This document shows, piece by piece, positions 1-64,000 of a stretch of DNA of 64,000 nt. The translations under genes and the position numbers were made by a program. The stretch is from Cyanobium sp. PLM2.Bin73 (lineage in GTDB: Bacteria; Cyanobacteriota; Cyanobacteriia; PCC-6307; Cyanobiaceae). The notes beneath the pieces were generated by a model. That model was not told the origin of the DNA and made no database searches. It saw only the letters and a list, made by a program, of their open reading frames with translations. The first letter of the stretch is position 1, and every line of letters begins with the position of its first letter. The DNA lies in contig REEV01000059.1 of the NCBI GenBank assembly GCA_007694915.1, forward strand, positions 1 to 64,000, written 5' to 3'.

Positions 1-2
1 GC

Positions 3-1739
3 GTGCGCCACTTCAATGCCGCCAGTGGAGCCTTCGACGGCCCTGAGGAGACCATCCGCATCCCTCTGCTGCCGCCCGATCGCTTCGGCCGCCGTCTCTT
101 TGATTCCCGCGGCCTGGCGGCTTCGGCACTCAATTCGGGCGGATGGCTGATCCATGGCGCCCCGGCAGCTGACGGGGTGTTCACGGTGCAATCGATCGAA
201 CCCCGCGCGTTGCTGGCCCTCACGCCCCAGCGGCGGATCACCGGCACGGCGGCCGCCCTGGAGCACATCAGCCGCCGCAACTGGGGTCCAGGACAGCTCC
301 AGCGCGGCAGCCTGCACACCACCCTGCTGGTTCCCGACCGCCGCAGGCTCGATGAGCGCGGGGCCGCCGACTGGGCGGTGGGTGACCGGGCCCTGCTGAT
401 CCATCTGTTCGGCGGCATCGGTGGTGCCGATGGTGAAGCCAGCCCCGTCCCCTGGACCGTGCCCGGTCACTTCTCCTTCGGCGAGGCGGAGGTGGTGCGC
501 GATCCGATCAGCGCTGAGCCGCGCCTGGATCTGCGCTACTTCCAGATCTATACCAACAACCCCAACGGCATCGTCTCTGGCTCCCTGCACGCCAGTGCCT
601 ACGCCGGCAGCCTCCAGCGCGGCTGGATCGGCACCAGACCGATCTCCGACCTGCTGGTGCGGGTGGATGGCCCGGCCCTCGATGCCATTGCCCTGCAGGC
701 GGAAATCCTGGCCGCCCGCTACCGCAGCGGCGATGGGGACGGCCTGGCGGTGGGGACCCCGTCCACCTCCTGCGTGCAGGACTCCATGCAGGCGCTCTGG
801 ATCGCCCTGCAGCAGCTGCGGCAGGACAGCGACCTGGACGACCTGTCCTCGGCCGGGACGGCACGCCGGCTGCAGCTGGCCGATGCGCTGGATCGGCTGC
901 TCACCCCCTTCGGGCGGGTGCGGACCGACTGGCGTGGGAATGCCGAGGTGACCTTCAGCGCCGGCACCGGCCGGCTCAGTGCCGGCGACCCCGGCGAGGG
1001 CGCTCGCAGCCCCTTCCAGGCCAGTCAGCGCCTGGGTGACGTGCTGCTCAGCTGGCGCTCGATGCTGCCCCGCCGGGCCCACGACGCCATGGCCCGCGAG
1101 TTCCTGCGGGCAGGCCTGCCCCTCTGGGTGCTGCGCAGCAACCAGATCCCCGGCGCCGATCCCCGCCTGGAGCCCCTCGCCCCCACTACGGTGCTGGGCC
1201 AGCTGCCGGTGCTGGGCACCCTGCTGCAACGCCTGCTGGACAGCCTGTTCCCGCCCCTGGTGCCCGCCGCCCAGGGCTTCAGCCTGCTGGTGCTGGGGAT
1301 CTACGGCGCCCTGGCCCTCGGCCATGGCTTCCGCAGCGGTTTTCTGTCCGGCCCCTGGCGCTGGCCGCCCCTGGCTCGTCTGCTGCCCAGGGCCGCTGGC
1401 CTGCTGCTGCTGCCGGCCCTGGTGGAGGAGCTGATCTTCCGCGTCGCCCTGCTGCCCCATCCCCTCGAGGGCGAGCACGGCGGCCGCCTGCTGGCCTGGA
1501 TCGCCCTCAGCACCGGCCTGTTCGTGCTCTACCACCCCCTGGCGGCGCGGCTCTGGTACCGCCACGCACGGGGGCTGTTCGACGACCCCCGCTTCCTGGT
1601 GCAGTGCACCCTGCTGGGGCTGGCCTGTGCCCTGGTCTACGTGGTCACCGGCTCCCTCTGGCCGCCGGTGCTGATCCACTGGCTGGCGGTGCTGGTGTGG
1701 CTGGAGCCGCTGCAGGGGCGGCTGCGGCTGGCGCGGTGA
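3..1739 (+). CDS. CPBP-family intramembrane protease, large, possibly 5'-truncated by the window
   Basis: Membrane protein with a long soluble N-terminal part (about 400 residues) and a hydrophobic C-terminal third. The C-terminal part has the hallmarks of the CPBP/Abi (CAAX-prenyl-protease-like) glutamic endopeptidases: an EELIFR motif near residue 474, a second motif FVLYH near 507 and a further His in a membrane helix near 558. These form the active site in this family. The soluble part contains a conserved-looking block around TPSTSCVQDS whose role I do not know. The frame is open to the window edge and the first start is a GTG at base 3, so the true N-terminus may lie outside. Its stop overlaps the GTG of the next gene, suggesting cotranscription. 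The substrate is unknown. Confidence 0.8.
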   Translation: MRHFNAASGAFDGPEETIRIPLLPPDRFGRRLFDSRGLAASALNSGGWLIHGAPAADGVFTVQSIEPRALLALTPQRRITGTAAALEHISRRNWGPGQLQRGSLHTTLLVPDRRRLDERGAADWAVGDRALLIHLFGGIGGADGEASPVPWTVPGHFSFGEAEVVRDPISAEPRLDLRYFQIYTNNPNGIVSGSLHASAYAGSLQRGWIGTRPISDLLVRVDGPALDAIALQAEILAARYRSGDGDGLAVGTPSTSCVQDSMQALWIALQQLRQDSDLDDLSSAGTARRLQLADALDRLLTPFGRVRTDWRGNAEVTFSAGTGRLSAGDPGEGARSPFQASQRLGDVLLSWRSMLPRRAHDAMAREFLRAGLPLWVLRSNQIPGADPRLEPLAPTTVLGQLPVLGTLLQRLLDSLFPPLVPAAQGFSLLVLGIYGALALGHGFRSGFLSGPWRWPPLARLLPRAAGLLLLPALVEELIFRVALLPHPLEGEHGGRLLAWIALSTGLFVLYHPLAARLWYRHARGLFDDPRFLVQCTLLGLACALVYVVTGSLWPPVLIHWLAVLVWLEPLQGRLRLAR

Positions 1740-2626
1740 GCAGCCGGATCCGGGTGGCCGTCTACGGAACCCTCAAGCGCGGGGAGAGCAACCACCACTG
1801 GCTGGCTGGCGCGCCGTTCCTGGGCCGCACCCGAATCCCCGGCCTGGAGCTCTACAACCTGGGCGACTACCCGATGGCCGTGCCCAGCCCGGATCCCCGG
1901 GCCCGCATCCACGCCGAGCTCTACCGGGTGGATGCGGCGGGCCTGGCCCGGCTGGATGTGCTCGAGGACTACCCCCACCTCTACGACCGCCGTCGACTGC
2001 AAAGCGCCGATGGCCGGCTCGCCTGGATCTACACCGGCAAGCCCGAGCAGGTGCGTGGCTGCCGGCGGGTGCCCTTCAACGACTGGGGGGCCACGCCGGT
2101 GTTCAGTTACGGCTCCAACCTCGACCCCCGGCAGCTGCGCCAGCGCTGCGCCGGCTGGGACGGCTTCGGCCTGGTGGCCCGCCTGGAGCATTGGCGCTGG
2201 GCGATCAACAAGCGCGCCCTGCATGATCCCCGCGAGGGTTTTGCCGGCATCCAGCCCCAGCCCGCTTCCAGCTGCTGGGGGCTGGTGCACCACCTCAGTC
2301 ACCGCGATCGGGCGGTGCTGGATCTGCTGGAGGGGGTGGCCATCGGCCAGTACCGCCACCACTGCGTGGAGGTGGCGTGCGGCGGGGAACGGCTGCCGGT
2401 GCTCACCTACGTGCCCCATCCGGATGTGGTGGCCGCCGGTCTGCGGCCCAGCCCCGGCTATGCCGCCCGCATCCTGCGGGGGGCCGCACACCACGGTCTG
2501 CCCGAGGCCTGGCGCTCCTGGCTGCAGCGGCAGCTGGACCCGCCGCCGCAGCCGGGGGGAGCGGGAGGGGGCATCGTGGCCCCCAGTGGCCACGACCCCC
2601 ATGGAGCCGGCGATCCTGGATGTTGA
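1736..2626 (+). CDS. Tandem gamma-glutamylcyclotransferase-like protein
   Basis: About 296 residues carrying two copies of the gamma-glutamylcyclotransferase (GGCT/AIG2-like) fold. The first begins with YGTLKRG near residue 9 and has the LDVLEDYP segment; the second begins with SYGSNLDPRQL near residue 123 and has LDLLEGV. Single-domain members release 5-oxoproline from gamma-glutamyl substrates using a conserved Glu; whether both halves are active here cannot be told. The GTG start at 1736 overlaps the TGA of the upstream protease gene, and I prefer it to the longer reading because the first domain starts immediately after it. The 3' end overlaps the next gene by 26 bases, so genes 1 to 3 look like one transcript. 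Confidence 0.75.
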   Translation: MSSRIRVAVYGTLKRGESNHHWLAGAPFLGRTRIPGLELYNLGDYPMAVPSPDPRARIHAELYRVDAAGLARLDVLEDYPHLYDRRRLQSADGRLAWIYTGKPEQVRGCRRVPFNDWGATPVFSYGSNLDPRQLRQRCAGWDGFGLVARLEHWRWAINKRALHDPREGFAGIQPQPASSCWGLVHHLSHRDRAVLDLLEGVAIGQYRHHCVEVACGGERLPVLTYVPHPDVVAAGLRPSPGYAARILRGAAHHGLPEAWRSWLQRQLDPPPQPGGAGGGIVAPSGHDPHGAGDPGC

Positions 2627-3554
2627 CCTGCTCGCCTTCGAGCGCGGAGGCGAGCGCCAGCGGCAGGCGGTGGTGGATGGCGTGATGCGCAGCCTGGCCA
2701 CGGGCTTCGTGGTCACCCGCAGCGATCTGCCGGCCGATCTGCTCGATGAGGCCTACGGGCTGCTGGAGCGCTTCTTCGCCCAGCCGGCGGCGCGCAAGGC
2801 GGCCTTCTCGGCCCCCGGATCCTGCGGCCAGACCGGCTACACGGGCCTGCTGGTGGAAACGGCAGCCGGGGAGCAGCGGGCCGACTGGAAGGAGATGCTC
2901 AACTGGGCCCAGCCTCTGCCGCCCCAGCACCCCCTGCGGCGGCGCTTTCCCCTGCTCTACCCGGAGCAGGTGCTGCCGGAGCCGCTGGTGCCCGGCATCA
3001 CGGCGGTGCTGGAGCGGTTCCACCACGCCATCGCCGACCTGCAGCGGCGCTTCCTGCGGGTGATTGCCACCGGCCTGGGGGTCCATCCCGCGTTCTTCGA
3101 CGCCGTGGTGGCGGAGGCCCCCACCCTCACCCGGGCCGTGCGCTACCCGCCCATGGAGCAGGCCCCCGCGGCCGGTCACGTGTGGGCGGCGGCCCACGGC
3201 GACATCAACCTGATCACCGCCCTGCCCCGGGCCACCGCCCCGGGCCTGCAGGTGCGGGTGGGTGAGCGCTGGGTGGAGGCGGTGGCCCCCGAGGGGCAGG
3301 TGATCCTCAACAGCGGGCTGATGCTGGAGTGGTTGAGCAACGGCCGCATCCCCACCGGCTGGCACCGGGTGGTGGCCCCCGACCACTGGACTGCCGCTCG
3401 CCTGAGCGTGGTGCAGTTCTGCCACCCGCGGCCGTCCACGGTGCTGGCCCCGCTGGCCAGCTGCATTGATGCCGCCCATCCCCAGCGCCATGCCGCCGTG
3501 ATGGCCGCCGATGCGCTCGAGTCCGTGCTCTACGCCATCAACCTGCTCAGGTGA
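2601..3554 (+). CDS. Fe(II)/2-oxoglutarate-type dioxygenase, isopenicillin-N-synthase-like family
   Basis: Soluble protein of about 317 residues. The HxD iron-binding motif is at about H197-G-D199, the distal His at about 254 (GWHRVV) and the R-x-S cosubstrate-binding motif at about 266-268 (ARLSV). This arrangement defines the isopenicillin N synthase / 2OG-Fe(II) oxygenase superfamily; the N-terminal DIOX_N-like region is also present (the QTGYTGL area). The substrate cannot be inferred. I chose the ATG at 2601, which overlaps the end of the tandem GGCT gene by 26 bases; the same frame extends upstream but only as low-quality shadow sequence. A small-molecule oxidation role is likely. Confidence 0.8.
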   Translation: MEPAILDVDLLAFERGGERQRQAVVDGVMRSLATGFVVTRSDLPADLLDEAYGLLERFFAQPAARKAAFSAPGSCGQTGYTGLLVETAAGEQRADWKEMLNWAQPLPPQHPLRRRFPLLYPEQVLPEPLVPGITAVLERFHHAIADLQRRFLRVIATGLGVHPAFFDAVVAEAPTLTRAVRYPPMEQAPAAGHVWAAAHGDINLITALPRATAPGLQVRVGERWVEAVAPEGQVILNSGLMLEWLSNGRIPTGWHRVVAPDHWTAARLSVVQFCHPRPSTVLAPLASCIDAAHPQRHAAVMAADALESVLYAINLLR

Positions 3555-3713
3555 TCGCGGGGCTGGATCCATCCGCCAACGGGGCAGATCCAGCTGGGTA
3601 GATGCACTCAACCCCCCGCTTCGGTGTGATCCGGCACCGACAGAGCCCGCAGGCGCTGTCTGGAGTGGACCTGTTCCCAACTCCATCCCGGTGTGCAGCA
3701 CCGGCAGCCCCCC

Positions 3714-4184
3714 ATGACCATCTCCCCGCCCAGGCCGGCCCCGTCCACCCACCAGTCCCTGGAGTCGATGCCGGACAAGCCGATGCCGGCGGCCGATGCC
3801 TTTGTGGCCGTGGCCCTGGCGGCCGTGTCCTGGGATGGCACCCTCACCGCCGCCGGCACCCGGGCCCTGCGCCACGCCATCGACTACCGCTCGCCCTACC
3901 GCGAGCTGGGCGACACCCAGGTGGCGCTGCTGATCAACAGCCTGCTGGAGCGTCTGCGCCAGGAGGGTGCCCAACATCTGATGCTCGAGGCCGGCCAGTG
4001 CCTGAGCCCGGATCTGCGCCGTTCCGCCTACGCCGTCGCCGCCGAGATCATGCGCTCCGACGGCGAGCTTCAGCCCGATGAGCGCAACATCCTCAGCACC
4101 CTGGCCGCCACCCTCGAGCTCGACGCCGCCGCCACGGTCCCCGTGCTGGAGGTGATGGAGGTGCTGCACGCGCCGGTGCAGTAA
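3714..4184 (+). CDS. TerB-like (tellurite-resistance family) protein
   Basis: Small soluble helical protein of about 156 residues. The C-terminal half has the TerB-type pattern: AAEIMRSDGELQPDERNIL near residues 104-122, a helix followed by an acidic D-G-E-L turn as in metal-binding TerB folds, with an earlier matching AVSWDGTLT near residue 40. TerB-domain proteins are linked to stress and membrane sensing, and a direct role in tellurite resistance should not be assumed. An in-frame ATG at 3693 would add seven residues, and one at 3768 would shorten the protein. It stands alone between a dioxygenase and a rhomboid gene. Confidence 0.65.
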   Translation: MTISPPRPAPSTHQSLESMPDKPMPAADAFVAVALAAVSWDGTLTAAGTRALRHAIDYRSPYRELGDTQVALLINSLLERLRQEGAQHLMLEAGQCLSPDLRRSAYAVAAEIMRSDGELQPDERNILSTLAATLELDAAATVPVLEVMEVLHAPVQ

Positions 4185-4242
4185 GCCGCCCGCCCCCAGC
4201 CGGCCCTGGCGATAGGGTCGTTCCCCGCACACATGGCGCGGC

Positions 4243-4830
4243 GTGAGCGACCTCCTGCCCCCACCCTCGCTGGCTCAGCGGCTCGACCGCAGCCTGGCCC
4301 GGCTGGGGCTGAAGGCGGCGCTGCCGGTGCTGGTGCTGGCGGTGGCCTGGGGCCAGGAGCTGGTGGATCAGCTGCTGTTCGGCGGCCGCTGGAATCTGCC
4401 GATGCTGCCCGGCGGTTCGATCCTGGGGGTGTTCACCGCCCCCTTCAGCCACAGCGGTTTCGGCCACCTGCTGGCCAACACGGCGCTGTTTCTGCCGCTC
4501 TCCTGGCTGGTGCTGCTGCGCGGCCGGCGCGATTACCTGGCCGTATGGATCGGGGTCTACGTCTGCGCCATCCCTGTCTGGCTGTTCTGGCCCGTGGGCA
4601 GCCATGGCCTCTCCGGGGTGGTGTATGGCCTGCTGGGCTATTTGCTGCTGATCGGCTGGCTGGAGAAGCGGCCCTTCTCCCTGCTGCTGTCGCTGTTCTG
4701 TCTGGTGAGCTATGGCGCCGTGCTGCCCAGCCTGATTCCCCTGTTCTCGCCTGCCGGGGTGAGCTGGATCGGCCACCTCAGCGGCTTTCTCGGTGGCGTG
4801 CTGGCGGCCTTCGCGGTATACCGCGAGTGA
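4243..4830 (+). CDS. Rhomboid-family intramembrane serine protease
   Basis: Integral membrane protein of 195 residues with about six hydrophobic helices. The catalytic dyad is recognisable: GLSG with the nucleophilic Ser near residue 123 and SWIGHLSG with the catalytic His near 178. The HSGFGHLLAN segment near residue 70 matches the oxyanion-stabilising HxxxN motif of rhomboids. It would cleave transmembrane helices of unknown client proteins in the cytoplasmic or thylakoid membrane. The start is a GTG at 4243, and the stop overlaps the GTG of the following hydrolase gene, so the two are probably translated from one message. Confidence 0.85.
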   Translation: MSDLLPPPSLAQRLDRSLARLGLKAALPVLVLAVAWGQELVDQLLFGGRWNLPMLPGGSILGVFTAPFSHSGFGHLLANTALFLPLSWLVLLRGRRDYLAVWIGVYVCAIPVWLFWPVGSHGLSGVVYGLLGYLLLIGWLEKRPFSLLLSLFCLVSYGAVLPSLIPLFSPAGVSWIGHLSGFLGGVLAAFAVYRE

Positions 4831-5531
4831 GCGGTCCCTCGCCAACACCCCCCTCGCCCACGCTGATCCTGGGGGGCTTTCTGATCACCCCCGAGGCCTA
4901 CGCGCCCATGGCGGCGGCCATCGGCGAACGCAGCGGCCAGCAGGTGGCGGTGGTGCCCGCCGGCAAGGGCGACTGGCTGCTCACCAGCTGGAGCCTGGGC
5001 TGGTGCCGGCTGCTCGACCGCAGCCAGGTTCTCCTGCAGGAGCTGGCTGCGGCGTCCCCCACGGGCCGGGTGACGCTGGTGGGCCACAGCTCCGGCGGCG
5101 TGATGCTGCGTCTGCTGCTGGGCGATGAGCCCTTCGCCGGCCGCGTCTACGGCCTGCGCGATCGGGTGGACACCCTGCTCAGCCTGGGCAGCCCCCACCG
5201 TGCCCTGCGCGGCACGGCCCTGCGCCGGCTGGTGGACCAGCGCTACCCCGGCGCCTTCTTCGGCGACCAGGTGCGCTACGTGTCGGTGGCCGGTGCGATC
5301 GAACCCGCCCAGCTGCGACCCCGGGCCCGCCGCCTGGTGCGCCGCTCCTACAGCGCCATCAGCGATGACCCCGACTGCCCCGGCGACGGGCTGGTGCCGG
5401 TGAGTTCCGCCCTGCTGAGCGGCTCCGAGCAGCGGCTGCTGGAGGGGGTGGGCCACGGCGGCTGGTTCGCCGAGCGCTGGTATGGCAGCCCGGAGGTGCT
5501 GCCACGCTGGCTGGATCTGCTCGTAGCCTGA
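4827..5531 (+). CDS. Alpha/beta-hydrolase, lipase/esterase-like
   Basis: About 234 residues with an alpha/beta-hydrolase core. The nucleophile elbow GHSSGG lies near residues 86-91 (Ser 88), a likely acidic residue is in CPGDGLVP near 189, and the catalytic His is in GVGHGG near 210. Cyanobacterial proteins of this shape are usually annotated as lipases or triacylglycerol-lipase-like esterases; the substrate is unknown. The GTG start overlaps the rhomboid stop (GTGA). An open frame continues upstream through the rhomboid gene but gives a proline- and arginine-rich shadow, so I reject the longer form. Confidence 0.8.
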   Translation: MSGPSPTPPSPTLILGGFLITPEAYAPMAAAIGERSGQQVAVVPAGKGDWLLTSWSLGWCRLLDRSQVLLQELAAASPTGRVTLVGHSSGGVMLRLLLGDEPFAGRVYGLRDRVDTLLSLGSPHRALRGTALRRLVDQRYPGAFFGDQVRYVSVAGAIEPAQLRPRARRLVRRSYSAISDDPDCPGDGLVPVSSALLSGSEQRLLEGVGHGGWFAERWYGSPEVLPRWLDLLVA

Positions 5532-5552
5532 GCCGGCCCTCAGCGCCACGGC

Positions 5553-6149
5553 ATGCCGTTTGGATTCAGCTGGCCCCCCGAGGCCTACCTGTGGTTCAAG
5601 ACCCTCCACATCGTGGGGGTGGTGGTGTGGTTTGCCGGGCTGTTCTATCTGGTGCGGTTGTTCATCTACCACCGGGAAGCGGCCGAGCTCGAGCCTCCGT
5701 TGCGGGAGGCGTTCGAGCGGCAGTACGGGCTGATGGAGCGTCGCCTGGCCAACATCATCACCACCCCGGGGATGGTGGTGGCGGTGGTGTGCGCCGCCGG
5801 CCTGCTGGCGGTGAATCCGGCCTGGCTGAAGCAGGGCTGGATGCACGCCAAGCTCGCCTTCGTGGCGGCCCTGCTGGCCTACCATTGGTTCTGCTACCGG
5901 CTGATGGGCCAGCTGCAGCGGGGCAGCTGCGGCTGGAGCGGCCGCCAGTTGCGCGCCCTCAACGAACTGCCCACCCTGCTGCTGGTGCTGGTGGTGATGC
6001 TGGTGGTGTTCAAGAACCAGTTCCCCACCGGCGCCGCCACCTGGCTGATCGTGGCCCTGGTGGTGTTCATGGCCGCGTCGATCCAGTTCTACGCCCGCTG
6101 GCGGCGGCTGCGGGCCGAGCGCCTGATGACGGAGGCCGCCGGTGGTTAA
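5553..6149 (+). CDS. hemJ: Protoporphyrinogen IX oxidase, HemJ type
   Basis: Membrane protein of 198 residues with four to five hydrophobic helices, matching the HemJ (UPF0093) family that oxidises protoporphyrinogen IX to protoporphyrin IX, the last shared step before the heme and chlorophyll branches. The N-terminal helix has the conserved LKTLHIVGVVVWFAG pattern with the functional His near residue 19, followed by YLVRLFIYH, and a W-M-H-A-K segment lies near residue 89. Picocyanobacteria commonly use HemJ rather than HemG or HemY. The end overlaps the following PHP gene by 8 bases. It supplies substrate to the type of chelatase encoded at 46-52 kb. Confidence 0.9.
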   Translation: MPFGFSWPPEAYLWFKTLHIVGVVVWFAGLFYLVRLFIYHREAAELEPPLREAFERQYGLMERRLANIITTPGMVVAVVCAAGLLAVNPAWLKQGWMHAKLAFVAALLAYHWFCYRLMGQLQRGSCGWSGRQLRALNELPTLLLVLVVMLVVFKNQFPTGAATWLIVALVVFMAASIQFYARWRRLRAERLMTEAAGG

Positions 6150-6822
6150 CGCAGCCGTCCAGCCCCGGCCGTTCCGCCGCCACCCCCTGGCGCCGGTGCT
6201 GGCCTCGATCACCCCGCAGTGCTGCCCGCAGCGGGTGAATTTCCATTGCCACACCACCTGGAGTGACGGCAGCCTGCGGCCCGCCCAACTGGCAGCCCAG
6301 GCCATAGGGCTCGGTCTGGAGCACCTGGCGGTGACTGACCACCATGCCCTGCACGCCCACGCTGAGGTGGCCGCCTGCTTCGCGGCGGCCACCGAGCGGG
6401 GCCGGCCGGTGCCCGTGCTCTGGCGGGGGGTGGAGATCAGCTGCCTGCTGGAGGGCTGCCTGGTGCACGTGCTCGCCCTCGGCTTTGAGGCCGAGCACGA
6501 GGCTCTCCACCCTTATCTACAGGGCTGCAGCGTCGTGGGCCCAGCCCTGCGCGCCGAGGCGGTGCTGGCGGCGATCCGCTCCGCCAACGGTCTGGCCGTG
6601 CTCGCCCACCCGGCCCGCTACCGGCTGCCCTTCCAGCGCCTGATCGCGGCGGCGGCCGACCTCGGATTCGATGGCGCTGAAGCTTGGTACGACTACGCCA
6701 TGCAGCCCAGCTGGCAGCCCACGCCGGTGGTGTGTGAGGCCATCGCCCGTGACCTGGAGCGGCGGGGACTGCTCAGCAGTTGCGGTACGGATACCCATGG
6801 GCTGGAGCTCCGCGGCCGCTAG
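6142..6822 (+). CDS. PHP-domain metal-dependent phosphoesterase
   Basis: 226-residue PHP (polymerase and histidinol phosphatase) domain protein. Metal-binding motifs are visible: HCHTTWSDG near residues 35-43, TDHHA near 65-69, a Glu in GVEIS near 98, AHPAR near 155, and GTDTHG near 215. Stand-alone members are metal-dependent phosphoesterases, some acting on nucleotides such as 3',5'-bisphosphates, but the substrate here is unknown. The GTG start at 6142 overlaps the hemJ stop by 8 bases. The C-terminus after GTDTHG is short, ending a few residues later. Confidence 0.8.
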   Translation: MVNAAVQPRPFRRHPLAPVLASITPQCCPQRVNFHCHTTWSDGSLRPAQLAAQAIGLGLEHLAVTDHHALHAHAEVAACFAAATERGRPVPVLWRGVEISCLLEGCLVHVLALGFEAEHEALHPYLQGCSVVGPALRAEAVLAAIRSANGLAVLAHPARYRLPFQRLIAAAADLGFDGAEAWYDYAMQPSWQPTPVVCEAIARDLERRGLLSSCGTDTHGLELRGR

Positions 6823-6852
6823 GGTTTGCTGACACACTCCCCCTCTGCACCG

Positions 6853-7395
6853 ATGGGTCTGTTCGATCGTCTGCTCTCCTTTGGTTCCGGCAGCGGCAGT
6901 GCCCAGTCCGGAGCCCCCGCCGCCAAACCCCAGCCGAAAAAAGCCGCCGAGGCGGTGTATCTCGACCCCGACGAGGCCACCAGCATGGGCAACGTCAATT
7001 TCATGCGCCGCTCCAACACCATCCGCCGCACCTTCCCCGGCAGTGCCAGCAGCCCCGGGCAGAAGGAGATGGTGGCTGAGGTGGGCTCGATGGAGGCCCG
7101 CATCGAGAAGGTGTCCGAAGGACTGGGTGGCAGCACGAGCGCTGCCGGGTCCATGGGTCTCAACGACGGCGTGCCCAAGCCCGTGAAGAAGACCTTCGCC
7201 CAGCAGATGTCCCAGGCGGAGCTGCTGCAGCGTCAGAAGGGCACCGCCGTGGCCGGGGTCAACCAGCCCGCCGCCGCCAAGCCGGCGGCCGCCACTCCCG
7301 CCGCTCCATCCCCGAGCCAGCCCTCCGCCTTGGACACCGCCAAGCCCGGCACCATCGATCCCTTCCGCCAGATGGTGAGGGATGTGATCAGCTGA
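6853..7395 (+). CDS. Conserved picocyanobacterial hypothetical protein
   Basis: About 180 residues, no domain that I recognise. It begins MGLFDRLLSFG, has a better-ordered middle (YLDPDEATSMGNVNFMRRSN, then a TIRRTFPG segment, roughly residues 38-65) and a disordered alanine- and proline-rich tail. The middle block looks selected, because the flanking low-complexity sequence is very different. No signal peptide or membrane helix is evident. An upstream in-frame TTG exists, but ATG 6853 fits the compact amphipathic N-terminus. It lies convergent to cobN. I have a recollection of similar proteins next to cobN in marine Synechococcus and Prochlorococcus, which I cannot verify here. Confidence 0.7.
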   Translation: MGLFDRLLSFGSGSGSAQSGAPAAKPQPKKAAEAVYLDPDEATSMGNVNFMRRSNTIRRTFPGSASSPGQKEMVAEVGSMEARIEKVSEGLGGSTSAAGSMGLNDGVPKPVKKTFAQQMSQAELLQRQKGTAVAGVNQPAAAKPAAATPAAPSPSQPSALDTAKPGTIDPFRQMVRDVIS

Positions 7396-7435
7396 GGACG
7401 GCACGGCAGGGCACTGCCCTGCTCATGGGCTGCCT

Positions 7436-10400
7436 TCAGCGGCGTTCAATCAGCCCCTCGCTGTGCAGCACCAGCTGGCGCAAGCGATCCAGCTGGTGCG
7501 CCTGGGCGCCCTGCCATAGGCCCCGGTTGTGGGCCTCCAGCAGCCGTTCGGCCATGTCCCGCAGGGCCCAGGGGTTGCTGCGCTCCAGAAAGGCGCGCAC
7601 CTCGCCGTCCCCCAGCCACTGGTCGCATACCGCGCCGTAGCCCCAGTCGGGGATGCGGCCGGTGCTGGCGTCGTAGGCGAACAGGTAGTCGAGGCTGGCC
7701 GCCATCTCGAAGCCGCCCTTGTAGCCGTGGCCGCGCATAGCCTCGATCCAGCGGGGGTTGAGGAGGCGTGAGCGCAGCACCTTGTCGAATTCCTTCTCCA
7801 GCCGGTGCAGGCGTGGGCGGGCCTGGCGAGAGTGGTCGCCGAACCAGAGCGCCGGCGCCTTGCCCTGCAGGCTCTCGGCGGCGGCGCTGAGGCCCCCCTG
7901 GAACTGGTAGTAGTCGTCGGAGTCGAGCAGGTCATGCTCGCGGTTGTCCTGGTTGTGCAGCACCACCTGCACGGTTGCCAGGCGCTGTTCCAGACCGGCG
8001 CGGTCGGCGCTGGCCTCGATCGCCCCCAGCGCCGCGCTGTCGCTTCCCCCTGCGTCCTTGTGTGCACCTTCGCCATAGCGCCAGCTGCTCCAGTTCAGGA
8101 ACGCCTCCCCCAGATCGGCCCTCCGCTCCCACTGGCCGCTGTCGATCAGTCCCTGCAGGCCGGCGCCGTAGGCCCCGGGCGCCGAGCCGTAGACGCGGGC
8201 GCAGTGGCCCTCCCGGCGGGCGGTCGCCGCCAGGGGGTTGTCGGCCTCCCCTTCATCCAGTGCCGCCACCAGGGCCGTGGCCCGGTTCATCCAGCCCACC
8301 AGCTGGGGGAAGGCGTCTCGGAACAGGCCGGAGATGCGCAGAGTGACATCCACCCGTGGCCGCCCCAGCAGGCTCAGGGGGATCGCCTCCAGGTCCACCA
8401 GCCGCCGGGTGGGTCCATCCCAGAGCGGCCGCACCCCCAGCAGCGCCAAAGCCTGGGCGATGTCCTCGCCGCCGTTGCGCATCGTGCTGGTGCCCCACAC
8501 CGACAGCGCCAGGGTGCGCAGGTGCTCCCCCTGCTCCTGCAGGTGCAGCTCCAGCAGCAGCTCAGCGCTGCGCCGCCCCAGGTCCCAGGCCGCCTCCGTC
8601 GGCAGGCCGCGCAGATCCACCGAGTAGAAGTTGCGGCCGGTGGGCAGCAGGTCGGGCCGCCCGCGGGTGGGCGCCCCCGAGGGCCCGGCGGCGATGCGCC
8701 CCCCCGCCAGTCCCGCCAGGAAGGCGTGCCGTTCCGCCTCGCCGCAGGCCAGCAGCCTTGGCACCAGAACTCGCCGGGCGTGGTCCAGCACCCGCTCGGT
8801 GCAGGGCCCCGTGGCACTGTCGGCGAGGGCCGCGAGCTCGGCCGCCGGGTTGTCGGTCTCAGCCCCGGCCTGCCGCAGGAGCGCCCGGCAGTGGGCCTGG
8901 GCCTGGGCCTCCAGCAGAGCCACGCCATCGCCCACCTTGCGGGCCGGGCCCAGCTGCTGGCGGTCGCCTGGGGGCAGCGGCGCCTCCTCCGGGTCGGCCC
9001 AGGGATCCAGCGCCAGGCCGCGGTCGCGGGCCAGGGCCTGGGTGAGGCCGGGCAGACCTGCCTGGGGTGCTCGCGCCAGGCAGAGCAGCAGCTCGGCCAG
9101 GCGCTCGGGCTCCGGCAGGTGGCCGTAGGTGTGCAGGCCCAGCCGGATCTGGGCCTCCTTGAGCTCGCAGAGGTAGCCGTCGGCAGCATCGAGGCGGGCG
9201 TCCAGCCGGGCGTCCCCATCGGCTGCCGAGGCGTCATCGGCCAGGGGCAGCTCCAGCTCCGCCAGCCGCGCGCCCAGGGTGCGGCGCAGGGCGGCGGCCC
9301 GTTCGCCGCTGCCCAGCTGGGTGGCCTCCCAGTATTCGTCCAGCAGGGCTTCGAGCTGCTGCAGCTCCCCGTGCAGGCCGGCGCGGCCCAGGGGCGGGGT
9401 GAGGTGATCGAGGATCACCGCCTGGCTGCGGCGCTTGGCCTGGGAGCCCTCGCCGGGGTCGTTGACGATGAACGGATAGAGGTGGGGCAGCGGCCCCAGG
9501 GCCCATTCCGGATAGCACTGGTCGGAGAGTCCGAGTCCCTTGCCCGGCAGCCATTCGAGGTTGCCGTGCTTGCCCACATGCACCACCACCTGGGCGCCGA
9601 AGCGCTGCCGCAGCCACAGGTAGACCGCCAGGTAGGCATGGGTGGGCGGCAGATCCGGCGCGTGGTAACTGAGGCTGGGATCGCGGTCGTAGCCCCGGGC
9701 CGGCTGGATCAGCAGGGCCACGTGGCCGAAGCGCAGGCCGGGGATCGGGAAGGCCGGCTCACCTCGCCCCGCGGGGCCGGGTGACGCGAGCCCCGCGTCC
9801 TGCTCGGGGGGGCCCCACACCGCCTCCAGCCGCTGGCGGCCCTCCAGGGGCAACTGGCCATACCAGCGCTGGTAGTGCTCCAGGGACAGATGATCGAGCG
9901 CCGGCCGGTGGCCGCTCTCGGGATCGTTGCTGCGGCCCGCCAGCAGGGCGGCGATCAACGCCTCGCCATCGCCCGGCAACGTCGTGGATACCCCGGTGCC
10001 GCCGGTGCCTCCTGTGACGCCCTCCCCGCCCTCCGGGCCCAGGCCGTAGCCGGCCTCGTTCAGCCAGCGCAGCATGGCGGCGGCCGAGGCCGGGGTGTCG
10101 AGGCCCACGCCGTTGGCCAGGCGGCTGTTGCGGGTGGGGTAGTTGGCCAGCACCAGGGCGATCCGGCGCCGAGCCGCCGGTGTGCGGGCCAGCTCGATCC
10201 AGTTGGCGGTGAGGGCGCTGATCCAGTCGAGCCGCTGGCGGTCGGGCTCCAGCCGCTGCAAACCCGACGCCAGCCGGGCGCTGGCCCCCCGGCACTCCTT
10301 GAAGGCGCCGATGCGGGTGGTGATGCGGCCGTCCAGCTCCGGCAGGGCTACCTGCAGGGTGAGGTCGGTGGGCGGCAGGCCGATGCTGCTGGCCTGCCAG

Positions 10401-11275
10401 CGCTGGCGCGGCTGGCTGCTGCACAGCAGCTGCAGCACCGGTACTCCCAGCTGCTCCCACAACGGCGCCCCCAGCCCCGCCTCCTCGAACTGCACCGAGG
10501 CGAAGGAGGTACAGCACAGCACCGCCTCCACCCGCTCGCGCTCCAGCAGATCGGCCACCCCCCGCTGCACGGCGCCATCGCGCAGACCGCTCACCCACAG
10601 CGCCCGGGGACACAGGCCGCGGGCGCGCAGGGCCGCCAGGGTGGCCTCCAGCCAGCCCACGTCGCCGGCCTGGAGCAGGGCCCTGTAGGCCACCACACCC
10701 ACCCGCGCCCCGGGTTCATCGCGCCAGTCGTGGGGGCAGGGATCGGCCAGGGGCAGCGGCTCCGGTGGCGCTGGTTGCTCCCCCCGCAGCAGGGCGGCGA
10801 GGGTCTGGAGGACCAGCCGGCCGTTGCCGGCTCCCCCCAGCCGCAGGCAGCGGCCCAGGGCGACCGCCAGCTGCGGATCGCCTGTGCCAAGGGCGGCCAG
10901 GGTCTGCTCCTCCTCGGCGGTGCCGGCCAGCACCAGCAGCTGGCGGTCCTGCCCGCCGGCCGCCCATAGCTGCAGCCGCTCCAGTCCATAGCTCCAGTGG
11001 CCCCGGCCCCCCAGCAGCCGCACCACCACCAGCCGCGCCGCCGTCACGGTGCTGCTGAGGTAGTGGTCGATCACGGCCGGGTGGCTCAGGGCCGTCAGGT
11101 TGAGCCCGCGCAGGTCAGCCCCCAGCAGCTGCGGTTCAGCCTCCAGCAGCCCGTCAAGGGTCAGCAGGTCGGTGTCGGCGCTGGTGAGCAGCAGCACCGG
11201 CGCCGGCGGCTGTTCCACGAAGGCGCCGCTGCTGGCCTCCGCCGCGTCACCCGGGATCGCCGCCAGCCTGTGCAT
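7436..11275 (-). CDS. cobN: Cobaltochelatase subunit CobN
   Basis: About 1,279 residues, the usual CobN size. It is the large porphyrin-binding subunit of aerobic cobaltochelatase, which inserts Co2+ into hydrogenobyrinic acid a,c-diamide during cobalamin synthesis. The CobN/Mg-chelatase H core is clear: HGKHGNLEWLPGKG near residues 565-580, followed by NDPGEGSQAKRRSQ, then LPTGRNFYSVD and the C-terminal LLNPRWIEAMRGHGYKG block. HGNLEWLPG with NDPGEG distinguishes it from ChlH, which has NNPSE. I chose the ATG at 11275 because sequence upstream of it overlaps the divergent ilvE promoter. Cyanobacteria generally lack CobS/CobT, and CobN is thought to use ChlI/ChlD-type ATPase subunits. Confidence 0.93.
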   Translation of the reverse strand: MHRLAAIPGDAAEASSGAFVEQPPAPVLLLTSADTDLLTLDGLLEAEPQLLGADLRGLNLTALSHPAVIDHYLSSTVTAARLVVVRLLGGRGHWSYGLERLQLWAAGGQDRQLLVLAGTAEEEQTLAALGTGDPQLAVALGRCLRLGGAGNGRLVLQTLAALLRGEQPAPPEPLPLADPCPHDWRDEPGARVGVVAYRALLQAGDVGWLEATLAALRARGLCPRALWVSGLRDGAVQRGVADLLERERVEAVLCCTSFASVQFEEAGLGAPLWEQLGVPVLQLLCSSQPRQRWQASSIGLPPTDLTLQVALPELDGRITTRIGAFKECRGASARLASGLQRLEPDRQRLDWISALTANWIELARTPAARRRIALVLANYPTRNSRLANGVGLDTPASAAAMLRWLNEAGYGLGPEGGEGVTGGTGGTGVSTTLPGDGEALIAALLAGRSNDPESGHRPALDHLSLEHYQRWYGQLPLEGRQRLEAVWGPPEQDAGLASPGPAGRGEPAFPIPGLRFGHVALLIQPARGYDRDPSLSYHAPDLPPTHAYLAVYLWLRQRFGAQVVVHVGKHGNLEWLPGKGLGLSDQCYPEWALGPLPHLYPFIVNDPGEGSQAKRRSQAVILDHLTPPLGRAGLHGELQQLEALLDEYWEATQLGSGERAAALRRTLGARLAELELPLADDASAADGDARLDARLDAADGYLCELKEAQIRLGLHTYGHLPEPERLAELLLCLARAPQAGLPGLTQALARDRGLALDPWADPEEAPLPPGDRQQLGPARKVGDGVALLEAQAQAHCRALLRQAGAETDNPAAELAALADSATGPCTERVLDHARRVLVPRLLACGEAERHAFLAGLAGGRIAAGPSGAPTRGRPDLLPTGRNFYSVDLRGLPTEAAWDLGRRSAELLLELHLQEQGEHLRTLALSVWGTSTMRNGGEDIAQALALLGVRPLWDGPTRRLVDLEAIPLSLLGRPRVDVTLRISGLFRDAFPQLVGWMNRATALVAALDEGEADNPLAATARREGHCARVYGSAPGAYGAGLQGLIDSGQWERRADLGEAFLNWSSWRYGEGAHKDAGGSDSAALGAIEASADRAGLEQRLATVQVVLHNQDNREHDLLDSDDYYQFQGGLSAAAESLQGKAPALWFGDHSRQARPRLHRLEKEFDKVLRSRLLNPRWIEAMRGHGYKGGFEMAASLDYLFAYDASTGRIPDWGYGAVCDQWLGDGEVRAFLERSNPWALRDMAERLLEAHNRGLWQGAQAHQLDRLRQLVLHSEGLIERR

Positions 11276-11342
11276 GGCCCCATCCTGCTGGGTGCGGTGA
11301 GAAGATCGGTGATCCTTGCCTCCCGGGTCCCAGCGCCTACCC

Positions 11343-12260
11343 ATGCACCAGTTCCTGCCCCAAGCCTGGTTCCGTGGCCGCTGCGTTCCCTTTGCTGAAG
11401 CCACCCTGTCGGTGGCCACCCACGCACTGCACTACGGCACCGGTGCCTTCGGGGGAATGCGCGCCCTGCCCAACCCCGCCGATCCGAACGAGATCCTGCT
11501 GTTCCGGGCCGATCGCCACGCCCGCCGCCTGAGCCAGAGCGCCCGCCTGCTGCTCACCGAGCTGGACGAAGCCACGATTCACGGGGCCATCGAGGCCGTT
11601 CTGCGGGCCAACCGCCCCACCTGCCCGGTATACCTGCGGCCGTTCGTCTACACCGCCGATCTGGGCATCGCCCCGCGGCTGCACAACATTGAAACCGACT
11701 TCCTGATCTACGGGATCGAGCTGGGCGACTACCTCTCCCCCGAGGGGGTGAGCTGCCGGATCAGCTCCTGGATCCGCCAGGAAGACCGCTCCCTGCCCCT
11801 GCGCGGCAAGATCAGCGGCGCCTACATCACCAGTTCACTGGCCAAGACCGAAGCGGTGAAGAGCGGCTTCGACGAGGCCATCCTGATGAACAGCCGCGGA
11901 AAGGTGAGCGAGGCCAGCGGCATGAATCTGTTCATCGTGCGTGATGGCGTGCTGATCACCCCCGGCGTGGATCAGGACATCCTCGAGGGCATCACCCGCG
12001 CCAGCGTGATCGAGCTGGCCAGGGCCATGGGCATGACCGTGGTGGAGCGTCCGGTGGACAAGAGTGAGCTGTTCATCGCCGACGAGGTGTTCCTCAGCGG
12101 CACCGCCGCCAAGGTGACGCCGGTGCGCCGGGTGGAGGCCACCGACCTGCCGGCCCCACGGCCGGTGATGGAACGGCTGCGGGAGCGCCTGACGGCGATC
12201 ACAGAAGGCCGTGATCCGGACTATGACCATTGGATCACCCGCGTGCGTCTCGACGCCTGA
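11343..12260 (+). CDS. ilvE: Branched-chain amino-acid aminotransferase
   Basis: Fold-type IV PLP aminotransferase of about 305 residues, catalysing the last step of leucine, isoleucine and valine synthesis. Visible signatures are the N-terminal [16 protein letters not shown] block, the PLP-binding Lys in RGKISGAY (about K156), the EASGMNLF segment and [15 protein letters not shown] near residue 250. The start is the ATG at 11343; a TTG upstream would add nine residues. Divergent from cobN with only about 67 bases between start codons. Its stop overlaps the metH start as TGATG, so ilvE and metH are probably cotranscribed. Its partner ilvD lies at the far end of the window. Confidence 0.93.
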
Positions 12261-15200
12261 TGGCCAGCAGCACGGTCTCCGCTCCCACTGGCTCCCTGGC
12301 CGCCGGCCGGGTGGGTTTCCTGGAGCGCCTGCACGCCCCCCAGCGGCCGGTGATCGTGTTCGACGGTGCCACCGGCACTTCCCTGCAGCAGATGGATCTC
12401 ACGGCCGCCGATTTCGGCGGGCCGGCTCTGGAGGGCTGCAATGAGTATTTGGTTTTCACACGTCCTGATGCAGTGCAGGCCGTGCACCGCCAGTTCCTGG
12501 AGGCGGGCGCCGATGTGATCGAGACCGACACCTTCGGCGCCACCTCCCTGGTGCTGGCCGAATACGACATCGCCGACCAGGCCTTCGCCCTCAACCAGCG
12601 CGCCGCGCAGCTGGCCCGGGAAATGGCTGATGCCTACAGCACCCCTGAGAAACCCCGCTTCGTGGCCGGCTCCATGGGCCCCACCACCAAGCTGCCCACC
12701 CTGGGCCACGTCGACTTCGACACCATGAAGGCCTCCTTCGCCGAGCAGGCGGAGGGCCTGCTGGCGGGTGATGTGGATCTGTTCATCGTCGAAACCTGCC
12801 AGGACGTGCTGCAGATCAAGGCGGCCCTGCAGGGCATCGAGGCGGCCTTCAGCCGCACCGGCCAGCGCCGTCCCCTGATGGTGAGCCTCACCATGGAGAC
12901 CACCGGCACGATGCTGGTGGGCTCCGACATCGCCGCTGCCCTGGCGATCCTGGAGCCGTTCCCGATCGATGTGCTGGGCCTGAACTGCGCCACCGGCCCG
13001 GAGCAGATGAAGGAGCACATCCGCTACCTGAGCCAGCACAGTCCGTTTGTGGTGAGCTGCATTCCCAATGCCGGCCTGCCCGAGAACATCGGCGGTGTGG
13101 CCCACTACCGGCTGACGCCGATCGAGATGAAGATGCAGTTGCTGCACTTCGTGGAGGATCTGGGGGTGCAGGTGATCGGTGGCTGCTGCGGCACCACCCC
13201 CGACCACATCCGCGCCCTGGCGGACCTGGCCTCCGATCTCCAACCCGCGGCCCGCCCGGTGCGGGGCTCCGCACCATCCGCTGAGCCCGAAGCGGATGCC
13301 CAGCTGCCCGACCCCCGTCCCAGCCTCAACATCGAACCGGCCGCCGCCTCCCTCTACGGCACCACGGCCTACCACCAGGACAACTCCTTCCTGATCATCG
13401 GCGAGCGCCTCAATGCCAGCGGCAGCAGGAAGGTGCGCGAACTGCTGGCGGAAGAGGACTGGGACGGGCTGGTGGCCGTGGCCCGCGGCCAGGTGAAGGA
13501 AAACGCCCATGTGCTCGACGTCAACGTCGACTACGTGGGCCGGGATGGCGTGCGCGATATGCACGACTTGGTGAGCCGGCTGGTCACCAACGTGAATCTG
13601 CCGCTGATGCTCGATTCCACCGAGTGGCAGAAGATGGAGGCCGGTCTGAAGGTGGCCGGCGGCAAGTGCCTGCTCAATTCCACCAACTACGAAGACGGCC
13701 CGGAGCGCTTCTTCAAGGTGCTGGAACTGGCGCGTGATTACGGCGCCGGCGTGGTGATCGGCACCATCGACGAAGAGGGCATGGCCCGCACGGCCGAGAA
13801 GAAGTTTGCGATCGCCCAGCGCGCCTATCGGGATGCCCTGGAGTTCGGCATCCCCGCCCGGGAACTCTTCTACGACCCCCTGGCCCTGCCGATCTCCACC
13901 GGCATTGAGGACGACCGCGCCAACGGCGCCGCCACGGTGCAAGCGATCCGCCTGATCCGCGAGCGCCTGCCCGGCGTCCACGTGGTGCTGGGGGTGAGCA
14001 ATGTGAGCTTCGGCCTCTCACCGGCGGCCCGGATCGTGCTCAATTCCGTGTTCCTGCACGAGTGCTGCCAGGCCGGCATGGATGCGGCGATCGTGAGCCC
14101 GGCCAAGATCCTGCCCCTGGCCAAGATCAGCGAGGAGCACCAGCAGGTGTGTCTGGATCTGATCTACGACCGCCGCCGCTTCGAGAGTGACGCTCCCGGT
14201 GCGATCTGCACCTACGACCCGCTCACGGCCCTCACCACCCTGTTCGAAGGGGTGAGTGCCAAGGAAGCCCGGGCCTCCGGTCCCTCACTGGCCGATCTGC
14301 CTGTGGAGAAGCGGCTCACGCAACACATCATCGACGGTGAGCGCATCGGCCTGGAGCCAGCCCTCGATGAGGCTCTGCAGAACTATCCGGCGCTGCAGAT
14401 CATCAACACCTTCCTCCTGGATGGCATGAAGGTGGTGGGCGAATTGTTCGGCAGCGGCCAGATGCAGCTGCCCTTCGTTCTGCAGAGCGCGGAAACGATG
14501 AAGAGCGCCGTGGCCTATCTCGAGCCCCACATGGATAAGGTGGAGGGTGAGAGCAGCAGCAAGGGCAAGTTTCTGATCGCCACGGTGAAGGGCGATGTTC
14601 ACGACATCGGCAAGAATCTGGTGGACATCATCCTCACCAACAACGGCTATGAGGTGGTCAATCTGGGCATCAAACAGAGCTGTGAGGCGATCATCGAGGC
14701 CCAGCACCACCACCAGGCCGATTGCATCGCCATGAGCGGGCTGCTGGTGAAGTCCACGGCCTTCATGAAGGACAACCTGGAGGCCTTCAACCAGGCCGGC
14801 ATCACCGTGCCGGTGATCCTCGGCGGCGCCGCCCTCACCCCGCGCTTCGTGCACGGCGACTGCCGCGCGGCCTACCGGGGGCAGGTGATCTACGGCCGCG
14901 ACGCCTTCGCCGATCTGCGCTTCATGGACGCGCTGATGGAGGCCAAGGCCGCCGACGGCTGGGACGACCTGGGGGGCTTTCTGCAGGGCGCCCCCGAGGG
15001 CCTGGGGCTTGGCGACGCCACGGCTGACAGCGCACCTGCTGACAGCGCAGCGGACGCCTCTGCTGACGCTCCGGCGGGGGCTGAGCAGGTGGACGCTGCG
15101 GCTGCTGAGCGCGTGGCCCCAACCGAGCCCGCCGCCCCGGCCACCCCCAACGACCAGCGCTCCGACACCGTGGCCGAGGAAGCGGCCCTGGCGCCGCCGT

Positions 15201-16033
15201 TCTGGGGCAGCCGGGTGCTCGATGAGCGCGTGATCCCGCTGGCGGAGGTGTTCGCCTACCTAGACCGCAACGCCCTGTTCGCCGGCCAGTGGCAGCTGCG
15301 CAAGAGCCAGCAGCAGTCGCGCCAGGACTATGAGGCGATGCTGGCGAGCAAGGCCGAACCGGTTCTGCAGCAGTGGATCGAGCGCTGCAGCGCCGAGCAA
15401 CTGCTCAGCCCACGCGTGGCCTACGGCTATTTCCCCTGCGGCCGCGATGGCAATGCCGTGGTGGTGTTCGACCCGGTCGGCCTGGCCGATGGAGCCGCCC
15501 CCGGCGAGGCCCGGCTGGAGCTGGGGCGCTTCCAGCTGCCCCGCCAGCGCGCCGGCAACCGCTACTGCATCGCCGACTTCTATCGCGATCTGACCGCTGG
15601 TCCGGATGGCAGCCCTGGGCCCAGCGATGTGCTGCCGATGCAGGCGGTGACCATGGGCGAGCGAGCCACGGCCTTTGCCCAGGAGCTTTTCGCCGCCGAC
15701 CGCTACAGCGACTACCTCTATTTCCACGGCCTGGCGGTGCAGATGGCCGAGGCCCTGGCGGAGTGGGTGCACGCCCGCATCCGCCGTGAGCTCGGCCACG
15801 GCGATCCTGAGGGCATGCCCCTGCGCGATGTGCTCGCCCAGCGCTACCGCGGCAGCCGCTACTCCTTCGGTTACCCCGCCTGCCCCAACGTGGCCGATTC
15901 CCGCCAGCAACTGCTCTGGCTCGGGGCCGAGCGCATCGGCCTGTCGATGGATGAGAGCGACCAGCTCCATCCCGAGCAGAGCACCACCGCCCTGGTGGCC
16001 CTGCACAGCAGGGCGCGCTATTTCTCGGCCTGA
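12260..16033 (+). CDS. metH: Cobalamin-dependent methionine synthase
   Basis: About 1,257 residues in the MetH domain order: homocysteine-binding barrel (1-325, with zinc-binding [11 protein letters not shown] near 307-317), methyltetrahydrofolate barrel (from [12 protein letters not shown] near 377 to about 650), cap, cobalamin-binding Rossmann domain with [10 protein letters not shown] near 775-785 (His as lower Co ligand), and the SAM-binding reactivation domain (from about 985, with [12 protein letters not shown] near 1,207). A 50-60 residue alanine/aspartate-rich linker near 920-975 separates the last two domains and contains a short DNA repeat at 15023-15049. The ATG overlaps the ilvE stop (TGATG). 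It uses the cofactor whose synthesis needs cobN and cobU. Confidence 0.95.
15023..15049 (+). repeat. Short tandem repeat in the metH linker
   Basis: The 12-base word GCTGACAGCGCA occurs twice with a 15-base period (15023-15034 and 15038-15049), followed by degenerate copies (GCTGACGCT). It encodes repeated Ala-Asp-Ser-Ala units in the flexible linker of MetH, consistent with expansion by slippage in a tolerant region. Confidence 0.8.
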
Positions 16034-16067
16034 ACCGCTCACCTTCACCCCTACCCACGATCACACC

Positions 16068-16340
16068 ATGGCCATTGCTGGACCCGACGGAGTGGACGCC
16101 GCCATCGCCGCCGGCATCGATCTCGATGGCACTCCGATCCCACCGGAGATGCTCGCTCTCTACCGGGAGGTGATGGATCTGGAAAGCCTCCGGGCCCGCA
16201 GCGGCGTGAAGAAATCGATGCGCAACCGGGTGGTGAAGACCGGGTCCAAGCACTTCGATCAGGCCAGCCTCGATGCCCGCCTGAAGGCGGCGGGTTGGGA
16301 TGGCCTGAAGGAGAAGGAGATCGCTTTTTTCTACGGCTGA
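16068..16340 (+). CDS. Conserved hypothetical protein, 90 residues
   Basis: Small soluble protein, not recognised. It has two parts: an N-terminal helix with GIDLDGTPIPPEMLALYREV (about 15-34) and a basic C-terminal half, SGVKKSMRNRVVKTGSKHFDQ, ending KEKEIAFFYG. The basic stretch could contact nucleic acid or membrane, but this is only inference. The ATG at 16068 follows metH by 34 bases on the same strand, so it may be a downstream gene of the ilvE-metH transcript. The sequence is too regular and too close to the local coding pattern to be a shadow. Confidence 0.7.
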   Translation: MAIAGPDGVDAAIAAGIDLDGTPIPPEMLALYREVMDLESLRARSGVKKSMRNRVVKTGSKHFDQASLDARLKAAGWDGLKEKEIAFFYG

Positions 16341-16371
16341 CCGCTCAGCCTCAGCGCCACCGCCTCCACGC

Positions 16372-16599
16372 TCAGCTGCACATCTCCTCGAGGGCGTCAA
16401 TCACGTCCTGCTGGAATTCCTCCAGGTTTGTGGAATCGCTGAGATCGAGACCCTCTCCAGCCGCGTTCTGGGTGAGCTCCTGAAAGTGAAAGGCGCCTTC
16501 GCCGTGGGCCAGAAATTCCACGGCAGAGGGTTCACCGCTTTCCTTGTAGGCGTCGCACAGGGCCAGAAAGGCCGCATCTTCGGTGAATTCCCAGCTCAT
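16372..16599 (-). CDS. Small acidic hypothetical protein
   Basis: 75 residues from the ATG at 16599 (MSWEFTEDAAFLALCDAYK) to a Met-Cys-Ser end. Strongly acidic, with DLSDSTNLEEFQQDVIDALEEM near the C-terminus; predicted helical and soluble, with no recognised domain. A longer reading from TTG 16671 is possible but adds unremarkable sequence. It is convergent with the preceding 90-residue gene (31 bases apart) and divergent from the DUF2237 gene. The acidic bias stands out against the arginine-rich shadows typical of this GC-rich DNA, which supports it as a real gene. Confidence 0.65.
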   Translation of the reverse strand: MSWEFTEDAAFLALCDAYKESGEPSAVEFLAHGEGAFHFQELTQNAAGEGLDLSDSTNLEEFQQDVIDALEEMCS

Positions 16600-16748
16600 G
16601 AAGGGGGCGCGCTGAAAGACAGAGGTGAACGCGTCATCGACCTTTACAGCCTCACCCCCTGAATCCGTCAACCTCCTGGGCCAGGTTGGTGCCCGGTCCC
16701 GGTTCCCGGGCGCCCTCTCCAGACTGGTGGCTTCCGTTGCCGCGACCC

Positions 16749-17126
16749 ATGGTCGAGTCCACCGTCACCCAGGCTCTCAATGTGCTCGGCGAGCCCCTGG
16801 AGCTGTGCAGCTGCGAGCCGATGACCGGCTGGTTCCGCGACGGCAGCTGCCGCACCAACGGCGCCGACATCGGGCGCCACACCGTGTGCTGCGTGGTCAA
16901 CGAGGCCTTTCTCAGCTACAGCCGCGCCCAGGGCAACGACCTCTCCACCCCAGCGCCCCAGTACGGCTTCCCTGGCCTCAGACCCGGCGATCACTGGTGC
17001 GTCTGCGCCCCCCGCTGGCTGGAGGCCCACCAGGACGGCATGGCCCCACCGGTGCGCCTGGCGGCCACCGAGCAGACCACCCTGGAGGTGATTCCCCTTG
17101 AGCTGCTGCGCGAGCACGCCGCCTGA
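16749..17126 (+). CDS. DUF2237 family protein
   Basis: About 125 residues matching the DUF2237 family, whose biochemical role is unknown. Characteristic segments are LNVLGEPLELCSCEPMTG (about 9-26), FRDGSCRTNGADIGRHTVCCV, GNDLSTPAPQYGFPGL and PGDHWCVCAPRW. The repeated conserved cysteines (C-S-C, S-C, V-C-C, W-C-V-C) suggest metal binding or redox chemistry. The ATG at 16749 matches the family N-terminus; the frame extends upstream without support. It is convergent with the short-chain dehydrogenase gene at 17161, with about 35 bases between. Confidence 0.85.
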   Translation: MVESTVTQALNVLGEPLELCSCEPMTGWFRDGSCRTNGADIGRHTVCCVVNEAFLSYSRAQGNDLSTPAPQYGFPGLRPGDHWCVCAPRWLEAHQDGMAPPVRLAATEQTTLEVIPLELLREHAA

Positions 17127-17160
17127 GCTCCCGGGGCCGGCCCCATCACCACCTGCCCCA

Positions 17161-17868
17161 TCACCAGGGAATCGGCTGGCCGTCCCAGGCCCAGAATCCG
17201 CCGCTGTCGCCCGGCCGGCGCTGCTCAAGCACGTCGAGCAGGTGACCCGCGGCCCGCTCGGGGCTGAACAGTGTCCCTGCGGGCACATTGGCCCGGAACG
17301 GGGCCGACAGGGCGGTGGCGGTGGTGCCGGGGTGGAGCAGGCTCACGCAGCCCAGCGGCAGGCGCCGGCCCCACTCCAGCGCCAGGGTGTGCAGGAGTTG
17401 GTTCTGGGCCGCCTTGGCGGCCCGGTAGGCGTACCAGCCGCCCAGCCGGTTGTCACCGATGCTGCCCACCCGCGCCGACAGGCTGGCGAAGTGAAAGGGC
17501 TGATCCCGTGGCAGCAGTGGTTCGATGGTCTGGGCCAGCAGCAGCGGCGCGAAGGCGTTCACCGCGAAACTGCGCTCGAGGTGGCGGCGTTGCACCTGGG
17601 CGAGGCGTTTCTCGGGTTTGAGCTCCCCGTCCTGGAGCACGCCGGCGGTGTGGATCACCAGCCGCAGCGGTGGCCCGCCGGCCAGCTGCTCGGCCAGGGC
17701 GGTGAGGCTGTCGTCCCGCTCCAGATCCACCGGCAGCAGGGGCACGCCGTCCAGCCCGGCGGTGCTGAGGAGCCCGGGGCGGCGGCTGGCCCCCACCAGC
17801 TCCAGCTGGGGAGCGCGCTCGGCCAGGTCAGCCAGCAGGGCCCGGCCGATACCCCCGCAGCCCACCAC
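17161..17868 (-). CDS. Short-chain dehydrogenase/reductase
   Basis: SDR-family oxidoreductase with nucleotide-binding VGCGGIGRAL at the N-terminus, DLERDDSL (adenine-binding Asp region), HTAGVL, catalytic Ser in SLSARVGS, and YxxxK in YAYRAAK. The substrate is unknown. The start is a problem: the first conventional start is GTG 17868, which begins in the middle of the first beta strand. In-frame coding sequence with sense (WHLPGWRGRAL) continues upstream to a stop near 17945 without ATG, GTG or TTG; a CTG lies at 17931, and an ATG at 17921 is in another frame. A CTG start or a one-base sequence error is likely. Confidence 0.8.
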   Translation of the reverse strand: MVGCGGIGRALLADLAERAPQLELVGASRRPGLLSTAGLDGVPLLPVDLERDDSLTALAEQLAGGPPLRLVIHTAGVLQDGELKPEKRLAQVQRRHLERSFAVNAFAPLLLAQTIEPLLPRDQPFHFASLSARVGSIGDNRLGGWYAYRAAKAAQNQLLHTLALEWGRRLPLGCVSLLHPGTTATALSAPFRANVPAGTLFSPERAAGHLLDVLEQRRPGDSGGFWAWDGQPIPW

Positions 17869-17995
17869 CAGCGCCCTGCCCCGCCAGCCGGGCAGGTGCC
17901 AGTCCGGCGGTGGGGTCCCATCGGCGTTCAGAACGGGGGGCTTCGCAGCTCAAGACGCATGATGGCAATCCCTGCCGCCGTGTCGGCTGCCCTCG

Positions 17996-18949
17996 ATGGC
18001 CGCGCACCCTCCCCTGCGCATCTCCGTGCTCGGCCGTGGGGCCTGGGGGGGCACCCTGGCTGCGCTCTGGCAGCGCCAGGGCCATCGCCTGCGCTGCTGG
18101 TCGCGGCGCGATGGCGGCGATCCGGCCGCCCTGCTGGACGACGCCGACCTGGTGGTGGTGGCCGTGTCGATGGCCGGAGTGGGCCCCCTGGCGGCCGCCC
18201 TGGCTCCCGGCTGGCCCGCCAGCCTGCCGTTGCTGAGCTGCAGCAAGGGCATCGATCTGGCGTGCCTCACCACCGCCAGCCGCATCTGGCTCCAGCACGG
18301 CCTGCGGGCCCCCATGCTGGTGCTGAGCGGGCCCAACCTCGCCGCTGAACTGGCCCGGGACCTGCCGGCCGCCAGTGTGCTGGCCAGCAGCGCAGCGGCG
18401 GTGGCTGCCGACCTGCAGGCCCGCCTCAGTGGCCACACGCTGCGGCTTTACACCAACGACGACCCGGTGGGCACCGAGGTGGCCGGCGCCCTCAAGAACG
18501 TGATCGCCCTGGCGGCCGGTCTCTGCGACGGCCTGCAGCTGGGTGCCAACGCCCGCGCCGCCCTGCTCACCCGTGGCCTGGCCGAGATGGGGGTGGTGCT
18601 GGAGGGACTGGGGGGCTCCCCCGCCAGCCTCTATGGGCTGGCGGGGCTGGGGGATCTGCTGGCCACCGCCACCAGTCCCCTCAGCCGCAACTACCGCTGC
18701 GGCCTGCTGCTGGCCGAGGGCCTGGGGCTTGAGGCCGCTGCAGAGCACATCGGCGCCACGGTGGAAGGACCCCGCACCGCCAGGGCGGCGCTGGCCCTGG
18801 CCGGGCCCCGCGGCTGGAGCCTGCCGGTCTGTGAGCAGGTGGTGGCCGTGCTCGACGGCCGCCGCACCCCGCCCGAGGCCGCCCGGGCGCTGATGGAGCG
18901 CCAGCTGCGTGCCGAGGCCCTGCCCAGTCAGCCTTGGCCACCAGCATGA
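17996..18949 (+). CDS. gpsA: Glycerol-3-phosphate dehydrogenase [NAD(P)+]
   Basis: 317 residues. It reduces dihydroxyacetone phosphate to sn-glycerol 3-phosphate, the backbone for membrane lipids. The N-terminal Rossmann motif reads [14 protein letters not shown] (the family usually has GAGNWG; here Arg and Ala replace Ala and Asn). [15 protein letters not shown] and [16 protein letters not shown], with the catalytic Lys near residue 165, are all present. Cytoplasmic. The stop overlaps the PhzF gene start (ATGA), so the two are cotranscribed. The gene is divergent from the SDR gene. Confidence 0.92.
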
Positions 18950-19908
18950 CCGTGCCCACCCCTGTCACGGCCCCTGGCGGAGCTCTGCCCGCCCTGCTGG
19001 TGGAAGCCTTTGCCGAGCGCCCCTGCAGCGGCAACGGTGCCGCCGTGGTGCTGTTGCACCAGCCGCTGGACGCCACCGTGCTCCAGGCCGTGGCCGCCAG
19101 CCTGCAGCAGTCGGAAACGGCGTTTCTGCTCTGCATCGGCGAGCGCTGGCTGCTGCGCTGGTTCACCCCCACCTGCGAGGTGGAGCTCTGCGGCCATGCC
19201 ACCCTGGCCGCCACCCTGGCTCTCGGCCACTGGGGGCTGCTCGAGCCGGGCACCTGCCTGGCGCTGCACAGCCGCAGCGGGCCCCTGGCCGTGGCGCTTG
19301 AGCCAGGGCGCCCGGATGCCGCGCGGATCGAGCTGCCGGCCGGCGTCCTGCAGCCCGTGGCCGCCGAACCCGCGCTGCTGGCCTACCTCCAGCGTCACCT
19401 GGGCGTGGCACCGGAGGCCTGCTGGCACTCGACGCTCAACTACCGGGTGGTGCTGCTGCCGGCAGCGGCGCCCCTGGCCGGTGCCCACCTGCCCGCCGCA
19501 GAGCTGCCTCAGCCGGTGCGCCCCGGACTGGTGCTGATGCAGGCCCTGACGGAGGGCTCCACCGCCACGGTGCTGGGCAGGCCCTGCCACTACCAGCTTC
19601 GCTTTCTGGCCCCGGGCCTGGGCATTCCCGAGGATCCTGTCACCGGATCGGCCCATGCCCTGGTGGCGCCCTGGTGGCTGCAGCGGCTGGGCCTGAGCGC
19701 AGTGGTGGGCTGGCAGTGTTCCCACCGGGCCGGCGGGATGGTGTGCGAAGCGGCATCTTCAGGCATGATCCGCCTGTGCGGAGCGGGTCACCTGCTGTGG
19801 GATGGAACCTTGCGACTAGGTCCCTGGCCCAGGGGCGAGCGGCCTTCGGGCGCCTGCGATCGGCAGCCGCCGGCCTCAGGGGCCGGCTGGCATTCCCTGC
19901 TGCCCTGA
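18946..19908 (+). CDS. PhzF-family isomerase-like protein
   Basis: About 320 residues of the PhzF / diaminopimelate-epimerase-like fold. Conserved blocks are VEAFAERPCSGNGAAVVL near the start, QSETAF with the catalytic Glu near residue 48, WFTPTCEVELCGHATLA, GIPEDPVTGSAHA and CSHRAGGM. Proteins of this family isomerise or cyclise small hydroxy acids in varied pathways; most cyanobacterial members have no assigned substrate and no phenazine pathway should be inferred. ATG 18946 overlaps the gpsA stop. The C-terminal 40 residues after LGPWPRG are poorly conserved in character and partly overlap upstream reading options of the next gene. Confidence 0.82.
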   Translation: MTVPTPVTAPGGALPALLVEAFAERPCSGNGAAVVLLHQPLDATVLQAVAASLQQSETAFLLCIGERWLLRWFTPTCEVELCGHATLAATLALGHWGLLEPGTCLALHSRSGPLAVALEPGRPDAARIELPAGVLQPVAAEPALLAYLQRHLGVAPEACWHSTLNYRVVLLPAAAPLAGAHLPAAELPQPVRPGLVLMQALTEGSTATVLGRPCHYQLRFLAPGLGIPEDPVTGSAHALVAPWWLQRLGLSAVVGWQCSHRAGGMVCEAASSGMIRLCGAGHLLWDGTLRLGPWPRGERPSGACDRQPPASGAGWHSLLP

Positions 19909-19934
19909 GGCTGCGGTCGCCCTTCGCGCTGCAG

Positions 19935-20921
19935 ATGCTGGTGCTCACCCCCCTGGCGCTGTTCGCCGTCAGCGTGGGCTACGTGGCCCAGAGCCTGGCC
20001 CCCAGGCCCCAGGCGGTGAGCCAGGGCGACCTGCTCGACACGCTTCTGGAGATGCCGGCGCCGGCCAGCCAGATCGACACCTTCAGAGCCGCCCAGCAGC
20101 TGCGTGACCTGGAGGCCCAGCGGGCCGAGGTGGAGGGCGTGGCCGCCGCCGCCAGCGCGGCCTCCAGCTCCGGCATTCCCACCCTCGTGGAGCCGGCCGC
20201 CGCCGCCGCCGTGGATCTGGAGATCCGGGTGGCCCTGTTGGGGGTGGGGGCCTCCCCCGCGCTCTCGGCCCAGGGGCCCTGGCAGCTGCTGAGCCGCGAT
20301 GGCGCCGTGCTCCAGCAGGGCGCCGCCGGCGACAGGGTGCAGCTCGGCGGCCTCTGGGCTGGCGGACCCGAGGTCTGGCTGCAGACCAGTGGGCCTGCCC
20401 TGCTGGTGAACGGCCAGCCCTACGCCGGACGGCTGCGGCTGCTGCAGCAGAATGGACAGCTGCGGGTGGTCAACCATCTGGGGCTGGAGCGCTACATCAG
20501 TTCGGTGGTGGGTGCCGAGATGCCCAGCAGCTGGTCGATGGAGGCCCTGCGCGCCCAGGCCGTGGCCGCCCGCTCCTACGCCCTGGCCCACATGGCCCGC
20601 CCGGCCGACCCCCACTGGCACCTGGGCGACACCACCCGCTGGCAGGCCTACCGGGGGCTGAGCAGCGTCAACGACCGCACCCGCGAAGCCGCCGACAGCA
20701 CCGCCGGACTGATCCTCAGCTACCAGGGAGCGATCGTGGAGAGCCTCTACGCCGCCACCTACCAGCTCACCCAGGAGGCCCACGGCCGCTACGGAGCGAG
20801 CATGAGCCAGCACGGCGCCCAGGATCTCGCCCGTCAGGGGTACACCTACAACCAGATTCTGGGCCACTACTACCAGGGCGCCTCGCTGGCGCGCCTCCAG
20901 GCCGGTGGTGGGGCGAGCTGA
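19935..20921 (+). CDS. SpoIID/LytB-domain protein
   Basis: Exported or membrane-anchored protein of about 328 residues from ATG 19935. A hydrophobic N-terminal segment (LVLTPLALFAVSVGYVAQSL) is followed by a helical, alanine-rich spacer. The SpoIID/LytB domain starts about residue 180: HLGLERYISSVVGAEMPSSW, EALRAQAVAARSYAL, then TRWQAYRGL and the final MSQHGAQDLARQGYTYNQIL. SpoIID proteins are peptidoglycan lytic transglycosylases or their relatives; in cyanobacteria the role is unclear. A GTG at 19797 would add a basic N-terminal extension that could act as the n-region of the signal, but overlaps the PhzF gene by 112 bases. The end overlaps the next gene. Confidence 0.82.
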   Translation: MLVLTPLALFAVSVGYVAQSLAPRPQAVSQGDLLDTLLEMPAPASQIDTFRAAQQLRDLEAQRAEVEGVAAAASAASSSGIPTLVEPAAAAAVDLEIRVALLGVGASPALSAQGPWQLLSRDGAVLQQGAAGDRVQLGGLWAGGPEVWLQTSGPALLVNGQPYAGRLRLLQQNGQLRVVNHLGLERYISSVVGAEMPSSWSMEALRAQAVAARSYALAHMARPADPHWHLGDTTRWQAYRGLSSVNDRTREAADSTAGLILSYQGAIVESLYAATYQLTQEAHGRYGASMSQHGAQDLARQGYTYNQILGHYYQGASLARLQAGGGAS

Positions 20922-21780
20922 GCGGATCTGGCAGGAGGCGCTGGAGAGGTCCAGGCGGGCCGAGGCCATCGGCGCCCTGGTTCCCCTCAGCACCGAACGC
21001 CTGAGCTACCCCGAGCTGGAGCCCTTCAGCCTGCGGAGGTTGCTCAGCAAGACCCCCAAGCATCTGCGCGGGGGGGGGCCCAAACCCAATCCCTTCCTCC
21101 CCTGGGAGCCCGACCTGGAGGTGCGACGCCTGGCCGACGCACACGTGGTGCTGCTCAACAAATACCCGGTTCAGCCGGGCCATGTGCTGGTGATCACCCA
21201 GCAGTGGCAGCCCCAGGCGGGTTGGTTGCGGCCGCTCGACTGGGCGGCTGTGGCGCACGTGGGGGGCGACACCGGCGGGCTGTGGTTCTTCAACAGCTGC
21301 GCGGCCGCCGGCGCCAGCCAGCCCCACCGCCATCTCCAGCTGCTGCCACGGCGCAGCGGCGAAGCCAGCTGTCCGCTGGCCGCCCTGTTCATCGAGCAGC
21401 TGCGTGACCCGGCCCCAGCCGGCGGCGGCGCTCGCTGGCCCTGGCGCTACGCCCTCAGCCCCCGCGAGCACGGCCACCCATCCGCCTCCGAAGAGGCCAG
21501 GGCGGAGGAACTGCAGCGGCTCTACCAGGCCCATGCGGCGGCCCTGGGGCTGGGTGATCCGGCCCATGACCCCCAGCCCCGCCATCCCTACAACCTGCTG
21601 TTCGACGACACCTGGTTCCTCACCGTGCGCCGGGAGCGCGAGCACTGCGCCGGCTTCAGCCTCAACGCCCTGGGCTTCGCCGGCTACCTGCTGGTGAGTG
21701 AACGCTCCGACCTGGGCTGGCTGCTGGAGCATGGCCCCTGGGAACTGCTGCGCCGGGTGTCCTCTCCCCGGCCGCACTGA
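20905..21780 (+). CDS. ATP adenylyltransferase / Ap4A phosphorylase
   Basis: 291-residue member of the Apa2-type diadenosine tetraphosphate phosphorylase family (HIT-like superfamily). It would phosphorolyse Ap4A to ADP and ATP. Motifs are PFLPWEPDL, LLNKYPVQPGHVLVIT, and the nucleotidyl-transfer site GASQPHRHLQLLP near residues 136-148 with the H-x-H pair; the C-terminus has HPYNLLFDDTWFL and SLNALGFAGYLLV. Two adjacent GTG codons (20905 and 20908) can serve as start, inside the end of the SpoIID gene. Cytoplasmic; role in nucleotide homeostasis under stress is inferred from the family. Confidence 0.87.
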   Translation: MVGRAERIWQEALERSRRAEAIGALVPLSTERLSYPELEPFSLRRLLSKTPKHLRGGGPKPNPFLPWEPDLEVRRLADAHVVLLNKYPVQPGHVLVITQQWQPQAGWLRPLDWAAVAHVGGDTGGLWFFNSCAAAGASQPHRHLQLLPRRSGEASCPLAALFIEQLRDPAPAGGGARWPWRYALSPREHGHPSASEEARAEELQRLYQAHAAALGLGDPAHDPQPRHPYNLLFDDTWFLTVRREREHCAGFSLNALGFAGYLLVSERSDLGWLLEHGPWELLRRVSSPRPH

Positions 21781-21911
21781 GTGCAGCAGGCCAGGAGCAG
21801 CGGCCAGGGCGCAGATTCCGTGGTTTCACGGTTGCGTCTGGCCCGCCAGCTGCCGCTCTCTGGAAAGAGACGAGCCCAACCGGGAACGTCCTCCCCTTTC
21901 CATCTGCTGTT

Positions 21912-22676
21912 ATGTCCACCCTCTCCGCCTCCCCGGCCCTGCCCCGCGGCATCCAGCGCCGCAACCGGCGCATCGAGCAGTACCGCGACCTGGTGCGGCC
22001 GATTGCCCTCCATTACCAGCAGCGCTGCGCCGAGCCGCTCGACGACCTGATTCAGGTGGGCCTGCTGGGCCTGCTGCGGGCGGCGGAGCTCTACCGCCCC
22101 GACACCAGCACCCCCTTCAGCGCCTTTGCCCGGCCCCATGTGCGTGGCGCCATCCTTCACTACCTGCGGGATCTCGCGGCTCCGGTGCGCCTGCCCCGCC
22201 GTCTGGAGGAGCGCCGTCAGCAACTCGGCCGTCTGCGCCGCCAGTGGCCCTGCCGGGGGGCCGCTGAACCGAGCGCCGAGCAGCTGCGGCAGGCGATGGG
22301 GCTCAACCGGCGCCAGTGGCAGGAGCTGGAGCGCTGCCTGCCCCTGCAGAAGCCACTCAGCCTCGATGAGGCCCTGATGGAGGAACGGCAGGAGGTGGTG
22401 GGCGATGCCCCCGGCTCCGCCGCCGTGGGGCCCGGGCCCGAAGCCCGGGGGCCTGAAGCCACGGAGCTGCTCAGTCAGCTGGAGGAGCCGCTGCGGGCCG
22501 TGGTGGAGCGGGTGGTGCTGGCGGGCTGGAGCTACCGGCGCACCGCGGAGCAGCTGCAGGTCAGCCCGATGACGGTGCAGCGGCGGCTGCGCCGCGGACT
22601 GGAACAGCTGCGCCGGCTGCTCAGCCCTGGGGCTGCTGTCCCTCGTCTCGCTGCATCTGGCGCTCCAGGGTGCTGA
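21912..22676 (+). CDS. RNA polymerase sigma factor, sigma-70 family (group 3-like)
   Basis: 254 residues. Region 2 has DDLIQVGLLGLLRAAELY and FSAFARPHVRGAILHYLRD (about 42-85), the pattern of SigF/SigB-like alternative factors. Region 4 at the C-terminus has GWSYRRTAEQLQVSPMTVQRRLRRGLEQL with a helix-turn-helix. A region 3-like helix with SAEQLRQAMGLNRRQWQ lies between. Compared with housekeeping sigma factors it lacks region 1 and the long non-conserved region, so it probably directs a stress or cell-surface regulon. The 3' end overlaps a small convergent gene. Its targets cannot be named from this window. Confidence 0.85.
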   Translation: MSTLSASPALPRGIQRRNRRIEQYRDLVRPIALHYQQRCAEPLDDLIQVGLLGLLRAAELYRPDTSTPFSAFARPHVRGAILHYLRDLAAPVRLPRRLEERRQQLGRLRRQWPCRGAAEPSAEQLRQAMGLNRRQWQELERCLPLQKPLSLDEALMEERQEVVGDAPGSAAVGPGPEARGPEATELLSQLEEPLRAVVERVVLAGWSYRRTAEQLQVSPMTVQRRLRRGLEQLRRLLSPGAAVPRLAASGAPGC

Positions 22677-22803
22677 TGGAGGCCTCCAGGGCGGCCAGCT
22701 GACGCTCGGCGCCATCCCGCCAGAAGCGCAGCATCCTCAACTTGCGCTCCTGGTGGCGCCGCAGAGGGCTGCCCGAAGCTCCATCGTCGCGGCAGCAACC
22801 CAT
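22621..22803 (-). CDS. Small helical hypothetical protein, convergent with the sigma gene
   Basis: About 60 residues from ATG 22803. The central part HQERKLRMLRFWRDGAERQLAALEASI is a strongly amphipathic helix, continued by STLERQMQRDE. No domain recognised. It overlaps the 3' end of the sigma factor gene on the opposite strand by 56 bases, so expression of one could affect the other. Evidence that it is real is limited to the well-formed heptad pattern and a remembered resemblance to small picocyanobacterial proteins; it could be a shadow of the sigma gene's end, although most of it lies outside that gene. Confidence 0.5.
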   Translation of the reverse strand: MGCCRDDGASGSPLRRHQERKLRMLRFWRDGAERQLAALEASISTLERQMQRDEGQQPQG

Positions 22804-22813
22804 TGGGGGAAAC

Positions 22814-22933
22814 ATGGCACACTTGCTGAGTTTCTTGGTTCTAGCCGGTGTCGTGGGTCAGGCGGGAGGCCTGGGCCTGATCGGTTCCAGCCCCCCACGC
22901 CGGCTCCTGCTCTTCGATCCCTGCAACGCTTGA
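22814..22933 (+). other. Possible 39-codon leader ORF before the DUF3370 gene
   Basis: ATG 22814, preceded by GGGGGAAAC, opens a 39-codon frame with a hydrophobic start (MAHLLSFLVLAGVVGQAGG) that stops with a TGA overlapping the TTG start of the DUF3370 gene (TTGA). It could be a translationally coupled leader, or chance. Confidence 0.3.
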
Positions 22934-24522
22934 TTTCCGTCGCTTCCCTGTCCCTGCGGCCATTGGCGGCCAGCCTGCTCACCGTGGCCGTGCTGGCCCC
23001 GGCCGCTCCAGCCCAGGCCTACGTGGCCCTGATGGCAGGCCAGCGGGCCCGCCCCCTGGAAGGCACGTTCAACGAGGTGCCCGTGCTGCACTCCAACCAG
23101 CCGGAGGAGGTGGAGGGGCCTGGCATCCTGATCAGCACCGAGCCGGGGGTGTCCTACGCGGCTGAAACCGGCCAGGCGCTGCAGAACGCCGCTTACACCT
23201 TCAATGGTGACTTCGGGGTGCACATGCACCACAAGTACTTCCCCAACTACCGGGGTCAGATCCGCCCGCAGGACCGGCGCACCGAACTCACCCTGGGGCT
23301 GATCCTCACCAATCCCGGCACCCGTCCGGTGACCGTGCAGTTCGAGCGCGGTGCAGTCCGCAACAGCTTCCAGGCTCCCTATCTGGGCACCCACAAGATG
23401 GGGGTCAGGCCCCTGGGCGTCCGGCCCTGGAACACCGGCCCCGGCGATGCCACGGCGGTGCAGATGCTGCGCGGCAGCCTCGACCGGGAGCTGATGCAGT
23501 CGGTGCGGATCCCACCCCGCAGCCGCATTGTTCTGCTGCGCACCCAGTTGCCGGCTCTGGGCATCGCCAACGCGTTGCTGCGCGGCCGCAGCGATGGCCC
23601 CTTCCACATGGCGGTGGTGGCGGCCTCCAACCCCCGCAGCGACGCTGACCTGGTGGCGGTGCTGGACAGGCGCCGGCTGGCACCGGGCCGGGTGTACCTC
23701 AACATGCTCGGCGACATCCAGAACGGCCGCGTGTTCTCCCGCGTCGGCGGGGTGGCCATCGGTGACGCCTACACCGCCAGCCTGCGCCACGACCTGCGCA
23801 GCCAGGGCCCCCTGCACGTGCCGTTCACCAGCACCAAGCGCCATAACTTCGGCACCCGTGACATCCAGATCAACCCTCTGGCGGTGCGGATGCTGGATTC
23901 CTCCCTCGACAACGTGGGCACCTACGGGGTGCGCTTCGACATCGACCTGGAGCTCTACGGCAATGGCCCCTACGAACTGGTGATGAGCCATCCCACCCTC
24001 CCGGGCCGCCCGCAATTCACGGCCTTCCGTGGGTCCCTGCAGGTGCGCACCCGTGACGGGGTCGAGGAGATGCACCTGGGCATGCAGTCGGGTGACAGCC
24101 ATGCCCTCACCACCCTCAACCTGCTGCCGAACGTGAGCAATCCGGTGCGCGTCAGCCTGGTGTATCCAGCCGACGCCACACCGGGGCACCTGCTCAGTGT
24201 GGTGCCGGCCAGCCAGCTGGCCATGGTGCAGGCCCGTCAGGCCGCCGAGCAGCCGGCCAGCGCCCCTGTGGCGACACCGGCTGCCGTGGCCCCGCGCCCC
24301 CAGCCCATTCCCCAGAACCGGCCGGCGCCTCCGGTGCAGCCTGCCGCACTGCCCCAGCAGCGCCAGGTCGCCCCCCAGCCGCGCCAGATCCAGCGGCCGC
24401 CGGCCAACCTCCCCCAGACCGCCCCGGTGCGCATGCAGGGCGTCAGTCCCGGTTTGCTGGAGCGCTACCAGGAGGCAGTCGATGCCCAGCAGGAGGTGAT
24501 GCGGGGCCTGTTGGGCAACTGA
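22930..24522 (+). CDS. Secreted DUF3370-family protein
   Basis: About 530 residues, exported. A signal peptide (SLRPLAASLLTVAVLAPAAPAQA) opens the protein, followed by a beta-rich domain matching the cyanobacterial DUF3370 family: LEGTFNEVPVLHSNQPE, FNGDFGVHMHHKYFPN, and NPGTRPVTVQFERGA (about 25-145), extending to about residue 425. The final 100 residues are proline- and glutamine-rich linker plus a helix (SPGLLERYQEAVDAQQEVMRGLL). The function of the family is unknown; location in the periplasm or cell surface is inferred. No ATG is available at the signal peptide, so I use TTG 22930; longer GTG readings place non-signal sequence first. Confidence 0.8.
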   Translation: MISVASLSLRPLAASLLTVAVLAPAAPAQAYVALMAGQRARPLEGTFNEVPVLHSNQPEEVEGPGILISTEPGVSYAAETGQALQNAAYTFNGDFGVHMHHKYFPNYRGQIRPQDRRTELTLGLILTNPGTRPVTVQFERGAVRNSFQAPYLGTHKMGVRPLGVRPWNTGPGDATAVQMLRGSLDRELMQSVRIPPRSRIVLLRTQLPALGIANALLRGRSDGPFHMAVVAASNPRSDADLVAVLDRRRLAPGRVYLNMLGDIQNGRVFSRVGGVAIGDAYTASLRHDLRSQGPLHVPFTSTKRHNFGTRDIQINPLAVRMLDSSLDNVGTYGVRFDIDLELYGNGPYELVMSHPTLPGRPQFTAFRGSLQVRTRDGVEEMHLGMQSGDSHALTTLNLLPNVSNPVRVSLVYPADATPGHLLSVVPASQLAMVQARQAAEQPASAPVATPAAVAPRPQPIPQNRPAPPVQPAALPQQRQVAPQPRQIQRPPANLPQTAPVRMQGVSPGLLERYQEAVDAQQEVMRGLLGN

Positions 24523-24542
24523 CCCGTCGCAACGCCAGGGCC

Positions 24543-25655
24543 GTGCCTGAGGACGACTTCCAGGGCGATCCGCCCCAGCGCAGCATCCAGCTCAAGCTCA
24601 GTACCGAGCTGGTGGCCCACCTCGACGCCCTGAAGGGGGAATACGGCCTGCGCAGCCGCGGCGCCATCGTCGAGCGGCTGCTGCGCAACATCCTCGATCC
24701 CGACGACGTTGATGCGGACGGCGATGGGCCTGGGGCCTCAGACGCCGCGCGCGCCGCTTCCGGCGGCTCTGCCAGCCCCGAAGCGCCCCCGGCAGAGGAG
24801 CGGCAGACGGGGCTGTTTGATGAACGGGGCAGCCTGGTGCTCGTGGCCCGGGAGGGTGGCGATGAGCTGGCGCTGGACCTGGCCTTCGACTCCGGTTTCG
24901 ATCGTGACGAGCCGGGGGAGGCCCCCAGCGCAGATGGGTCGCGGAGCGCCCAGCCGTCCCCGCGCCCCGGCCCTGGCCGGGGCATCGACCTGCCCGGATT
25001 CGTGCGCCGACGCTCCGAGCAGGTTCGCCGCAGCCTGCAACCACCACCTGAGGGCGCCGTGGACGGGGCCGACCCGCTGCCCCACCTGGGAGCCGAGCTG
25101 ATCGAACGGGCCATGGACCGGGCCGCCAGCCACTGGCTCGAGCTTTACGGCAAGCCTGCCCATCCGGCGGTGCTGGAGGCCTCGATGGTGTGGCTGGCCC
25201 AGGACATCTGGCCCCAGTGCGACCTGAGCGAGGGCCGGCCCTTCAGCTGGACCCTGGTCTGCCAGGTGATGGGGGGGCTGTCTCCGGCCTGGCCGCAGGG
25301 TCCAGCCAGCTTCGAGCGGGTGATGGCGGCGGCCGGCATTCTCGAGGACCCCTTCAGCGGATCCACCCTGGAGCTGCGGTTGCCCACCTTGATCCGGCGC
25401 TTCGTGCACCGCTTCCGCCGCCAGCGGCGAGGCACATCCTTCCAGACCCTGGAGCACACCATGACGCTCCATGGCGCGCTCAAGCTGCTGCAGTTGCCCA
25501 CCACCCCCGGGCATCGCCTGAGCCTTGGCGAGATCCGCGAGGCCTACCGGGAGATGGCCCTGGCCCACCACCCCGACTCCGGCGGTTCCGAGGAGACGAT
25601 GCGCCGCCTGAATGAGGCCTATCAGATGCTCAAGGAGCTCTACCGCCAATCCTGA
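24543..25655 (+). CDS. J-domain protein with an N-terminal ribbon-helix-helix-like segment
   Basis: 370 residues, soluble. Residues 13-50 (SIQLKLSTELVAHLDALK then SRGAIVERLLRNIL) resemble a ribbon-helix-helix DNA-binding unit of the CopG/Arc type. A disordered acidic region follows to about 165. A helical middle domain (LIERAMDRAASHWLELYGKP to about 300) is unrecognised. The C-terminus (315-370) is a J domain with the Hsp70-stimulating HPD motif in ALAHHPDSGG and LNEAYQMLKELY. This suggests a DnaK cochaperone with its own targeting or DNA-binding part. GTG start 20 bases after the DUF3370 stop, so the pair may be cotranscribed. The RHH assignment is by pattern only. Confidence 0.75.
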   Translation: MPEDDFQGDPPQRSIQLKLSTELVAHLDALKGEYGLRSRGAIVERLLRNILDPDDVDADGDGPGASDAARAASGGSASPEAPPAEERQTGLFDERGSLVLVAREGGDELALDLAFDSGFDRDEPGEAPSADGSRSAQPSPRPGPGRGIDLPGFVRRRSEQVRRSLQPPPEGAVDGADPLPHLGAELIERAMDRAASHWLELYGKPAHPAVLEASMVWLAQDIWPQCDLSEGRPFSWTLVCQVMGGLSPAWPQGPASFERVMAAAGILEDPFSGSTLELRLPTLIRRFVHRFRRQRRGTSFQTLEHTMTLHGALKLLQLPTTPGHRLSLGEIREAYREMALAHHPDSGGSEETMRRLNEAYQMLKELYRQS

Positions 25656-25895
25656 ACCTCACTCAGGCATCCCAGAGCAGACCTGCAGGGAGACTGAGAA
25701 TGGGTCTTGTTCGAGACTAGTGCGCGTGTCCCGCCAGGTTCTGGGGCGGCGCGGCTGCCCCTGCGCGAAAGCCAGGCTCAGGGCATGACTGTCACGCCCT
25801 GGCGGACGGATAGGGGTTCGAGGGGACAAAGGCCACGTCAGATCAGCGCCGTGAGCCAGGCCAGCGCCATGAACAGGAAGTCCCGGCCTGATCAG

Positions 25896-25918
25896 ATGGG
25901 TCTCGTTGCGGGACCCAT
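25896..25918. repeat. Inverted repeat (hairpin)
   Basis: ATGGGTC and GACCCAT form a perfect 7-base stem around a 9-base loop. The left arm and its continuation recur near 25699 as ATGGGTCTTGTT. A second inverted pair overlaps it: GTCTCGT at 25900 with ACGAGAC at 25931. There is no T-run, so it does not look like a terminator. Confidence 0.6.
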
Positions 25919-26290
25919 TAACCGACTCAGACGAGACAAAAGCGGCTCAATCGCGATGGCTGGAAGTGCTGAATTTCCAGTGATTTCAGATGTGCGTCGC
26001 ATGTCTTGGCCACCTGGCCCCGATTAGCGCATTGCTCGACTGATCTGCTTGCAGCTCTGCGGCCACGTCCATGGGCCAGAGCCTGGCCAGCCTGGTGTCC
26101 AACCCCCTGACCCTCTGCCAGAAACCCTTGATCTCAATGGTTTCTCCAGTTCTGCGTATCTGTGTGAGACACAGGTACGCCAGTGGTCATTGCGCACAGA
26201 CACGCTCTGCCCGGCGAGCGATCGGCCTCGACGCGCTGCCGCGCTCGCCAAGCCGTCTGTCCTGTCGCACTTATCTCGAATCGGGCTTAT

Positions 26291-26315
26291 TACTGGTCTC
26301 GAAACGCTTCCAGTA
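26291..26315. repeat. Inverted repeat (hairpin)
   Basis: TACTGG and CCAGTA form a perfect 6-base stem around a 13-base loop that contains TCTCGAA; CGAGAC follows directly on the 3' side. It belongs to the group of GTCTCG/CGAGAC elements in this gene-free region. Confidence 0.5.
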
Positions 26316-26526
26316 CGAGACTCCCGCGCCAGGTCAATGCTCTTGCTTGGCTCGTTCAAGTCCCGCGACGTGTCCCAGTACAAAACTTTGATGGGACGGC
26401 TGAGCACCCTGTGTATCGCCCCTGGTTCTCTCCGTCCGGCTGTCCTCCTCGGCCTGATCCAGCTGCTGTCATCCAGGCAGCGGTCATCGGTGATGGAATG
26501 TCGAAGGTGAGACTTGAGCCTGGACC

Positions 26527-26564
26527 AACAAAAAGACCCGGACGAGACAGGCTCGACCGGGTCT
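26527..26564 (-). terminator. Rho-independent terminator of apcD
   Basis: Read on the minus strand, AGACCCGG and CCGGGTCT form a perfect 8-base stem (26557-26564 with 26534-26541) around a 15-base loop, followed at once by a TTTTTG run. It lies about 37 bases after the apcD stop codon and is the clearest intrinsic terminator here. Confidence 0.88.
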
Positions 26565-26601
26565 GGGACTGAGGAGCGCTGCCGTGGCAGAGGCGCGAGG
26601 C

Positions 26602-27096
26602 TCAGGTGGGGGTCTGCATGCCCTGAATCAGAAAGTCGAAGTAGGGACCGGCCAGAGCGGCCTCCTCGGCGCCGAGCAGCGCCAGGGCGGCATCCTTCAT
26701 GGTGCGCATCGCCTCCACCATCCCGGGCATGGGCACGCCGAGGCTGTTGTACATCTCGCGGGCACCCTCCAGACCGATCTTCTGGATCAGTTCGGTGCTG
26801 CCTGCCAGCACGCCGTAGGTCACGAGCCGGAGATACCAGCTGTAGTCCCGCAGACACTGGGCACGCTGCTTCTGGCCGAAGGCGTTGCCCCCCGGAGCCA
26901 CATAGTCGGGCTTGCGGGCGAACAGCTGCTTGGCGGCCTCATCCACGATCTTTTTCTCGTTTTCGGTGAGTGCTCGCACCACCGTCAGCCGCTGCTCCCC
27001 GCGGCTGAGGAACTCCACCATTGAGCGAAGTTCACCACTGCTGGGATAGCGCAGTTGATCATCCGCCTGGAGGATCAGATCCCGAACGACGCTCAT
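26602..27096 (-). CDS. apcD: Allophycocyanin alpha-B subunit ApcD
   Basis: 164 residues, globin-like phycobiliprotein of the phycobilisome core. ApcD is a terminal energy emitter that passes excitation mainly to photosystem I. The chromophore-binding Cys is at about residue 81 in [19 protein letters not shown], and [11 protein letters not shown] precedes it. [15 protein letters not shown] at the start and the [14 protein letters not shown] segment with one phycocyanobilin-binding Cys are ApcD-like rather than ApcA- or ApcB-like. ATG 27096. Monocistronic, with its own terminator. No other phycobilisome gene is in the window, in keeping with apcD being unlinked from apcABC in many cyanobacteria. 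Confidence 0.92.
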
Positions 27097-27214
27097 CGCA
27101 GCGACCAAACGCACGGATACTCTATCGAGTGCGTTCTCCTCTCCGGAGCGGACAGGGGAAGGTGTAACGGCCCTTTGCACGCCGTAGGTTCGCTGCGGCG
27201 GAGGGGCGGATCGG

Positions 27215-28630
27215 ATGGACACAGACCTGGTGGTGGGGCAGCAGCTTGAGGGTGTCGTCTCCGGCCTCTCCCATGACGGCCTGGCAGTGGTCCGCCACCA
27301 CGGCCAGGTGCTGTTCGCTCCCGGAGGGGTGCCCGGGGAAACCCTGCGCCTGCGCTTGCTGCACCGCTCCAGCAGCCATTGGTCGGCTGAACTGCTGGCC
27401 GTGCTGGAGCCCTCGCCCGAGCGCCGCCGGCCCCCCTGCATCCTCGCCGAGCGCTGCGGCGGCTGCAGCGTTCAGCACCTCGAGCAGCAGAGCCAGCAGC
27501 GCTGGAAGCGCCAGAAGCTGATCGACGCCCTGCAGCGCATCGCCCGCCTTGGCCACGACTGGGAGGGGCTGGTGCCCCCCACCCTGAGCGCCGGCGACGG
27601 CCTCGGCTACCGCAACCGGGCCGTGCTGCCGCTGGAGCGCCGGACGGATGGAACCCTCAGGGCCGGCTACTACCGCCCCGGCAGCCACCGGATCGTCAAC
27701 CTCAACCACTGCCCGGTGCTGGATCCCCGTCTCGACGCCCTGATCGCTCCGCTCAAGGCCGATCTGGAGGCGAGCGGCTGGCCGGTGGACCGTCACCTGC
27801 GCTCCGCCGGTGGTCTGCGCCACCTGGCCCTGCGCCTGGGACATCACAGCGGAGAGCTGCTGATCACCCTGGTGAGCAGCCACCGCCAGCTGGACGGCCT
27901 TGAGGAGCTGGCCGGCCGCTGGCTGGAGCGCTGGCCCCAGCTGGTGGGCGTGTGCCTGAACATCCAGGACCGGCCCACCAACACCCTGCTCGGTCCCACC
28001 ACGGCGGTGGTGGCAGGGCGCGACTGGCTGCGGGAGGGCTTTGCCGGCCTGGAGCTGCAGGTGGGTGCCGACAGCTTCTTCCAGGTGAACACCGTTCAGG
28101 CCGAGGCCGTGGTGCCGCTGCTGCGCTCGGCCCTCGCCGGCCAGCCCTCCGGCGTCCTGATCGACGCCTACTGCGGCATCGGCACCTACAGCCTGCCCCT
28201 GGCGGCCGACGGCTGGTCGGTGCTGGGGATGGAACGCAACCCGGCGGCCGTAGACCTGGCCCGCCGCAACGCAGTGCTCAATCGTCTGGCGGAACGCTGC
28301 CGGTTTCAGGAAGGGCCCGTGGCCGAGCTCCTGGCTGAGGCCATCCCCGACTGCCAGGCCCTGGTTGTCGATCCGCCGCGCAAGGGCCTCGAGCCGGCGG
28401 TGCTGGCGGCGGTGCTGGCGGCGCCGCCGCCCTCCCTCCTCTATCTCAGCTGTGATCCCGCCACCCTGGCCCGGGATCTGAGCGCCCTGGCCGGCCCCGA
28501 GGGTCCCTACAGCCTGGAGAGCGTGCAGCCGATCGACTTCTTTCCCCAGACCAGCCACGTGGAGGCCCTGGCCGTGCTGCGCCTCAGCGCAGCTGGGCGC
28601 CCAGCTGTTTCTCCAGGGCCTGCCGGATGA
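27215..28630 (+). CDS. rlmD: 23S rRNA (uracil-5-)-methyltransferase RlmD
   Basis: 471 residues, TrmA/RlmD family SAM-dependent methyltransferase, expected to methylate U1939 of 23S rRNA. A TRAM-like N-terminal beta domain (1-70) precedes a [4Fe-4S] Cys set (C75, C81, C84 in [10 protein letters not shown], and a fourth in NHCPVLD near 167). The SAM site [14 protein letters not shown] is near 315, [11 protein letters not shown] near 386 and the catalytic-loop motif [11 protein letters not shown] near 412. Divergent from apcD with 118 bases between start codons, where a promoter for each should lie. The C-terminal 47 bases overlap the pheT end on the other strand. Confidence 0.9.
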
Positions 28631-31040
28631 GGCTGTGGGCGCTCTCCACCTCCGCTTCGGTGAGGGTGCGCCTGGGGTCCCGGTAGCGCAGCCGGAAGGC
28701 CTGGCTGCACTGGCCGCTGGCAAGCGGTTCCCCCTCGTAGCGGTCGATCAGTTCCGCCTGCTCGAGCAGGGGCCGGCCGGCCTTGCGGATCACCTGCAGC
28801 AGCTGGGCCGAGCGGGTGCCGGTCGGCACCACCAGGGCCAGGTCGCGCTCGGCCGCCGGCACCGTGGCGAAGGGGCTGAAGGCGGGCTGCCAGCGGTTGC
28901 GGCGGGTGGCGGCGGTGAGCACGGCCGCCAGGTCGAGTTCGAACAGATGGGTGGAGTCGGGCAGGTTGAGCAGCTCCGCCCGGCTTGGATGGAGCTGGCC
29001 GAAGCAGCCCGACGGCCGGCCCTCCAGCACCAGTTCGGCTGCCCGGCCGGGGTGGAGCAGGGCGTGCCCCTCCAGGGGCCTGTCCTCGACCGGGAGCTGC
29101 AGGGCCGTGAGGGCCTGCTGCAGCACACCGCGGGCCTGGTAGTAGTCAGGGAGTGCCGGTTTGCCGCTGGTGCGCCAGCGCCCAGCGCGGCGCTCGCCGC
29201 AGATCACTCCGCTGAGCAAGCTGCGCGCTTCGAGGCCGTCCTGCTGAAACACCTGGCCGATCTCGAAGGCCCAGAAGCCGCCCTGACCGCTCTGCAGGTT
29301 GCGCCGGGCCGCCTCCAGCAGTTCCTCCTGCAGCTGATCACGGAGATGGCCGTAGTCGGCCAGCAGGGGATTGGCGAGGGGGATCCGCCCGTCGCTCGCC
29401 GCCACCAGCGAGAAGCTGCAGGCTTCCTGCAGTCCGGCGGCGCAGAGGGCCCGGCGCAGGCGCCGCTCCGCCTCCTGGGCGGGCTCCAGGCCCCCGGGCT
29501 CGATTGGATCGGGCAGATGGGCGGCGAACTGGTCGTAGCCCACCAGCCTGGCCACCTCCTCGATCAGATCCACCTCCCGGCACAGGTCGAGGGCCCTGGC
29601 CGGTGGCACCCGCACCAGCCAGCCCTCGTCGCTGGCCTCCAGCGTGCAGCCGATCGCCTCCAGGGTGGCGCTGATGCGCCCGTCCTCCAGATCGCTGGGC
29701 TCGCCCTCCACCAGCACCGGCCCCAGCAGGTTGTGCAGGGCGTCGCGGCGCAGCAGCAGGGGTTCCTGGGCCTGCTGGGGCCTGCGGTGCAGCCAGCGGC
29801 CCTGCACCGTGGCGCCGGCCAGTTCCACCAGCAGGGCGCAGGCCCGGTCGGCGGCCTCCAGGGTGGCCTCACAGGGCAGGCCCTTCTCGAAGCGGCTGCT
29901 GGCCTCCGTGCGCAGCCCCAGGCTGCGGGCCGACTGGCGCACCCGGCGCGCGGGGAACACGGCCGCCTCCAGCCAGATGGAGCTGGTGCCCGCGTGCACC
30001 GCCTCGCCGGCTCCGCCGATCACCCCCGCCAGGGCGATGGCCTTGTCGGCGTAGGTCACCACCAGGGCGTCGGCGCTCAGCTGGCGCTGCTCCCCGTCGA
30101 GGCTGGTGAAGGGCTCTCCGGGCCGGGCCTGGCGCAGGCCGATCGCCCCTGGCTGGGCCTGCCCGCCTGCGCCGGCAGGGAGGGCCGCCAGGGCATCGCT
30201 GTCGAAGGCATGCAGGGGCTGGCCGGTCTCCAGCATCACCAGGTTGGTGATGTCCACCACGTTGTTGATCGGGCGGATGCCGGCCTTCTCCAGCCGCCGC
30301 TGCAGCCACAGCGGCGAGGGGGCCACGCGGATGCCGCCCAGGGCGGTGAGGCTGAACAGACCCCCCTCCTCCATGGCCTCCCGGGCCGCAGACTCGGCCT
30401 GCAACGGCTCATCGGGGCAGGCCTGAGCACTGCTGCTGAAGCGGGTCCTGGCAGCGCACAGGGCCGCCACCTCGCGGGCGATCCCCCGCATCGACAGGCC
30501 ATCGGGCCGGTTGGCCGTGATCGCCAGCTCCAGCAGCTGATCGTCGAGGCCCAGGCTCGGGCCCACGGCCGTTCCCACGGGCGGCACCGCCTCGAGCAGG
30601 TCCTCGAGCACGGCGATGCCACCGGAGCTGTCGCTGAATCCCAGTTCGGCCAGCGAGCAGATCATGCCGCTGCTGGCCACACCCCGGAGCTCCGCCGGTT
30701 TGATCGTGAGGTTCACCGCCGGCAGCGTGGTGCCCACCAGGGCCACGGGCACATGGATGCCGGCGCGAACGTTGGCGGCGCCGCACACGATCTGCAGTTG
30801 CTCCTCCCCGCCCACATCCACGCGGCACACGCTCAGCTTGGTGGCGTCGGGATGGGGCTCACGGCTGGTCACCCGGCCCACCACCACGCCGGCGGCCCGG
30901 GCGGCCAGGTCCTCCACCGCCTCCACCTCGAAGCCGGCGATCGACAGCCGCTCCGCCAGGGTGTCGATGTCGAGATCCAGCTCAGCCTGGCCGTCGGGAG
31001 TGCTCACCAGTTCACACAGCCACTGGTGGGAGACCCGCAT
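28584..31040 (-). CDS. pheT: Phenylalanyl-tRNA synthetase beta subunit
   Basis: 818 residues, bacterial-type beta subunit of the (alpha-beta)2 PheRS that charges tRNA-Phe. The N-terminal tRNA-binding (EMAP-like) OB domain has VVVGRVTSREPHPDATKLSVC (about 50-70), then the B3/B4 editing domain (PINNVVDITNLVMLETGQPLHA reduced to its core NNVVDITN near 256), B5, the core aminoacylation-like domain, and the C-terminal anticodon-binding FDX-ACB domain (LVVPTGTRSAQLL near 735 and FRLRYRDPRRTLT near 785). ATG 31040. pheS is not in the window. Divergent from rpmG; converges on rlmD with a 47-base overlap. Confidence 0.95.
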   Translation of the reverse strand: MRVSHQWLCELVSTPDGQAELDLDIDTLAERLSIAGFEVEAVEDLAARAAGVVVGRVTSREPHPDATKLSVCRVDVGGEEQLQIVCGAANVRAGIHVPVALVGTTLPAVNLTIKPAELRGVASSGMICSLAELGFSDSSGGIAVLEDLLEAVPPVGTAVGPSLGLDDQLLELAITANRPDGLSMRGIAREVAALCAARTRFSSSAQACPDEPLQAESAAREAMEEGGLFSLTALGGIRVAPSPLWLQRRLEKAGIRPINNVVDITNLVMLETGQPLHAFDSDALAALPAGAGGQAQPGAIGLRQARPGEPFTSLDGEQRQLSADALVVTYADKAIALAGVIGGAGEAVHAGTSSIWLEAAVFPARRVRQSARSLGLRTEASSRFEKGLPCEATLEAADRACALLVELAGATVQGRWLHRRPQQAQEPLLLRRDALHNLLGPVLVEGEPSDLEDGRISATLEAIGCTLEASDEGWLVRVPPARALDLCREVDLIEEVARLVGYDQFAAHLPDPIEPGGLEPAQEAERRLRRALCAAGLQEACSFSLVAASDGRIPLANPLLADYGHLRDQLQEELLEAARRNLQSGQGGFWAFEIGQVFQQDGLEARSLLSGVICGERRAGRWRTSGKPALPDYYQARGVLQQALTALQLPVEDRPLEGHALLHPGRAAELVLEGRPSGCFGQLHPSRAELLNLPDSTHLFELDLAAVLTAATRRNRWQPAFSPFATVPAAERDLALVVPTGTRSAQLLQVIRKAGRPLLEQAELIDRYEGEPLASGQCSQAFRLRYRDPRRTLTEAEVESAHSLIRQALEKQLGAQLR

Positions 31041-31169
31041 GCGTTGTTGTCCTCGACGGCACAGCCGGCGATCCTAGGCAGCGGGGTCGGCCCCCAACAG
31101 GAAGCCGTCACCCCGCCAGGTATGGTGAGAATTGTCCCCATGCTTCGCTGACGCGGCGCAACGTCCTTC

Positions 31170-31364
31170 ATGGCTAAGAACAAGGGCGTCCGGATCGTGA
31201 TCACCCTCGAGTGCACGGAATGCCGGTCCAACCCCGCCAAGCGGTCTCCGGGGGTGTCCCGTTACACCACCGAGAAGAACCGCCGCAACACCACCGAACG
31301 GCTGGAGCTGAAGAAGTTCTGCCCGCACTGCAACACGTCGACCGTTCACAAGGAAATCAAGTGA
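31170..31364 (+). CDS. rpmG: 50S ribosomal protein L33
   Basis: 64 residues, typical L33. It has the zinc-ribbon cysteine pairs of the C+ type, ECTEC near the N-terminus and CPHC near the C-terminus, so it should bind zinc. The core [13 protein letters not shown] and STVHKEIK ending are characteristic. First gene of an rpmG-rpsR-rnb run. The 129-base gap to pheT contains a possible minus-10-like TATGGT near 31120, not strong enough to call a promoter. Confidence 0.96.
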
Positions 31365-31449
31365 CCGGGGTCTGACCGCACCGCCGCCGGTGCGATCAGA
31401 CATCGATAGATCTGTTCTGCGGACCACCTCCCTTCTCCTTCTCCCATCC

Positions 31450-31671
31450 ATGGCCGGAACCTTTTTCAAGAAGCGCCTGTCGCCCATCAAGCCGGGCGAC
31501 CCGATCGACTACAAGGATGTCGATCTGCTCAAGAAGTTCATCACCGAGCGCGGCAAGATCCTGCCCCGCCGGCTCACCGGACTCACCGCCCAGCAACAGC
31601 GCGACCTCACCAACGCGGTGAAGCGTGCCCGCATCGTGGCCCTGCTGCCCTTCGTCAATCCGGAAGGCTGA
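31450..31671 (+). CDS. rpsR: 30S ribosomal protein S18
   Basis: 73 residues. [20 protein letters not shown] then [16 protein letters not shown] and [19 protein letters not shown] are the standard S18 core that pairs with S6 on the small subunit platform. ATG 31450 is the family start; an earlier in-frame start would add residues without support. It follows rpmG by 85 bases, an arrangement common in cyanobacteria. Confidence 0.96.
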
Positions 31672-33727
31672 GCCCCCTCTGGCTTCCGATCCTCTCCATC
31701 CGGGTGATCTCGCCGGTGTGCTGCTGGAGCGCAGCGGCGAGCGCACACCGGCCCTCGCTGTGGTGCTCGGCGTCCAGGGCAGCAAGCTGCAGCTGGCCGT
31801 TGGTTGGCCTGCCAGAACGCTGAACCTGCCCCGGCGGGATGTGCAGCCCGTCTGCCCGTTGCCTGCCGTCGCGTCGCCCCCGCCGCGACTGGGCATCACG
31901 CCCTGGGCCTTCAGCGCTGAGGATCTGGCCGCCGCCCAGCCCCGCCGCCGCGATCTCGGGTCCGCCTGGTGGCTTCTCGTGGAAGCGGCTGACGCCGACC
32001 TCAGCCTGGCTGCCTGGTGTGATCTGGTGTTCGGTGGCCAGGGGCCCCTGCAGCTCGCCGCCGGCTGGCTGTGGCTGCACGGTCCCCAGCTGCTCTTTCG
32101 CCTGCGACCCTCCGGCATCAGTCCGCGCCCGGCCGCGGATCTGCGCCAGCTGCGCCGGCAACGCCGCCAGCAGAGCCTGCAGCGCGAGCAGCAGCAGCGC
32201 TGGCATCAGGCTCTGCGTGCCCGTCAGCCGATCGATCCCGCGGCCCTGGCTCCCGCCCAGGCCCAGGACCTGGAGCTGCTGCGGCGCTGGGCCGGAGAAG
32301 ACACGGCCACACCCCTGCCCGGCGAGCTGCGCAAGGCCCTCCAGGCTGCCCACTGCCACGCCGACAGCGGCGGCATCCGCCACCTGCTGGTGGATCTGGG
32401 CCAGTGGCAGCGGCACCATCTGCCGTCCCTGAGCCAGACCCCCTGGCAGCTCGGCTTTTCCCCCGCGCAGGAGGCGGAGGCCCAGCGCCTGCTGGCGCTC
32501 GCCGACCAGGAGCTTCCCGGCGATGGCGAGCGCGTCGACCTGAGCGCCCAGCGGGTGGTCACCATCGACGACGAGGACACCCGCGACATCGATGACGGGC
32601 TGGCCCTGGAGGCGGGCCCTGACGGCCAGCCCCGGATCTGGATTCACGTGGCCGATCCCGGCCGGCTGGTGGCCCCGGGCTCAGCCCTCGACCTGGAGGC
32701 ACGGCGGCGCTCCACCAGCCTCTACCTGGCGCGGGGCACCCTGCCGATGTTCCCCCCCGAGCTCAGCAACGGCCCGTTCAGCCTGCGGGCGGGGCAGCGC
32801 TGCCCCGCCTGGAGCCTCTGGGTGGACCTGGCCGACGACGGCGGCGTGGCCGCCAGCGGAGTCTGCCGCAGCTGGGTGCACCCCCGCTACCGGCTCTCCT
32901 ACGACGACGCCGACGAGCTGCTCGAGCTGGCTCCGCCCCAGGAGCAGCCGCTGCTGGAGCTGCAGGCCCTGCTGCAGCGGCGCCGCGCCTGGCGTCTGGC
33001 CCGGAGGGCCCTGCTGCTGGATCAGCCGGAGGGCCGCATCCGCGAAGAGGGTGGCGCCCCGCTGCTGGAGATCACCGAGCCCGGTCCGGCCCGCCAGCTG
33101 GTGGCCGAGGCCATGATCCTCGCCGGTGCCGTGGTGGCCGAGCACGGCCGCAGCCGCGGGCTGGCCCTGCCCTACCGCAGCCAGCCGCCCGCCGAGCTGC
33201 CCCCCGCCCACGAGCTCGAGGGCCTGCCTCCTGGTCCGGTGCGCCACGCGGCGATCAAGGCCTGCCTCAGCCGCGGGCACACCGGCTGCGCGCCCGCTCC
33301 CCACTTCAGCCTCGGTCTGCCGGCCTATGTGCAGGCCACCTCCCCGATCCGCCGCTACGGCGATCTGCTGGTGCAGCGCCAGCTGCTGGCCCTGGAGCGG
33401 GGGGAGGATCCGCTGGACGACTCGGCGATTCTCTCCCTGCTGGAGGAGCTTGAGGGGCCTGCCCGCCAGGCGGTGCAGATCAGCCGCGAGGATCAGCGCC
33501 ACTGGCAGCAGGTGTGGTTCGAGGCCCATCGCGGCCAGCAGTGGGCCTGCTGTTTCCTGCGCTGGCTGCGGGCCCAGGACCGGCTCGCCCTGGTGCACGT
33601 GGAGGAGCTGGCGATGGATCTGCCCGCCCTGGCACCGGAGGGAGCCGAGCCGGCCACACCCCTGCTGCTGCGGGTGCAGCAGGTGGACCCCCTGCGCGAT
33701 CAGCTGCGGCTGGTGGCCGGCCCCTGA
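31625..33727 (+). CDS. rnb: Ribonuclease II/R-family exoribonuclease
   Basis: RNB-domain 3'-5' exoribonuclease, up to 700 residues. The catalytic domain starts with [20 protein letters not shown] (metal-binding Asp cluster) near residue 315, continues through [13 protein letters not shown] and [16 protein letters not shown], and ends with [18 protein letters not shown] near 575. Cold-shock-like domains are weak. It degrades RNA in the cytoplasm and is the likely RNase II-type enzyme of this cell. Start uncertain: GTG 31625 overlaps rpsR by 47 bases; there is no ATG, GTG or TTG between the rpsR stop and GTG 31718, which would cut into conserved sequence (GDLAG); a CTG lies at 31679. Confidence 0.88.
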
Positions 33728-35577
33728 AGCCGGGTCACCCGCAGCCAGGGGCCCCAGGGGTTGGCCACCGCCAGCAGCTGCACCGGCCCAGCGCTGGTGC
33801 GCTCCGCCGCCTGGGCCAGCCAGTGGTGCACGGCCGGCTCCAGGGTGATCAGGGGCCAGCGGCGCCTGGCTCCACCCGGGCACGCGCTGCTGCTGTCCAG
33901 CTGGTAGCCCCCCTGGCCATCGCCCACCAGGGCCCCGCTCCAGAGCTGTTCATGGGCTGTGGCCGGGGCCTGGGTCGGGGCCAGGTCGGCCTCCAGGGCG
34001 CCGGGGCGCTTCTGCGCCCCATCGAGCTGGCCGCCGGCATCCAGCAGCGCGGGATCGGCCAGGGCCGCCAGCTGGCGCTGCCGCCAGGCGTGGTGGTGCC
34101 AGGGGGTGTCCCAGAGTGGCAGGGGGCCAGCCGGCGCCACGCCGTCGTTGATCAGGGCCTGCTGCAGCTGCCGCACCGGCAACTCGGCCGGCGCGCAACC
34201 GCGCTGCAGGCAGAGGGCCGCCGCCAGCCCGGCCGCCTGGCCGATGTTGAGGATCAGGGGTTGCAGCCGGGTGGCGCCGTTGGCCATGTGGCTGACGCTG
34301 ACGCACTTGTCGGCCGCCAGCAGGTTGGTGGTGTCGCGGCTCACCAGGGCGCCGTAGGGGATTGTGAACGGGGTGCCGCTCCAGCGTCCCCCCCAGCGGC
34401 AGCTCTTGGGAGCCAGGGGCCAGTCGTCGCCGGGGTAGTGGTGATCGTTGGCGTAATTCCCCACGGCGATGGCCTCCAGCGGCCCGTCCGGCGCAGCCAG
34501 CGGCCCGCCCGGCGCAGCCAGGGGGGCGATCGAGGCGCCTGGGCCGGCGGGCAACAGCTGCTGCTCGGTCACGGTCACCAGCCCCTGCAACCGCCGTCCC
34601 TCACGCCAGTAGGGCATCAGGGCCAGGGGCGACGGGCCCTCCAGGGCGTCAGCTCCTGGGGCATCGGGAAACACCTTGGCTGGCTCCAGCCAGCCCCCGC
34701 TGGCCTGCTCCAGAGCACCGGCGAAGGCCAGGCTGTGCTCCCCCATGGCGGCGAACAGATCGGCCTCGGCCGCCGGATCGCCGCTGAAGGCCCGCTCCAG
34801 CCCCGCGTGCCAGTCGTTGCCGTGCAGGGGCCAGTTGAGCATCACCAGATCCCCGGGCAGGCGCCCGTAGGTGATCGTGCGCTCCAACCCGAAGGCGTCG
34901 GTGGCCGCCGCGAACGGTGGCGCCAGCGGGGGTGCCGGGTGCGGGCAGATCCGCTCGCGCCGCAGTCGCCCCATCGCCACCCAGGTGGGCGACTGCACCG
35001 GCTGCTGGCTGAAGAACGGCTCGGTCGCCAGGCGTGAGGCCGGCGGCGCGCTGGGCTCACCCCAGAGCTCCCGGCTCTCCCAACCGAAGCGATGGGCGCT
35101 GCCGGCCAGGGCGATCAGCTCGCCCCGGTCGCTTCCATCGATGGCCAGCTGGGGTGCCACGGTGACCGGCTGCCCCTGTCGCTCCAGCTCCAGATGGGTG
35201 ATGCGCTCGCCTTGCCGGCGCACCGCCCGCAGCCGGCAGTGGGGCCACCACTCCACCCCCGCGGCCTGCAGCCAGCGGCGCAGGATCGCCTCGGCGGTGG
35301 ACGGCCGGTAGCCGAAACAGCTCACCCAGTTGTGGTCGAGCCCCTCCGGTTCCTCGGTGGCCAGCTGGCGCAACAGGGCCCCCCAGAGGCCCGTTTGCCA
35401 GGGGCTGAGTTCGTTGCCGTCGGGGCAGCACACGCCGGCGGCGCTCACCATCCCCCCCAGCCAGGCACCGGGCGTGAGCAGCAGGGTGCGGGCTCCGGCG
35501 CGGCCGGCCTGGATCGCCGCCGCCGCACCTCCTGTGCCGCCTCCCCACACCACCACGGGCTGCTGTCGGTCAGGCAT
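33700..35577 (-). CDS. FAD-dependent oxidoreductase
   Basis: About 625 residues, flavoprotein of the FAD_oxidored/GMC-unlike type. The N-terminal Rossmann motif VVWGGGTGGAAAAIQAGRAG binds the FAD ADP moiety, DGSDRGELIALAG near residue 150 is typical of this family, and NLLAADKCVSVSHMANGATR with the following LNIGQAAGLAAAL near 440 matches the second FAD-binding block. Substrate unknown. No signal peptide is obvious. A 7-residue in-frame tandem repeat (AAPGGPL/AAPDGPL) occurs near residues 355-368. ATG 35577; divergent from metG, and the C-terminus overlaps rnb by 28 bases on the other strand. Confidence 0.8.
   Translation of the reverse strand: MPDRQQPVVVWGGGTGGAAAAIQAGRAGARTLLLTPGAWLGGMVSAAGVCCPDGNELSPWQTGLWGALLRQLATEEPEGLDHNWVSCFGYRPSTAEAILRRWLQAAGVEWWPHCRLRAVRRQGERITHLELERQGQPVTVAPQLAIDGSDRGELIALAGSAHRFGWESRELWGEPSAPPASRLATEPFFSQQPVQSPTWVAMGRLRRERICPHPAPPLAPPFAAATDAFGLERTITYGRLPGDLVMLNWPLHGNDWHAGLERAFSGDPAAEADLFAAMGEHSLAFAGALEQASGGWLEPAKVFPDAPGADALEGPSPLALMPYWREGRRLQGLVTVTEQQLLPAGPGASIAPLAAPGGPLAAPDGPLEAIAVGNYANDHHYPGDDWPLAPKSCRWGGRWSGTPFTIPYGALVSRDTTNLLAADKCVSVSHMANGATRLQPLILNIGQAAGLAAALCLQRGCAPAELPVRQLQQALINDGVAPAGPLPLWDTPWHHHAWRQRQLAALADPALLDAGGQLDGAQKRPGALEADLAPTQAPATAHEQLWSGALVGDGQGGYQLDSSSACPGGARRRWPLITLEPAVHHWLAQAAERTSAGPVQLLAVANPWGPWLRVTRLQGPATSRS
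34480..34521. repeat. 21-base tandem duplication inside the FAD oxidoreductase gene
   Basis: Two adjacent 21-base copies (34480-34500 and 34501-34521) differ at one base. The period keeps the frame and duplicates seven residues (Leu-Ala-Ala-Pro-Gly/Asp-Gly-Pro). This is a recent-looking expansion in a surface-loop region. Confidence 0.85.
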
Positions 35578-35743
35578 GGCGGATCGGAGAGGCGAGACAG
35601 GTGAGGGGAGACAGGTGATGGGTAGGATCCGGCTCAGGCGCCAGGTTTTCGGGATCCGGCTGGCGATCGCCAGGGCCTCGAACCGCTCCACTCCAGGGCG
35701 CCGAGCCGGCGGCCGGGCGCGCCCGCTGGCCATCCACCGCCGC

Positions 35744-37315
35744 ATGTCCTACACCCTCACCACCCCCCTCTACTACGCCAACGACCGGGCGCATCTGGGC
35801 AGCACGTACACCACCCTGGCCTGCGATGCGATCGCCCGCCATCGGCGCCTGCGGGGCGAGCGGGTGACCTTCATCACCGGCTGCGACGAGCACGGCCAGA
35901 AGATCCAGCGCACCGCCGAGGCTGCCGGCCTCAGCCCCCAGGCCCACTGCGACAGCGTCAGCGAGGGCTACCGCGACCTCTGGAGCCGCTGGCGGATCAG
36001 CCACGACCGCTTCATCCGCACCAGCGATCCGCGCCACCGCCAGCTGGTGGAGCAGTTCTTTGCCCGCGTGGAGGCCTCCGGCGATGTGCGCGAGGGCCGG
36101 CAGCAGGGCTGGTACTGCGTGGCCTGCGAGGAATTCAAGGACGACCCCCACGAGGCCGAGGATCCGGAATGTCCGATCCACCGCCGGCCCCTGGAGTGGC
36201 GCGACGAGGTGAACCTGTTCTTTCGCCTCTCCCGCTACCAGCCTCAGATCGAGGAGCTGATCCGCCGGCCGGGCTTCATCGCCCCCGCCAGCCGCCGCCG
36301 GGAGGTGGAGAACTTCGTGGCCGGCGGCCTGCGTGACTTCTCGATCTCCAGGGTGGATCTGCCCTGGGGCATCCCCGTACCCGGCCACACCGGCCACACC
36401 TTCTATGTGTGGTTCGACGCCCTGCTGGGCTACCTCACCGCCCTGCTGGAGCCGGATGAACCGGTGCTCCTGGACACGATCCTGCAGCGCGGCTGGCCCG
36501 CACAGCTGCACGTGATCGGCAAGGACATCCTGCGTTTCCATGCCGTGTACTGGCCGGCGATGCTGCTCTCGGCCGGCCTGCCGCTGCCGGAGCGGGTGTT
36601 CGGCCACGGCTTCCTCACCCGCGAGGGCCAGAAGATGGGCAAATCCCTGGGCAACGTGCTCGATCCGGAGGTGCTGCTGGAGCGCTGCGGCCACGACGCG
36701 GTGCGCTGGTATCTGCTGCGCGACATCCCCTTCGGCGATGACGGCGATTTCCAGCAGCAGCGTTTCAGCGATCTGGTGAACAGCGACCTGGCCAACACCA
36801 TCGGCAACCTGCTCAACCGCACCAGCGCCATGGCCCGCAAGTGGTTCGCGGCCGCCGTGCCTCCCGCGGCCGCCGGCGCCGACGCGCGCCACCCCCTGGC
36901 CCTGGCCGCCGGCCAGGCGGCCGAGACGGTGAACGGCGCCCTTGAGGCACTCGACTTTCGCGCCGCCGCTGAGGCGATCCTGGAGCTGGCCAGCACCGCC
37001 AACGGCTATCTCAACGAACAGGCCCCCTGGAAGGCGATGAAACAGCCGGGGCAGGACGCCGCGGTGGCCGCCGATCTCTATGCCGTGCTCGAAGCCAGCC
37101 GCTGGTTGGCGGTTCTGCTGGCCCCCCTGCTGCCCGACCTCTCCGGGCGCATGCTGGCCCAGCTGGGTCTGGACGGCTTCGACTCCTCCCCCGCTGGCGG
37201 GGATCAGGACGGGGCCTGGCTCGCCGCCCAGCACTGGGGAGGCCTGGTGAGTGGCACCTCCCTGCCCGAGCCCCAGCCGGTGATGCAGCGGCTCGAACTC
37301 GACGCCCCCCTGTGA
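35744..37315 (+). CDS. metG: Methionyl-tRNA synthetase
   Basis: About 523 residues, class I MetRS. The HIGH motif appears as YANDRAHLGSTYT near residue 11-21, the zinc-ligand region has CVACEEF and ECPIH, and KMSKS appears as KMGKSLGN near 300. PFGDDGDF and the anticodon-binding helical domain follow. The protein lacks the C-terminal dimerisation (EMAP) domain of long MetRS forms. I chose ATG 35744 because MSYTLTTPLYYAND is the expected N-terminus; the frame is open upstream over the oxidoreductase gene. The stop overlaps the GTG of the next gene. Confidence 0.95.
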   Translation: MSYTLTTPLYYANDRAHLGSTYTTLACDAIARHRRLRGERVTFITGCDEHGQKIQRTAEAAGLSPQAHCDSVSEGYRDLWSRWRISHDRFIRTSDPRHRQLVEQFFARVEASGDVREGRQQGWYCVACEEFKDDPHEAEDPECPIHRRPLEWRDEVNLFFRLSRYQPQIEELIRRPGFIAPASRRREVENFVAGGLRDFSISRVDLPWGIPVPGHTGHTFYVWFDALLGYLTALLEPDEPVLLDTILQRGWPAQLHVIGKDILRFHAVYWPAMLLSAGLPLPERVFGHGFLTREGQKMGKSLGNVLDPEVLLERCGHDAVRWYLLRDIPFGDDGDFQQQRFSDLVNSDLANTIGNLLNRTSAMARKWFAAAVPPAAAGADARHPLALAAGQAAETVNGALEALDFRAAAEAILELASTANGYLNEQAPWKAMKQPGQDAAVAADLYAVLEASRWLAVLLAPLLPDLSGRMLAQLGLDGFDSSPAGGDQDGAWLAAQHWGGLVSGTSLPEPQPVMQRLELDAPL

Positions 37316-38502
37316 ACCGCTCCCGGATCACCGGGAGCCTTGCCAGCTCCCTGCTGGCCGTCAGCCTGCTGGGCTGCACGCCGCCGCCGCCAGAGCCCGA
37401 TCCGCCGGCCCAGCCGTTCGTGTTCCGCGCCCTCAACCTGCGCCGCCAGGATCAGCAGGGCCGGCCGCTGTGGGAGCTGAGCAGTCCGGAAACCCGCTAC
37501 GACCTCACCCGCAAACTGGCCCAGTCGCGGGATGTCACCGGCACGCTCTACGAGCAGGGCGAGCCCCTCTACCGCTTCTCCGCCGCCAACGGCGTGGTGC
37601 TCAACGACGGCGAGCTGGTGCAGCTGGAGGGCCCGATTGAACTGGAGCGCCTGGATGGGGAGCGGCCCTTGCTGCTCACCGCCCGCCGGCTGCGCTGGTA
37701 TCCCCAGCAGGAGCGCATGGAGATCGATCGCGATCCCAGGGCCAGCAGCGCCGACCTGGAGCTCACGGCTGGCCTGGTCCGTTTTCTGATCGATCAGGAC
37801 CGGCTGGAATTGCGTCGGAGTCCGCAGCTGCGCCAGGGCGGCGAGCAACCGCTGCGCCTGAGCCTCTCCGAGCTCGACTGGACGCCGGGGACTGGCCTGC
37901 TGCAGGGCCGGGGCCCGGTGCTGGGCGAGCGGCAGCTTGGCGATGGCCTGCTGCAGCGCCTCACCTCCCCCGGTTTCACCGGCAACACCGGTGACCAGAC
38001 GATTGATCTGCAGGCCCCGGTGCAGCTGCAGGATCCCCAGCGCCAGGCGGTGATCGATGCCCGCTCGACGCGCCTCGATCTCAGCCGCCGTCAGGCGAGC
38101 AGCAGCGAACCCTTCCAGGGCCGCCATGGCCCGATCCGCTTCAGCGGTGGCGGGTTCCGGCTCGACGCCGCCAGCGAAACCCTGCAGGTGCAGGATGGCT
38201 GCCGGCTGCAGCAGCCGGGCGAGCAGCTGCAGGCCGGCAGCTGCCGCTGGGCCTGGGGCGCAGGCACGGTGGAGGCCAGCGGCTCGGTGGTGCTGCGTCG
38301 CGAGGCCAACGGACTGGAAACCACCGCCGAGCGGCTGGTGGGCCGCATCGGCAGTGACGGCTTCGCCGAGTTCAGCAGCCCCGGCGGTGGCCGTGTGCGC
38401 AGCGAGCTGCGGCTGCCCGGAGGCGGCCAGGGCCCTGACGCCGCTCCCCTCAGGCCGGAGGGGAATCGCCGCCGCCAGCGGCCGCCAGCATTTCAGCTGT
38501 GA
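37312..38502 (+). CDS. LptC-like LPS-export lipoprotein
   Basis: 396 residues. An N-terminal lipoprotein signal with lipobox LLGC (Cys about 23) is followed by beta-strand-rich repeats of the LptC/OstA type: PFVFRALNLRRQDQQGRPLWEL, LYEQGEPLYRFSAANGVVLNDG, LTARRLRWYPQQERMEI, and later VQDGCRLQQPGEQLQAG. Cyanobacterial LptC homologues are longer than the enterobacterial protein, as here. It would act at the periplasmic face as part of the lipopolysaccharide transport bridge. GTG 37312 overlaps the metG stop (GTGA). The end overlaps the convergent ccb gene by 53 bases. Confidence 0.78.
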   Translation: MNRSRITGSLASSLLAVSLLGCTPPPPEPDPPAQPFVFRALNLRRQDQQGRPLWELSSPETRYDLTRKLAQSRDVTGTLYEQGEPLYRFSAANGVVLNDGELVQLEGPIELERLDGERPLLLTARRLRWYPQQERMEIDRDPRASSADLELTAGLVRFLIDQDRLELRRSPQLRQGGEQPLRLSLSELDWTPGTGLLQGRGPVLGERQLGDGLLQRLTSPGFTGNTGDQTIDLQAPVQLQDPQRQAVIDARSTRLDLSRRQASSSEPFQGRHGPIRFSGGGFRLDAASETLQVQDGCRLQQPGEQLQAGSCRWAWGAGTVEASGSVVLRREANGLETTAERLVGRIGSDGFAEFSSPGGGRVRSELRLPGGGQGPDAAPLRPEGNRRRQRPPAFQL

Positions 38503-39103
38503 GCCGCTTTGCCCAGCCCTCGGTCCAGGTGAGATCACTTCGGCTGAAGCAGCGCGCCGACCAGCCGCCCAGCACCACCACCCCCTGATCGGCCAGGGGC
38601 TGCACCAGCACCGCCGGCAGACCGGGCAGCAGGGTCTCGAATTCATCCCGGCCCGGGTAGAGCGCCAGGTTCACCAGCGAAATCGCCTGCCGGCGCTCCT
38701 GGGCGCGCCGGCAGATCGGTCCAGGGCTGAACGACGCCTCCGCCAGCAGACCGCGCCGCAGCAGCAACCGGCCCCGCCACCACACCAGCACCACCGCGGC
38801 CGGACTGGCGGTGAGCAACATCTGGCTGCCCCAGCCGAGCTCCTGCCGCACCGGCTCCGGCAGATCACCGGCCAGCTCCAGACCCTCACGGCCCTGAAGG
38901 TTGGCCCGGCTGGCCGCCTCGGGCACGGCCCTGGTCCAGAGCACCGCCACCAGCATCAGCCCCACCGCCAGCAGGGCCGCCAGCACACCGGCACGGGTGA
39001 GGGCGGGATCCGGCTCGAGCGCCGTGAGCTGGTTGATCACCACCAGCGCCAGGCCCACCACCCCCACCGACAGACTCAGCCTGGCTGGCGGCGGCAGGGC
39101 CAT
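38450..39103 (-). CDS. Cofactor assembly of complex C subunit B (CCB2/CCB4-like)
   Basis: 217 residues with two hydrophobic helices near the N-terminus (SVGVVGLALVVINQLTAL and LAALLAVGLMLVAVLW) and a soluble C-terminal domain. This matches the CCB2/CCB4-type protein of the pathway that attaches heme cn' covalently to cytochrome b6 in the cytochrome b6f complex. Conserved-looking elements are GWGSQMLLTASPAAVVLVWWRG and the NLALYPGRDEF segment. Located in the thylakoid or plasma membrane. ATG 39103. Divergent from the Psb32 gene (61 bases apart), so both photosynthesis-maintenance genes may share a regulatory region. Confidence 0.8.
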   Translation of the reverse strand: MALPPPARLSLSVGVVGLALVVINQLTALEPDPALTRAGVLAALLAVGLMLVAVLWTRAVPEAASRANLQGREGLELAGDLPEPVRQELGWGSQMLLTASPAAVVLVWWRGRLLLRRGLLAEASFSPGPICRRAQERRQAISLVNLALYPGRDEFETLLPGLPAVLVQPLADQGVVVLGGWSARCFSRSDLTWTEGWAKRLTAEMLAAAGGGDSPPA

Positions 39104-39164
39104 GGCAGCGGGGGGACAGAGCGGAGTGCAGGCGGCAAACTAGGGCCAGCCGCCTCGCAGGTCG

Positions 39165-39827
39165 TTGTTCCGCTCCCCGTTGCTCGCCGCCCTGGCGGCC
39201 GTGCTGCTGCTGCTGACCCCGTGCAGCCCCGCTCTGGCGCAGTCGGCGGCTGACTTCCCCGCCAGTGCCCCTGAGGAACGGGTGGTCGACACGGCCGGCG
39301 TGCTCAGCCGCGCCGCCAGCTCCGAAGTGGCCCGCGAGCTGGAGAGCTTCCAGGCCGAGCGCGTGGATGCCCGGCTGGTGACCGTGAACCAGCTGGATTA
39401 CGGCCTGGCCCTGCCGGAGCTGGGACGCCAGCTGCTCGCCCGCTGGCGCGATCCGGTTGGCGGCGGCCAGCTGCTGTTCCTGATTGACAGCCAGACCAAC
39501 AGTGCCGCCGTGGTGAGTTCCGACGATCTGACCACCCAGCTCACCCCCGCCCTGCTGCGCAGCACCGGCCGCAGCACCATGGCCCTGCCGATCCGCGACG
39601 GAGCGCGCTACCGCCAGGCCAGCCTCGATGGCATCAGCCGGCTGCTCACTGTTCTGCAGGGAGGCGAAGACCCCGGTGAGCCCGTGGTGGCCTCCGTGGT
39701 CACGGCCCCCAGCAACGTGCCCACCCGGGAGGAAACCGCCGCCAGCAATGCCTTCACCTGGGTGGTGGTGCTGCTGGTGGTGGGTTCGGTGGTGCCCATG
39801 CTCACCTGGTGGGTGTTCTCCCGCTGA
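39165..39827 (+). CDS. psb32: TPM-domain protein, Psb32-like photosystem II repair factor
   Basis: 220 residues. Signal peptide (LLAALAAVLLLLTPCSPALA), a TPM/Psb32 domain starting ERVVDTAGVLSRAASSEVARELESF (about 38-62) and containing ARLVTVNQLDYG and LFLIDSQTN, then a C-terminal membrane helix (WVVVLLVVGSVVPMLTWWVF). Psb32 is a thylakoid-lumen protein that protects photosystem II and aids its repair after photodamage. The start is an unusual TTG at 39165, chosen because the signal peptide begins there and no ATG or GTG fits. The next gene, pxcA, begins 22 bases downstream. Confidence 0.85.
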   Translation: MFRSPLLAALAAVLLLLTPCSPALAQSAADFPASAPEERVVDTAGVLSRAASSEVARELESFQAERVDARLVTVNQLDYGLALPELGRQLLARWRDPVGGGQLLFLIDSQTNSAAVVSSDDLTTQLTPALLRSTGRSTMALPIRDGARYRQASLDGISRLLTVLQGGEDPGEPVVASVVTAPSNVPTREETAASNAFTWVVVLLVVGSVVPMLTWWVFSR

Positions 39828-39849
39828 TGCCGCCTCCGTCTCCCCACCC

Positions 39850-40998
39850 ATGGGCCTGAACGACTGGCTGGGTGCCTTCAGCCGGGCCCAGAACCGCCAG
39901 ATCAGCCGCGATCTGCAGCGGGCGGTGCAGGCTGCCCGCACGATCGAAGCGATCGAGCGCGACCATTTCAATGGGCGCCCCGTCCAGCTCGATGAGCAGC
40001 TCCCCCTGCCGCGTCCCGCCCAGGTGCAGCTGCGACGGCGCTTTCAGGCCGCTGTGGCCGTGTGTCGCGACGCCGTGTCTGCCCTGGAGGACCGGCGCCA
40101 GGTCCTGGGCCCCGAGGCCCAGCGCCAGCTTCTGGCGGTGGAGGCGGTGCTGGAGCGCTACGACCCCACCCGCCAGCGTGCCCCCACGGCGCTCTCCCGC
40201 GCACCGGAGGTGCTGCCCCGCAGCCTGATCGGTGTGCTCGACCGCTTCCGCGGTCAGCTCGATCCCGATGCCGAGGTGAACCTGCTGGAGGGCTTCCGCC
40301 GGCGCAGGGACGCCACCCTGGTGTCCCTGCGCATCCTGCTGTTGCTGGTGCTGGTGCCCCTGCTGGTGCAGCAACTCAGCCGCTCCCTGGTGGTGTCCCC
40401 GCTGGTTGACCGCTTCGCCCCTGACACCCCCTTCCTCACCTACCCCAAACCGGCCTTGGAGGAGGAGGCCGTGGAGAAACTGCGGGTGTTCAAGGAAGAG
40501 GTGGAATTCGATGCCCTGCTGCGGGGCCAACCGGTGCCTGAAGCGCCCCAGATGCAGGCCCTGCTGACCGAGCGCGCCCAGCTGCTCAAGGAGGAGGCCG
40601 ACCAGCGCAGTTCCGAAGCGGTGAAGAACGTGCTGGCCGACCTGGCCGGGCTGCTGGGTTTTGCCCTGATGTGTCTGCTGGGGCGGCGCGAAATCAAGGT
40701 GCTGAAGGCCTTTCTGGATGAACTGGTCTATGGCCTCAGCGACAGCGCCAAGGCCTTTGCGATTATTCTGTTCACCGATGTGTTCGTGGGTTTCCATAGC
40801 CCTGAAGGCTGGACAGTGTTGCTCAACGGCATCGCCCATCACCTGGGACTACCGGCCCGCGAGAATTTCATCATGCTGTTCATCGCCACCTTTCCGGTGG
40901 TGCTCGCCACGGTGTTCAAGTACTGGATCTTCCGCTATCTCAACCGCGTCTCTCCCTCCTCGGTGGCCACGCTGCGCACCATGAACGGCGGTGGCTGA
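39850..40998 (+). CDS. pxcA: Proton extrusion protein PxcA (CemA homologue)
   Basis: 382 residues. A soluble helical N-terminal half (IEAIERDHFNGRPVQL and FRRRRDATLVSLRILLLL) is followed by four membrane segments in the C-terminal half: LVLVPLLVQQL, LLGFALMCLLG, AFAIILFTDVFVGFHSPEGW and FIMLFIATFPVVLATVFKYW. FHSPEGW and FKYWIFRYLNRVSPSSVATL are CemA/PxcA signatures. The protein takes part in light-dependent Na+-linked proton extrusion across the plasma membrane and supports inorganic carbon uptake. Its 3' end overlaps the start of cobU by 8 bases. Confidence 0.92.
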   Translation: MGLNDWLGAFSRAQNRQISRDLQRAVQAARTIEAIERDHFNGRPVQLDEQLPLPRPAQVQLRRRFQAAVAVCRDAVSALEDRRQVLGPEAQRQLLAVEAVLERYDPTRQRAPTALSRAPEVLPRSLIGVLDRFRGQLDPDAEVNLLEGFRRRRDATLVSLRILLLLVLVPLLVQQLSRSLVVSPLVDRFAPDTPFLTYPKPALEEEAVEKLRVFKEEVEFDALLRGQPVPEAPQMQALLTERAQLLKEEADQRSSEAVKNVLADLAGLLGFALMCLLGRREIKVLKAFLDELVYGLSDSAKAFAIILFTDVFVGFHSPEGWTVLLNGIAHHLGLPARENFIMLFIATFPVVLATVFKYWIFRYLNRVSPSSVATLRTMNGGG

Positions 40999-41560
40999 GC
41001 TGCCACCCGCCGCTGCCTGTGGCCATCTGCAGCTGATCACCGGCCCGGCCCGCAGCGGCAAGAGCCGCTGGGCCGAGCACCTCGCCCGCAGCAGTGGTCT
41101 GCCGGTGCACTACCTCGCCACCGGACCCGACCTGCCCGACGACCCCCTCTGGCAGGCGCGCCTGGCGCGCCACCGCGCTCGCCGGCCCTCCAGCTGGAGC
41201 TGCCAGGAGGTGGGGGCGGATCTGACGGCTGCCCTGGTGTCCTTGCCGTCCGCCGACCTGGCCCTGGTGGACTCGCTGGGCACCTGGGTGAGCTGGGGAC
41301 TGGAGCTTGAAGAGGAGGTCTGGTCTGAGCGGGTGGACGCCCTGCTGGCCAGCCTGGCGGGCCGCTGTGCTCCCGTGCTGCTGGTGAGCGAGCAGACCGG
41401 CTGGGGGGTGGTGCCCCCCACCGCCATCGGCGGCCGCTTCCGGGACCGCCTCGGGGCCCTGGAAGAACGGCTCAGCGGCCAGTGCCGCCACCTCTGGCTG
41501 GTGGTGTCCGGGCGGGCCATGGATCTGCTGCCCCTGAGCCAGCCCGTTCCCCGCAGCTGA
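40991..41560 (+). CDS. cobU: Adenosylcobinamide kinase / guanylyltransferase
   Basis: 189 residues, CobU/CobP family. It phosphorylates adenosylcobinamide and transfers GMP to give AdoCbi-GDP in the nucleotide-loop assembly of cobalamin. The P-loop is GPARSGKSRWAEHL (about 18-31), followed by HYLATGPDLPDDPLWQARLARHRARRP, VDSLGTWVSWGL, and SEQTGWGVVPPTAIGGRFRD, which is the family signature with the N-E-V-G equivalent changed to EQTGWG. GTG start inside the end of pxcA. Separated from trmL by four bases, so pxcA-cobU-trmL look cotranscribed. Confidence 0.92.
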   Translation: MAELPPAAACGHLQLITGPARSGKSRWAEHLARSSGLPVHYLATGPDLPDDPLWQARLARHRARRPSSWSCQEVGADLTAALVSLPSADLALVDSLGTWVSWGLELEEEVWSERVDALLASLAGRCAPVLLVSEQTGWGVVPPTAIGGRFRDRLGALEERLSGQCRHLWLVVSGRAMDLLPLSQPVPRS

Positions 41561-41563
41561 TCC

Positions 41564-42049
41564 ATGCCCCAGGTGGTGCTCTACCAGCCCCAGATCCCGC
41601 CCAACACCGGCAACGTGGCCCGCACCTGCGCCGCCACCGGCCAGGAACTGCATCTCGTGGAACCGCTGGGGTTTGAGATCAGCGATCGCCATCTGCGCCG
41701 CGCCGGTCTCGACTACTGGCCCTGGGTGCGCCTGCACCGCCATGGCAACTGGCAGAGCTTCCAGGCCGAGCGTCAGCGGCGGGGCGGGCGCCTGGTGGCC
41801 CTCAGTGCCCATGGGCGCAGCAGCTACATCCGCTTCGCCTTCGCCGCCGACGACTGGCTGCTGTTCGGCCGCGAGAGCGAGGGGCTGCCGGCGGCAGTGC
41901 TGGCGGAGGCCGACAGTTGCCTCACCATCCCCATGGCCCGCTCCCGCCACCATCCCGGCGGTGGCGTGCGCAGCCTCAACCTGGCCTCCGCCACGGCCGT
42001 GGTGGTGTACGAGGCCCTGCGCCAGCTGGGTGAGCTGGAGCCGTCCTGA
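41564..42049 (+). CDS. trmL: tRNA (cytidine(34)-2'-O)-methyltransferase TrmL
   Basis: 161 residues, SPOUT-class methyltransferase that modifies the wobble ribose of tRNA-Leu species. VLYQPQIPPNTGNVARTCAATG at the N-terminus, LVEPLGFEISDRHLRRAGLDYW, then FGRESEGLPAAVL and IPMARSRHHPGGGVRSLNLASATAVV form the knotted SAM-binding fold. The last block normally reads IPM-x-x-x-x-RSLN; the insert RSRHHPGG is slightly longer than usual. ATG 41564 directly follows cobU. Confidence 0.92.
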   Translation: MPQVVLYQPQIPPNTGNVARTCAATGQELHLVEPLGFEISDRHLRRAGLDYWPWVRLHRHGNWQSFQAERQRRGGRLVALSAHGRSSYIRFAFAADDWLLFGRESEGLPAAVLAEADSCLTIPMARSRHHPGGGVRSLNLASATAVVVYEALRQLGELEPS

Positions 42050-42162
42050 GCTGGCCTGGGCTGGCCCCTCACCTTGCTGCTCCCAGTCCCGTCCGCTACT
42101 GTCTGCGCGGTCCAGGGGATGCAGGCTTCTCCACTGGGCTTTGTCGTTTGGGGACGAATTGA

Positions 42163-43128
42163 ATGAAGCCAACCCACGCACTACGCACCGGTTTGCTACT
42201 TCTCCTTCCCGGAGTTGTGTCCATTCCGGCGATCGGTGTCGCCGTTTCCCAGCGGAACCCTCACGAGGTGCCGTTGGATCAGCAGCTGCTCACGGTTCCC
42301 CCCAACATCGAGGCGCCAGGCCCCACAGAGGTGCCCTCGGCATCAGGCGCCTCTGTCGCGAGCGCTGTCCTGGCCTTTGCCCCACTACCCGGCAGCACCG
42401 AGGCCGACAGCCCGCTGGTGGCGAGCCTCGGCAGCAGCGACAGCCGCTCCTCCCCGCCTCCACCCAGCGCTCCACCGCCGGTGCAGTCGAAGGGCGTGGT
42501 TCGGCTGGGAGACACGCTGCTGCAGATCGCCCAGCGCTACGGCATCACGATGCAGGAGCTGCTGCGCTTCAACCCGGGCCTGGACACGGCCCGGCTGGTG
42601 GCCGGCACGGAGATTCAGCTGGTGCAGTCGGCACCCGTACGTCAGCGGGCCGTGCTCGGCCTGCGGCCCAGCACCAGCGGGGGCCTGAGCTGGCCCGATC
42701 AGCCCAACCTTGGCCATCCGCAGCAGCCCTTCCATGACCAGGGAGCCCACACCTGGATCTGGCCCGCCAGCGGCGTGTTCACCTCGGGCTACGGCTGGCG
42801 CTGGGGCCGCATGCACCGCGGCATCGACGTGGCCAACAACGTCGGCACCCCGATCAAGGCTGCCCGCAACGGCCGCGTGGTGTTCTCCGGCTGGAACTCC
42901 GGCGGCTTCGGCTACCTGGTAACCCTTCAGCATCCTGATGGCAGCCGGTCGCTCTACGCCCACAACAGCCGCCTGATGGTGAGCGTGGGCCAGGAGGTGC
43001 GCCAGGGCACGGTGATCGCCCTGATGGGCAGCACGGGCAACAGCACCGGCCCCCATCTGCACTTCGAAATCCATCCCGCCGGCAGCAGCGCCGCGAATCC
43101 GCTCACCTTCCTGCCACCCCGCGCCTGA
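42163..43128 (+). CDS. LysM plus M23 peptidoglycan endopeptidase
   Basis: 321 residues, exported cell-wall enzyme. A signal peptide (LRTGLLLLLPGVVSIPAIGVAV) is followed by a disordered Ser/Pro region, a LysM peptidoglycan-binding module (VVRLGDTLLQIAQRYGITM, about 112-155) and a C-terminal M23 zinc metallopeptidase domain. Zinc ligands are the His and Asp in MHRGIDVANN near 223-228 and the HLHFE motif near 302. It would cleave peptide cross-links in the wall, probably for growth or cell separation. All catalytic residues are present, so an active enzyme rather than an EnvC/NlpD-type activator is likely. Confidence 0.9.
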   Translation: MKPTHALRTGLLLLLPGVVSIPAIGVAVSQRNPHEVPLDQQLLTVPPNIEAPGPTEVPSASGASVASAVLAFAPLPGSTEADSPLVASLGSSDSRSSPPPPSAPPPVQSKGVVRLGDTLLQIAQRYGITMQELLRFNPGLDTARLVAGTEIQLVQSAPVRQRAVLGLRPSTSGGLSWPDQPNLGHPQQPFHDQGAHTWIWPASGVFTSGYGWRWGRMHRGIDVANNVGTPIKAARNGRVVFSGWNSGGFGYLVTLQHPDGSRSLYAHNSRLMVSVGQEVRQGTVIALMGSTGNSTGPHLHFEIHPAGSSAANPLTFLPPRA

Positions 43129-43145
43129 TACACTCCACACACCGC

Positions 43146-43219
43146 GGCTCGGTAGCTCAGCTGGTTAGAGCGTGGGATTCATAACCCCAAGGTCGGGAGT
43201 TCAAGTCTCCCCCGAGCCA
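43146..43219 (+). tRNA. tRNA-Met (CAT), elongator type
   Basis: 74-base cloverleaf: acceptor GGCTCGG pairs with CCGAGCC, D arm GCTC/GAGC, anticodon loop TTCATAA, variable AGGTC, T arm GGGAG-TTCAAGT-CTCCC, discriminator A; CCA is not encoded. The GGCTCGG acceptor fits elongator tRNA-Met rather than the initiator, and not the tRNA-Ile2 that also has CAT. The base pair closing the anticodon loop is A-C (position 31-39), an uncommon mismatch. It lies 17 bases after the M23 gene. Confidence 0.95.
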
Positions 43220-43277
43220 TTTTGGTGTGAGGTTTGTGTTCAGCAGCTCAGATGATTTCTGCTGAGATCATCTCCGG

Positions 43278-43724
43278 CTAGGTCACATCCACCGCTGTGA
43301 ATTTATCCACCCCCGGTGGCAGGTTTCGCGACACGGGACAGGCCTGCATCCGTTCTTTGATGTAATCCAGGTCAGTCTGTGCCACCTGCGGGGATTGGCC
43401 TGTCCCATCGGCGACATTCAGGATCACCCGAAACCGGCCCCTGACGCTCTGGAGGATCCAGTTGTCAGCAGCCGTCACGCCGAACTCAGTCTCAACCCGC
43501 TGCAGCGGCAGCTCGCGCTCCAGGGCATTGGCCACCAGATAGTGGTGCTGGCAGAGCAGCAGGGAGATCAGGTAGATCCGAAACCCAGGCATCGTCAGGC
43601 TGAGCTGCTGGGGCTCCCAGCTGCCTTCCGGGTTCAACCACTGCACCGTCAGATCGCTGCTGGTGCCACCGGGATGCTGGTGCTCACTCTGCAACCGGAA
43701 CTGGAACTGACGTGGGCTGGTCAT
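43278..43724 (-). CDS. OsmC-family protein
   Basis: 148 residues. The two conserved cysteines of OsmC/Ohr-type thiol peroxidases are present, in ISLLLCQHHYLVANALE (about 62) and ERMQACPVSRNL (about 130), with VETEFGVTAADNWI between. The protein could reduce organic hydroperoxides or act on persulfidated or oxidised thiols; family membership gives only the chemistry. It is the last gene of the minus-strand run that begins with the chelatase genes, and its ATG overlaps the TauE stop (ATGA), so its function is likely tied to sulfur handling. The 58 bases after the tRNA hold no other feature. Confidence 0.75.
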   Translation of the reverse strand: MTSPRQFQFRLQSEHQHPGGTSSDLTVQWLNPEGSWEPQQLSLTMPGFRIYLISLLLCQHHYLVANALERELPLQRVETEFGVTAADNWILQSVRGRFRVILNVADGTGQSPQVAQTDLDYIKERMQACPVSRNLPPGVDKFTAVDVT

Positions 43725-44584
43725 GGCGACAGGCGACGAAGGGACGAGGGAATGGCAGCAGACGGGGAACGCCCAACCGGAGGTGCCGGCAGCGCGGCGG
43801 CGGGCTGGGTGCTCTGGCGGCGCCATGCCTCCACACCGGTGAGCAGGGCCGAGCCCAGCAGCAGGGCAGAGAACCCCTGCCGCAGGCGCAGCTCGGGCAG
43901 ATGGGGCGCGAGCCACTGGCCGGCCATGGCTCCGGCGGCCCCACCGAGCAGCAGGGGGATCAGCAGCGGCAGCACCGCGCTGGGCCAGTGGCCCAGCGCC
44001 ACCAAGGCCACCAGGGCATTGGTGGCGATCAGCAGCAGGCTGGTGCCGCTGGCCATCGCCATTGGCAGGCCCGCCAGCAGCACCAGGGCCGGCACGATGG
44101 CGAAACCCCCGCCCACCCCGGCGATGCCGGTGAGCAGCCCCACCACCACCCCCTGCAGGGCCAGAGGCCCCACCCGGCCCGGCCGCTCGGGGTTGAGGGC
44201 GGCGTCCACCAGGACGCCCCGGCGGGTGAGCAGCCAGGCGGCCACCACGGCCGCCAGGGTGAACAGGGCCAGTTGCATGGCTTCGGGGATCAGGCCCCCC
44301 TTCACCAGCGATCCACCGATCCAGCTGCCGGCCAGGGCCGGCACGCCCAGCACCAGGGCCGGACGGGGCGCGAACAGGCCCCGCCGCAGATAGGGCGGCA
44401 TGTTGGCCAGGGCGAGCAGCCCCACCACGATCAGCGACAGGGGCACGGCCTCACGGGTGGGCAGGCCTGCTCCGCTCACCAGCAGCGGCAGTAGCAGGAT
44501 CGAACCGCCGGCACCGAGCACCGCCAGGAGGAAACCGATCAACGCCCCGCCGCCCAGCAGCAGCGCCCAGCTGGCCTCGATCAC
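43721..44584 (-). CDS. TauE/SafE-family sulfite/anion exporter
   Basis: 287 residues, polytopic membrane protein with about eight hydrophobic helices. The family signature is present twice: LLAVLGAGGSILLLPLLV at the N-terminus and LTGIAGVGGGFAIVPALVLL near 160. TauE/SafE proteins export sulfite, sulfoacetate or related anions. The GTG start overlaps the stop of the rhodanese gene (GTGA) and its stop overlaps the OsmC start, giving tight coupling. In bacterial persulfide operons (cst, bigR types) a TauE protein accompanies the persulfide dioxygenase and exports the sulfite it makes; the same role is inferred. Confidence 0.85.
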   Translation of the reverse strand: MIEASWALLLGGGALIGFLLAVLGAGGSILLLPLLVSGAGLPTREAVPLSLIVVGLLALANMPPYLRRGLFAPRPALVLGVPALAGSWIGGSLVKGGLIPEAMQLALFTLAAVVAAWLLTRRGVLVDAALNPERPGRVGPLALQGVVVGLLTGIAGVGGGFAIVPALVLLAGLPMAMASGTSLLLIATNALVALVALGHWPSAVLPLLIPLLLGGAAGAMAGQWLAPHLPELRLRQGFSALLLGSALLTGVEAWRRQSTQPAAALPAPPVGRSPSAAIPSSLRRLSP

Positions 44585-45120
44585 AGGGAGATCCGGTTCC
44601 AGGGCATGGCCGCCAGCAGACGGGCCATGCCGCAGAAGCCGCTGATGCCAGCGAACACCAGACCGGCTCCCACAAACCAGCTGAGCAGGATCCAGGCCGG
44701 CGCCACCGTGGAGCTGAGGATCAGGCCCAGCAACACCAGCGAGCCGGCGGCGATCTGCACCTGGCGCATCAGCGGCAGCGGTGCTCGCTTGAGTCGGCGC
44801 AGCGCCAGGCCGGCCTGCTCCCACGACGGCACACCGCCCTCCAGGTCGGCCAGCGAGTAGGGGTGGCCCTGGGCCTGGAGCAACCGCACAGCGCGGCCAC
44901 TGCGGTTGCCGCTCTGACACACGAGCACCAGGGGGCCCTGGGGCAGATCGGCCTGGGCGATTCGGGCGAGGGGAATGTTGAGGCTGCCGTCGATGTGGCC
45001 GGAGGCGTACTCCACCGGTTCGCGCACATCGATCACCGTCACTTGCTGGTTCGCAAGCTGCTCGGCAAGGGCATGGGCGGACAGGCTGCTGGCCTGCTGC
45101 ATGGATCGGGTGGTGGTCAT
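44581..45120 (-). CDS. Rhodanese with C-terminal membrane domain (DUF2892-like)
   Basis: 179 residues. A rhodanese domain (15-110) with VIDVREPVEYASGHIDGSLNIP and active-site loop CQSGNRSGRA (Cys about 68) is fused to two membrane helices (VLLGLILSSTVAPAWILLSWFVGAGLVF then GFCGMARLL) like DUF2892. Such proteins transfer sulfane sulfur at the membrane and occur in bigR-type hydrogen sulfide detoxification operons beside a persulfide dioxygenase and a TauE exporter. ATG 45120; 91 bases separate it from the upstream dioxygenase fusion, a gap without another feature. The second Cys near 164 sits in the membrane end. Confidence 0.88.
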   Translation of the reverse strand: MTTTRSMQQASSLSAHALAEQLANQQVTVIDVREPVEYASGHIDGSLNIPLARIAQADLPQGPLVLVCQSGNRSGRAVRLLQAQGHPYSLADLEGGVPSWEQAGLALRRLKRAPLPLMRQVQIAAGSLVLLGLILSSTVAPAWILLSWFVGAGLVFAGISGFCGMARLLAAMPWNRISL

Positions 45121-45211
45121 GGGGGGTGGGATCGCTTGAACGATCGGGAAACGACGTGGATGGACAGAAACAAACGCGGAATCAGGACCCCAGCCGCAGC
45201 CGGGGATGGGG

Positions 45212-46333
45212 TCAGGTCAGCTGGGGAACCTCCAGGGGATAGCCCTCGTCGGCCCAGCGGCGCAGGCCACCACGCAGGTTGGCCACCTCGGCGCGGCCCG
45301 CCTTGAGCAGCTGCTGCGTGGCCAGGGCTGAGCGGCTGCCCGAGTGGCACACCACCACCACCGGGTGATCGGCGGGGATGTCGTTCTGGCGCTGGGCCAG
45401 ATCGGGCAGCGGGATGGCCACGCTGCCGGCCACGCGACCATCCGGGCCCTCCAGTTCCTCGCTGGAGCGCACGTCGAGGATCGTCACGTCCTCGCGGTGG
45501 GCCGCCACCCAGGCCGGGGTCAGCTCCGGCAGGCCGGCATAGCTGCGGGCCACTGGCGCCCAGGCCGGGGTTGTCAGCGGTTCTCTGGGTTTGCCGGAGC
45601 GCAGGTTGCCGGGCAGGGCTTCGGCGATGCGGTGGGGGTGGGGGAGCTTCATGTTCTCCATGTGCCCCACGAAATCGCGCTCTGTGGCACCGGCGCCAAG
45701 CCGGGCGTTGAAGGCCTTCTCCTCCACCACCGAGGTGACCGTGCGGCCGGTGTAGTCGTGGCCGGGGTAGAGCAGGCAGGACTCGGGCAGGGTGAAGATC
45801 TGGCCGGTGATCGAGCTCCACAGGGTGTGGGCATCGCCCTGCTGGAAATCACAGCGCCCACAGCCCCGCACCAGCAGGGCGTCGCCGGTGAAGGCCATCG
45901 ACTGGTCGTCGAGCACATAGGTGAGGCAGCTATCGGTGTGCCCCGGAGTGCTGCGCACCTGCAGATGGCGGCTGCCGAACGGCACCCGGTCGCCGTGCTG
46001 CAGGGGCAGGCTCACATTTTCGGCCCGGCCGCTGGCGGCCACGCCGATCGCACAGCCGGTGGCGGCATGCATCAGCCAGCTGCCGGTGACGTGATCGGCA
46101 TGCACGTGGGTGTCGATGGAGGCCACCAGCTCGATGCTCAGCTCGCGGATCAGGGACAGATCGCGGCCGTGTTGCTCGAACACGGTGTCGATGATCAGGC
46201 CCTGACGGCTGGCCGTGTCAGCCAGCAGGTAGGTGAAGGTGCCGGTATCGGCGTCGAAGAGCTGCCGCACCAGCAGGGGCCCACCGCCCGCGGCGGCGGA
46301 GAGGGAGATGGGGGCGTCCGGATTGGAGACCAT
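45212..46333 (-). CDS. Persulfide dioxygenase-rhodanese fusion
   Basis: 373 residues. Residues 20-250 form a metallo-beta-lactamase-fold, ETHE1-type persulfide dioxygenase: HVHADH (76-81), PGHTDSCLTYV, GDALLVRGCGRCDFQQG and LLYPGHDYTGR, which give the single iron site. Residues 280-373 form a rhodanese domain with VTILDVRSSEELEG and active-site loop CHSGSRS (Cys about 329). The enzyme oxidises glutathione- or low-molecular persulfide to sulfite and thiosulfate, detoxifying sulfide-derived sulfane sulfur. ATG 46333. It heads the dioxygenase-rhodanese-TauE-OsmC set and lies just 45 bases after chlD on the same strand. No CsoR- or BigR-like repressor gene is adjacent. Confidence 0.9.
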   Translation of the reverse strand: MVSNPDAPISLSAAAGGGPLLVRQLFDADTGTFTYLLADTASRQGLIIDTVFEQHGRDLSLIRELSIELVASIDTHVHADHVTGSWLMHAATGCAIGVAASGRAENVSLPLQHGDRVPFGSRHLQVRSTPGHTDSCLTYVLDDQSMAFTGDALLVRGCGRCDFQQGDAHTLWSSITGQIFTLPESCLLYPGHDYTGRTVTSVVEEKAFNARLGAGATERDFVGHMENMKLPHPHRIAEALPGNLRSGKPREPLTTPAWAPVARSYAGLPELTPAWVAAHREDVTILDVRSSEELEGPDGRVAGSVAIPLPDLAQRQNDIPADHPVVVVCHSGSRSALATQQLLKAGRAEVANLRGGLRRWADEGYPLEVPQLT

Positions 46334-46351
46334 GGCGGCGGGACGAAACTT

Positions 46352-46385
46352 CTATGAGTATAGCCGCATAAAGGGCAATCAAGCA
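46352..46385 (-). promoter_or_regulatory. Possible promoter and palindrome before the persulfide dioxygenase
   Basis: On the minus strand a TATACT box (46362-46357) lies 17 bases after a weak TGCTTG element (46385-46380). The palindrome CTAT-GAGT-ATAG (46352-46363) covers the minus-10 box. The stretch is AT-rich in an otherwise GC-rich area, so the sulfur genes may have their own regulated promoter inside the end of chlD. Confidence 0.45.
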
Positions 46386-48445
46386 CGTCGTTGTGGGCTG
46401 CGCTGCTCCAGCCAGCCCCGGGCACGGCTGCTGATGTCGCGGCCCGTGGCCCATGGCAACGGCAGCACCGTGGCGATCCCGGTGTTGCCCAGGTCCGTCA
46501 GCAGAGCCGAGGCAGGGTGGCGGCTGCCGGTGTCGATCGCCAGGACGGCCATCCCCAAGCTGGCGACGCTGCGCACGATCGTCAGCACTTCAGCGTGGAT
46601 GGCGGCCAGGGACGGCACCGGCTCGCAGGGCTGCCTGCCGCTGGCCGCCTCCAGGGACTGGCTCAGGCCCACATTGGCCTTGCCGTCGCTGATCAGCACC
46701 ACGATCACCTCGGCGATGTCCTTCGACGACAGGGCATTGCGGCCCAGCCGCAGGGCCAGAGCCAGGCCATGGGAAAGCGGTGAGCCGCCCCCGCAGGGCA
46801 GCCGTTCCAGCCGCCGGGAGGCGGCCGTGACCGAGCGGGTGGGTGGCAGTTGCACCTGGGCCGTCTGCCCCGAGCAGCTGATCAGGGCGATCTGGTCGCG
46901 GTGTCGGTAGGCCTCAGCGAGCAGTTGCAGGGCCGCCCCCTTGGCGGCCTGCATGCGGTTGAGGGCCATCGAGCCGGAGGCGTCCACAACAAACACCACC
47001 AGGGCTCCGGCCTTGCGGGCCAGCAGCTTGGCCCGCAGGTCCTCCTCCCGCACCAGCACCTGGCGACCCCGGACCCGGGCCTGCCGGGGGCTGAGCCGCC
47101 GGCGCCGTGCCTTCTGGTGGGGCGCCGCTGCCCGCAGGGTGGCATCGAGGGCCACACGCCACGTCGGCCCCCTGGGCAGCACGGGTTTCACGTAGCGCCC
47201 CCGCTCCTGGGAGCGCACCAGCCCTCGCCGGCCGCCGCGCCCCTGGCGGGCGGTCCGGCGGGCCGCCACGGCCAGCAGATCCGGCTCGAGCAGCACACCC
47301 TCCGGAGAGAACAGAAAACTGTCGGGCACCCCGGGCGGCCGCTCAGGCGCTGCCTGCTCAGCCTGCTCCTCGGCCTTGGCCTCCGGTTCCGGGGAGGGCG
47401 GGGGAGTGGATGACTCCGCTGGTGGTGGCGGCTGGGGCTGCTGCGGGGGTGGCGGGGGCTCCAGGGCCAGGGCCGATCGCGGCAGGATCACCTGCCACAC
47501 CGCTTCGCGCAGGTCATCGGCCCGCAGACGCTCTCGCCCCTGCAGGGCAGCGTGGGCACGGGCGGCCCGCACGGCGAACAGGTCGGCTCGATGGCCTTCG
47601 GTGCCGGCCCGGATCGCCTCCTCCACCAGGTAGCGGGTCTGAGCCGGGGTGACGCGGGTGCGGCGCAGGCGCCGCCGGCTGGCCACCACCCGCCGCTGCA
47701 GCTGCTCCAGCCCAGGGCCGTACTGGCACCAGAACGCACCCGAGTCTTCAGCAAACCACAGCACCCGTCGCACCGCCTCCACCCGCTCCTCCACGGCCAG
47801 GGGGGCATCGGCGCTGAGCACCATGGCGAAGCGATCCAGCAGGTGAGCCCGCAGTTCCCCCTCGGCGGGGTTGGTGGTGGCGATCAGCAGGGGGCGGCAG
47901 GGATGGCGAAAACTGATCCCCTCGCGCTCCACCTGGTTGAAGCCCGCCGCCACCGTGGTGAGCAGGAGATCGGCCAGGCCCGGCTCGAGCAGATTGAGAT
48001 CGTCCACGCACAGCACCCCCCGGTGGGCCTCGGCCAGCAGCCCCGGCTGGAAGACCGCGCGACCACGGCGCACCGAGGCCTCCACATCCACCGATCCCAG
48101 CAGCCGGTCTTCACTCACCCCCAGGGGCACCTGCACGAACGGTGCCGCCACCACCGTGCTCACCGGGTTGCGGCTGAGGCGGGCCCGCCGGGCCACCGTG
48201 GCGTCATCCCAGTCCCAGGGAGCCGCCGGGTCGGCCTGGGCGCAGGAGTGGCAGATCACCCGGATCGGCGGCAGCAGGGCATGGAGGGCCCGGGCCATCA
48301 CCGTCTTGGCGGTGCCGCGCCGTCCGGCGATCACCAGCCCGCCCAGGCCTGGATCCACGGCCAGCAGCAGCAGGGCGGTGCGGATCCGCTCCTGATCCAC
48401 CACGGCGTGGAGCGGGAACGGCTGAACCGCCGGTACAGCGCTCAC
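46379..48445 (-). CDS. chlD: Mg-chelatase-type subunit D, AAA+ with vWA domain
   Basis: 688 residues. Residues 10-320 form the AAA+ module with Walker A GRRGTAKT (41-48), VPLGVSEDRLLGSVD, and Walker B VLCVDDLNLL (144-153). A proline- and glutamate-rich linker (328-372) follows, then the integrin-I/vWA domain with the MIDAS motif DASGSMA (488-494) and a later SPLSHGLALAL. This is the ChlD architecture and length; the Walker A is intact, as in cyanobacterial ChlD and unlike degenerate BchD. Together with ChlI it drives metal insertion by the H subunit. GTG start overlaps the chlH stop (GTGA). ChlI is not in the window. Sequence details (GRRGTAKT, CVDDLNLL) differ from the ChlD usual in picocyanobacteria. 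Confidence 0.87.
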   Translation of the reverse strand: MSAVPAVQPFPLHAVVDQERIRTALLLLAVDPGLGGLVIAGRRGTAKTVMARALHALLPPIRVICHSCAQADPAAPWDWDDATVARRARLSRNPVSTVVAAPFVQVPLGVSEDRLLGSVDVEASVRRGRAVFQPGLLAEAHRGVLCVDDLNLLEPGLADLLLTTVAAGFNQVEREGISFRHPCRPLLIATTNPAEGELRAHLLDRFAMVLSADAPLAVEERVEAVRRVLWFAEDSGAFWCQYGPGLEQLQRRVVASRRRLRRTRVTPAQTRYLVEEAIRAGTEGHRADLFAVRAARAHAALQGRERLRADDLREAVWQVILPRSALALEPPPPPQQPQPPPPAESSTPPPSPEPEAKAEEQAEQAAPERPPGVPDSFLFSPEGVLLEPDLLAVAARRTARQGRGGRRGLVRSQERGRYVKPVLPRGPTWRVALDATLRAAAPHQKARRRRLSPRQARVRGRQVLVREEDLRAKLLARKAGALVVFVVDASGSMALNRMQAAKGAALQLLAEAYRHRDQIALISCSGQTAQVQLPPTRSVTAASRRLERLPCGGGSPLSHGLALALRLGRNALSSKDIAEVIVVLISDGKANVGLSQSLEAASGRQPCEPVPSLAAIHAEVLTIVRSVASLGMAVLAIDTGSRHPASALLTDLGNTGIATVLPLPWATGRDISSRARGWLEQRSPQRRA

Positions 48446-51400
48446 CCCGGCCCGACCGCCACGGCCACGCCCTCCAGTTCGGCATCGGTGAGGTCATGCA
48501 GCTGGCGCAGGGACTCCAGGGTGTCGGGGGAGGCCTGCCAGATGCCGCGGCTGCTGGCCTCGAGCATGCGGCCCACCACGTTGCGAAAGGCCTCGGGATT
48601 GGCCTGGCGCAGCCGCTCGGCCATGGCCGGATCGAGGGCGTAGGTGCCGGCCGCCTGGTCGTACACCCACTGGTCGTGGAAGTCACTGGTGCCCGCCCAG
48701 CCCAGCAGGGCGGTCATCCGCTGGGAGATTTCGTAGGCCCCGCCGGAGCCCATCGCCGCCATCGCCTCGGCCCAGCGGGGATTGAGCAGTTTGCTGCGGT
48801 ATTCCAGCCGCAGCAGCTCATCGAGCTCCCGGGGGGTGGTGTCGCGCGAGAACGACTCCACGAAGCTGGCCGGCACCCGCCGCCCCGGCCGCTCGGCCGC
48901 CTGGGCCACTTCGGCGGCCCGCTTGAGCCCGCCGGTGTTGGCGTAGTACTCCTGGATGTCGGTGAGGCCGTATTCCACCGAATCGATCTGTTGCACGACT
49001 CGGTCGGTGCTGCGCAGCAGGGCTGCCAGCACCTCGGGCCGCGCCTGGCCATGGTCGCTGCGGCCATAGCTGTACACGTTGCGATCGCGCCAGGTGTCGG
49101 CCAGATCTTCGCTGCTCTCCCAGTTGGAGTCGGTGATGCGGTCGTTCACAAGCGATCCGAAATCGCCGGCGGGATTGGAGAACAGGCGGGCGCTGGGGTT
49201 CTCCACCCCCTGGGCCCGCAGGGCATTGCAGTGGCGGCGAATGGCGTTGCGCTGCTCGGGCTCGTCGGCCTCGGCGGCGCGGCGGAAGAGATCGTCGAGC
49301 AGCTCGAGGATGTTGCCGAAGCTGTCGCGGAAGATCCCCGACAGGTTGGCCAGCACGTCGACGCGTGGATGCTCGAGCTGGTGGAGGGGAATCAGCTCGT
49401 AGCGCACGATCCGCCCCGTGCCCTCCTGCAGCGGCCGGGCCCCCACCAGCTCCAGCAGGATCGCCAGCGATTCGCCCCGGGTCTTGATCGCATCCAGGCC
49501 CCAGAGCATCACGGCCACGGTGTCCGGCCAGGCGCCAGCGTGCTCGGCGCGGTGGCGCTCGAGGAGGCGCCGGGCGATCTCACGCCCCCGGGCCATCGCT
49601 CCGGCCGACGGCATCCGGTATGGATCGAGGGCATGGATGTTGCGCCCGGTGGGCAGCACCCCGGCACCGTCACGCAGCAGATCCCCACCGGGAGCCGGGG
49701 GAATGTATTCACCGTTCAGGCCCCGCAGCAGGTTGCTGAGTTCCTCGCGGTTGCGCTCCAGCAGCTGCCCCACCTCCAGGGCCTGCCGCAGGGCCAGCCG
49801 GGCCGCGGGCTCCAGCTCCGGGTGGCGGTGCAGCAGGGCCTGCTCGCTGGCCTCCAGGGCGCTGGCGTCGGCGGGGGGCTCCTGGGATGCGATCTCGCCC
49901 AGAACCGGCTCTGGCAGATCTTCGCCGTAGCAGGCCTTGAGGTAGCTGAGGCGCTCCTGGGGATCGGGGGGCAGGCCCAGGGTGTGCAGGCCGCTGGAGA
50001 ACAGCCGCTGCTCCAGCAGCTGCAGGTAACTGCTGAGCTGCTGCAGGTAGGTGTCGAAGAGGGCCGTCTGGTTTCCCTGCCGGTCCAGACCGCTGGGCAG
50101 GGGGCAGTCCCGGTCCAGACCGGCATCGAACACGGCCTTGAGGATCGGCTCGCGCAGGGGGCCATGGCGGGAGGGATCCTCCCGGTATTCACCGATCAGA
50201 TCCCGCAGCGCCACCAGCTCCCGGTACAGGCCGGCCCGGCCGTAGGGGGGCACGTTGTGGGAGATCAGCACGCCATAGCCACGGCGCTTGGCCAGCATCG
50301 ACTCGGAGGGGTTGTTGGCCGCGTACACATAGAGGTGCGGCAGCTCCCCCAGCAGCAGGTCGGGCCAGGAGTAGCCGGTGTTGCCCAGGGGAGAGCCCGG
50401 CAGCCACTCCACCGTGCCGTGCATGCCGAAGTGGAGCACCGCGTGGACCTGCAGCTGCCGCTGCAGCCAGAGGTAGAAAGCGGCGTACTGGGGGTGGGGG
50501 GTGAGGTCGCGCTCGTACATCAGCCGCATGGGGTCGCCGGCGATCCCCAGCGGCGGCTGCACGCCGATCCAGACGTTGCCGAGGCGCAGGCCGCCGAGCA
50601 GAAAGCGATCCCCCAGGGTGCGGATGCCGGTGGCGGTGAGCGGGCCCCACTGCTGCTCGATGCGCCGGCTGTGCAGGGGCCCCAGCCACTGGCGCAGCTC
50701 CTCGGCGCTGACGCTGGCCAGGCTGGAGTCCTCGAACCGCTCCCCGGCCGGGATGCGGCTCAGCCAGGCCTCATCGGCCTCCTTCACCCGCCGCACCAGC
50801 TCCTCGCCATCGGCGGGCCAGTCAGCCGGGTCGCCGAGGTCGTAGCCCTGGCGCCTGAGGGCCTCCAGCAGGCCCATCAGCGAGGCCGGCACATTCAGCA
50901 GCGCCGCCGTACCGGTGGCGCCATAGCCCGGCGGAAAGCCGTAGAGCACGATCGCCAGCCGCCGCTGGGGCGGGGGAGTGCGGCGCAGGCGGATCCACGC
51001 ATTGAGGCGGCCGGTGAGACGCCGCAGCCGTTCGGGCACCAGCAGGATGCGCTCGCCCACCAGGCCCCCCAGGGGCACGGGGTCGATGGCCCCGTCCAGC
51101 TCCGGCAGGGCGAACAGCACCACGCTCTGCAGCCCGCCGATGCCCTGCCGGGTCCAGGAGTGGATGTCCTGGATCAGCAGCGGCGCCGCCACCACATAGG
51201 GCACGTTCAGGGCCCGCAGGATGCGCTGGGCCACCTCTTCGCGCCGGCCCGCCTCCATGGAGCCAGCCGGTCCGCCCACCAGGGGGAACCCGATCGTGGA
51301 GACGATCGCGTCCACCGCCACCGCCTGGCGGTGCTGGGCCGACGGCGGCACACCGGCGCTGGTCATCCAGTCGCGCACGGCCATGTGCCCTTCCACGCCG

Positions 51401-52317
51401 TTGATGAACACCGGCAGCGGCAGTAGCCGGGCCGCTTCGAAGGCCCGGATCAGCTGGCCGATGTAGGGCTGGGCCGTGATCACGTGCTTGCGGTAGAGCA
51501 GCAGCCCCACCACCGGCCAGTTCTCGCGCTCAGGCCGGCTGGCCGGCCGGGTGCGCTGAAACCAGCCCAGGTAATCGGCGGGCTGGCTGAACAGCTGCGG
51601 GTGGTCGGGATGGATCAGGCCCATGGCGGGCGTGTCCTGGCGCGGGGGAATCGCGCCGCTCTCCAGACCGAGGCAGTGGCGGGCGAGGTAGAGAAACAAC
51701 GCCGTCACGTTGGCGGGCCCGCCGGCATTCCAGTAGCCGTAGAGCACCAGCCAGTGGCGCAGATCCTGGGCCCGGCGCGAGGGCAGGAAGCGCAGCAGCT
51801 TCGGACCCACCTTCAGGAAGCCCACATAGGCCGCCAGCCGGTCCTCCTCGCGGCCGCCGCTGAACTTGTCCAGCAGGGCGCGCACGGGTTTGGGCATGCC
51901 CTTGGAGCCGGAGCCGATCGCGAAGCGGCCGAGCCGGGTCAGGGCCATCAGCTCCAGCGCTGACTCGAACACCAACCGCACCGGGATCTCCCCGGCCCGC
52001 TGGCTGAGCCACTCCACCTGATCGAAGTCGAAGATCAGGCTGGCGAACAGCACATCCGCCCCGGCCAGGGCGGCCTCCAGCGCGGCGCTGCGCTCCCGCA
52101 GGTCGTGATCGCTGAAGATGGCAATCTCCAGCTGGGGGCAGCGTTCCATCGCCCGTGCCGCAGCCTGGCGGTAGAGGGCGGCGTTGAACACCTCAAACCC
52201 GGCCACCAGCACCACCCGCCGGCGTTTCGCCTGCTCCCCGCTCTCCGCAGTGGGGGGGGTGCTGGCTTCTGGTTGGGCGCTGCCGATCGTCATGGCCGGC
52301 TGCTGTTCTGTCTTCAT
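48442..52317 (-). CDS. chlH: Mg-chelatase-type subunit H, BchH-like
   Basis: About 1,291 residues, porphyrin-binding large subunit of the CobN/ChlH family. It has FSDHDLRER, a second-domain LVGGPAGSMEAGRR near 385, then VLHFGMHGTVEWLPGSPLGN near 625-645, YAANNPSESMLAKRRGYG, YGRAGLYRELV, LPTGRNIHALDP, and the C-terminal GGAYEISQRM block. NNPSE and IHALDP mark it as ChlH/BchH, not CobN. MHGTVEWLPG instead of the cyanobacterial THGSLEFMPG, and YGVLISHNVPPYGRAGLY, look to me like purple-bacterial BchH. ATG 52317; a GTG at 52365 would add 16 residues. If a standard ChlH exists elsewhere, this is a second, divergent chelatase. Confidence 0.85.
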   Translation of the reverse strand: MKTEQQPAMTIGSAQPEASTPPTAESGEQAKRRRVVLVAGFEVFNAALYRQAAARAMERCPQLEIAIFSDHDLRERSAALEAALAGADVLFASLIFDFDQVEWLSQRAGEIPVRLVFESALELMALTRLGRFAIGSGSKGMPKPVRALLDKFSGGREEDRLAAYVGFLKVGPKLLRFLPSRRAQDLRHWLVLYGYWNAGGPANVTALFLYLARHCLGLESGAIPPRQDTPAMGLIHPDHPQLFSQPADYLGWFQRTRPASRPERENWPVVGLLLYRKHVITAQPYIGQLIRAFEAARLLPLPVFINGVEGHMAVRDWMTSAGVPPSAQHRQAVAVDAIVSTIGFPLVGGPAGSMEAGRREEVAQRILRALNVPYVVAAPLLIQDIHSWTRQGIGGLQSVVLFALPELDGAIDPVPLGGLVGERILLVPERLRRLTGRLNAWIRLRRTPPPQRRLAIVLYGFPPGYGATGTAALLNVPASLMGLLEALRRQGYDLGDPADWPADGEELVRRVKEADEAWLSRIPAGERFEDSSLASVSAEELRQWLGPLHSRRIEQQWGPLTATGIRTLGDRFLLGGLRLGNVWIGVQPPLGIAGDPMRLMYERDLTPHPQYAAFYLWLQRQLQVHAVLHFGMHGTVEWLPGSPLGNTGYSWPDLLLGELPHLYVYAANNPSESMLAKRRGYGVLISHNVPPYGRAGLYRELVALRDLIGEYREDPSRHGPLREPILKAVFDAGLDRDCPLPSGLDRQGNQTALFDTYLQQLSSYLQLLEQRLFSSGLHTLGLPPDPQERLSYLKACYGEDLPEPVLGEIASQEPPADASALEASEQALLHRHPELEPAARLALRQALEVGQLLERNREELSNLLRGLNGEYIPPAPGGDLLRDGAGVLPTGRNIHALDPYRMPSAGAMARGREIARRLLERHRAEHAGAWPDTVAVMLWGLDAIKTRGESLAILLELVGARPLQEGTGRIVRYELIPLHQLEHPRVDVLANLSGIFRDSFGNILELLDDLFRRAAEADEPEQRNAIRRHCNALRAQGVENPSARLFSNPAGDFGSLVNDRITDSNWESSEDLADTWRDRNVYSYGRSDHGQARPEVLAALLRSTDRVVQQIDSVEYGLTDIQEYYANTGGLKRAAEVAQAAERPGRRVPASFVESFSRDTTPRELDELLRLEYRSKLLNPRWAEAMAAMGSGGAYEISQRMTALLGWAGTSDFHDQWVYDQAAGTYALDPAMAERLRQANPEAFRNVVGRMLEASSRGIWQASPDTLESLRQLHDLTDAELEGVAVAVGPG

Positions 52318-52448
52318 TGTGTTGCGGATCCAGAGCACCGGCCGCCCGGTCCTGCGTCTATTCACCGGCCGTGGTGATTCCCCCGGCCGCTGCCCGCTCA
52401 GGCCGGCTGGGTCATGCTCAGAGAAGTACCCCCACGCCTTTCAAAGCG

Positions 52449-52982
52449 ATGGCCCTGTCCCGGCAGACCACCGTCAGCAGCGGCCCCCCCCGGCTGGTCC
52501 CAACGGCTGTGGCTCTGGCCCTGGGGGGACTGCTGCTGGGCCTGCTGCTCTGGCCCGGCAGCCTCTGGGCCGCGGACGTCCCCCAGCGCTGGAGCCTCGC
52601 CGACGGCCAGGGGCAGCGCTGGGCCGTGACCCTGTTCAACCAACCTGATCCTGCCTACCCCGAGGGCCCGCGGTTGCGGGTCACGGCTCTGGCACCAGCA
52701 GCCCAGCCGGGCCAGGGACCGAGCCACACTGCACCGCTGGTGCTGCGGGATGTCTTCAGCGGCAGCTGGAGCCTGCCCAACGTCAGCGAGGAGCTGGTGC
52801 CGCCCGACGCCGCGGAGATCCCGGCCGCCAGTGCCCAGTTCGGTCTCGATGGCCTCAGCGGCAGCCCCCGCGATGCAGGGCCGTTGCGGCTGGAGATCCC
52901 CCTGGCCGGTGGGGCCACGGCCACGCTGGTGCTCGGTCCGGCGCACACGGCCGCCCTGGTGGATGGGATTGCCGGAGCCTGA
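52449..52982 (+). CDS. Exported DUF3122-like protein
   Basis: About 177 residues from ATG 52449. A basic start and hydrophobic signal (PTAVALALGGLLLGLLLW) end near AWAAD-type cleavage (SLWAADV). The mature part is beta-rich and resembles the cyanobacterial DUF3122 family: WSLADGQGQRWAVTLFNQPD, RLRVTALAP, LVLRDVF, and LRLEIPLAGGATATLVL. No function is known for the family; periplasm or thylakoid lumen is likely. Divergent from chlH with 131 bases between start codons. Followed after 72 bases by the superoxide dismutase gene on the same strand. Confidence 0.7.
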   Translation: MALSRQTTVSSGPPRLVPTAVALALGGLLLGLLLWPGSLWAADVPQRWSLADGQGQRWAVTLFNQPDPAYPEGPRLRVTALAPAAQPGQGPSHTAPLVLRDVFSGSWSLPNVSEELVPPDAAEIPAASAQFGLDGLSGSPRDAGPLRLEIPLAGGATATLVLGPAHTAALVDGIAGA

Positions 52983-53054
52983 GTGCTGGGTGCTGAGTGC
53001 CCAGGCGCGCGGGCCGAGATCGTTGGCTTGTTGCGTTAGAACCCCACCTCCCGC

Positions 53055-53801
53055 ATGCCTCCCATGCCGCTGTTGAACCCCCTACTGCCCCGGCTCCTGG
53101 CGGCGATGTGCTGCCTGGGCCTGCTGCTCAGCGGCGCTTCACCGGCGCGGGCGGATTTCAGCCTCCCACCCTTGCCCTATCCCGTCGATGCCCTCGAGCC
53201 GGCCATCGACGCGCGCACGATGGAGATCCACCACGACCGGCACCACGGCGGTTATGTGGCCAAGCTCAACGCCGCCCTCGCCGAGCGCCCGGAGCTGGCC
53301 GGCCTGTCGCTGGAGGAGCTGCAGGGGCGGGCGCGTCGGCTTCCCGAGGCCGTGCGCAACAACGCCGGCGGCCATTGGAACCACAGCCAGTTCTGGACGG
53401 CTATGGCTCCCGTGGGCGAGGGTGGGGAGCCCTCGGAACCGCTCCTGGAGGCCATCAACGGCAGTTTCGGCTCAGCTGAGGCCCTCAGACAGCAGTTTGA
53501 GAAGGCCGCCGCCGCCCGCTTCGGTTCGGGCTGGGCCTGGCTGATCCTGAAGCAAAACGGGGATCTGGCGGTCACCAGCACGGTCAACCAGGACAACCCG
53601 CTGATGAACCTGAGCGGGATCGAGCGGGGCACGCCGCTGCTGGGCCTCGACGTGTGGGAGCACGCCTACTATCTCAGCTACCAGAACCGCCGGCCCGATT
53701 ACATCGCCGCCTGGTGGCCCCTGGTGAACTGGAGCGAGGTGAACCGGCGCTACGCCGAGGCCACGGGGCTCAGCCCTCGAACTCCCGGCGAGGAGCGCTG
53801 A
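53055..53801 (+). CDS. sodA: Exported Mn/Fe superoxide dismutase (Mn-type)
   Basis: 248 residues. An N-terminal signal or membrane anchor ([20 protein letters not shown]) precedes a complete Fe/Mn SOD. Metal ligands are His in [13 protein letters not shown] (about 59), His in NHSQFW, and Asp and His in [33 protein letters not shown] and QDNPLM favour the manganese type. It dismutates superoxide outside the cytoplasm, at the thylakoid or periplasmic membrane, as for the membrane-bound MnSOD of other cyanobacteria. ATG 53064 is an alternative start. The 3' end overlaps the convergent peroxiredoxin gene by 32 bases. Confidence 0.9.
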
Positions 53802-54342
53802 CGCCGGCCGGTTCGCTGCCCTTGATGTAGGCCAGCATCGTGTCGGCGTCGGAGGTCTCGAAGGGATCCACCGGGCAGTTGTCGCCGAATTCGGGCTCGA
53901 GGAACACCTTCTCGATGTGGCCGTCGTTCACCAGCATCGAATAGCGCCAGGAGCGCAGGCCGAAGCCCAGGTTCGACTTGTCCACCAGCATGCCCATCTT
54001 GCGGGTGAACTCACCGTTGCCATCGGGCAGCAGGAACACATTCCTGGCTCCCACCTGCTTGCCCCACTGGAACATCACGAAGGCATCATTCACCGACAGG
54101 CAGATGATCTGATCCACGCCGTGGGCGCGGAACTCGTCGTAGAGCTCCTCGTAGCGCGGCAGATGGTTGGAGGAGCAGGTGGGGGTGAAGGCACCGGGGA
54201 GGGCGAACAGCACCACCTTCCTGCCCTTGAAGATGTCGTCGCTGGTGAGGTCCTGCCAGCGGTAGGGATTCGGCCCCGGCACCGACTCGTCCCGCACGCG
54301 GGTCTTGAAGGTGACGTCAGGGACGCGATCGAGAACGGCCAT
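53770..54342 (-). CDS. Peroxiredoxin, Prx5/type-II family
   Basis: 190 residues, atypical Prx5-type peroxidase. The peroxidatic site is [14 protein letters not shown] with Cys about 56, followed by [34 protein letters not shown]-like and [15 protein letters not shown] second Cys near 165 ([17 protein letters not shown]) is positioned as in related glutathione- or glutaredoxin-dependent enzymes. It reduces H2O2 and organic peroxides in the cytoplasm. I chose ATG 54342 because the longer reading adds unconserved sequence. The gene is convergent with sodA and its 3' end overlaps it, so the two antioxidant genes are transcribed toward each other. Confidence 0.9.
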
Positions 54343-54446
54343 GGATGGGTCGGCGATACAGGGAATCGGCAATGAGAGGCAGCGGGCCCCCAATGCACCC
54401 AACCCTAACCCATAGTCACTTCGGATAAGCTTCTATAGCCATAGCG

Positions 54447-54776
54447 TCAGCCATCCCTGCGCACCGCCACGGCGCCGGGGGCGAACAGGAACACCTCCTC
54501 GGCGATGCGGTGCACCTGCCCACACAGCGCGGCGATGCCGCCGCAGACGAAATCGATCAGGCGCTGCCCTGGGCTGTCCTCCAGCCAGGCGGCATTCACC
54601 AGCACGGTGTGCCGGGCCCGCACCGCCTCGATCACCCGGCGGGCATCCTGGACGCTGCGCGGGGTGAACACCAGCACCTGAGTGCCGTTCGCCGCTGGAG
54701 GCGAGAGCCGTGAAACGTGGTCCTCCCGGGCGGCCGGTGAGGGAGCGGGGGAGGGCGAGGAGGGCGTTCTCGTCAA
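54447..54776 (-). CDS. Short SepF-like protein
   Basis: 109 residues. Residues 33-105 match the SepF (YlmF/Cdv2) core: VLVFTPRSVQDARRVIEAVR, TVLVNAAWLEDSPGQRLIDF, CGGIAALCGQVHRIAEEVFLF. SepF binds FtsZ and anchors it to membrane during division. Here the N-terminal amphipathic membrane helix is missing and only a short disordered tail precedes the core, so this is probably a second, specialised or cytosolic paralogue. The start is TTG 54776, the only option that keeps the core. It lies downstream of the Crp gene pair on the same strand. Confidence 0.7.
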   Translation of the reverse strand: MTRTPSSPSPAPSPAAREDHVSRLSPPAANGTQVLVFTPRSVQDARRVIEAVRARHTVLVNAAWLEDSPGQRLIDFVCGGIAALCGQVHRIAEEVFLFAPGAVAVRRDG

Positions 54777-54882
54777 CTGGACCCTGCCGGACTGGAGTGA
54801 GCCTGTCCGCCCCTGGGTTCGGGGCGAGCGGATTACAGATGGGCTTCGGCTTTGTGTGACGCGTGGTATCGCCCCGCCGGCG

Positions 54883-55158
54883 TCAGGTCAGGGGCCGGCT
54901 GCAGAGTTCGACCAGAAAGGCAAGAGCCAGTGGATCCCCCACCCCGCGGCGCTGCCAGCTGCGAGCGGCGCTGAGCAGGTCGCGGCGACGGCGATGGAGG
55001 TGGTCGAGCTCCCGGCGCAGGCGAACGAACAGGTTCTCGTCCTGGCAGCGCCGCAGGCAGTGGAGAAGTTGCCGGCTGCGCAGCCGGCAAGTGTCGGCTT
55101 CGCGGCAGAGGCTGCCGAGCAGGCTCTCGGCGCTGGTGACGGTGGTGGGCCCGGCCAT
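54883..55158 (-). CDS. Small helical protein cotranscribed with the Crp regulator
   Basis: 91 residues, soluble, almost entirely helical. SAESLLGSLCREADTCRLRSR with two Cys, then a basic ELDHLHRRRRDLLSAARSWQRRGV. No family recognised; the arginine-rich helix may bind nucleic acid or a partner. Its ATG lies five bases after the stop of the Crp gene, so the two must be cotranscribed. It could be a partner or effector of that regulator. The gene is not covered by any overlapping coding frame on the other strand that looks real. Confidence 0.6.
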   Translation of the reverse strand: MAGPTTVTSAESLLGSLCREADTCRLRSRQLLHCLRRCQDENLFVRLRRELDHLHRRRRDLLSAARSWQRRGVGDPLALAFLVELCSRPLT

Positions 55159-55163
55159 CGTGG

Positions 55164-55757
55164 TCAGGCCGCCAGGGGAGCGGTGTCGATCAGGGCCGGC
55201 GCCAGCCGCAGTCCCGACCCGCCGCTGGGAACCTCCAGCAGCTGGGCGCAGCGGAAGCGGGAGATCAGCCGGGTGGTGGTGACGCGGGTGGTGCCGATCA
55301 GTTCGCCGATGCGCTCGTGGGTGAGGCGAAAGGGCAGATCGCACCACTCGCCGCAGCGCCGCCCCAATCGGTTCACCAGCAGGGCCAGCAGGGCATGGAG
55401 GCGCTGTTCGGCCGAGCCCAGGTGGCGGATGCGCAGGAGCTGCAGGGTCCACTCGTTAACGGCGTCAAAGCCCTGCAGCTCGGCGGCGGCGCCATGACTG
55501 CGGAAGCAGAGGGGGGTGAGAGCCTCCACGCACACGCCCTCACTGCAGAGGCGGTCGGTGCGCAGGTGGTCGCCGCTCTGCAGGAAGGCGATGGTCATGC
55601 CCTCGGTTTCCTCGCAGGGGCAGTAGACGCGGGCCACGCCCTCCAGCACCTCAATCGAGCTGCAGGCGGCGTGCAGATTGGAGTCGATCAGCACGGACTG
55701 GCCGGTCGGCACGCGGACGGCGGCCACGGGATCGTCGGGCAGGAAACGGAACCCCAT
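55164..55757 (-). CDS. Crp/Fnr-family transcription regulator, cysteine-rich
   Basis: 197 residues. The N-terminal half is a cyclic-nucleotide-binding-like beta barrel (SSIEVLEGVARVYCPCEETEGMTIAFLQ), a dimerisation helix follows near 95-115, and a C-terminal winged helix-turn-helix has FRLTHERIGELIGTTRVTTTRLISRF (about 143-169). The phosphate-binding cassette of cAMP receptors is not recognisable. There are nine cysteines (about 32, 46, 48, 71, 76, 84, 135, 139, 170), including a CPC motif, so redox, metal or iron-sulfur sensing is possible. The start could be ATG 55757 or the GTG just before. Two Fur-like words lie upstream. Confidence 0.83.
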   Translation of the reverse strand: MGFRFLPDDPVAAVRVPTGQSVLIDSNLHAACSSIEVLEGVARVYCPCEETEGMTIAFLQSGDHLRTDRLCSEGVCVEALTPLCFRSHGAAAELQGFDAVNEWTLQLLRIRHLGSAEQRLHALLALLVNRLGRRCGEWCDLPFRLTHERIGELIGTTRVTTTRLISRFRCAQLLEVPSGGSGLRLAPALIDTAPLAA

Positions 55758-55777
55758 CACGTGCGCAGCGGTGCTTG

Positions 55778-55834
55778 TTGAGAACTGCTCGCAACCTAGA
55801 CGCCCAGGGTGCCCTTTTGCAAGCGATTCTCAAT
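55778..55834 (-). promoter_or_regulatory. Two inverted 17-base Fur-like words upstream of the Crp gene
   Basis: TTGAGAACTGCTCGCAA (55778-55794) and TTGCAAGCGATTCTCAA (55818-55834) are imperfect inverted copies, agreeing at 14 of 17 positions when one is reverse-complemented. The TTGAGAA / TTCTCAA arms resemble Fur half-sites. They occupy the region where the promoter of the minus-strand Crp gene must lie, which suggests iron- or metal-dependent control. Confidence 0.5.
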
Positions 55835-55888
55835 AGCAAGGGGCATTTGCAAGGCTGGGGCCCGGGCGGGCGTGGCCGGGGCCCGGTC

Positions 55889-56740
55889 TCAGGCCAGGAC
55901 CCGGTAAGTCGTGCGCAGCCGTTGTGAGCTGCCGGGCTGCAGCACCAGCCTCCTCTCGCCTGTGGCCAGGGAGCCGCGCGGGGCCGTCCAGGGTTCGAGG
56001 CACGCCATCGGCCGGGGCGGGTCGCTCCAGATCACCACCAGGTCCAGGGGGGCGGTGGTCTCCAGCTCCAGCGCAGCGCCAGCACTGGGGTCGAGCAGGC
56101 GCACCGTCTCTGCCGGACCGCTCAGCAGGTCCACCCCTTCGGCGAGCAGATCGAGCTGCTGGCCGGTGTCGCAGTTCTGGCCGGTGCGTTGATCCAGCCC
56201 GCAGGCTGGCAGCCCTTCAAAGCGCGCCGTGGCCAGATCGGCGATGGCGAAGTAGGGGTGCAACCCGAAGCTGAAGGGCATGGCCTCCTCGCCCTGGTTG
56301 TGCACCGCGGCCTGGATGTCCAGGACACCCCGAGCCAGCCGCACCTCGAGCTGCAGCAGGAACTGGAACGGGTAGTGCGCCAGGGTGGCGCCACAGGACG
56401 CCAACTCCAGGACTACACCGCGGCCGTCCTGCAACGGACCCATCCGCCAGGGCTGATCGCGGGCGAACCCGTGCTGCGGCATGGGAAAGTGCCCCTGGGA
56501 CAGAGACAGGGTGTCGCCTGTCAGGCCCCCGCAGATCGGGAACAACACCGGGATGCCGCCGCGCACCGTCAGGGCCGGGTCGCTGAAGCGCTTGAGATCG
56601 AGATAGAGGCGTTCGCGCCCGCCGCTGCGCCAACCGCTGACCAACCCCCCACGCTCCGGCACCAGCCGCAGCAGATCACCACTGCCCGGATCGCTGAATT
56701 CCCAGTGGGGGTAGGGGGTGTCGCGACGAACCAGGACCAT
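55889..56740 (-). CDS. Aldose 1-epimerase / hexose-6-phosphate mutarotase-like protein
   Basis: 283 residues of the galactose-mutarotase superfamily. FPICGGL, QGHFPMPQHGFARDQPW (catalytic His), FSFGLHPYFAI with a second His near 163, and ACLEPWTAPRGSL with the catalytic Glu near 250 are all seen. Cyanobacterial proteins of this type are close to the YeaD branch and equilibrate sugar or sugar-phosphate anomers in central carbon metabolism. Substrate not assignable. ATG 56740. It lies between the Crp gene and a small conserved protein, all on the minus strand, separated by 130 and 17 bases. Confidence 0.85.
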   Translation of the reverse strand: MVLVRRDTPYPHWEFSDPGSGDLLRLVPERGGLVSGWRSGGRERLYLDLKRFSDPALTVRGGIPVLFPICGGLTGDTLSLSQGHFPMPQHGFARDQPWRMGPLQDGRGVVLELASCGATLAHYPFQFLLQLEVRLARGVLDIQAAVHNQGEEAMPFSFGLHPYFAIADLATARFEGLPACGLDQRTGQNCDTGQQLDLLAEGVDLLSGPAETVRLLDPSAGAALELETTAPLDLVVIWSDPPRPMACLEPWTAPRGSLATGERRLVLQPGSSQRLRTTYRVLA

Positions 56741-56757
56741 GGGGGGGGGTGCAGGGC

Positions 56758-56982
56758 TCAGCGACGAGGCTCGGAGCCACCGGTGCGCCGGCGGCTGGCC
56801 ATGCTGGCGATCTTGTTCTCCACCGCCCGCACCAGCGACTTGCTGCGGTTCACCTCGCCGATCCGCTCGCCCTCCTTGGGCCTCACCAGGGGGTTCTCCC
56901 GCAGCTCACTGCGCAGCTGGCTCAGCAGGCGGAAGTGGGTGGTGGTGTTGTGCTTGCGCAAGACCGCGGGATCCCAGGCCAT
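56758..56982 (-). CDS. Small conserved cyanobacterial protein
   Basis: 74 residues, basic, helical. It begins MAWDPAVLRKHNTTTHFRLLSQLRSEL and continues LVRPKEGERIGEVNRSKSLVRAVENKI, which I recognise as a small protein conserved across cyanobacteria without known role. The C-terminal MASRRRTGGSEPRR is basic and disordered. Upstream of the mutarotase gene on the same strand with 17 bases between, so the pair may be cotranscribed. Divergent from the peroxiredoxin gene with 250 bases between start codons. Confidence 0.78.
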   Translation of the reverse strand: MAWDPAVLRKHNTTTHFRLLSQLRSELRENPLVRPKEGERIGEVNRSKSLVRAVENKIASMASRRRTGGSEPRR

Positions 56983-57039
56983 GGAGTGGTGCTGTTGTGG
57001 GATCAGCCTATGGCCCAGGAGGCGGGCGGTTGTGATAAA

Positions 57040-57052
57040 TTGTCAAAGACAA
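57040..57052. promoter_or_regulatory. Short palindrome in the region before the 2-Cys peroxiredoxin
   Basis: TTGTC-AAA-GACAA is a perfect odd-centred palindrome, embedded in a longer GTTGT ... ACAAC arrangement at 57029-57053. It sits in an AT-rich patch of the 250-base gap between the divergent small protein and peroxiredoxin genes, a natural place for an operator. No specific regulator can be named. Confidence 0.4.
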
Positions 57053-57232
57053 CTGGAAGTCGATACGAGTTCGCTTTGGCCCGAGCCACTTTGAGCTGAG
57101 CCTTCGGCTTTATGTCCCGGCCATTCGGCCCCGGCAACTACCCCCCCGGCCACTGATCCGCCCCTGGGCTGATCCCGAAGCCATCCATCGGCACGCCAGT
57201 TCCGTCCAACCCTTTCACCCTCCCAAACGAGC

Positions 57233-57823
57233 ATGTCCCGCCTCGTCGGTCTGCAGGCCCCTGATTTCACAGCCACCGCTGTGGTGGATCAGGAATTCCA
57301 GACGGTCACCCTGAGCCAGTACCGCGGCAAGTACGTGGTGCTCTTCTTCTACCCGCTTGATTTCACCTTCGTGTGCCCCACGGAGATCACCGCCTTTTCC
57401 GACCGCTACGCCGACTTCACCAGCAAGAACACCGAAGTGCTGGGCGTGTCTGTTGACAGCCAATTCTCCCACCTGGCCTGGGTGCAGACCGAGCGCACCA
57501 GCGGTGGCCTGGGCGAGTGCAAGTACCCCCTGGTGGCCGACCTCAAGAAGGACATCGCCCGCGCCTACAACGTGCTCGACGAGGAGGCCGGCGTGGCCCT
57601 GCGCGGACTGTTCATCATCGACCCCGAGGGAGTGATCATGCACAGCACGATCAACAACCTGCCCGTGGGCCGCAGCGTGGATGAGACCCTGCGCGTGCTG
57701 CAGGCCTTCCAGTATGTGCAGAGCCACCCCGATGAGGTGTGCCCCGCCAACTGGCAGCCCGGCGACAAGACCATGAACCCCGACCCGGTGAAGTCCAAGG
57801 ACTTCTTCGCGGCCGTCAACTGA
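57233..57823 (+). CDS. 2-Cys peroxiredoxin
   Basis: 196 residues, typical 2-Cys Prx (AhpC/Prx1 type). The peroxidatic Cys is about 48 in [14 protein letters not shown], and the resolving Cys about 170 in [15 protein letters not shown]. It reduces H2O2 and alkyl peroxides using thioredoxin, and protects the photosynthetic apparatus. The [10 protein letters not shown] segment is the GGLG motif of sensitive (over-oxidisable) eukaryote-like enzymes; the YF motif that completes this class is absent from the C-terminus, so partial sensitivity is possible. ATG 57233. Followed by an intrinsic terminator, so it is monocistronic. Confidence 0.94.
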
Positions 57824-57840
57824 GCCGAGCCATTGTCAGG

Positions 57841-57864
57841 AGGGCCCCTTACGGGGCCTTTTTT
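57841..57864 (+). terminator. Rho-independent terminator of the 2-Cys peroxiredoxin gene
   Basis: GGCCCC and GGGGCC form a strong stem with a TTAC loop, extended by a G-T and an A-T pair, and followed by six T. It begins 18 bases after the stop codon and lies just beyond the end of the convergent purQ gene. Confidence 0.93.
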
Positions 57865-57876
57865 CATGCGCCCCGA

Positions 57877-58532
<656 letters not shown>

Positions 58533-58536
<4 letters not shown>

Positions 58537-58805
58537 GACTGTTCGCCCCCGGCCGGTTCGCGGATCTCCAGGCTCCAGTTCTCGATCACCGGGTTGGCCA
58601 GCAGGCGATCGCTGAGCAGCTCCAGCTGGCGCTGGGCGGTGTCCCGGTCGGGGGCCTCCAGCTCCAGCTCGATGGCCTTGCCGATGCGGAGCTTGCGCAC
58701 ACCCTCCACTCCCAGCCGGGCTGCCGCCGCCCTGGTGGCCTCCCCGGCCGGATCGAGCACCGAAGGCCTCAGGGAAACCTGAACACGAGCGAGATAGGTG
58801 GGCAC
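58533..58805 (-). CDS. purS: Phosphoribosylformylglycinamidine synthase subunit PurS
   Basis: 90 residues, the small subunit that joins PurQ and PurL in the PurSQL complex. [45 protein letters not shown] and [14 protein letters not shown] are standard PurS segments. GTG start at 58805 (Val-Pro-Thr-Tyr). First gene of the purS-purQ pair; the next gene on the other strand starts close by. Confidence 0.93.
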
Positions 58806-58861
58806 GGAAGAGCTGGTTTTGTTAAATCTTGGCAGTCCAGCGGTTTCATGCCTGCCCCGCG

Positions 58862-59251
58862 GTGGAGGTTGAAAGCAGATGCGGTGGCGCTGGTGCTACA
58901 CCCTCCACCCCCCTAGGGTTCAGAGCTCCACTGAGCGTGGCGGCCCTGCTGGTCGCAACCCTCCTGGGCGGACTGCCGCCGGTGGCCCTGCAGTGCCGGC
59001 TCGATGGGGGACCCTGGCGGGACTGCCTGATGCGGATCGAGAGCATCGGCCAACGCTGGAGTCTGGAGGTGGACCGGGAGCAGCTGTGGTTTGAGCACGA
59101 CGACCGGGGGCTGGTGCGAATGCGGCGCCGGGGCAGCTGGGTGCCGGTGGAACCCCACTGGAGCGCCGACGCCGCCCTGTGCTGGGACGGCATCTGCGCC
59201 AAGGGTGAGATCCCCTCGATTGAGCTGAATCGGACCAGAGGGATCAGCTGA
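58862..59251 (+). CDS. Exported small hypothetical protein
   Basis: About 129 residues from GTG 58862; not recognised. A hydrophobic segment (LSVAALLVATLLGGLPPVAL) looks like a signal peptide or anchor, followed by CRLDGGPWRDCLMRIESI and a beta-rich tail with DREQLWFEHDDRGLVRMRRRGSWVPVEP and CWDGICAKGEI. Four cysteines in the mature part could form two disulfides outside the cytoplasm. The start is uncertain: TTG 58829, GTG 58862 and GTG 58937 are all in frame, and the last leaves the signal without a basic n-region. Overlaps the end of cobW by 8 bases. Confidence 0.6.
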   Translation: MEVESRCGGAGATPSTPLGFRAPLSVAALLVATLLGGLPPVALQCRLDGGPWRDCLMRIESIGQRWSLEVDREQLWFEHDDRGLVRMRRRGSWVPVEPHWSADAALCWDGICAKGEIPSIELNRTRGIS

Positions 59252-60365
59252 GCAGGTCCCCCAGGGCGGACTGCAGGTCGTCGGCGGGCCGCTGAAAACC
59301 CAGCGCCACCACCTCCAGACCCGGCGGCGCATCGCTCTGGAGCCCTGCGGTATCGCTGAACCAGCTCTCCAGCCGCGGGCCCACGGCCTGGAGCTCCAGC
59401 ACCCGGGCCTTGCCGCTCAGGCGCAGCCGGCCCTTGAGCCGCACCAGGCCGTGGCTCTGAATCAACTGGCGCAGGGCCCGCTCCACCTCGGCGCGCTCAA
59501 AGCATCCCGGCAGCTGCAGGGCCTGCGCCTCAATCGCCACATGGTGGTGATGCTCGTGGTCGTGGTGATGCTCGTGCTCATGGTCGTGGTCGTGCCCGGC
59601 GCCCTGGCCGTTGCTGCCGCCGGCGCGGTCCTGGTAGAGCCCCAGCACCAGTTCCGGCGCCACGGCACCCCGCGCCATCGGCAGCACCGGCGTGCCCGCT
59701 CGGATGCCGCCCTCCACCCGCGCGCGCACCTGCCCTAGTCCGGCGGCATCCACACAGTCGGCCCGGCTGATCAGCACCAGATCGGCGCTGGCGAGCTGCT
59801 GGGCGAACAGCTCATCGATGGCGGTGGCGTGGTCGAGGCTGGGATCGGCCTGGCGCTGGGCCTCCAGCGCGGCCGGATCAGCCACCACCGCGCCGGCGGC
59901 CAGCGCTTCACCGTCCACCACGGTGACTACCCCGTTCACCCGCGTGCGCGAGCGGATCGCGGGCCATTGGAACGCCGCCACCAGCGGCTCTGGAAGCGCC
60001 AGTCCGCTGGTTTCCACCACGATGCCGTCCAGTTGATCGGCCCGCTCCAGCAGGGTGGTCATGGTGGGCAGAAAATCGTCCTGCACCGTGCAGCACAGGC
60101 AGCCGTTGGTGAGTTCCACCAGGCGGCCGTCGAGCTCCTCCTCCGGGCAGAACCCGCAGCTTCGCAGCAGGTCGCCATCGATGCCCACCTCACCGAACTC
60201 GTTCACGAGCACCGCCAGCCGCTGGCCGCTGCCCAGCAAGAGGCGGCGCAGCAGGGTGGTCTTGCCGGCGCCGAGAAATCCGGTCACCACCGTCACCGGC
60301 AGGCGCCGCGCTGGTGCCACCGGCCCCGGACCGCCCGCGGGGGCTGGGATTGACGATCCGTTCAT
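59244..60365 (-). CDS. cobW: CobW-family GTP-dependent metal chaperone (COG0523)
   Basis: 373 residues. G3E-family GTPase: Walker A GFLGAGKTT (about 29-37), VNEFGEVGIDGDLL, the metal-binding CxCC motif in LTNGCLCCTV near 91, and ETSGLALPEPL. A His- and Asp-rich stretch of about 20 residues near 256-278 (HDHDHEHEHHHDHEHHHH) should bind divalent metal, and the C-terminal CobW_C domain follows. COG0523 proteins deliver zinc or other metals, including cobalt, to clients. A cobalamin role is inferred from name and genome context only. ATG overlaps the stop of the pentapeptide gene (ATGA). Confidence 0.88.
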   Translation of the reverse strand: MNGSSIPAPAGGPGPVAPARRLPVTVVTGFLGAGKTTLLRRLLLGSGQRLAVLVNEFGEVGIDGDLLRSCGFCPEEELDGRLVELTNGCLCCTVQDDFLPTMTTLLERADQLDGIVVETSGLALPEPLVAAFQWPAIRSRTRVNGVVTVVDGEALAAGAVVADPAALEAQRQADPSLDHATAIDELFAQQLASADLVLISRADCVDAAGLGQVRARVEGGIRAGTPVLPMARGAVAPELVLGLYQDRAGGSNGQGAGHDHDHEHEHHHDHEHHHHVAIEAQALQLPGCFERAEVERALRQLIQSHGLVRLKGRLRLSGKARVLELQAVGPRLESWFSDTAGLQSDAPPGLEVVALGFQRPADDLQSALGDLLS

Positions 60366-60907
60366 CGGCACCCCAGGCTTTCGCTGGTGCTCACACCGGT
60401 GAGCGGGTTGGTGCCGCTGGCGCGCTTGCAGAGCTGCTTCTGCTCCGGCAAATCCAGCACCGCATCGGTGAAATCGGCCCCATCGATGCGGGCGCCGCTG
60501 AAGCGGCTCTGCATCAGCATCGCGTTGCGCAACACCGCCCCCTGCAGGTCGCTGTCGTCGAAGCGGCTGGCGTAGGCCACCACATCCTCGAGATTGGCCC
60601 CGCTCAGATCCGTGCTGCGCAGGTTGCTGTTGTTGAACACCGCGCCGCGCAGGTCGGAGTCGCTGAAGTTGTACCCCTCCAGGTCGGCCTTGAGAAATTC
60701 CGCCTGCAGCAACTGGCGGCCGTGCATGTCGGGCTGGATGTCCTGCAGGGCCCGCTGGCCGCGCAGCTCCGGTGCCGTGATCGCTGCGGCCGGGGGTGCT
60801 GACAGCAGCAGGCCGGCGGCTGCCAGCAGCAGCGCCAGCAGCAGGCCCAGGAGGGTCGTGGTGGCTGTCCGCGGCTTGGATCTGCTCAACGGCGGAGAGT
60901 TGGACAT
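60362..60907 (-). CDS. Exported pentapeptide-repeat protein
   Basis: 181 residues. A long hydrophobic signal (TTLLGLLLALLLAAAGLLLSAPPAAA) precedes a right-handed quadrilateral beta helix with repeats of the A(D/N)LxX type: FLKADLEGYNFSDSDLRGAVF, NNSNLRSTDLSGANL, DDSDLQGAVL, and ARIDGADFTDAVL (about 60-155). A C-terminal region with two Cys (KQLCKRASGTN and ESLGCR) closes it. Probably a lumenal or periplasmic scaffolding protein, as known for cyanobacterial pentapeptide proteins. It is upstream of and overlaps cobW, so the two are cotranscribed. Divergent from the uracil phosphoribosyltransferase gene with only about 40 bases. Confidence 0.85.
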   Translation of the reverse strand: MSNSPPLSRSKPRTATTTLLGLLLALLLAAAGLLLSAPPAAAITAPELRGQRALQDIQPDMHGRQLLQAEFLKADLEGYNFSDSDLRGAVFNNSNLRSTDLSGANLEDVVAYASRFDDSDLQGAVLRNAMLMQSRFSGARIDGADFTDAVLDLPEQKQLCKRASGTNPLTGVSTSESLGCR

Positions 60908-60946
60908 GGGTGCGCACCTACGGTGAAGGATCAAGTTATGGCAACC

Positions 60947-61594
60947 ATGGCGATGACCCTGCGGGTGGTGGTGCCCCCCCATCCCCTGATCGGGCACTGG
61001 CTCTCGGTGCTGCGCGACCGTCGCACCCCCGCCCCGCTCTACGGCACCGCCACGGCCGAACTGGGACGCTGGCTCACCTATGAGGCCCTGCGCGACTGGC
61101 TGCCCCACCGCCCCGTCAACGTCGAGACCGACCGGGCCTGCTGCCAGGGCCAGGTGGTGGACGTGTCGGTGCCGATCCTGGCCATTCCCCTCTGCCCCGA
61201 AGGCCTGGGGCTCTGGGACGGGGCCAAGGCGGTGCTGCCCGCCGCCCGGGTGCAGCATCTGCACCGCGGCCAGCCGTTGCCTCTGGCCAGCATCGATCCG
61301 CGCTGTGGGGTGCTGGTGTTCGCCGCCGAAGTGGGTGGCCCCGGCGACCTCGACGCGCTGCTGGCAGCCTTGCGGGAGCGGGGTGTGAGCGGCCCGCGCC
61401 TGCGCGTGATCACCGCCCTGGCCGCCAGTGAGGGGCTCAAGCGGCTGGGCGAGTCGTTCGCCGACCTCATCCTCTACACCGCCTGCATCGATCCCGAGCT
61501 CAGCGCCGAAGGCCACATCAGCCCGGGCATCGGCCAGGTGAATGAGCGCCTGTTCGGGGCCTCCCTCGCGGACGTGGCCGTCACGACTGCCTAG
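60947..61594 (+). CDS. upp: Uracil phosphoribosyltransferase-like protein, picocyanobacterial form
   Basis: About 215 residues. MTLRVVVPPHPLIGHWLSVLRD at the start, TAELGRWLTYEALRDWLPHRPV and LRVITALAASEGLKRLGESFAD, ILYTACIDPEL, then ISPGIGQVNERLFG follow the Upp family in order, so it should convert uracil and PRPP to UMP in salvage. But the family's PRPP-binding loop (DPMLATGGS in E. coli) is replaced by VLVFAAEVGGPGD, so activity is uncertain. I recall similar loops in other picocyanobacterial proteins named Upp. Several starts compete: GTG 60923, ATG 60938, ATG 60947, ATG 60953; I use 60947. Divergent from the pentapeptide gene. Confidence 0.75.
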   Translation: MAMTLRVVVPPHPLIGHWLSVLRDRRTPAPLYGTATAELGRWLTYEALRDWLPHRPVNVETDRACCQGQVVDVSVPILAIPLCPEGLGLWDGAKAVLPAARVQHLHRGQPLPLASIDPRCGVLVFAAEVGGPGDLDALLAALRERGVSGPRLRVITALAASEGLKRLGESFADLILYTACIDPELSAEGHISPGIGQVNERLFGASLADVAVTTA

Positions 61595-61634
61595 GCTCTG
61601 GCTGGAGCTGCCCTCCCCGTCCGGATCCCCTGCC

Positions 61635-62021
61635 ATGGCTGATCGCCACCCCCACGATCGCGCCCCCGCCGGCCGGGGCCGTGTGGATGCGCTCAGCGCT
61701 GAGCGCTGCGATCAGAGTTCCGCCCTGCTGGCCAGTGCGGTTGCCGGTGCGGTGCTCGGAGCCGCCGGGCTGGCCTGGTGGCTGCTGTCGGTGGCGGAAC
61801 GGCGGCGCCTGGCTGCCCGCCAGCAGCGCAATCTGGCCCTCTCACGTCTGCAGGGAGGCGCAGATCCCCACGACGAGCCCTTGCCGCGCCCGGCAGCCAC
61901 CCCCCAGACGGTGGGGGAGGCCACAGCCCACGACCGGGATCTGCACGACAAGGTGCACGAACTCAACCAAGCCATCGAGGCGGTGCGCCGCCAGCTGGAG
62001 CAGCTGCAGCCCCAGGGCTGA
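61635..62021 (+). CDS. Small membrane protein with coiled coil, hypothetical
   Basis: 128 residues. One transmembrane helix (SAVAGAVLGAAGLAWWLLSV, about 33-52) with a short positively charged side, then a coiled-coil-like C-terminus with HDKVHELNQAIEAVRRQLEQL. No domain recognised. It stands between upp and ilvD on the plus strand with 40 and 123 bases of spacing. Likely a membrane-tethered oligomeric protein; nothing in the context says more. Confidence 0.6.
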   Translation: MADRHPHDRAPAGRGRVDALSAERCDQSSALLASAVAGAVLGAAGLAWWLLSVAERRRLAARQQRNLALSRLQGGADPHDEPLPRPAATPQTVGEATAHDRDLHDKVHELNQAIEAVRRQLEQLQPQG

Positions 62022-62144
62022 CACCGCCGCGCTCGGAACCACTGCGCCGGCAACCGCTGCTCTGGTGAGCCTCACGCCATGGGCCAGCCGTTCGCTGCTG
62101 CCGCCGCTGGGTAGGTTGCTCAACAGCCTCAGCGCTCGCTCTCC

Positions 62145-63845
62145 ATGCTCCGCTCCGCCGCCGTCACCCAGGGCATTCAGCGCTCCCCGAACCGGGCCAT
62201 GCTGCGGGCGGTGGGTTTCGGGGACGGCGACTTCAGCAAGCCGATCATCGGCATCGCCAACGCCTACAGCACCATCACCCCCTGCAATCTCGGGCTCAAC
62301 GATCTGGCCCGGCGGGCGGAACAGGCCGCCCATCTCGCCGGTGGCATGCCCCAGATGTTCGGCACCATCACGGTGAGTGATGGCATCTCCATGGGTACCG
62401 AGGGGATGAAGTATTCCCTGGTGAGCCGGGAAGTGATCGCTGACTCGATCGAAACCGCCTGCAACGCCCAGAGCATGGACGCTCTGCTGGCGATCGGTGG
62501 CTGCGACAAGAACATGCCCGGAGCCATGCTGGCCATGGCTCGCATGAACATTCCGGCCATCTTTGTGTATGGCGGCACGATCAAGCCGGGAAAACTGGGC
62601 GCCTGTGACCTCACGGTGGTGAGTGCCTTCGAGGCGGTGGGCCAGTTCAGCGGCGGCCAGATCGATGAGCAGCAGCTCACCGCCATCGAGAAGAACGCCT
62701 GCCCCGGTGCCGGCAGCTGTGGCGGCATGTTCACTGCCAACACGATGAGTGCCGCCTTCGAGGTGATGGGCCTGAGCCTGCCCTACAGCTCCACCATGGC
62801 TGCAGAGGACACGGAGAAGGCCGACAGCGCCGCCCGCAGCGCCGAGGTGTTGCTGGAGGCCGTGGAGGCCGACATCCGGCCGCGGGATCTGCTCACCCGC
62901 GAGGCGTTCGAGAACGCCATCAGCGTGATCATGGCGGTGGGAGGGTCCACCAATTCGGTGCTGCATCTGCTGGCCGTGGCCCGCACCGCCGGCGTGCCCC
63001 TGGCGATCGAGGATTTCGAAGTGATCCGCCAGCGGGTACCGGTGATCTGCGACCTCAAGCCCAGTGGCCGCTACGTGACCGTGGATCTGCACAACGCCGG
63101 CGGCATCCCCCAGGTGATGAAACTGCTGCTCGATGCCGGCCTGCTGCACGGCGACTGCCGCACCATCGAGGGCAAGACCCTGCGCGAGGTGCTGGCCGCT
63201 GTGCCCTCCGAGCCGCCGGCGGGGCAGGACGTGATCCGCCCCCTGAGCAACCCTCTGTACGCCAAGGGGCACCTGGCGATCCTCAAGGGCAACCTGGCCG
63301 AGGAGGGCGCCGTGGCCAAGATCAGTGGCGTCAAGAACCCGGTGATCACCGGTCCGGCGCGGGTGTTCGAGAGCGAGGAGAGCTGCCTGGCCGCCATTCT
63401 CGACAAGCAGATCAACCCCGGCGATGTGGTGGTGGTGCGCAACGAGGGTCCGGTGGGAGGCCCCGGCATGCGCGAGATGCTCAGCCCCACCGCCGCCATC
63501 GTGGGCCAGGGCCTGCTCGATTCGGTGGCGCTGATCACCGACGGCCGCTTCTCGGGCGGTTCCTTCGGGCTGGTGATCGGTCACGTGGCCCCCGAGGCCG
63601 CCGTGGGTGGCACCATCGGTCTGGTGCAGGAGAGCGACAGCATCACCGTGGATGCCGACCAGCTGCTGATCCAGTTGAACGTGAGCGATAAGGAGATAGC
63701 CCGCCGCCGCGCCGCCTGGGTGAAGCCCGAGCCCCGCTACCGCACCGGCGTGCTGGGCAAGTACGCCCGCCTGGTGAGCAGCAGCAGCCAGGGTGCGGTG
63801 ACCGACCAGATCGAGCTCAGCCCGGGGGGCGGCGCCGGCCGCTGA
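62145..63845 (+). CDS. ilvD: Dihydroxy-acid dehydratase
   Basis: 566 residues, the third enzyme of branched-chain amino acid synthesis, dehydrating 2,3-dihydroxy-3-methylbutanoate and -pentanoate to the 2-oxo acids. Iron-sulfur cluster cysteines are seen in PCNLGLNDL (near 47), GGCDKNMPG near 120 and [16 protein letters not shown] near 193. ITDGRFSGG and [11 protein letters not shown] near the C-terminus contribute the catalytic Ser and substrate site. The length and motif set are as in cyanobacterial IlvD, which carries a [2Fe-2S] or [4Fe-4S] cluster and is oxygen-sensitive. ATG 62145. Its product is used by IlvE at 11.3 kb. Confidence 0.96.
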
Positions 63846-64000
63846 TCAGGCCAGCAGGGCCCGCAGGCGCCGGGCCAGGCTCTCAAGGGGCGGTCCCTGC
63901 TCAGGCCGCTCGCAGCGCTGGCCCGTGGCGGCCTCCATCCACACCGGATGGCTGCCATGCCAGAGCAGGGGGCGATCGGGATCGGTGCACCAGGCCAGGG
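63846..64000 (-). CDS. C-terminal end of an unidentified protein (cut by the window)
   Basis: On the minus strand an open frame enters at the window edge and ends at 63846, directly against the ilvD stop. The 50 visible residues include CTDPDRPLLWHGSHPVWM and QRCERPEQGPPLESLARRLRALLA. The clean tail, with HGSHPVWM and an amphipathic final helix, looks like real coding sequence rather than shadow. No family can be named. Confidence 0.5.
   Translation of the reverse strand, partial: LAWCTDPDRPLLWHGSHPVWMEAATGQRCERPEQGPPLESLARRLRALLA

Follow-up and report, generated by a model that had tools for sequence, protein, structure and literature searches.

The genome of Cyanobium sp. PLM2.Bin73 encodes a second pair of Mg-chelatase H and D subunits (termed here H2 and D2), which is an ancient second form of the two largest parts of the enzyme that catalyzes the committed step to chlorophyll. 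We lean towards the view that this pair is an alternative isoform of Mg-chelatase: as predicted from the protein sequences, H2 and D2 would drive the insertion of the metal together with a ChlI subunit shared with the ordinary enzyme.

Both genes lie on the reverse strand of the window, i.e. the whole stretch of 64,000 nucleotides that was analysed. The H2 gene (48442..52317) starts with ATG and the D2 gene (46379..48445) with GTG; the two are assigned by the family models TIGR02025 and TIGR02031, respectively, and by their position in the H2 and D2 clades. An alternative GTG start at 52365 would lengthen H2 to 1,307 amino acids, and homology to the other H2 proteins mostly starts at about residue 33. 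At the junction, which reads ...GGGGTGAGCG..., the TGA stop of H2 and the GTG start of D2 share the four bases GTGA (48442..48445, reverse strand), indicating translational coupling. Direct reading of the sequence has thus borne out the original prediction of a 1,291-residue H subunit coupled through GTGA to a 688-residue D subunit, with no ChlI gene in the neighbourhood of the pair. D2 is made up of an AAA+ domain, a proline-rich linker and a VWA/integrin-I domain, and it matches the Pfam families VWA, AAA_lid_2 and Mg_chelatase.

The genome assembly (2.72 Mb in 137 contigs, 99.99% complete, 0.79% contamination) contains three proteins of the CobN/ChlH type, namely the ordinary ChlH (contig C123), H2, and a CobN which is encoded in the same window (7439-11419, reverse strand), about 37 kb away from the pair. 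The ordinary ChlD is located on contig C67 and the sole clear ChlI of the genome on contig C131. Since the ordinary ChlH, ChlD and ChlI and also CobN are present, H2-D2 represents a true second pair, and the genome search agrees with the suggestion of a second chelatase, the H/D pair being additional to a complete ordinary set. As only one clear ChlI is found, the ATP motor for H2-D2 would have to be this shared subunit. A mis-binned contig has been ruled out by the presence of CobN and metH on the same contig and by the synteny with genomes of the same genus.

By its score over the full length, H2 is a member of the Mg-chelatase H family (1420 bits against TIGR02025 of NCBIfam, cut-off 829), for which ATP-dependent insertion of Mg into protoporphyrin IX is the predicted activity. 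It remains below the cut-offs of the ordinary ChlH model NF009140 (938 bits, cut-off 1300), the proteobacterial BchH model NF009942 (794 bits, cut-off 1166) and the CobN model TIGR02257 (526 bits, cut-off 822). D2 scores 616 bits against the Mg-chelatase D model TIGR02031 of NCBIfam (cut-off 500) and has an intact MIDAS. The matches of H2 to TIGR02025 and of D2 to TIGR02031 are both well beyond what chance would give. H2 is about 37% identical to ordinary ChlH and falls in a separate clade of 68 rows with 100% support, which holds cyanobacteria only. An acquisition of the pair from a purple-bacterial BchH/BchD source had been proposed, and the general models indeed call both proteins BchH/BchD. 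However, in the mixture-model tree with CobN as outgroup, which has long branches and in which BchH is represented by three alphaproteobacterial proteins with none from Chlorobi or Chloroflexota, the proteobacterial BchH joins the ordinary ChlH (98% support in this tree, 98-99% overall) and H2 stands apart. A single clade of H2 and the sampled BchH was rejected by the AU test (p-AU 0.004). Such an acquisition is therefore extremely improbable, and the sequence evidence identifies H2 as a cyanobacterial paralogue and not a purple-bacterial BchH. The label 'BchH-like' was also misleading, because the motif is MHGALEFMPG or THGALEFMPG in the three BchH proteins from proteobacteria, whereas EWLPG is found in CobN. 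An origin in Chloroflexota, considered on account of one genome labelled 'Chloroflexaceae' (L070), was rejected, as the phylum search places this genome with cyanobacteria and the tree nests its H2 among the cyanobacterial ones. The original prediction was to be abandoned if the genome held no other chlH or chlD and the proteins branched inside the ordinary clades; the genome search and the trees have revealed a second H/D pair which branches outside the ordinary ChlH and ChlD clades, so this test does not refute it.

D2 lies outside the ordinary ChlD clade, in a group of 17 proteins with support of 99/99, comprising 13 picocyanobacteria together with Leptolyngbya SIOISBB (L075), Nodosilinea LEGE 07088 (L090) and the genomes G047 and G079. 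Every D2 was found in a genome which also has H2. In the 13 picocyanobacterial lineages D2 directly follows H2, and in 10 of these the stop codon of H2 and the start codon of D2 have one or four bases in common; in L042, L072 and L087 they are placed within a few bases of each other, according to the open reading frame table or scan. The H2 and D2 trees agree in their main groups across the 13 lineages, with Cruz-7E5 deepest, while J7-Johnson, the genus studied here and the WH 5701 group form separate branches for both proteins, the order of which is only partly settled. Both proteins are under purifying selection, with dN/dS of about 0.16-0.21 for H2 (~0.2 for this genome versus Prado107) and about 0.32-0.33 for D2 (~0.33 for the same comparison). 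Only two genomes in the phylum draw have two full ChlD proteins, both with H2, so that in most H2-bearing cyanobacteria there is a single ChlD for all purposes. These data also bear on the idea that the CobN of the same window, for which a CobT-like subunit is missing, is served by D2, whose place beside H2 would then be incidental. Cyanobacteria have no CobS or CobT, and their CobN is believed to rely on ChlI and ChlD instead (PMC9227772); the CobN gene is some 37 kb away. On the other hand, CobN is common in the sampled cyanobacteria and a second ChlD is absent from most of them; moreover, D2 is never found without H2 and overlaps its gene in most of the picocyanobacterial lineages. A role of D2 as partner of CobN is hence very unlikely.

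The catalytic residues were located by alignment to PDB 4zhj, which sets the Synechocystis numbering; there, H1174 corresponds to the His in DVSHYF. The residues H621, E625, Y651, Y653 and E660 have been named as catalytic or proton-channel residues, and H1174 is listed as essential together with E660 and H621 (PMC13297055). In H2, H633 and E637 (MHGTVEWLPG, 50407..50421, reverse strand) correspond to H621 and E625, and Y663, Y665 and E672 (LYVYAANNPSE, 50302..50331, reverse strand) to Y651, Y653 and E660; all five are kept in 68/68 H2 proteins. The motifs quoted in the original prediction were found in the H2 sequence, with MHGTVEWLPG from residue 632, NNPSE ending at E672 and NVPPYGRAGLY from residue 688. 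Five of the six catalytic or proton-channel residues are thus retained and His1174 alone is changed, its equivalent being E1123 (48949..48951, reverse strand), which is Glu in every one of the 68 H2 proteins. In the gap-free alignment the same position holds His in all ordinary ChlH proteins aligning there, Asp in 8/8 CobN and either His or Gln in proteobacterial BchH. In D2, the Walker A motif (GRRGTAKT, 48302..48325, reverse strand) is intact, the start of the MIDAS (DASGSM, 46967..46984, reverse strand) is identical to that of ordinary ChlD, in which the MIDAS is essential (PMC6604950), the arginine-finger region is retained and Walker B in this genome reads DD instead of DE.

The change of His1174 to Glu hints at altered specificity and does not prove it. 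This Glu is present throughout the clade, and the main rival to an alternative Mg-chelatase is that H2-D2 inserts Co, Zn or Ni or uses another porphyrin, leading to a non-chlorophyll metallo-tetrapyrrole. H2 and CobN both have an acidic side chain where ChlH has H1174 and both carry the EWLPG motif, about 35 further positions are fixed differently in H2 versus ordinary ChlH and BchH, and the same cell has a complete ordinary Mg-chelatase. But H2 matches the Mg-chelatase H model far better than the CobN model, and it has Tyr at Y653 as in ChlH where CobN has Phe. Moreover, the BchH with Gln at the H1174 position is encoded in a bacteriochlorophyll (bch) gene cluster, so His1174 may be neither an absolute need for Mg nor family-defining. 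Considering both sides, we give the use of another metal or porphyrin a real but minor chance. It is also conceivable that H2 is no longer part of a productive chelatase and instead binds porphyrins in a regulatory or protective role or acts as a dechelatase. The loss of the H1174 side chain across the whole clade and the absence of a second D or I subunit from most H2-bearing genomes would suit such a role, and the class I dechelatase HmuS shows that the fold can run in reverse (PMC12583661). D2 best fits ATP-driven coupling, however, with its intact Walker A and MIDAS and its status as dedicated partner in 13 lineages, which makes a mere binder or dechelatase quite unlikely.

Of 139 cyanobacterial genomes with any ChlH-type match, drawn evenly across the phylum, 67 carry H2, counting genomes with a best E-value of 1e-200 or lower. 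Relatives with 58-87% identity are found in Cyanobium, Synechococcus WH 5701, Nodosilinea, Laspinema, Oscillatoria, Acaryochloris, Prochloron, Geminocystis and others. In its own family H2 is rare (3/37 genomes including this one: G000, G001 and G005), and in its own genus the H2-D2 pair occurs in 3/13 genomes, this one counted, so the pair is dispensable. A link to anaerobic chlorophyll synthesis was considered and rejected. H2 is present in 13 of the 15 genomes with the anaerobic cyclase BchE, which is above expectation (Fisher p 0.002, uncorrected for kinship), yet BchE is absent from 54/67 H2-bearing genomes and none scores over the cut-off in the genome studied here; a low-oxygen role is weak for this reason.

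The locus itself has been compared with that of close relatives. Two genomes of the same genus (G012 and G004) show the same gene order without H2-D2, i.e. peroxiredoxin, SOD and a DUF3122-like gene followed by persulfide dioxygenase, rhodanese and TauE, and the homology to this empty site resumes at the stop codon of D2. In G001 and G005 the pair is present at the same place, with an H2 87% identical to the present one, and loss in G012 and G004 is therefore a simpler reading than gain. The genes for persulfide dioxygenase, rhodanese and TauE lie downstream of the pair in the same direction, but a sulfur operon was rejected, as this block occurs in relatives without H2-D2 and its own upstream sequence is kept; the sulfur genes are thus neighbours with no functional tie. 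Clustering of the 7 kb regions flanking 72 H2 loci revealed no conserved neighbours beyond D2 and close-kin synteny, and no conserved chlorophyll-synthesis gene beyond D2.

In the favoured reading as an alternative Mg-chelatase isoform, H2 and D2 would be the substrate-binding and the bridging subunit, respectively, of a second class I (ATP-driven) chelatase. H2 would hold the porphyrin, most likely protoporphyrin IX, and D2 would dock on H2 via the VWA/MIDAS domain. The AAA+ domain of D2 would then close a ring with the single ChlI of the cell, and ATP hydrolysis by ChlI would drive the insertion of the metal, most likely Mg2+. As the cell keeps the ordinary ChlH-ChlD-ChlI enzyme, H2-D2 is probably a condition-specific alternative, a spare isoform for low oxygen, light or stress and not the main enzyme. 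We infer in this way the complex of H2, D2 and ChlI, its substrate and metal, and the growth condition. A matching D2 is found in picocyanobacteria and a few filamentous lineages; in most H2-bearing cyanobacteria, which have one ChlD, H2 would share that protein. The clade-wide replacement of His1174 and the dedicated D2 partner also underlie a bolder and unlikely proposal, in which H2-D2 would be a third cyanobacterial class I chelatase of changed specificity, next to Mg-chelatase and cobaltochelatase, making a metallo-tetrapyrrole new to these organisms; if true, roughly half of all cyanobacterial species have the H subunit of this third chelatase.

Roughly half of the sampled cyanobacterial species keep a second H subunit, and no described job for it was found in the open-licence PubMed Central literature. 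Cultured picocyanobacteria, Synechococcus WH 5701 among them, offer H2-D2 as a self-contained unit for expression and deletion, and the lone Glu in place of His1174 poses a precise mutational question on the choice of metal or substrate.

Among known systems, the ChlH2/CHLH2 isoform has been named in cyanobacteria and in green algae by Rockwell and Lagarias (2023, PMC10156173). H2 is likewise a second and distant H subunit, present beside ordinary ChlH in part of the cyanobacteria, and it fits this isoform, the match being one of description and not of sequence. Halomicronema hongdechloris, with its two chlH copies (PMC6416890), probably presents the same situation. As read here, the ChlH2 paper names no D partner, whereas D2 is identified in the present genome; the ChlH2 isoform is already known, and the dedicated D2, of which no report was found in the open-licence PubMed Central literature, appears to be undescribed there. 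H2-D2 resembles the ordinary ChlH-ChlD-ChlI enzyme in domain make-up, in five of the six catalytic or channel residues and in the Walker A and MIDAS of the D subunit, and differs from it in the Glu at H1174, the separate H2 and D2 clades, the overlapping adjacent genes and the lack of an own ChlI. In case of the proteobacterial BchH-BchD-BchI system, the likeness is at the family level of TIGR02025 and TIGR02031, whereas H2 is not its sister in the tree, the motifs differ, and the one BchD compared is shorter and has no clear Walker A. CobN shares with H2 the EWLPG motif and the acidic nature of the residue at H1174 (Asp in CobN, Glu in H2); on the other hand, H2 scores below the CobN cut-off, CobN forms the outgroup of the tree and the genome has a separate CobN of its own.

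Directly downstream of D2, the second ChlD paralogue, the minus strand of the window carries genes for a persulfide dioxygenase, a rhodanese and a TauE/SafE protein (43721-46333). The persulfide dioxygenase is composed of lactamase-B and rhodanese domains and the separate rhodanese has a YgaP-like transmembrane part. This block is kept across the genus, whether H2-D2 is present or absent. In the two same-genus genomes G012 and G004, empty sites (loci L203 and L204) were found in which the flanking genes are identical in kind and H2-D2 is precisely absent.

In two other cyanobacteria, D2 lies near the second H subunit gene, H2, in tail-to-tail orientation, with a gap of 0.9 kb in Leptolyngbya SIOISBB and of 2.6 kb in Nodosilinea LEGE 07088, and it is placed on a different contig from H2 in the genomes G047 and G079. 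In one genome (G037, contig C292), the ordinary ChlH gene adjoins the H2 gene in divergent orientation. Protein trees placed two loci contrary to their record titles: L074, titled 'Microcystis elabens', with Cyanobium and L070, titled 'Chloroflexaceae bacterium', with cyanobacteria.

The window also encodes a CobN cobaltochelatase subunit (7439-11419, minus strand), neighboured by an aminotransferase and a metH-like gene; counting H2 as well, two large subunits of class I chelatases are encoded within 45 kb. A very divergent third ChlH/CobN-type protein (1,222-1,240 aa) was observed in genome G048 (locus L022), and its long branch falls outside H2, ChlH and BchH. A Novosphingobium capsulatum plasmid carries a bchFNBHLM cluster whose BchH (locus L194, 14812-18363) bears the annotation cobaltochelatase CobN and has Gln at the position of the essential H1174 (Synechocystis ChlH numbering).
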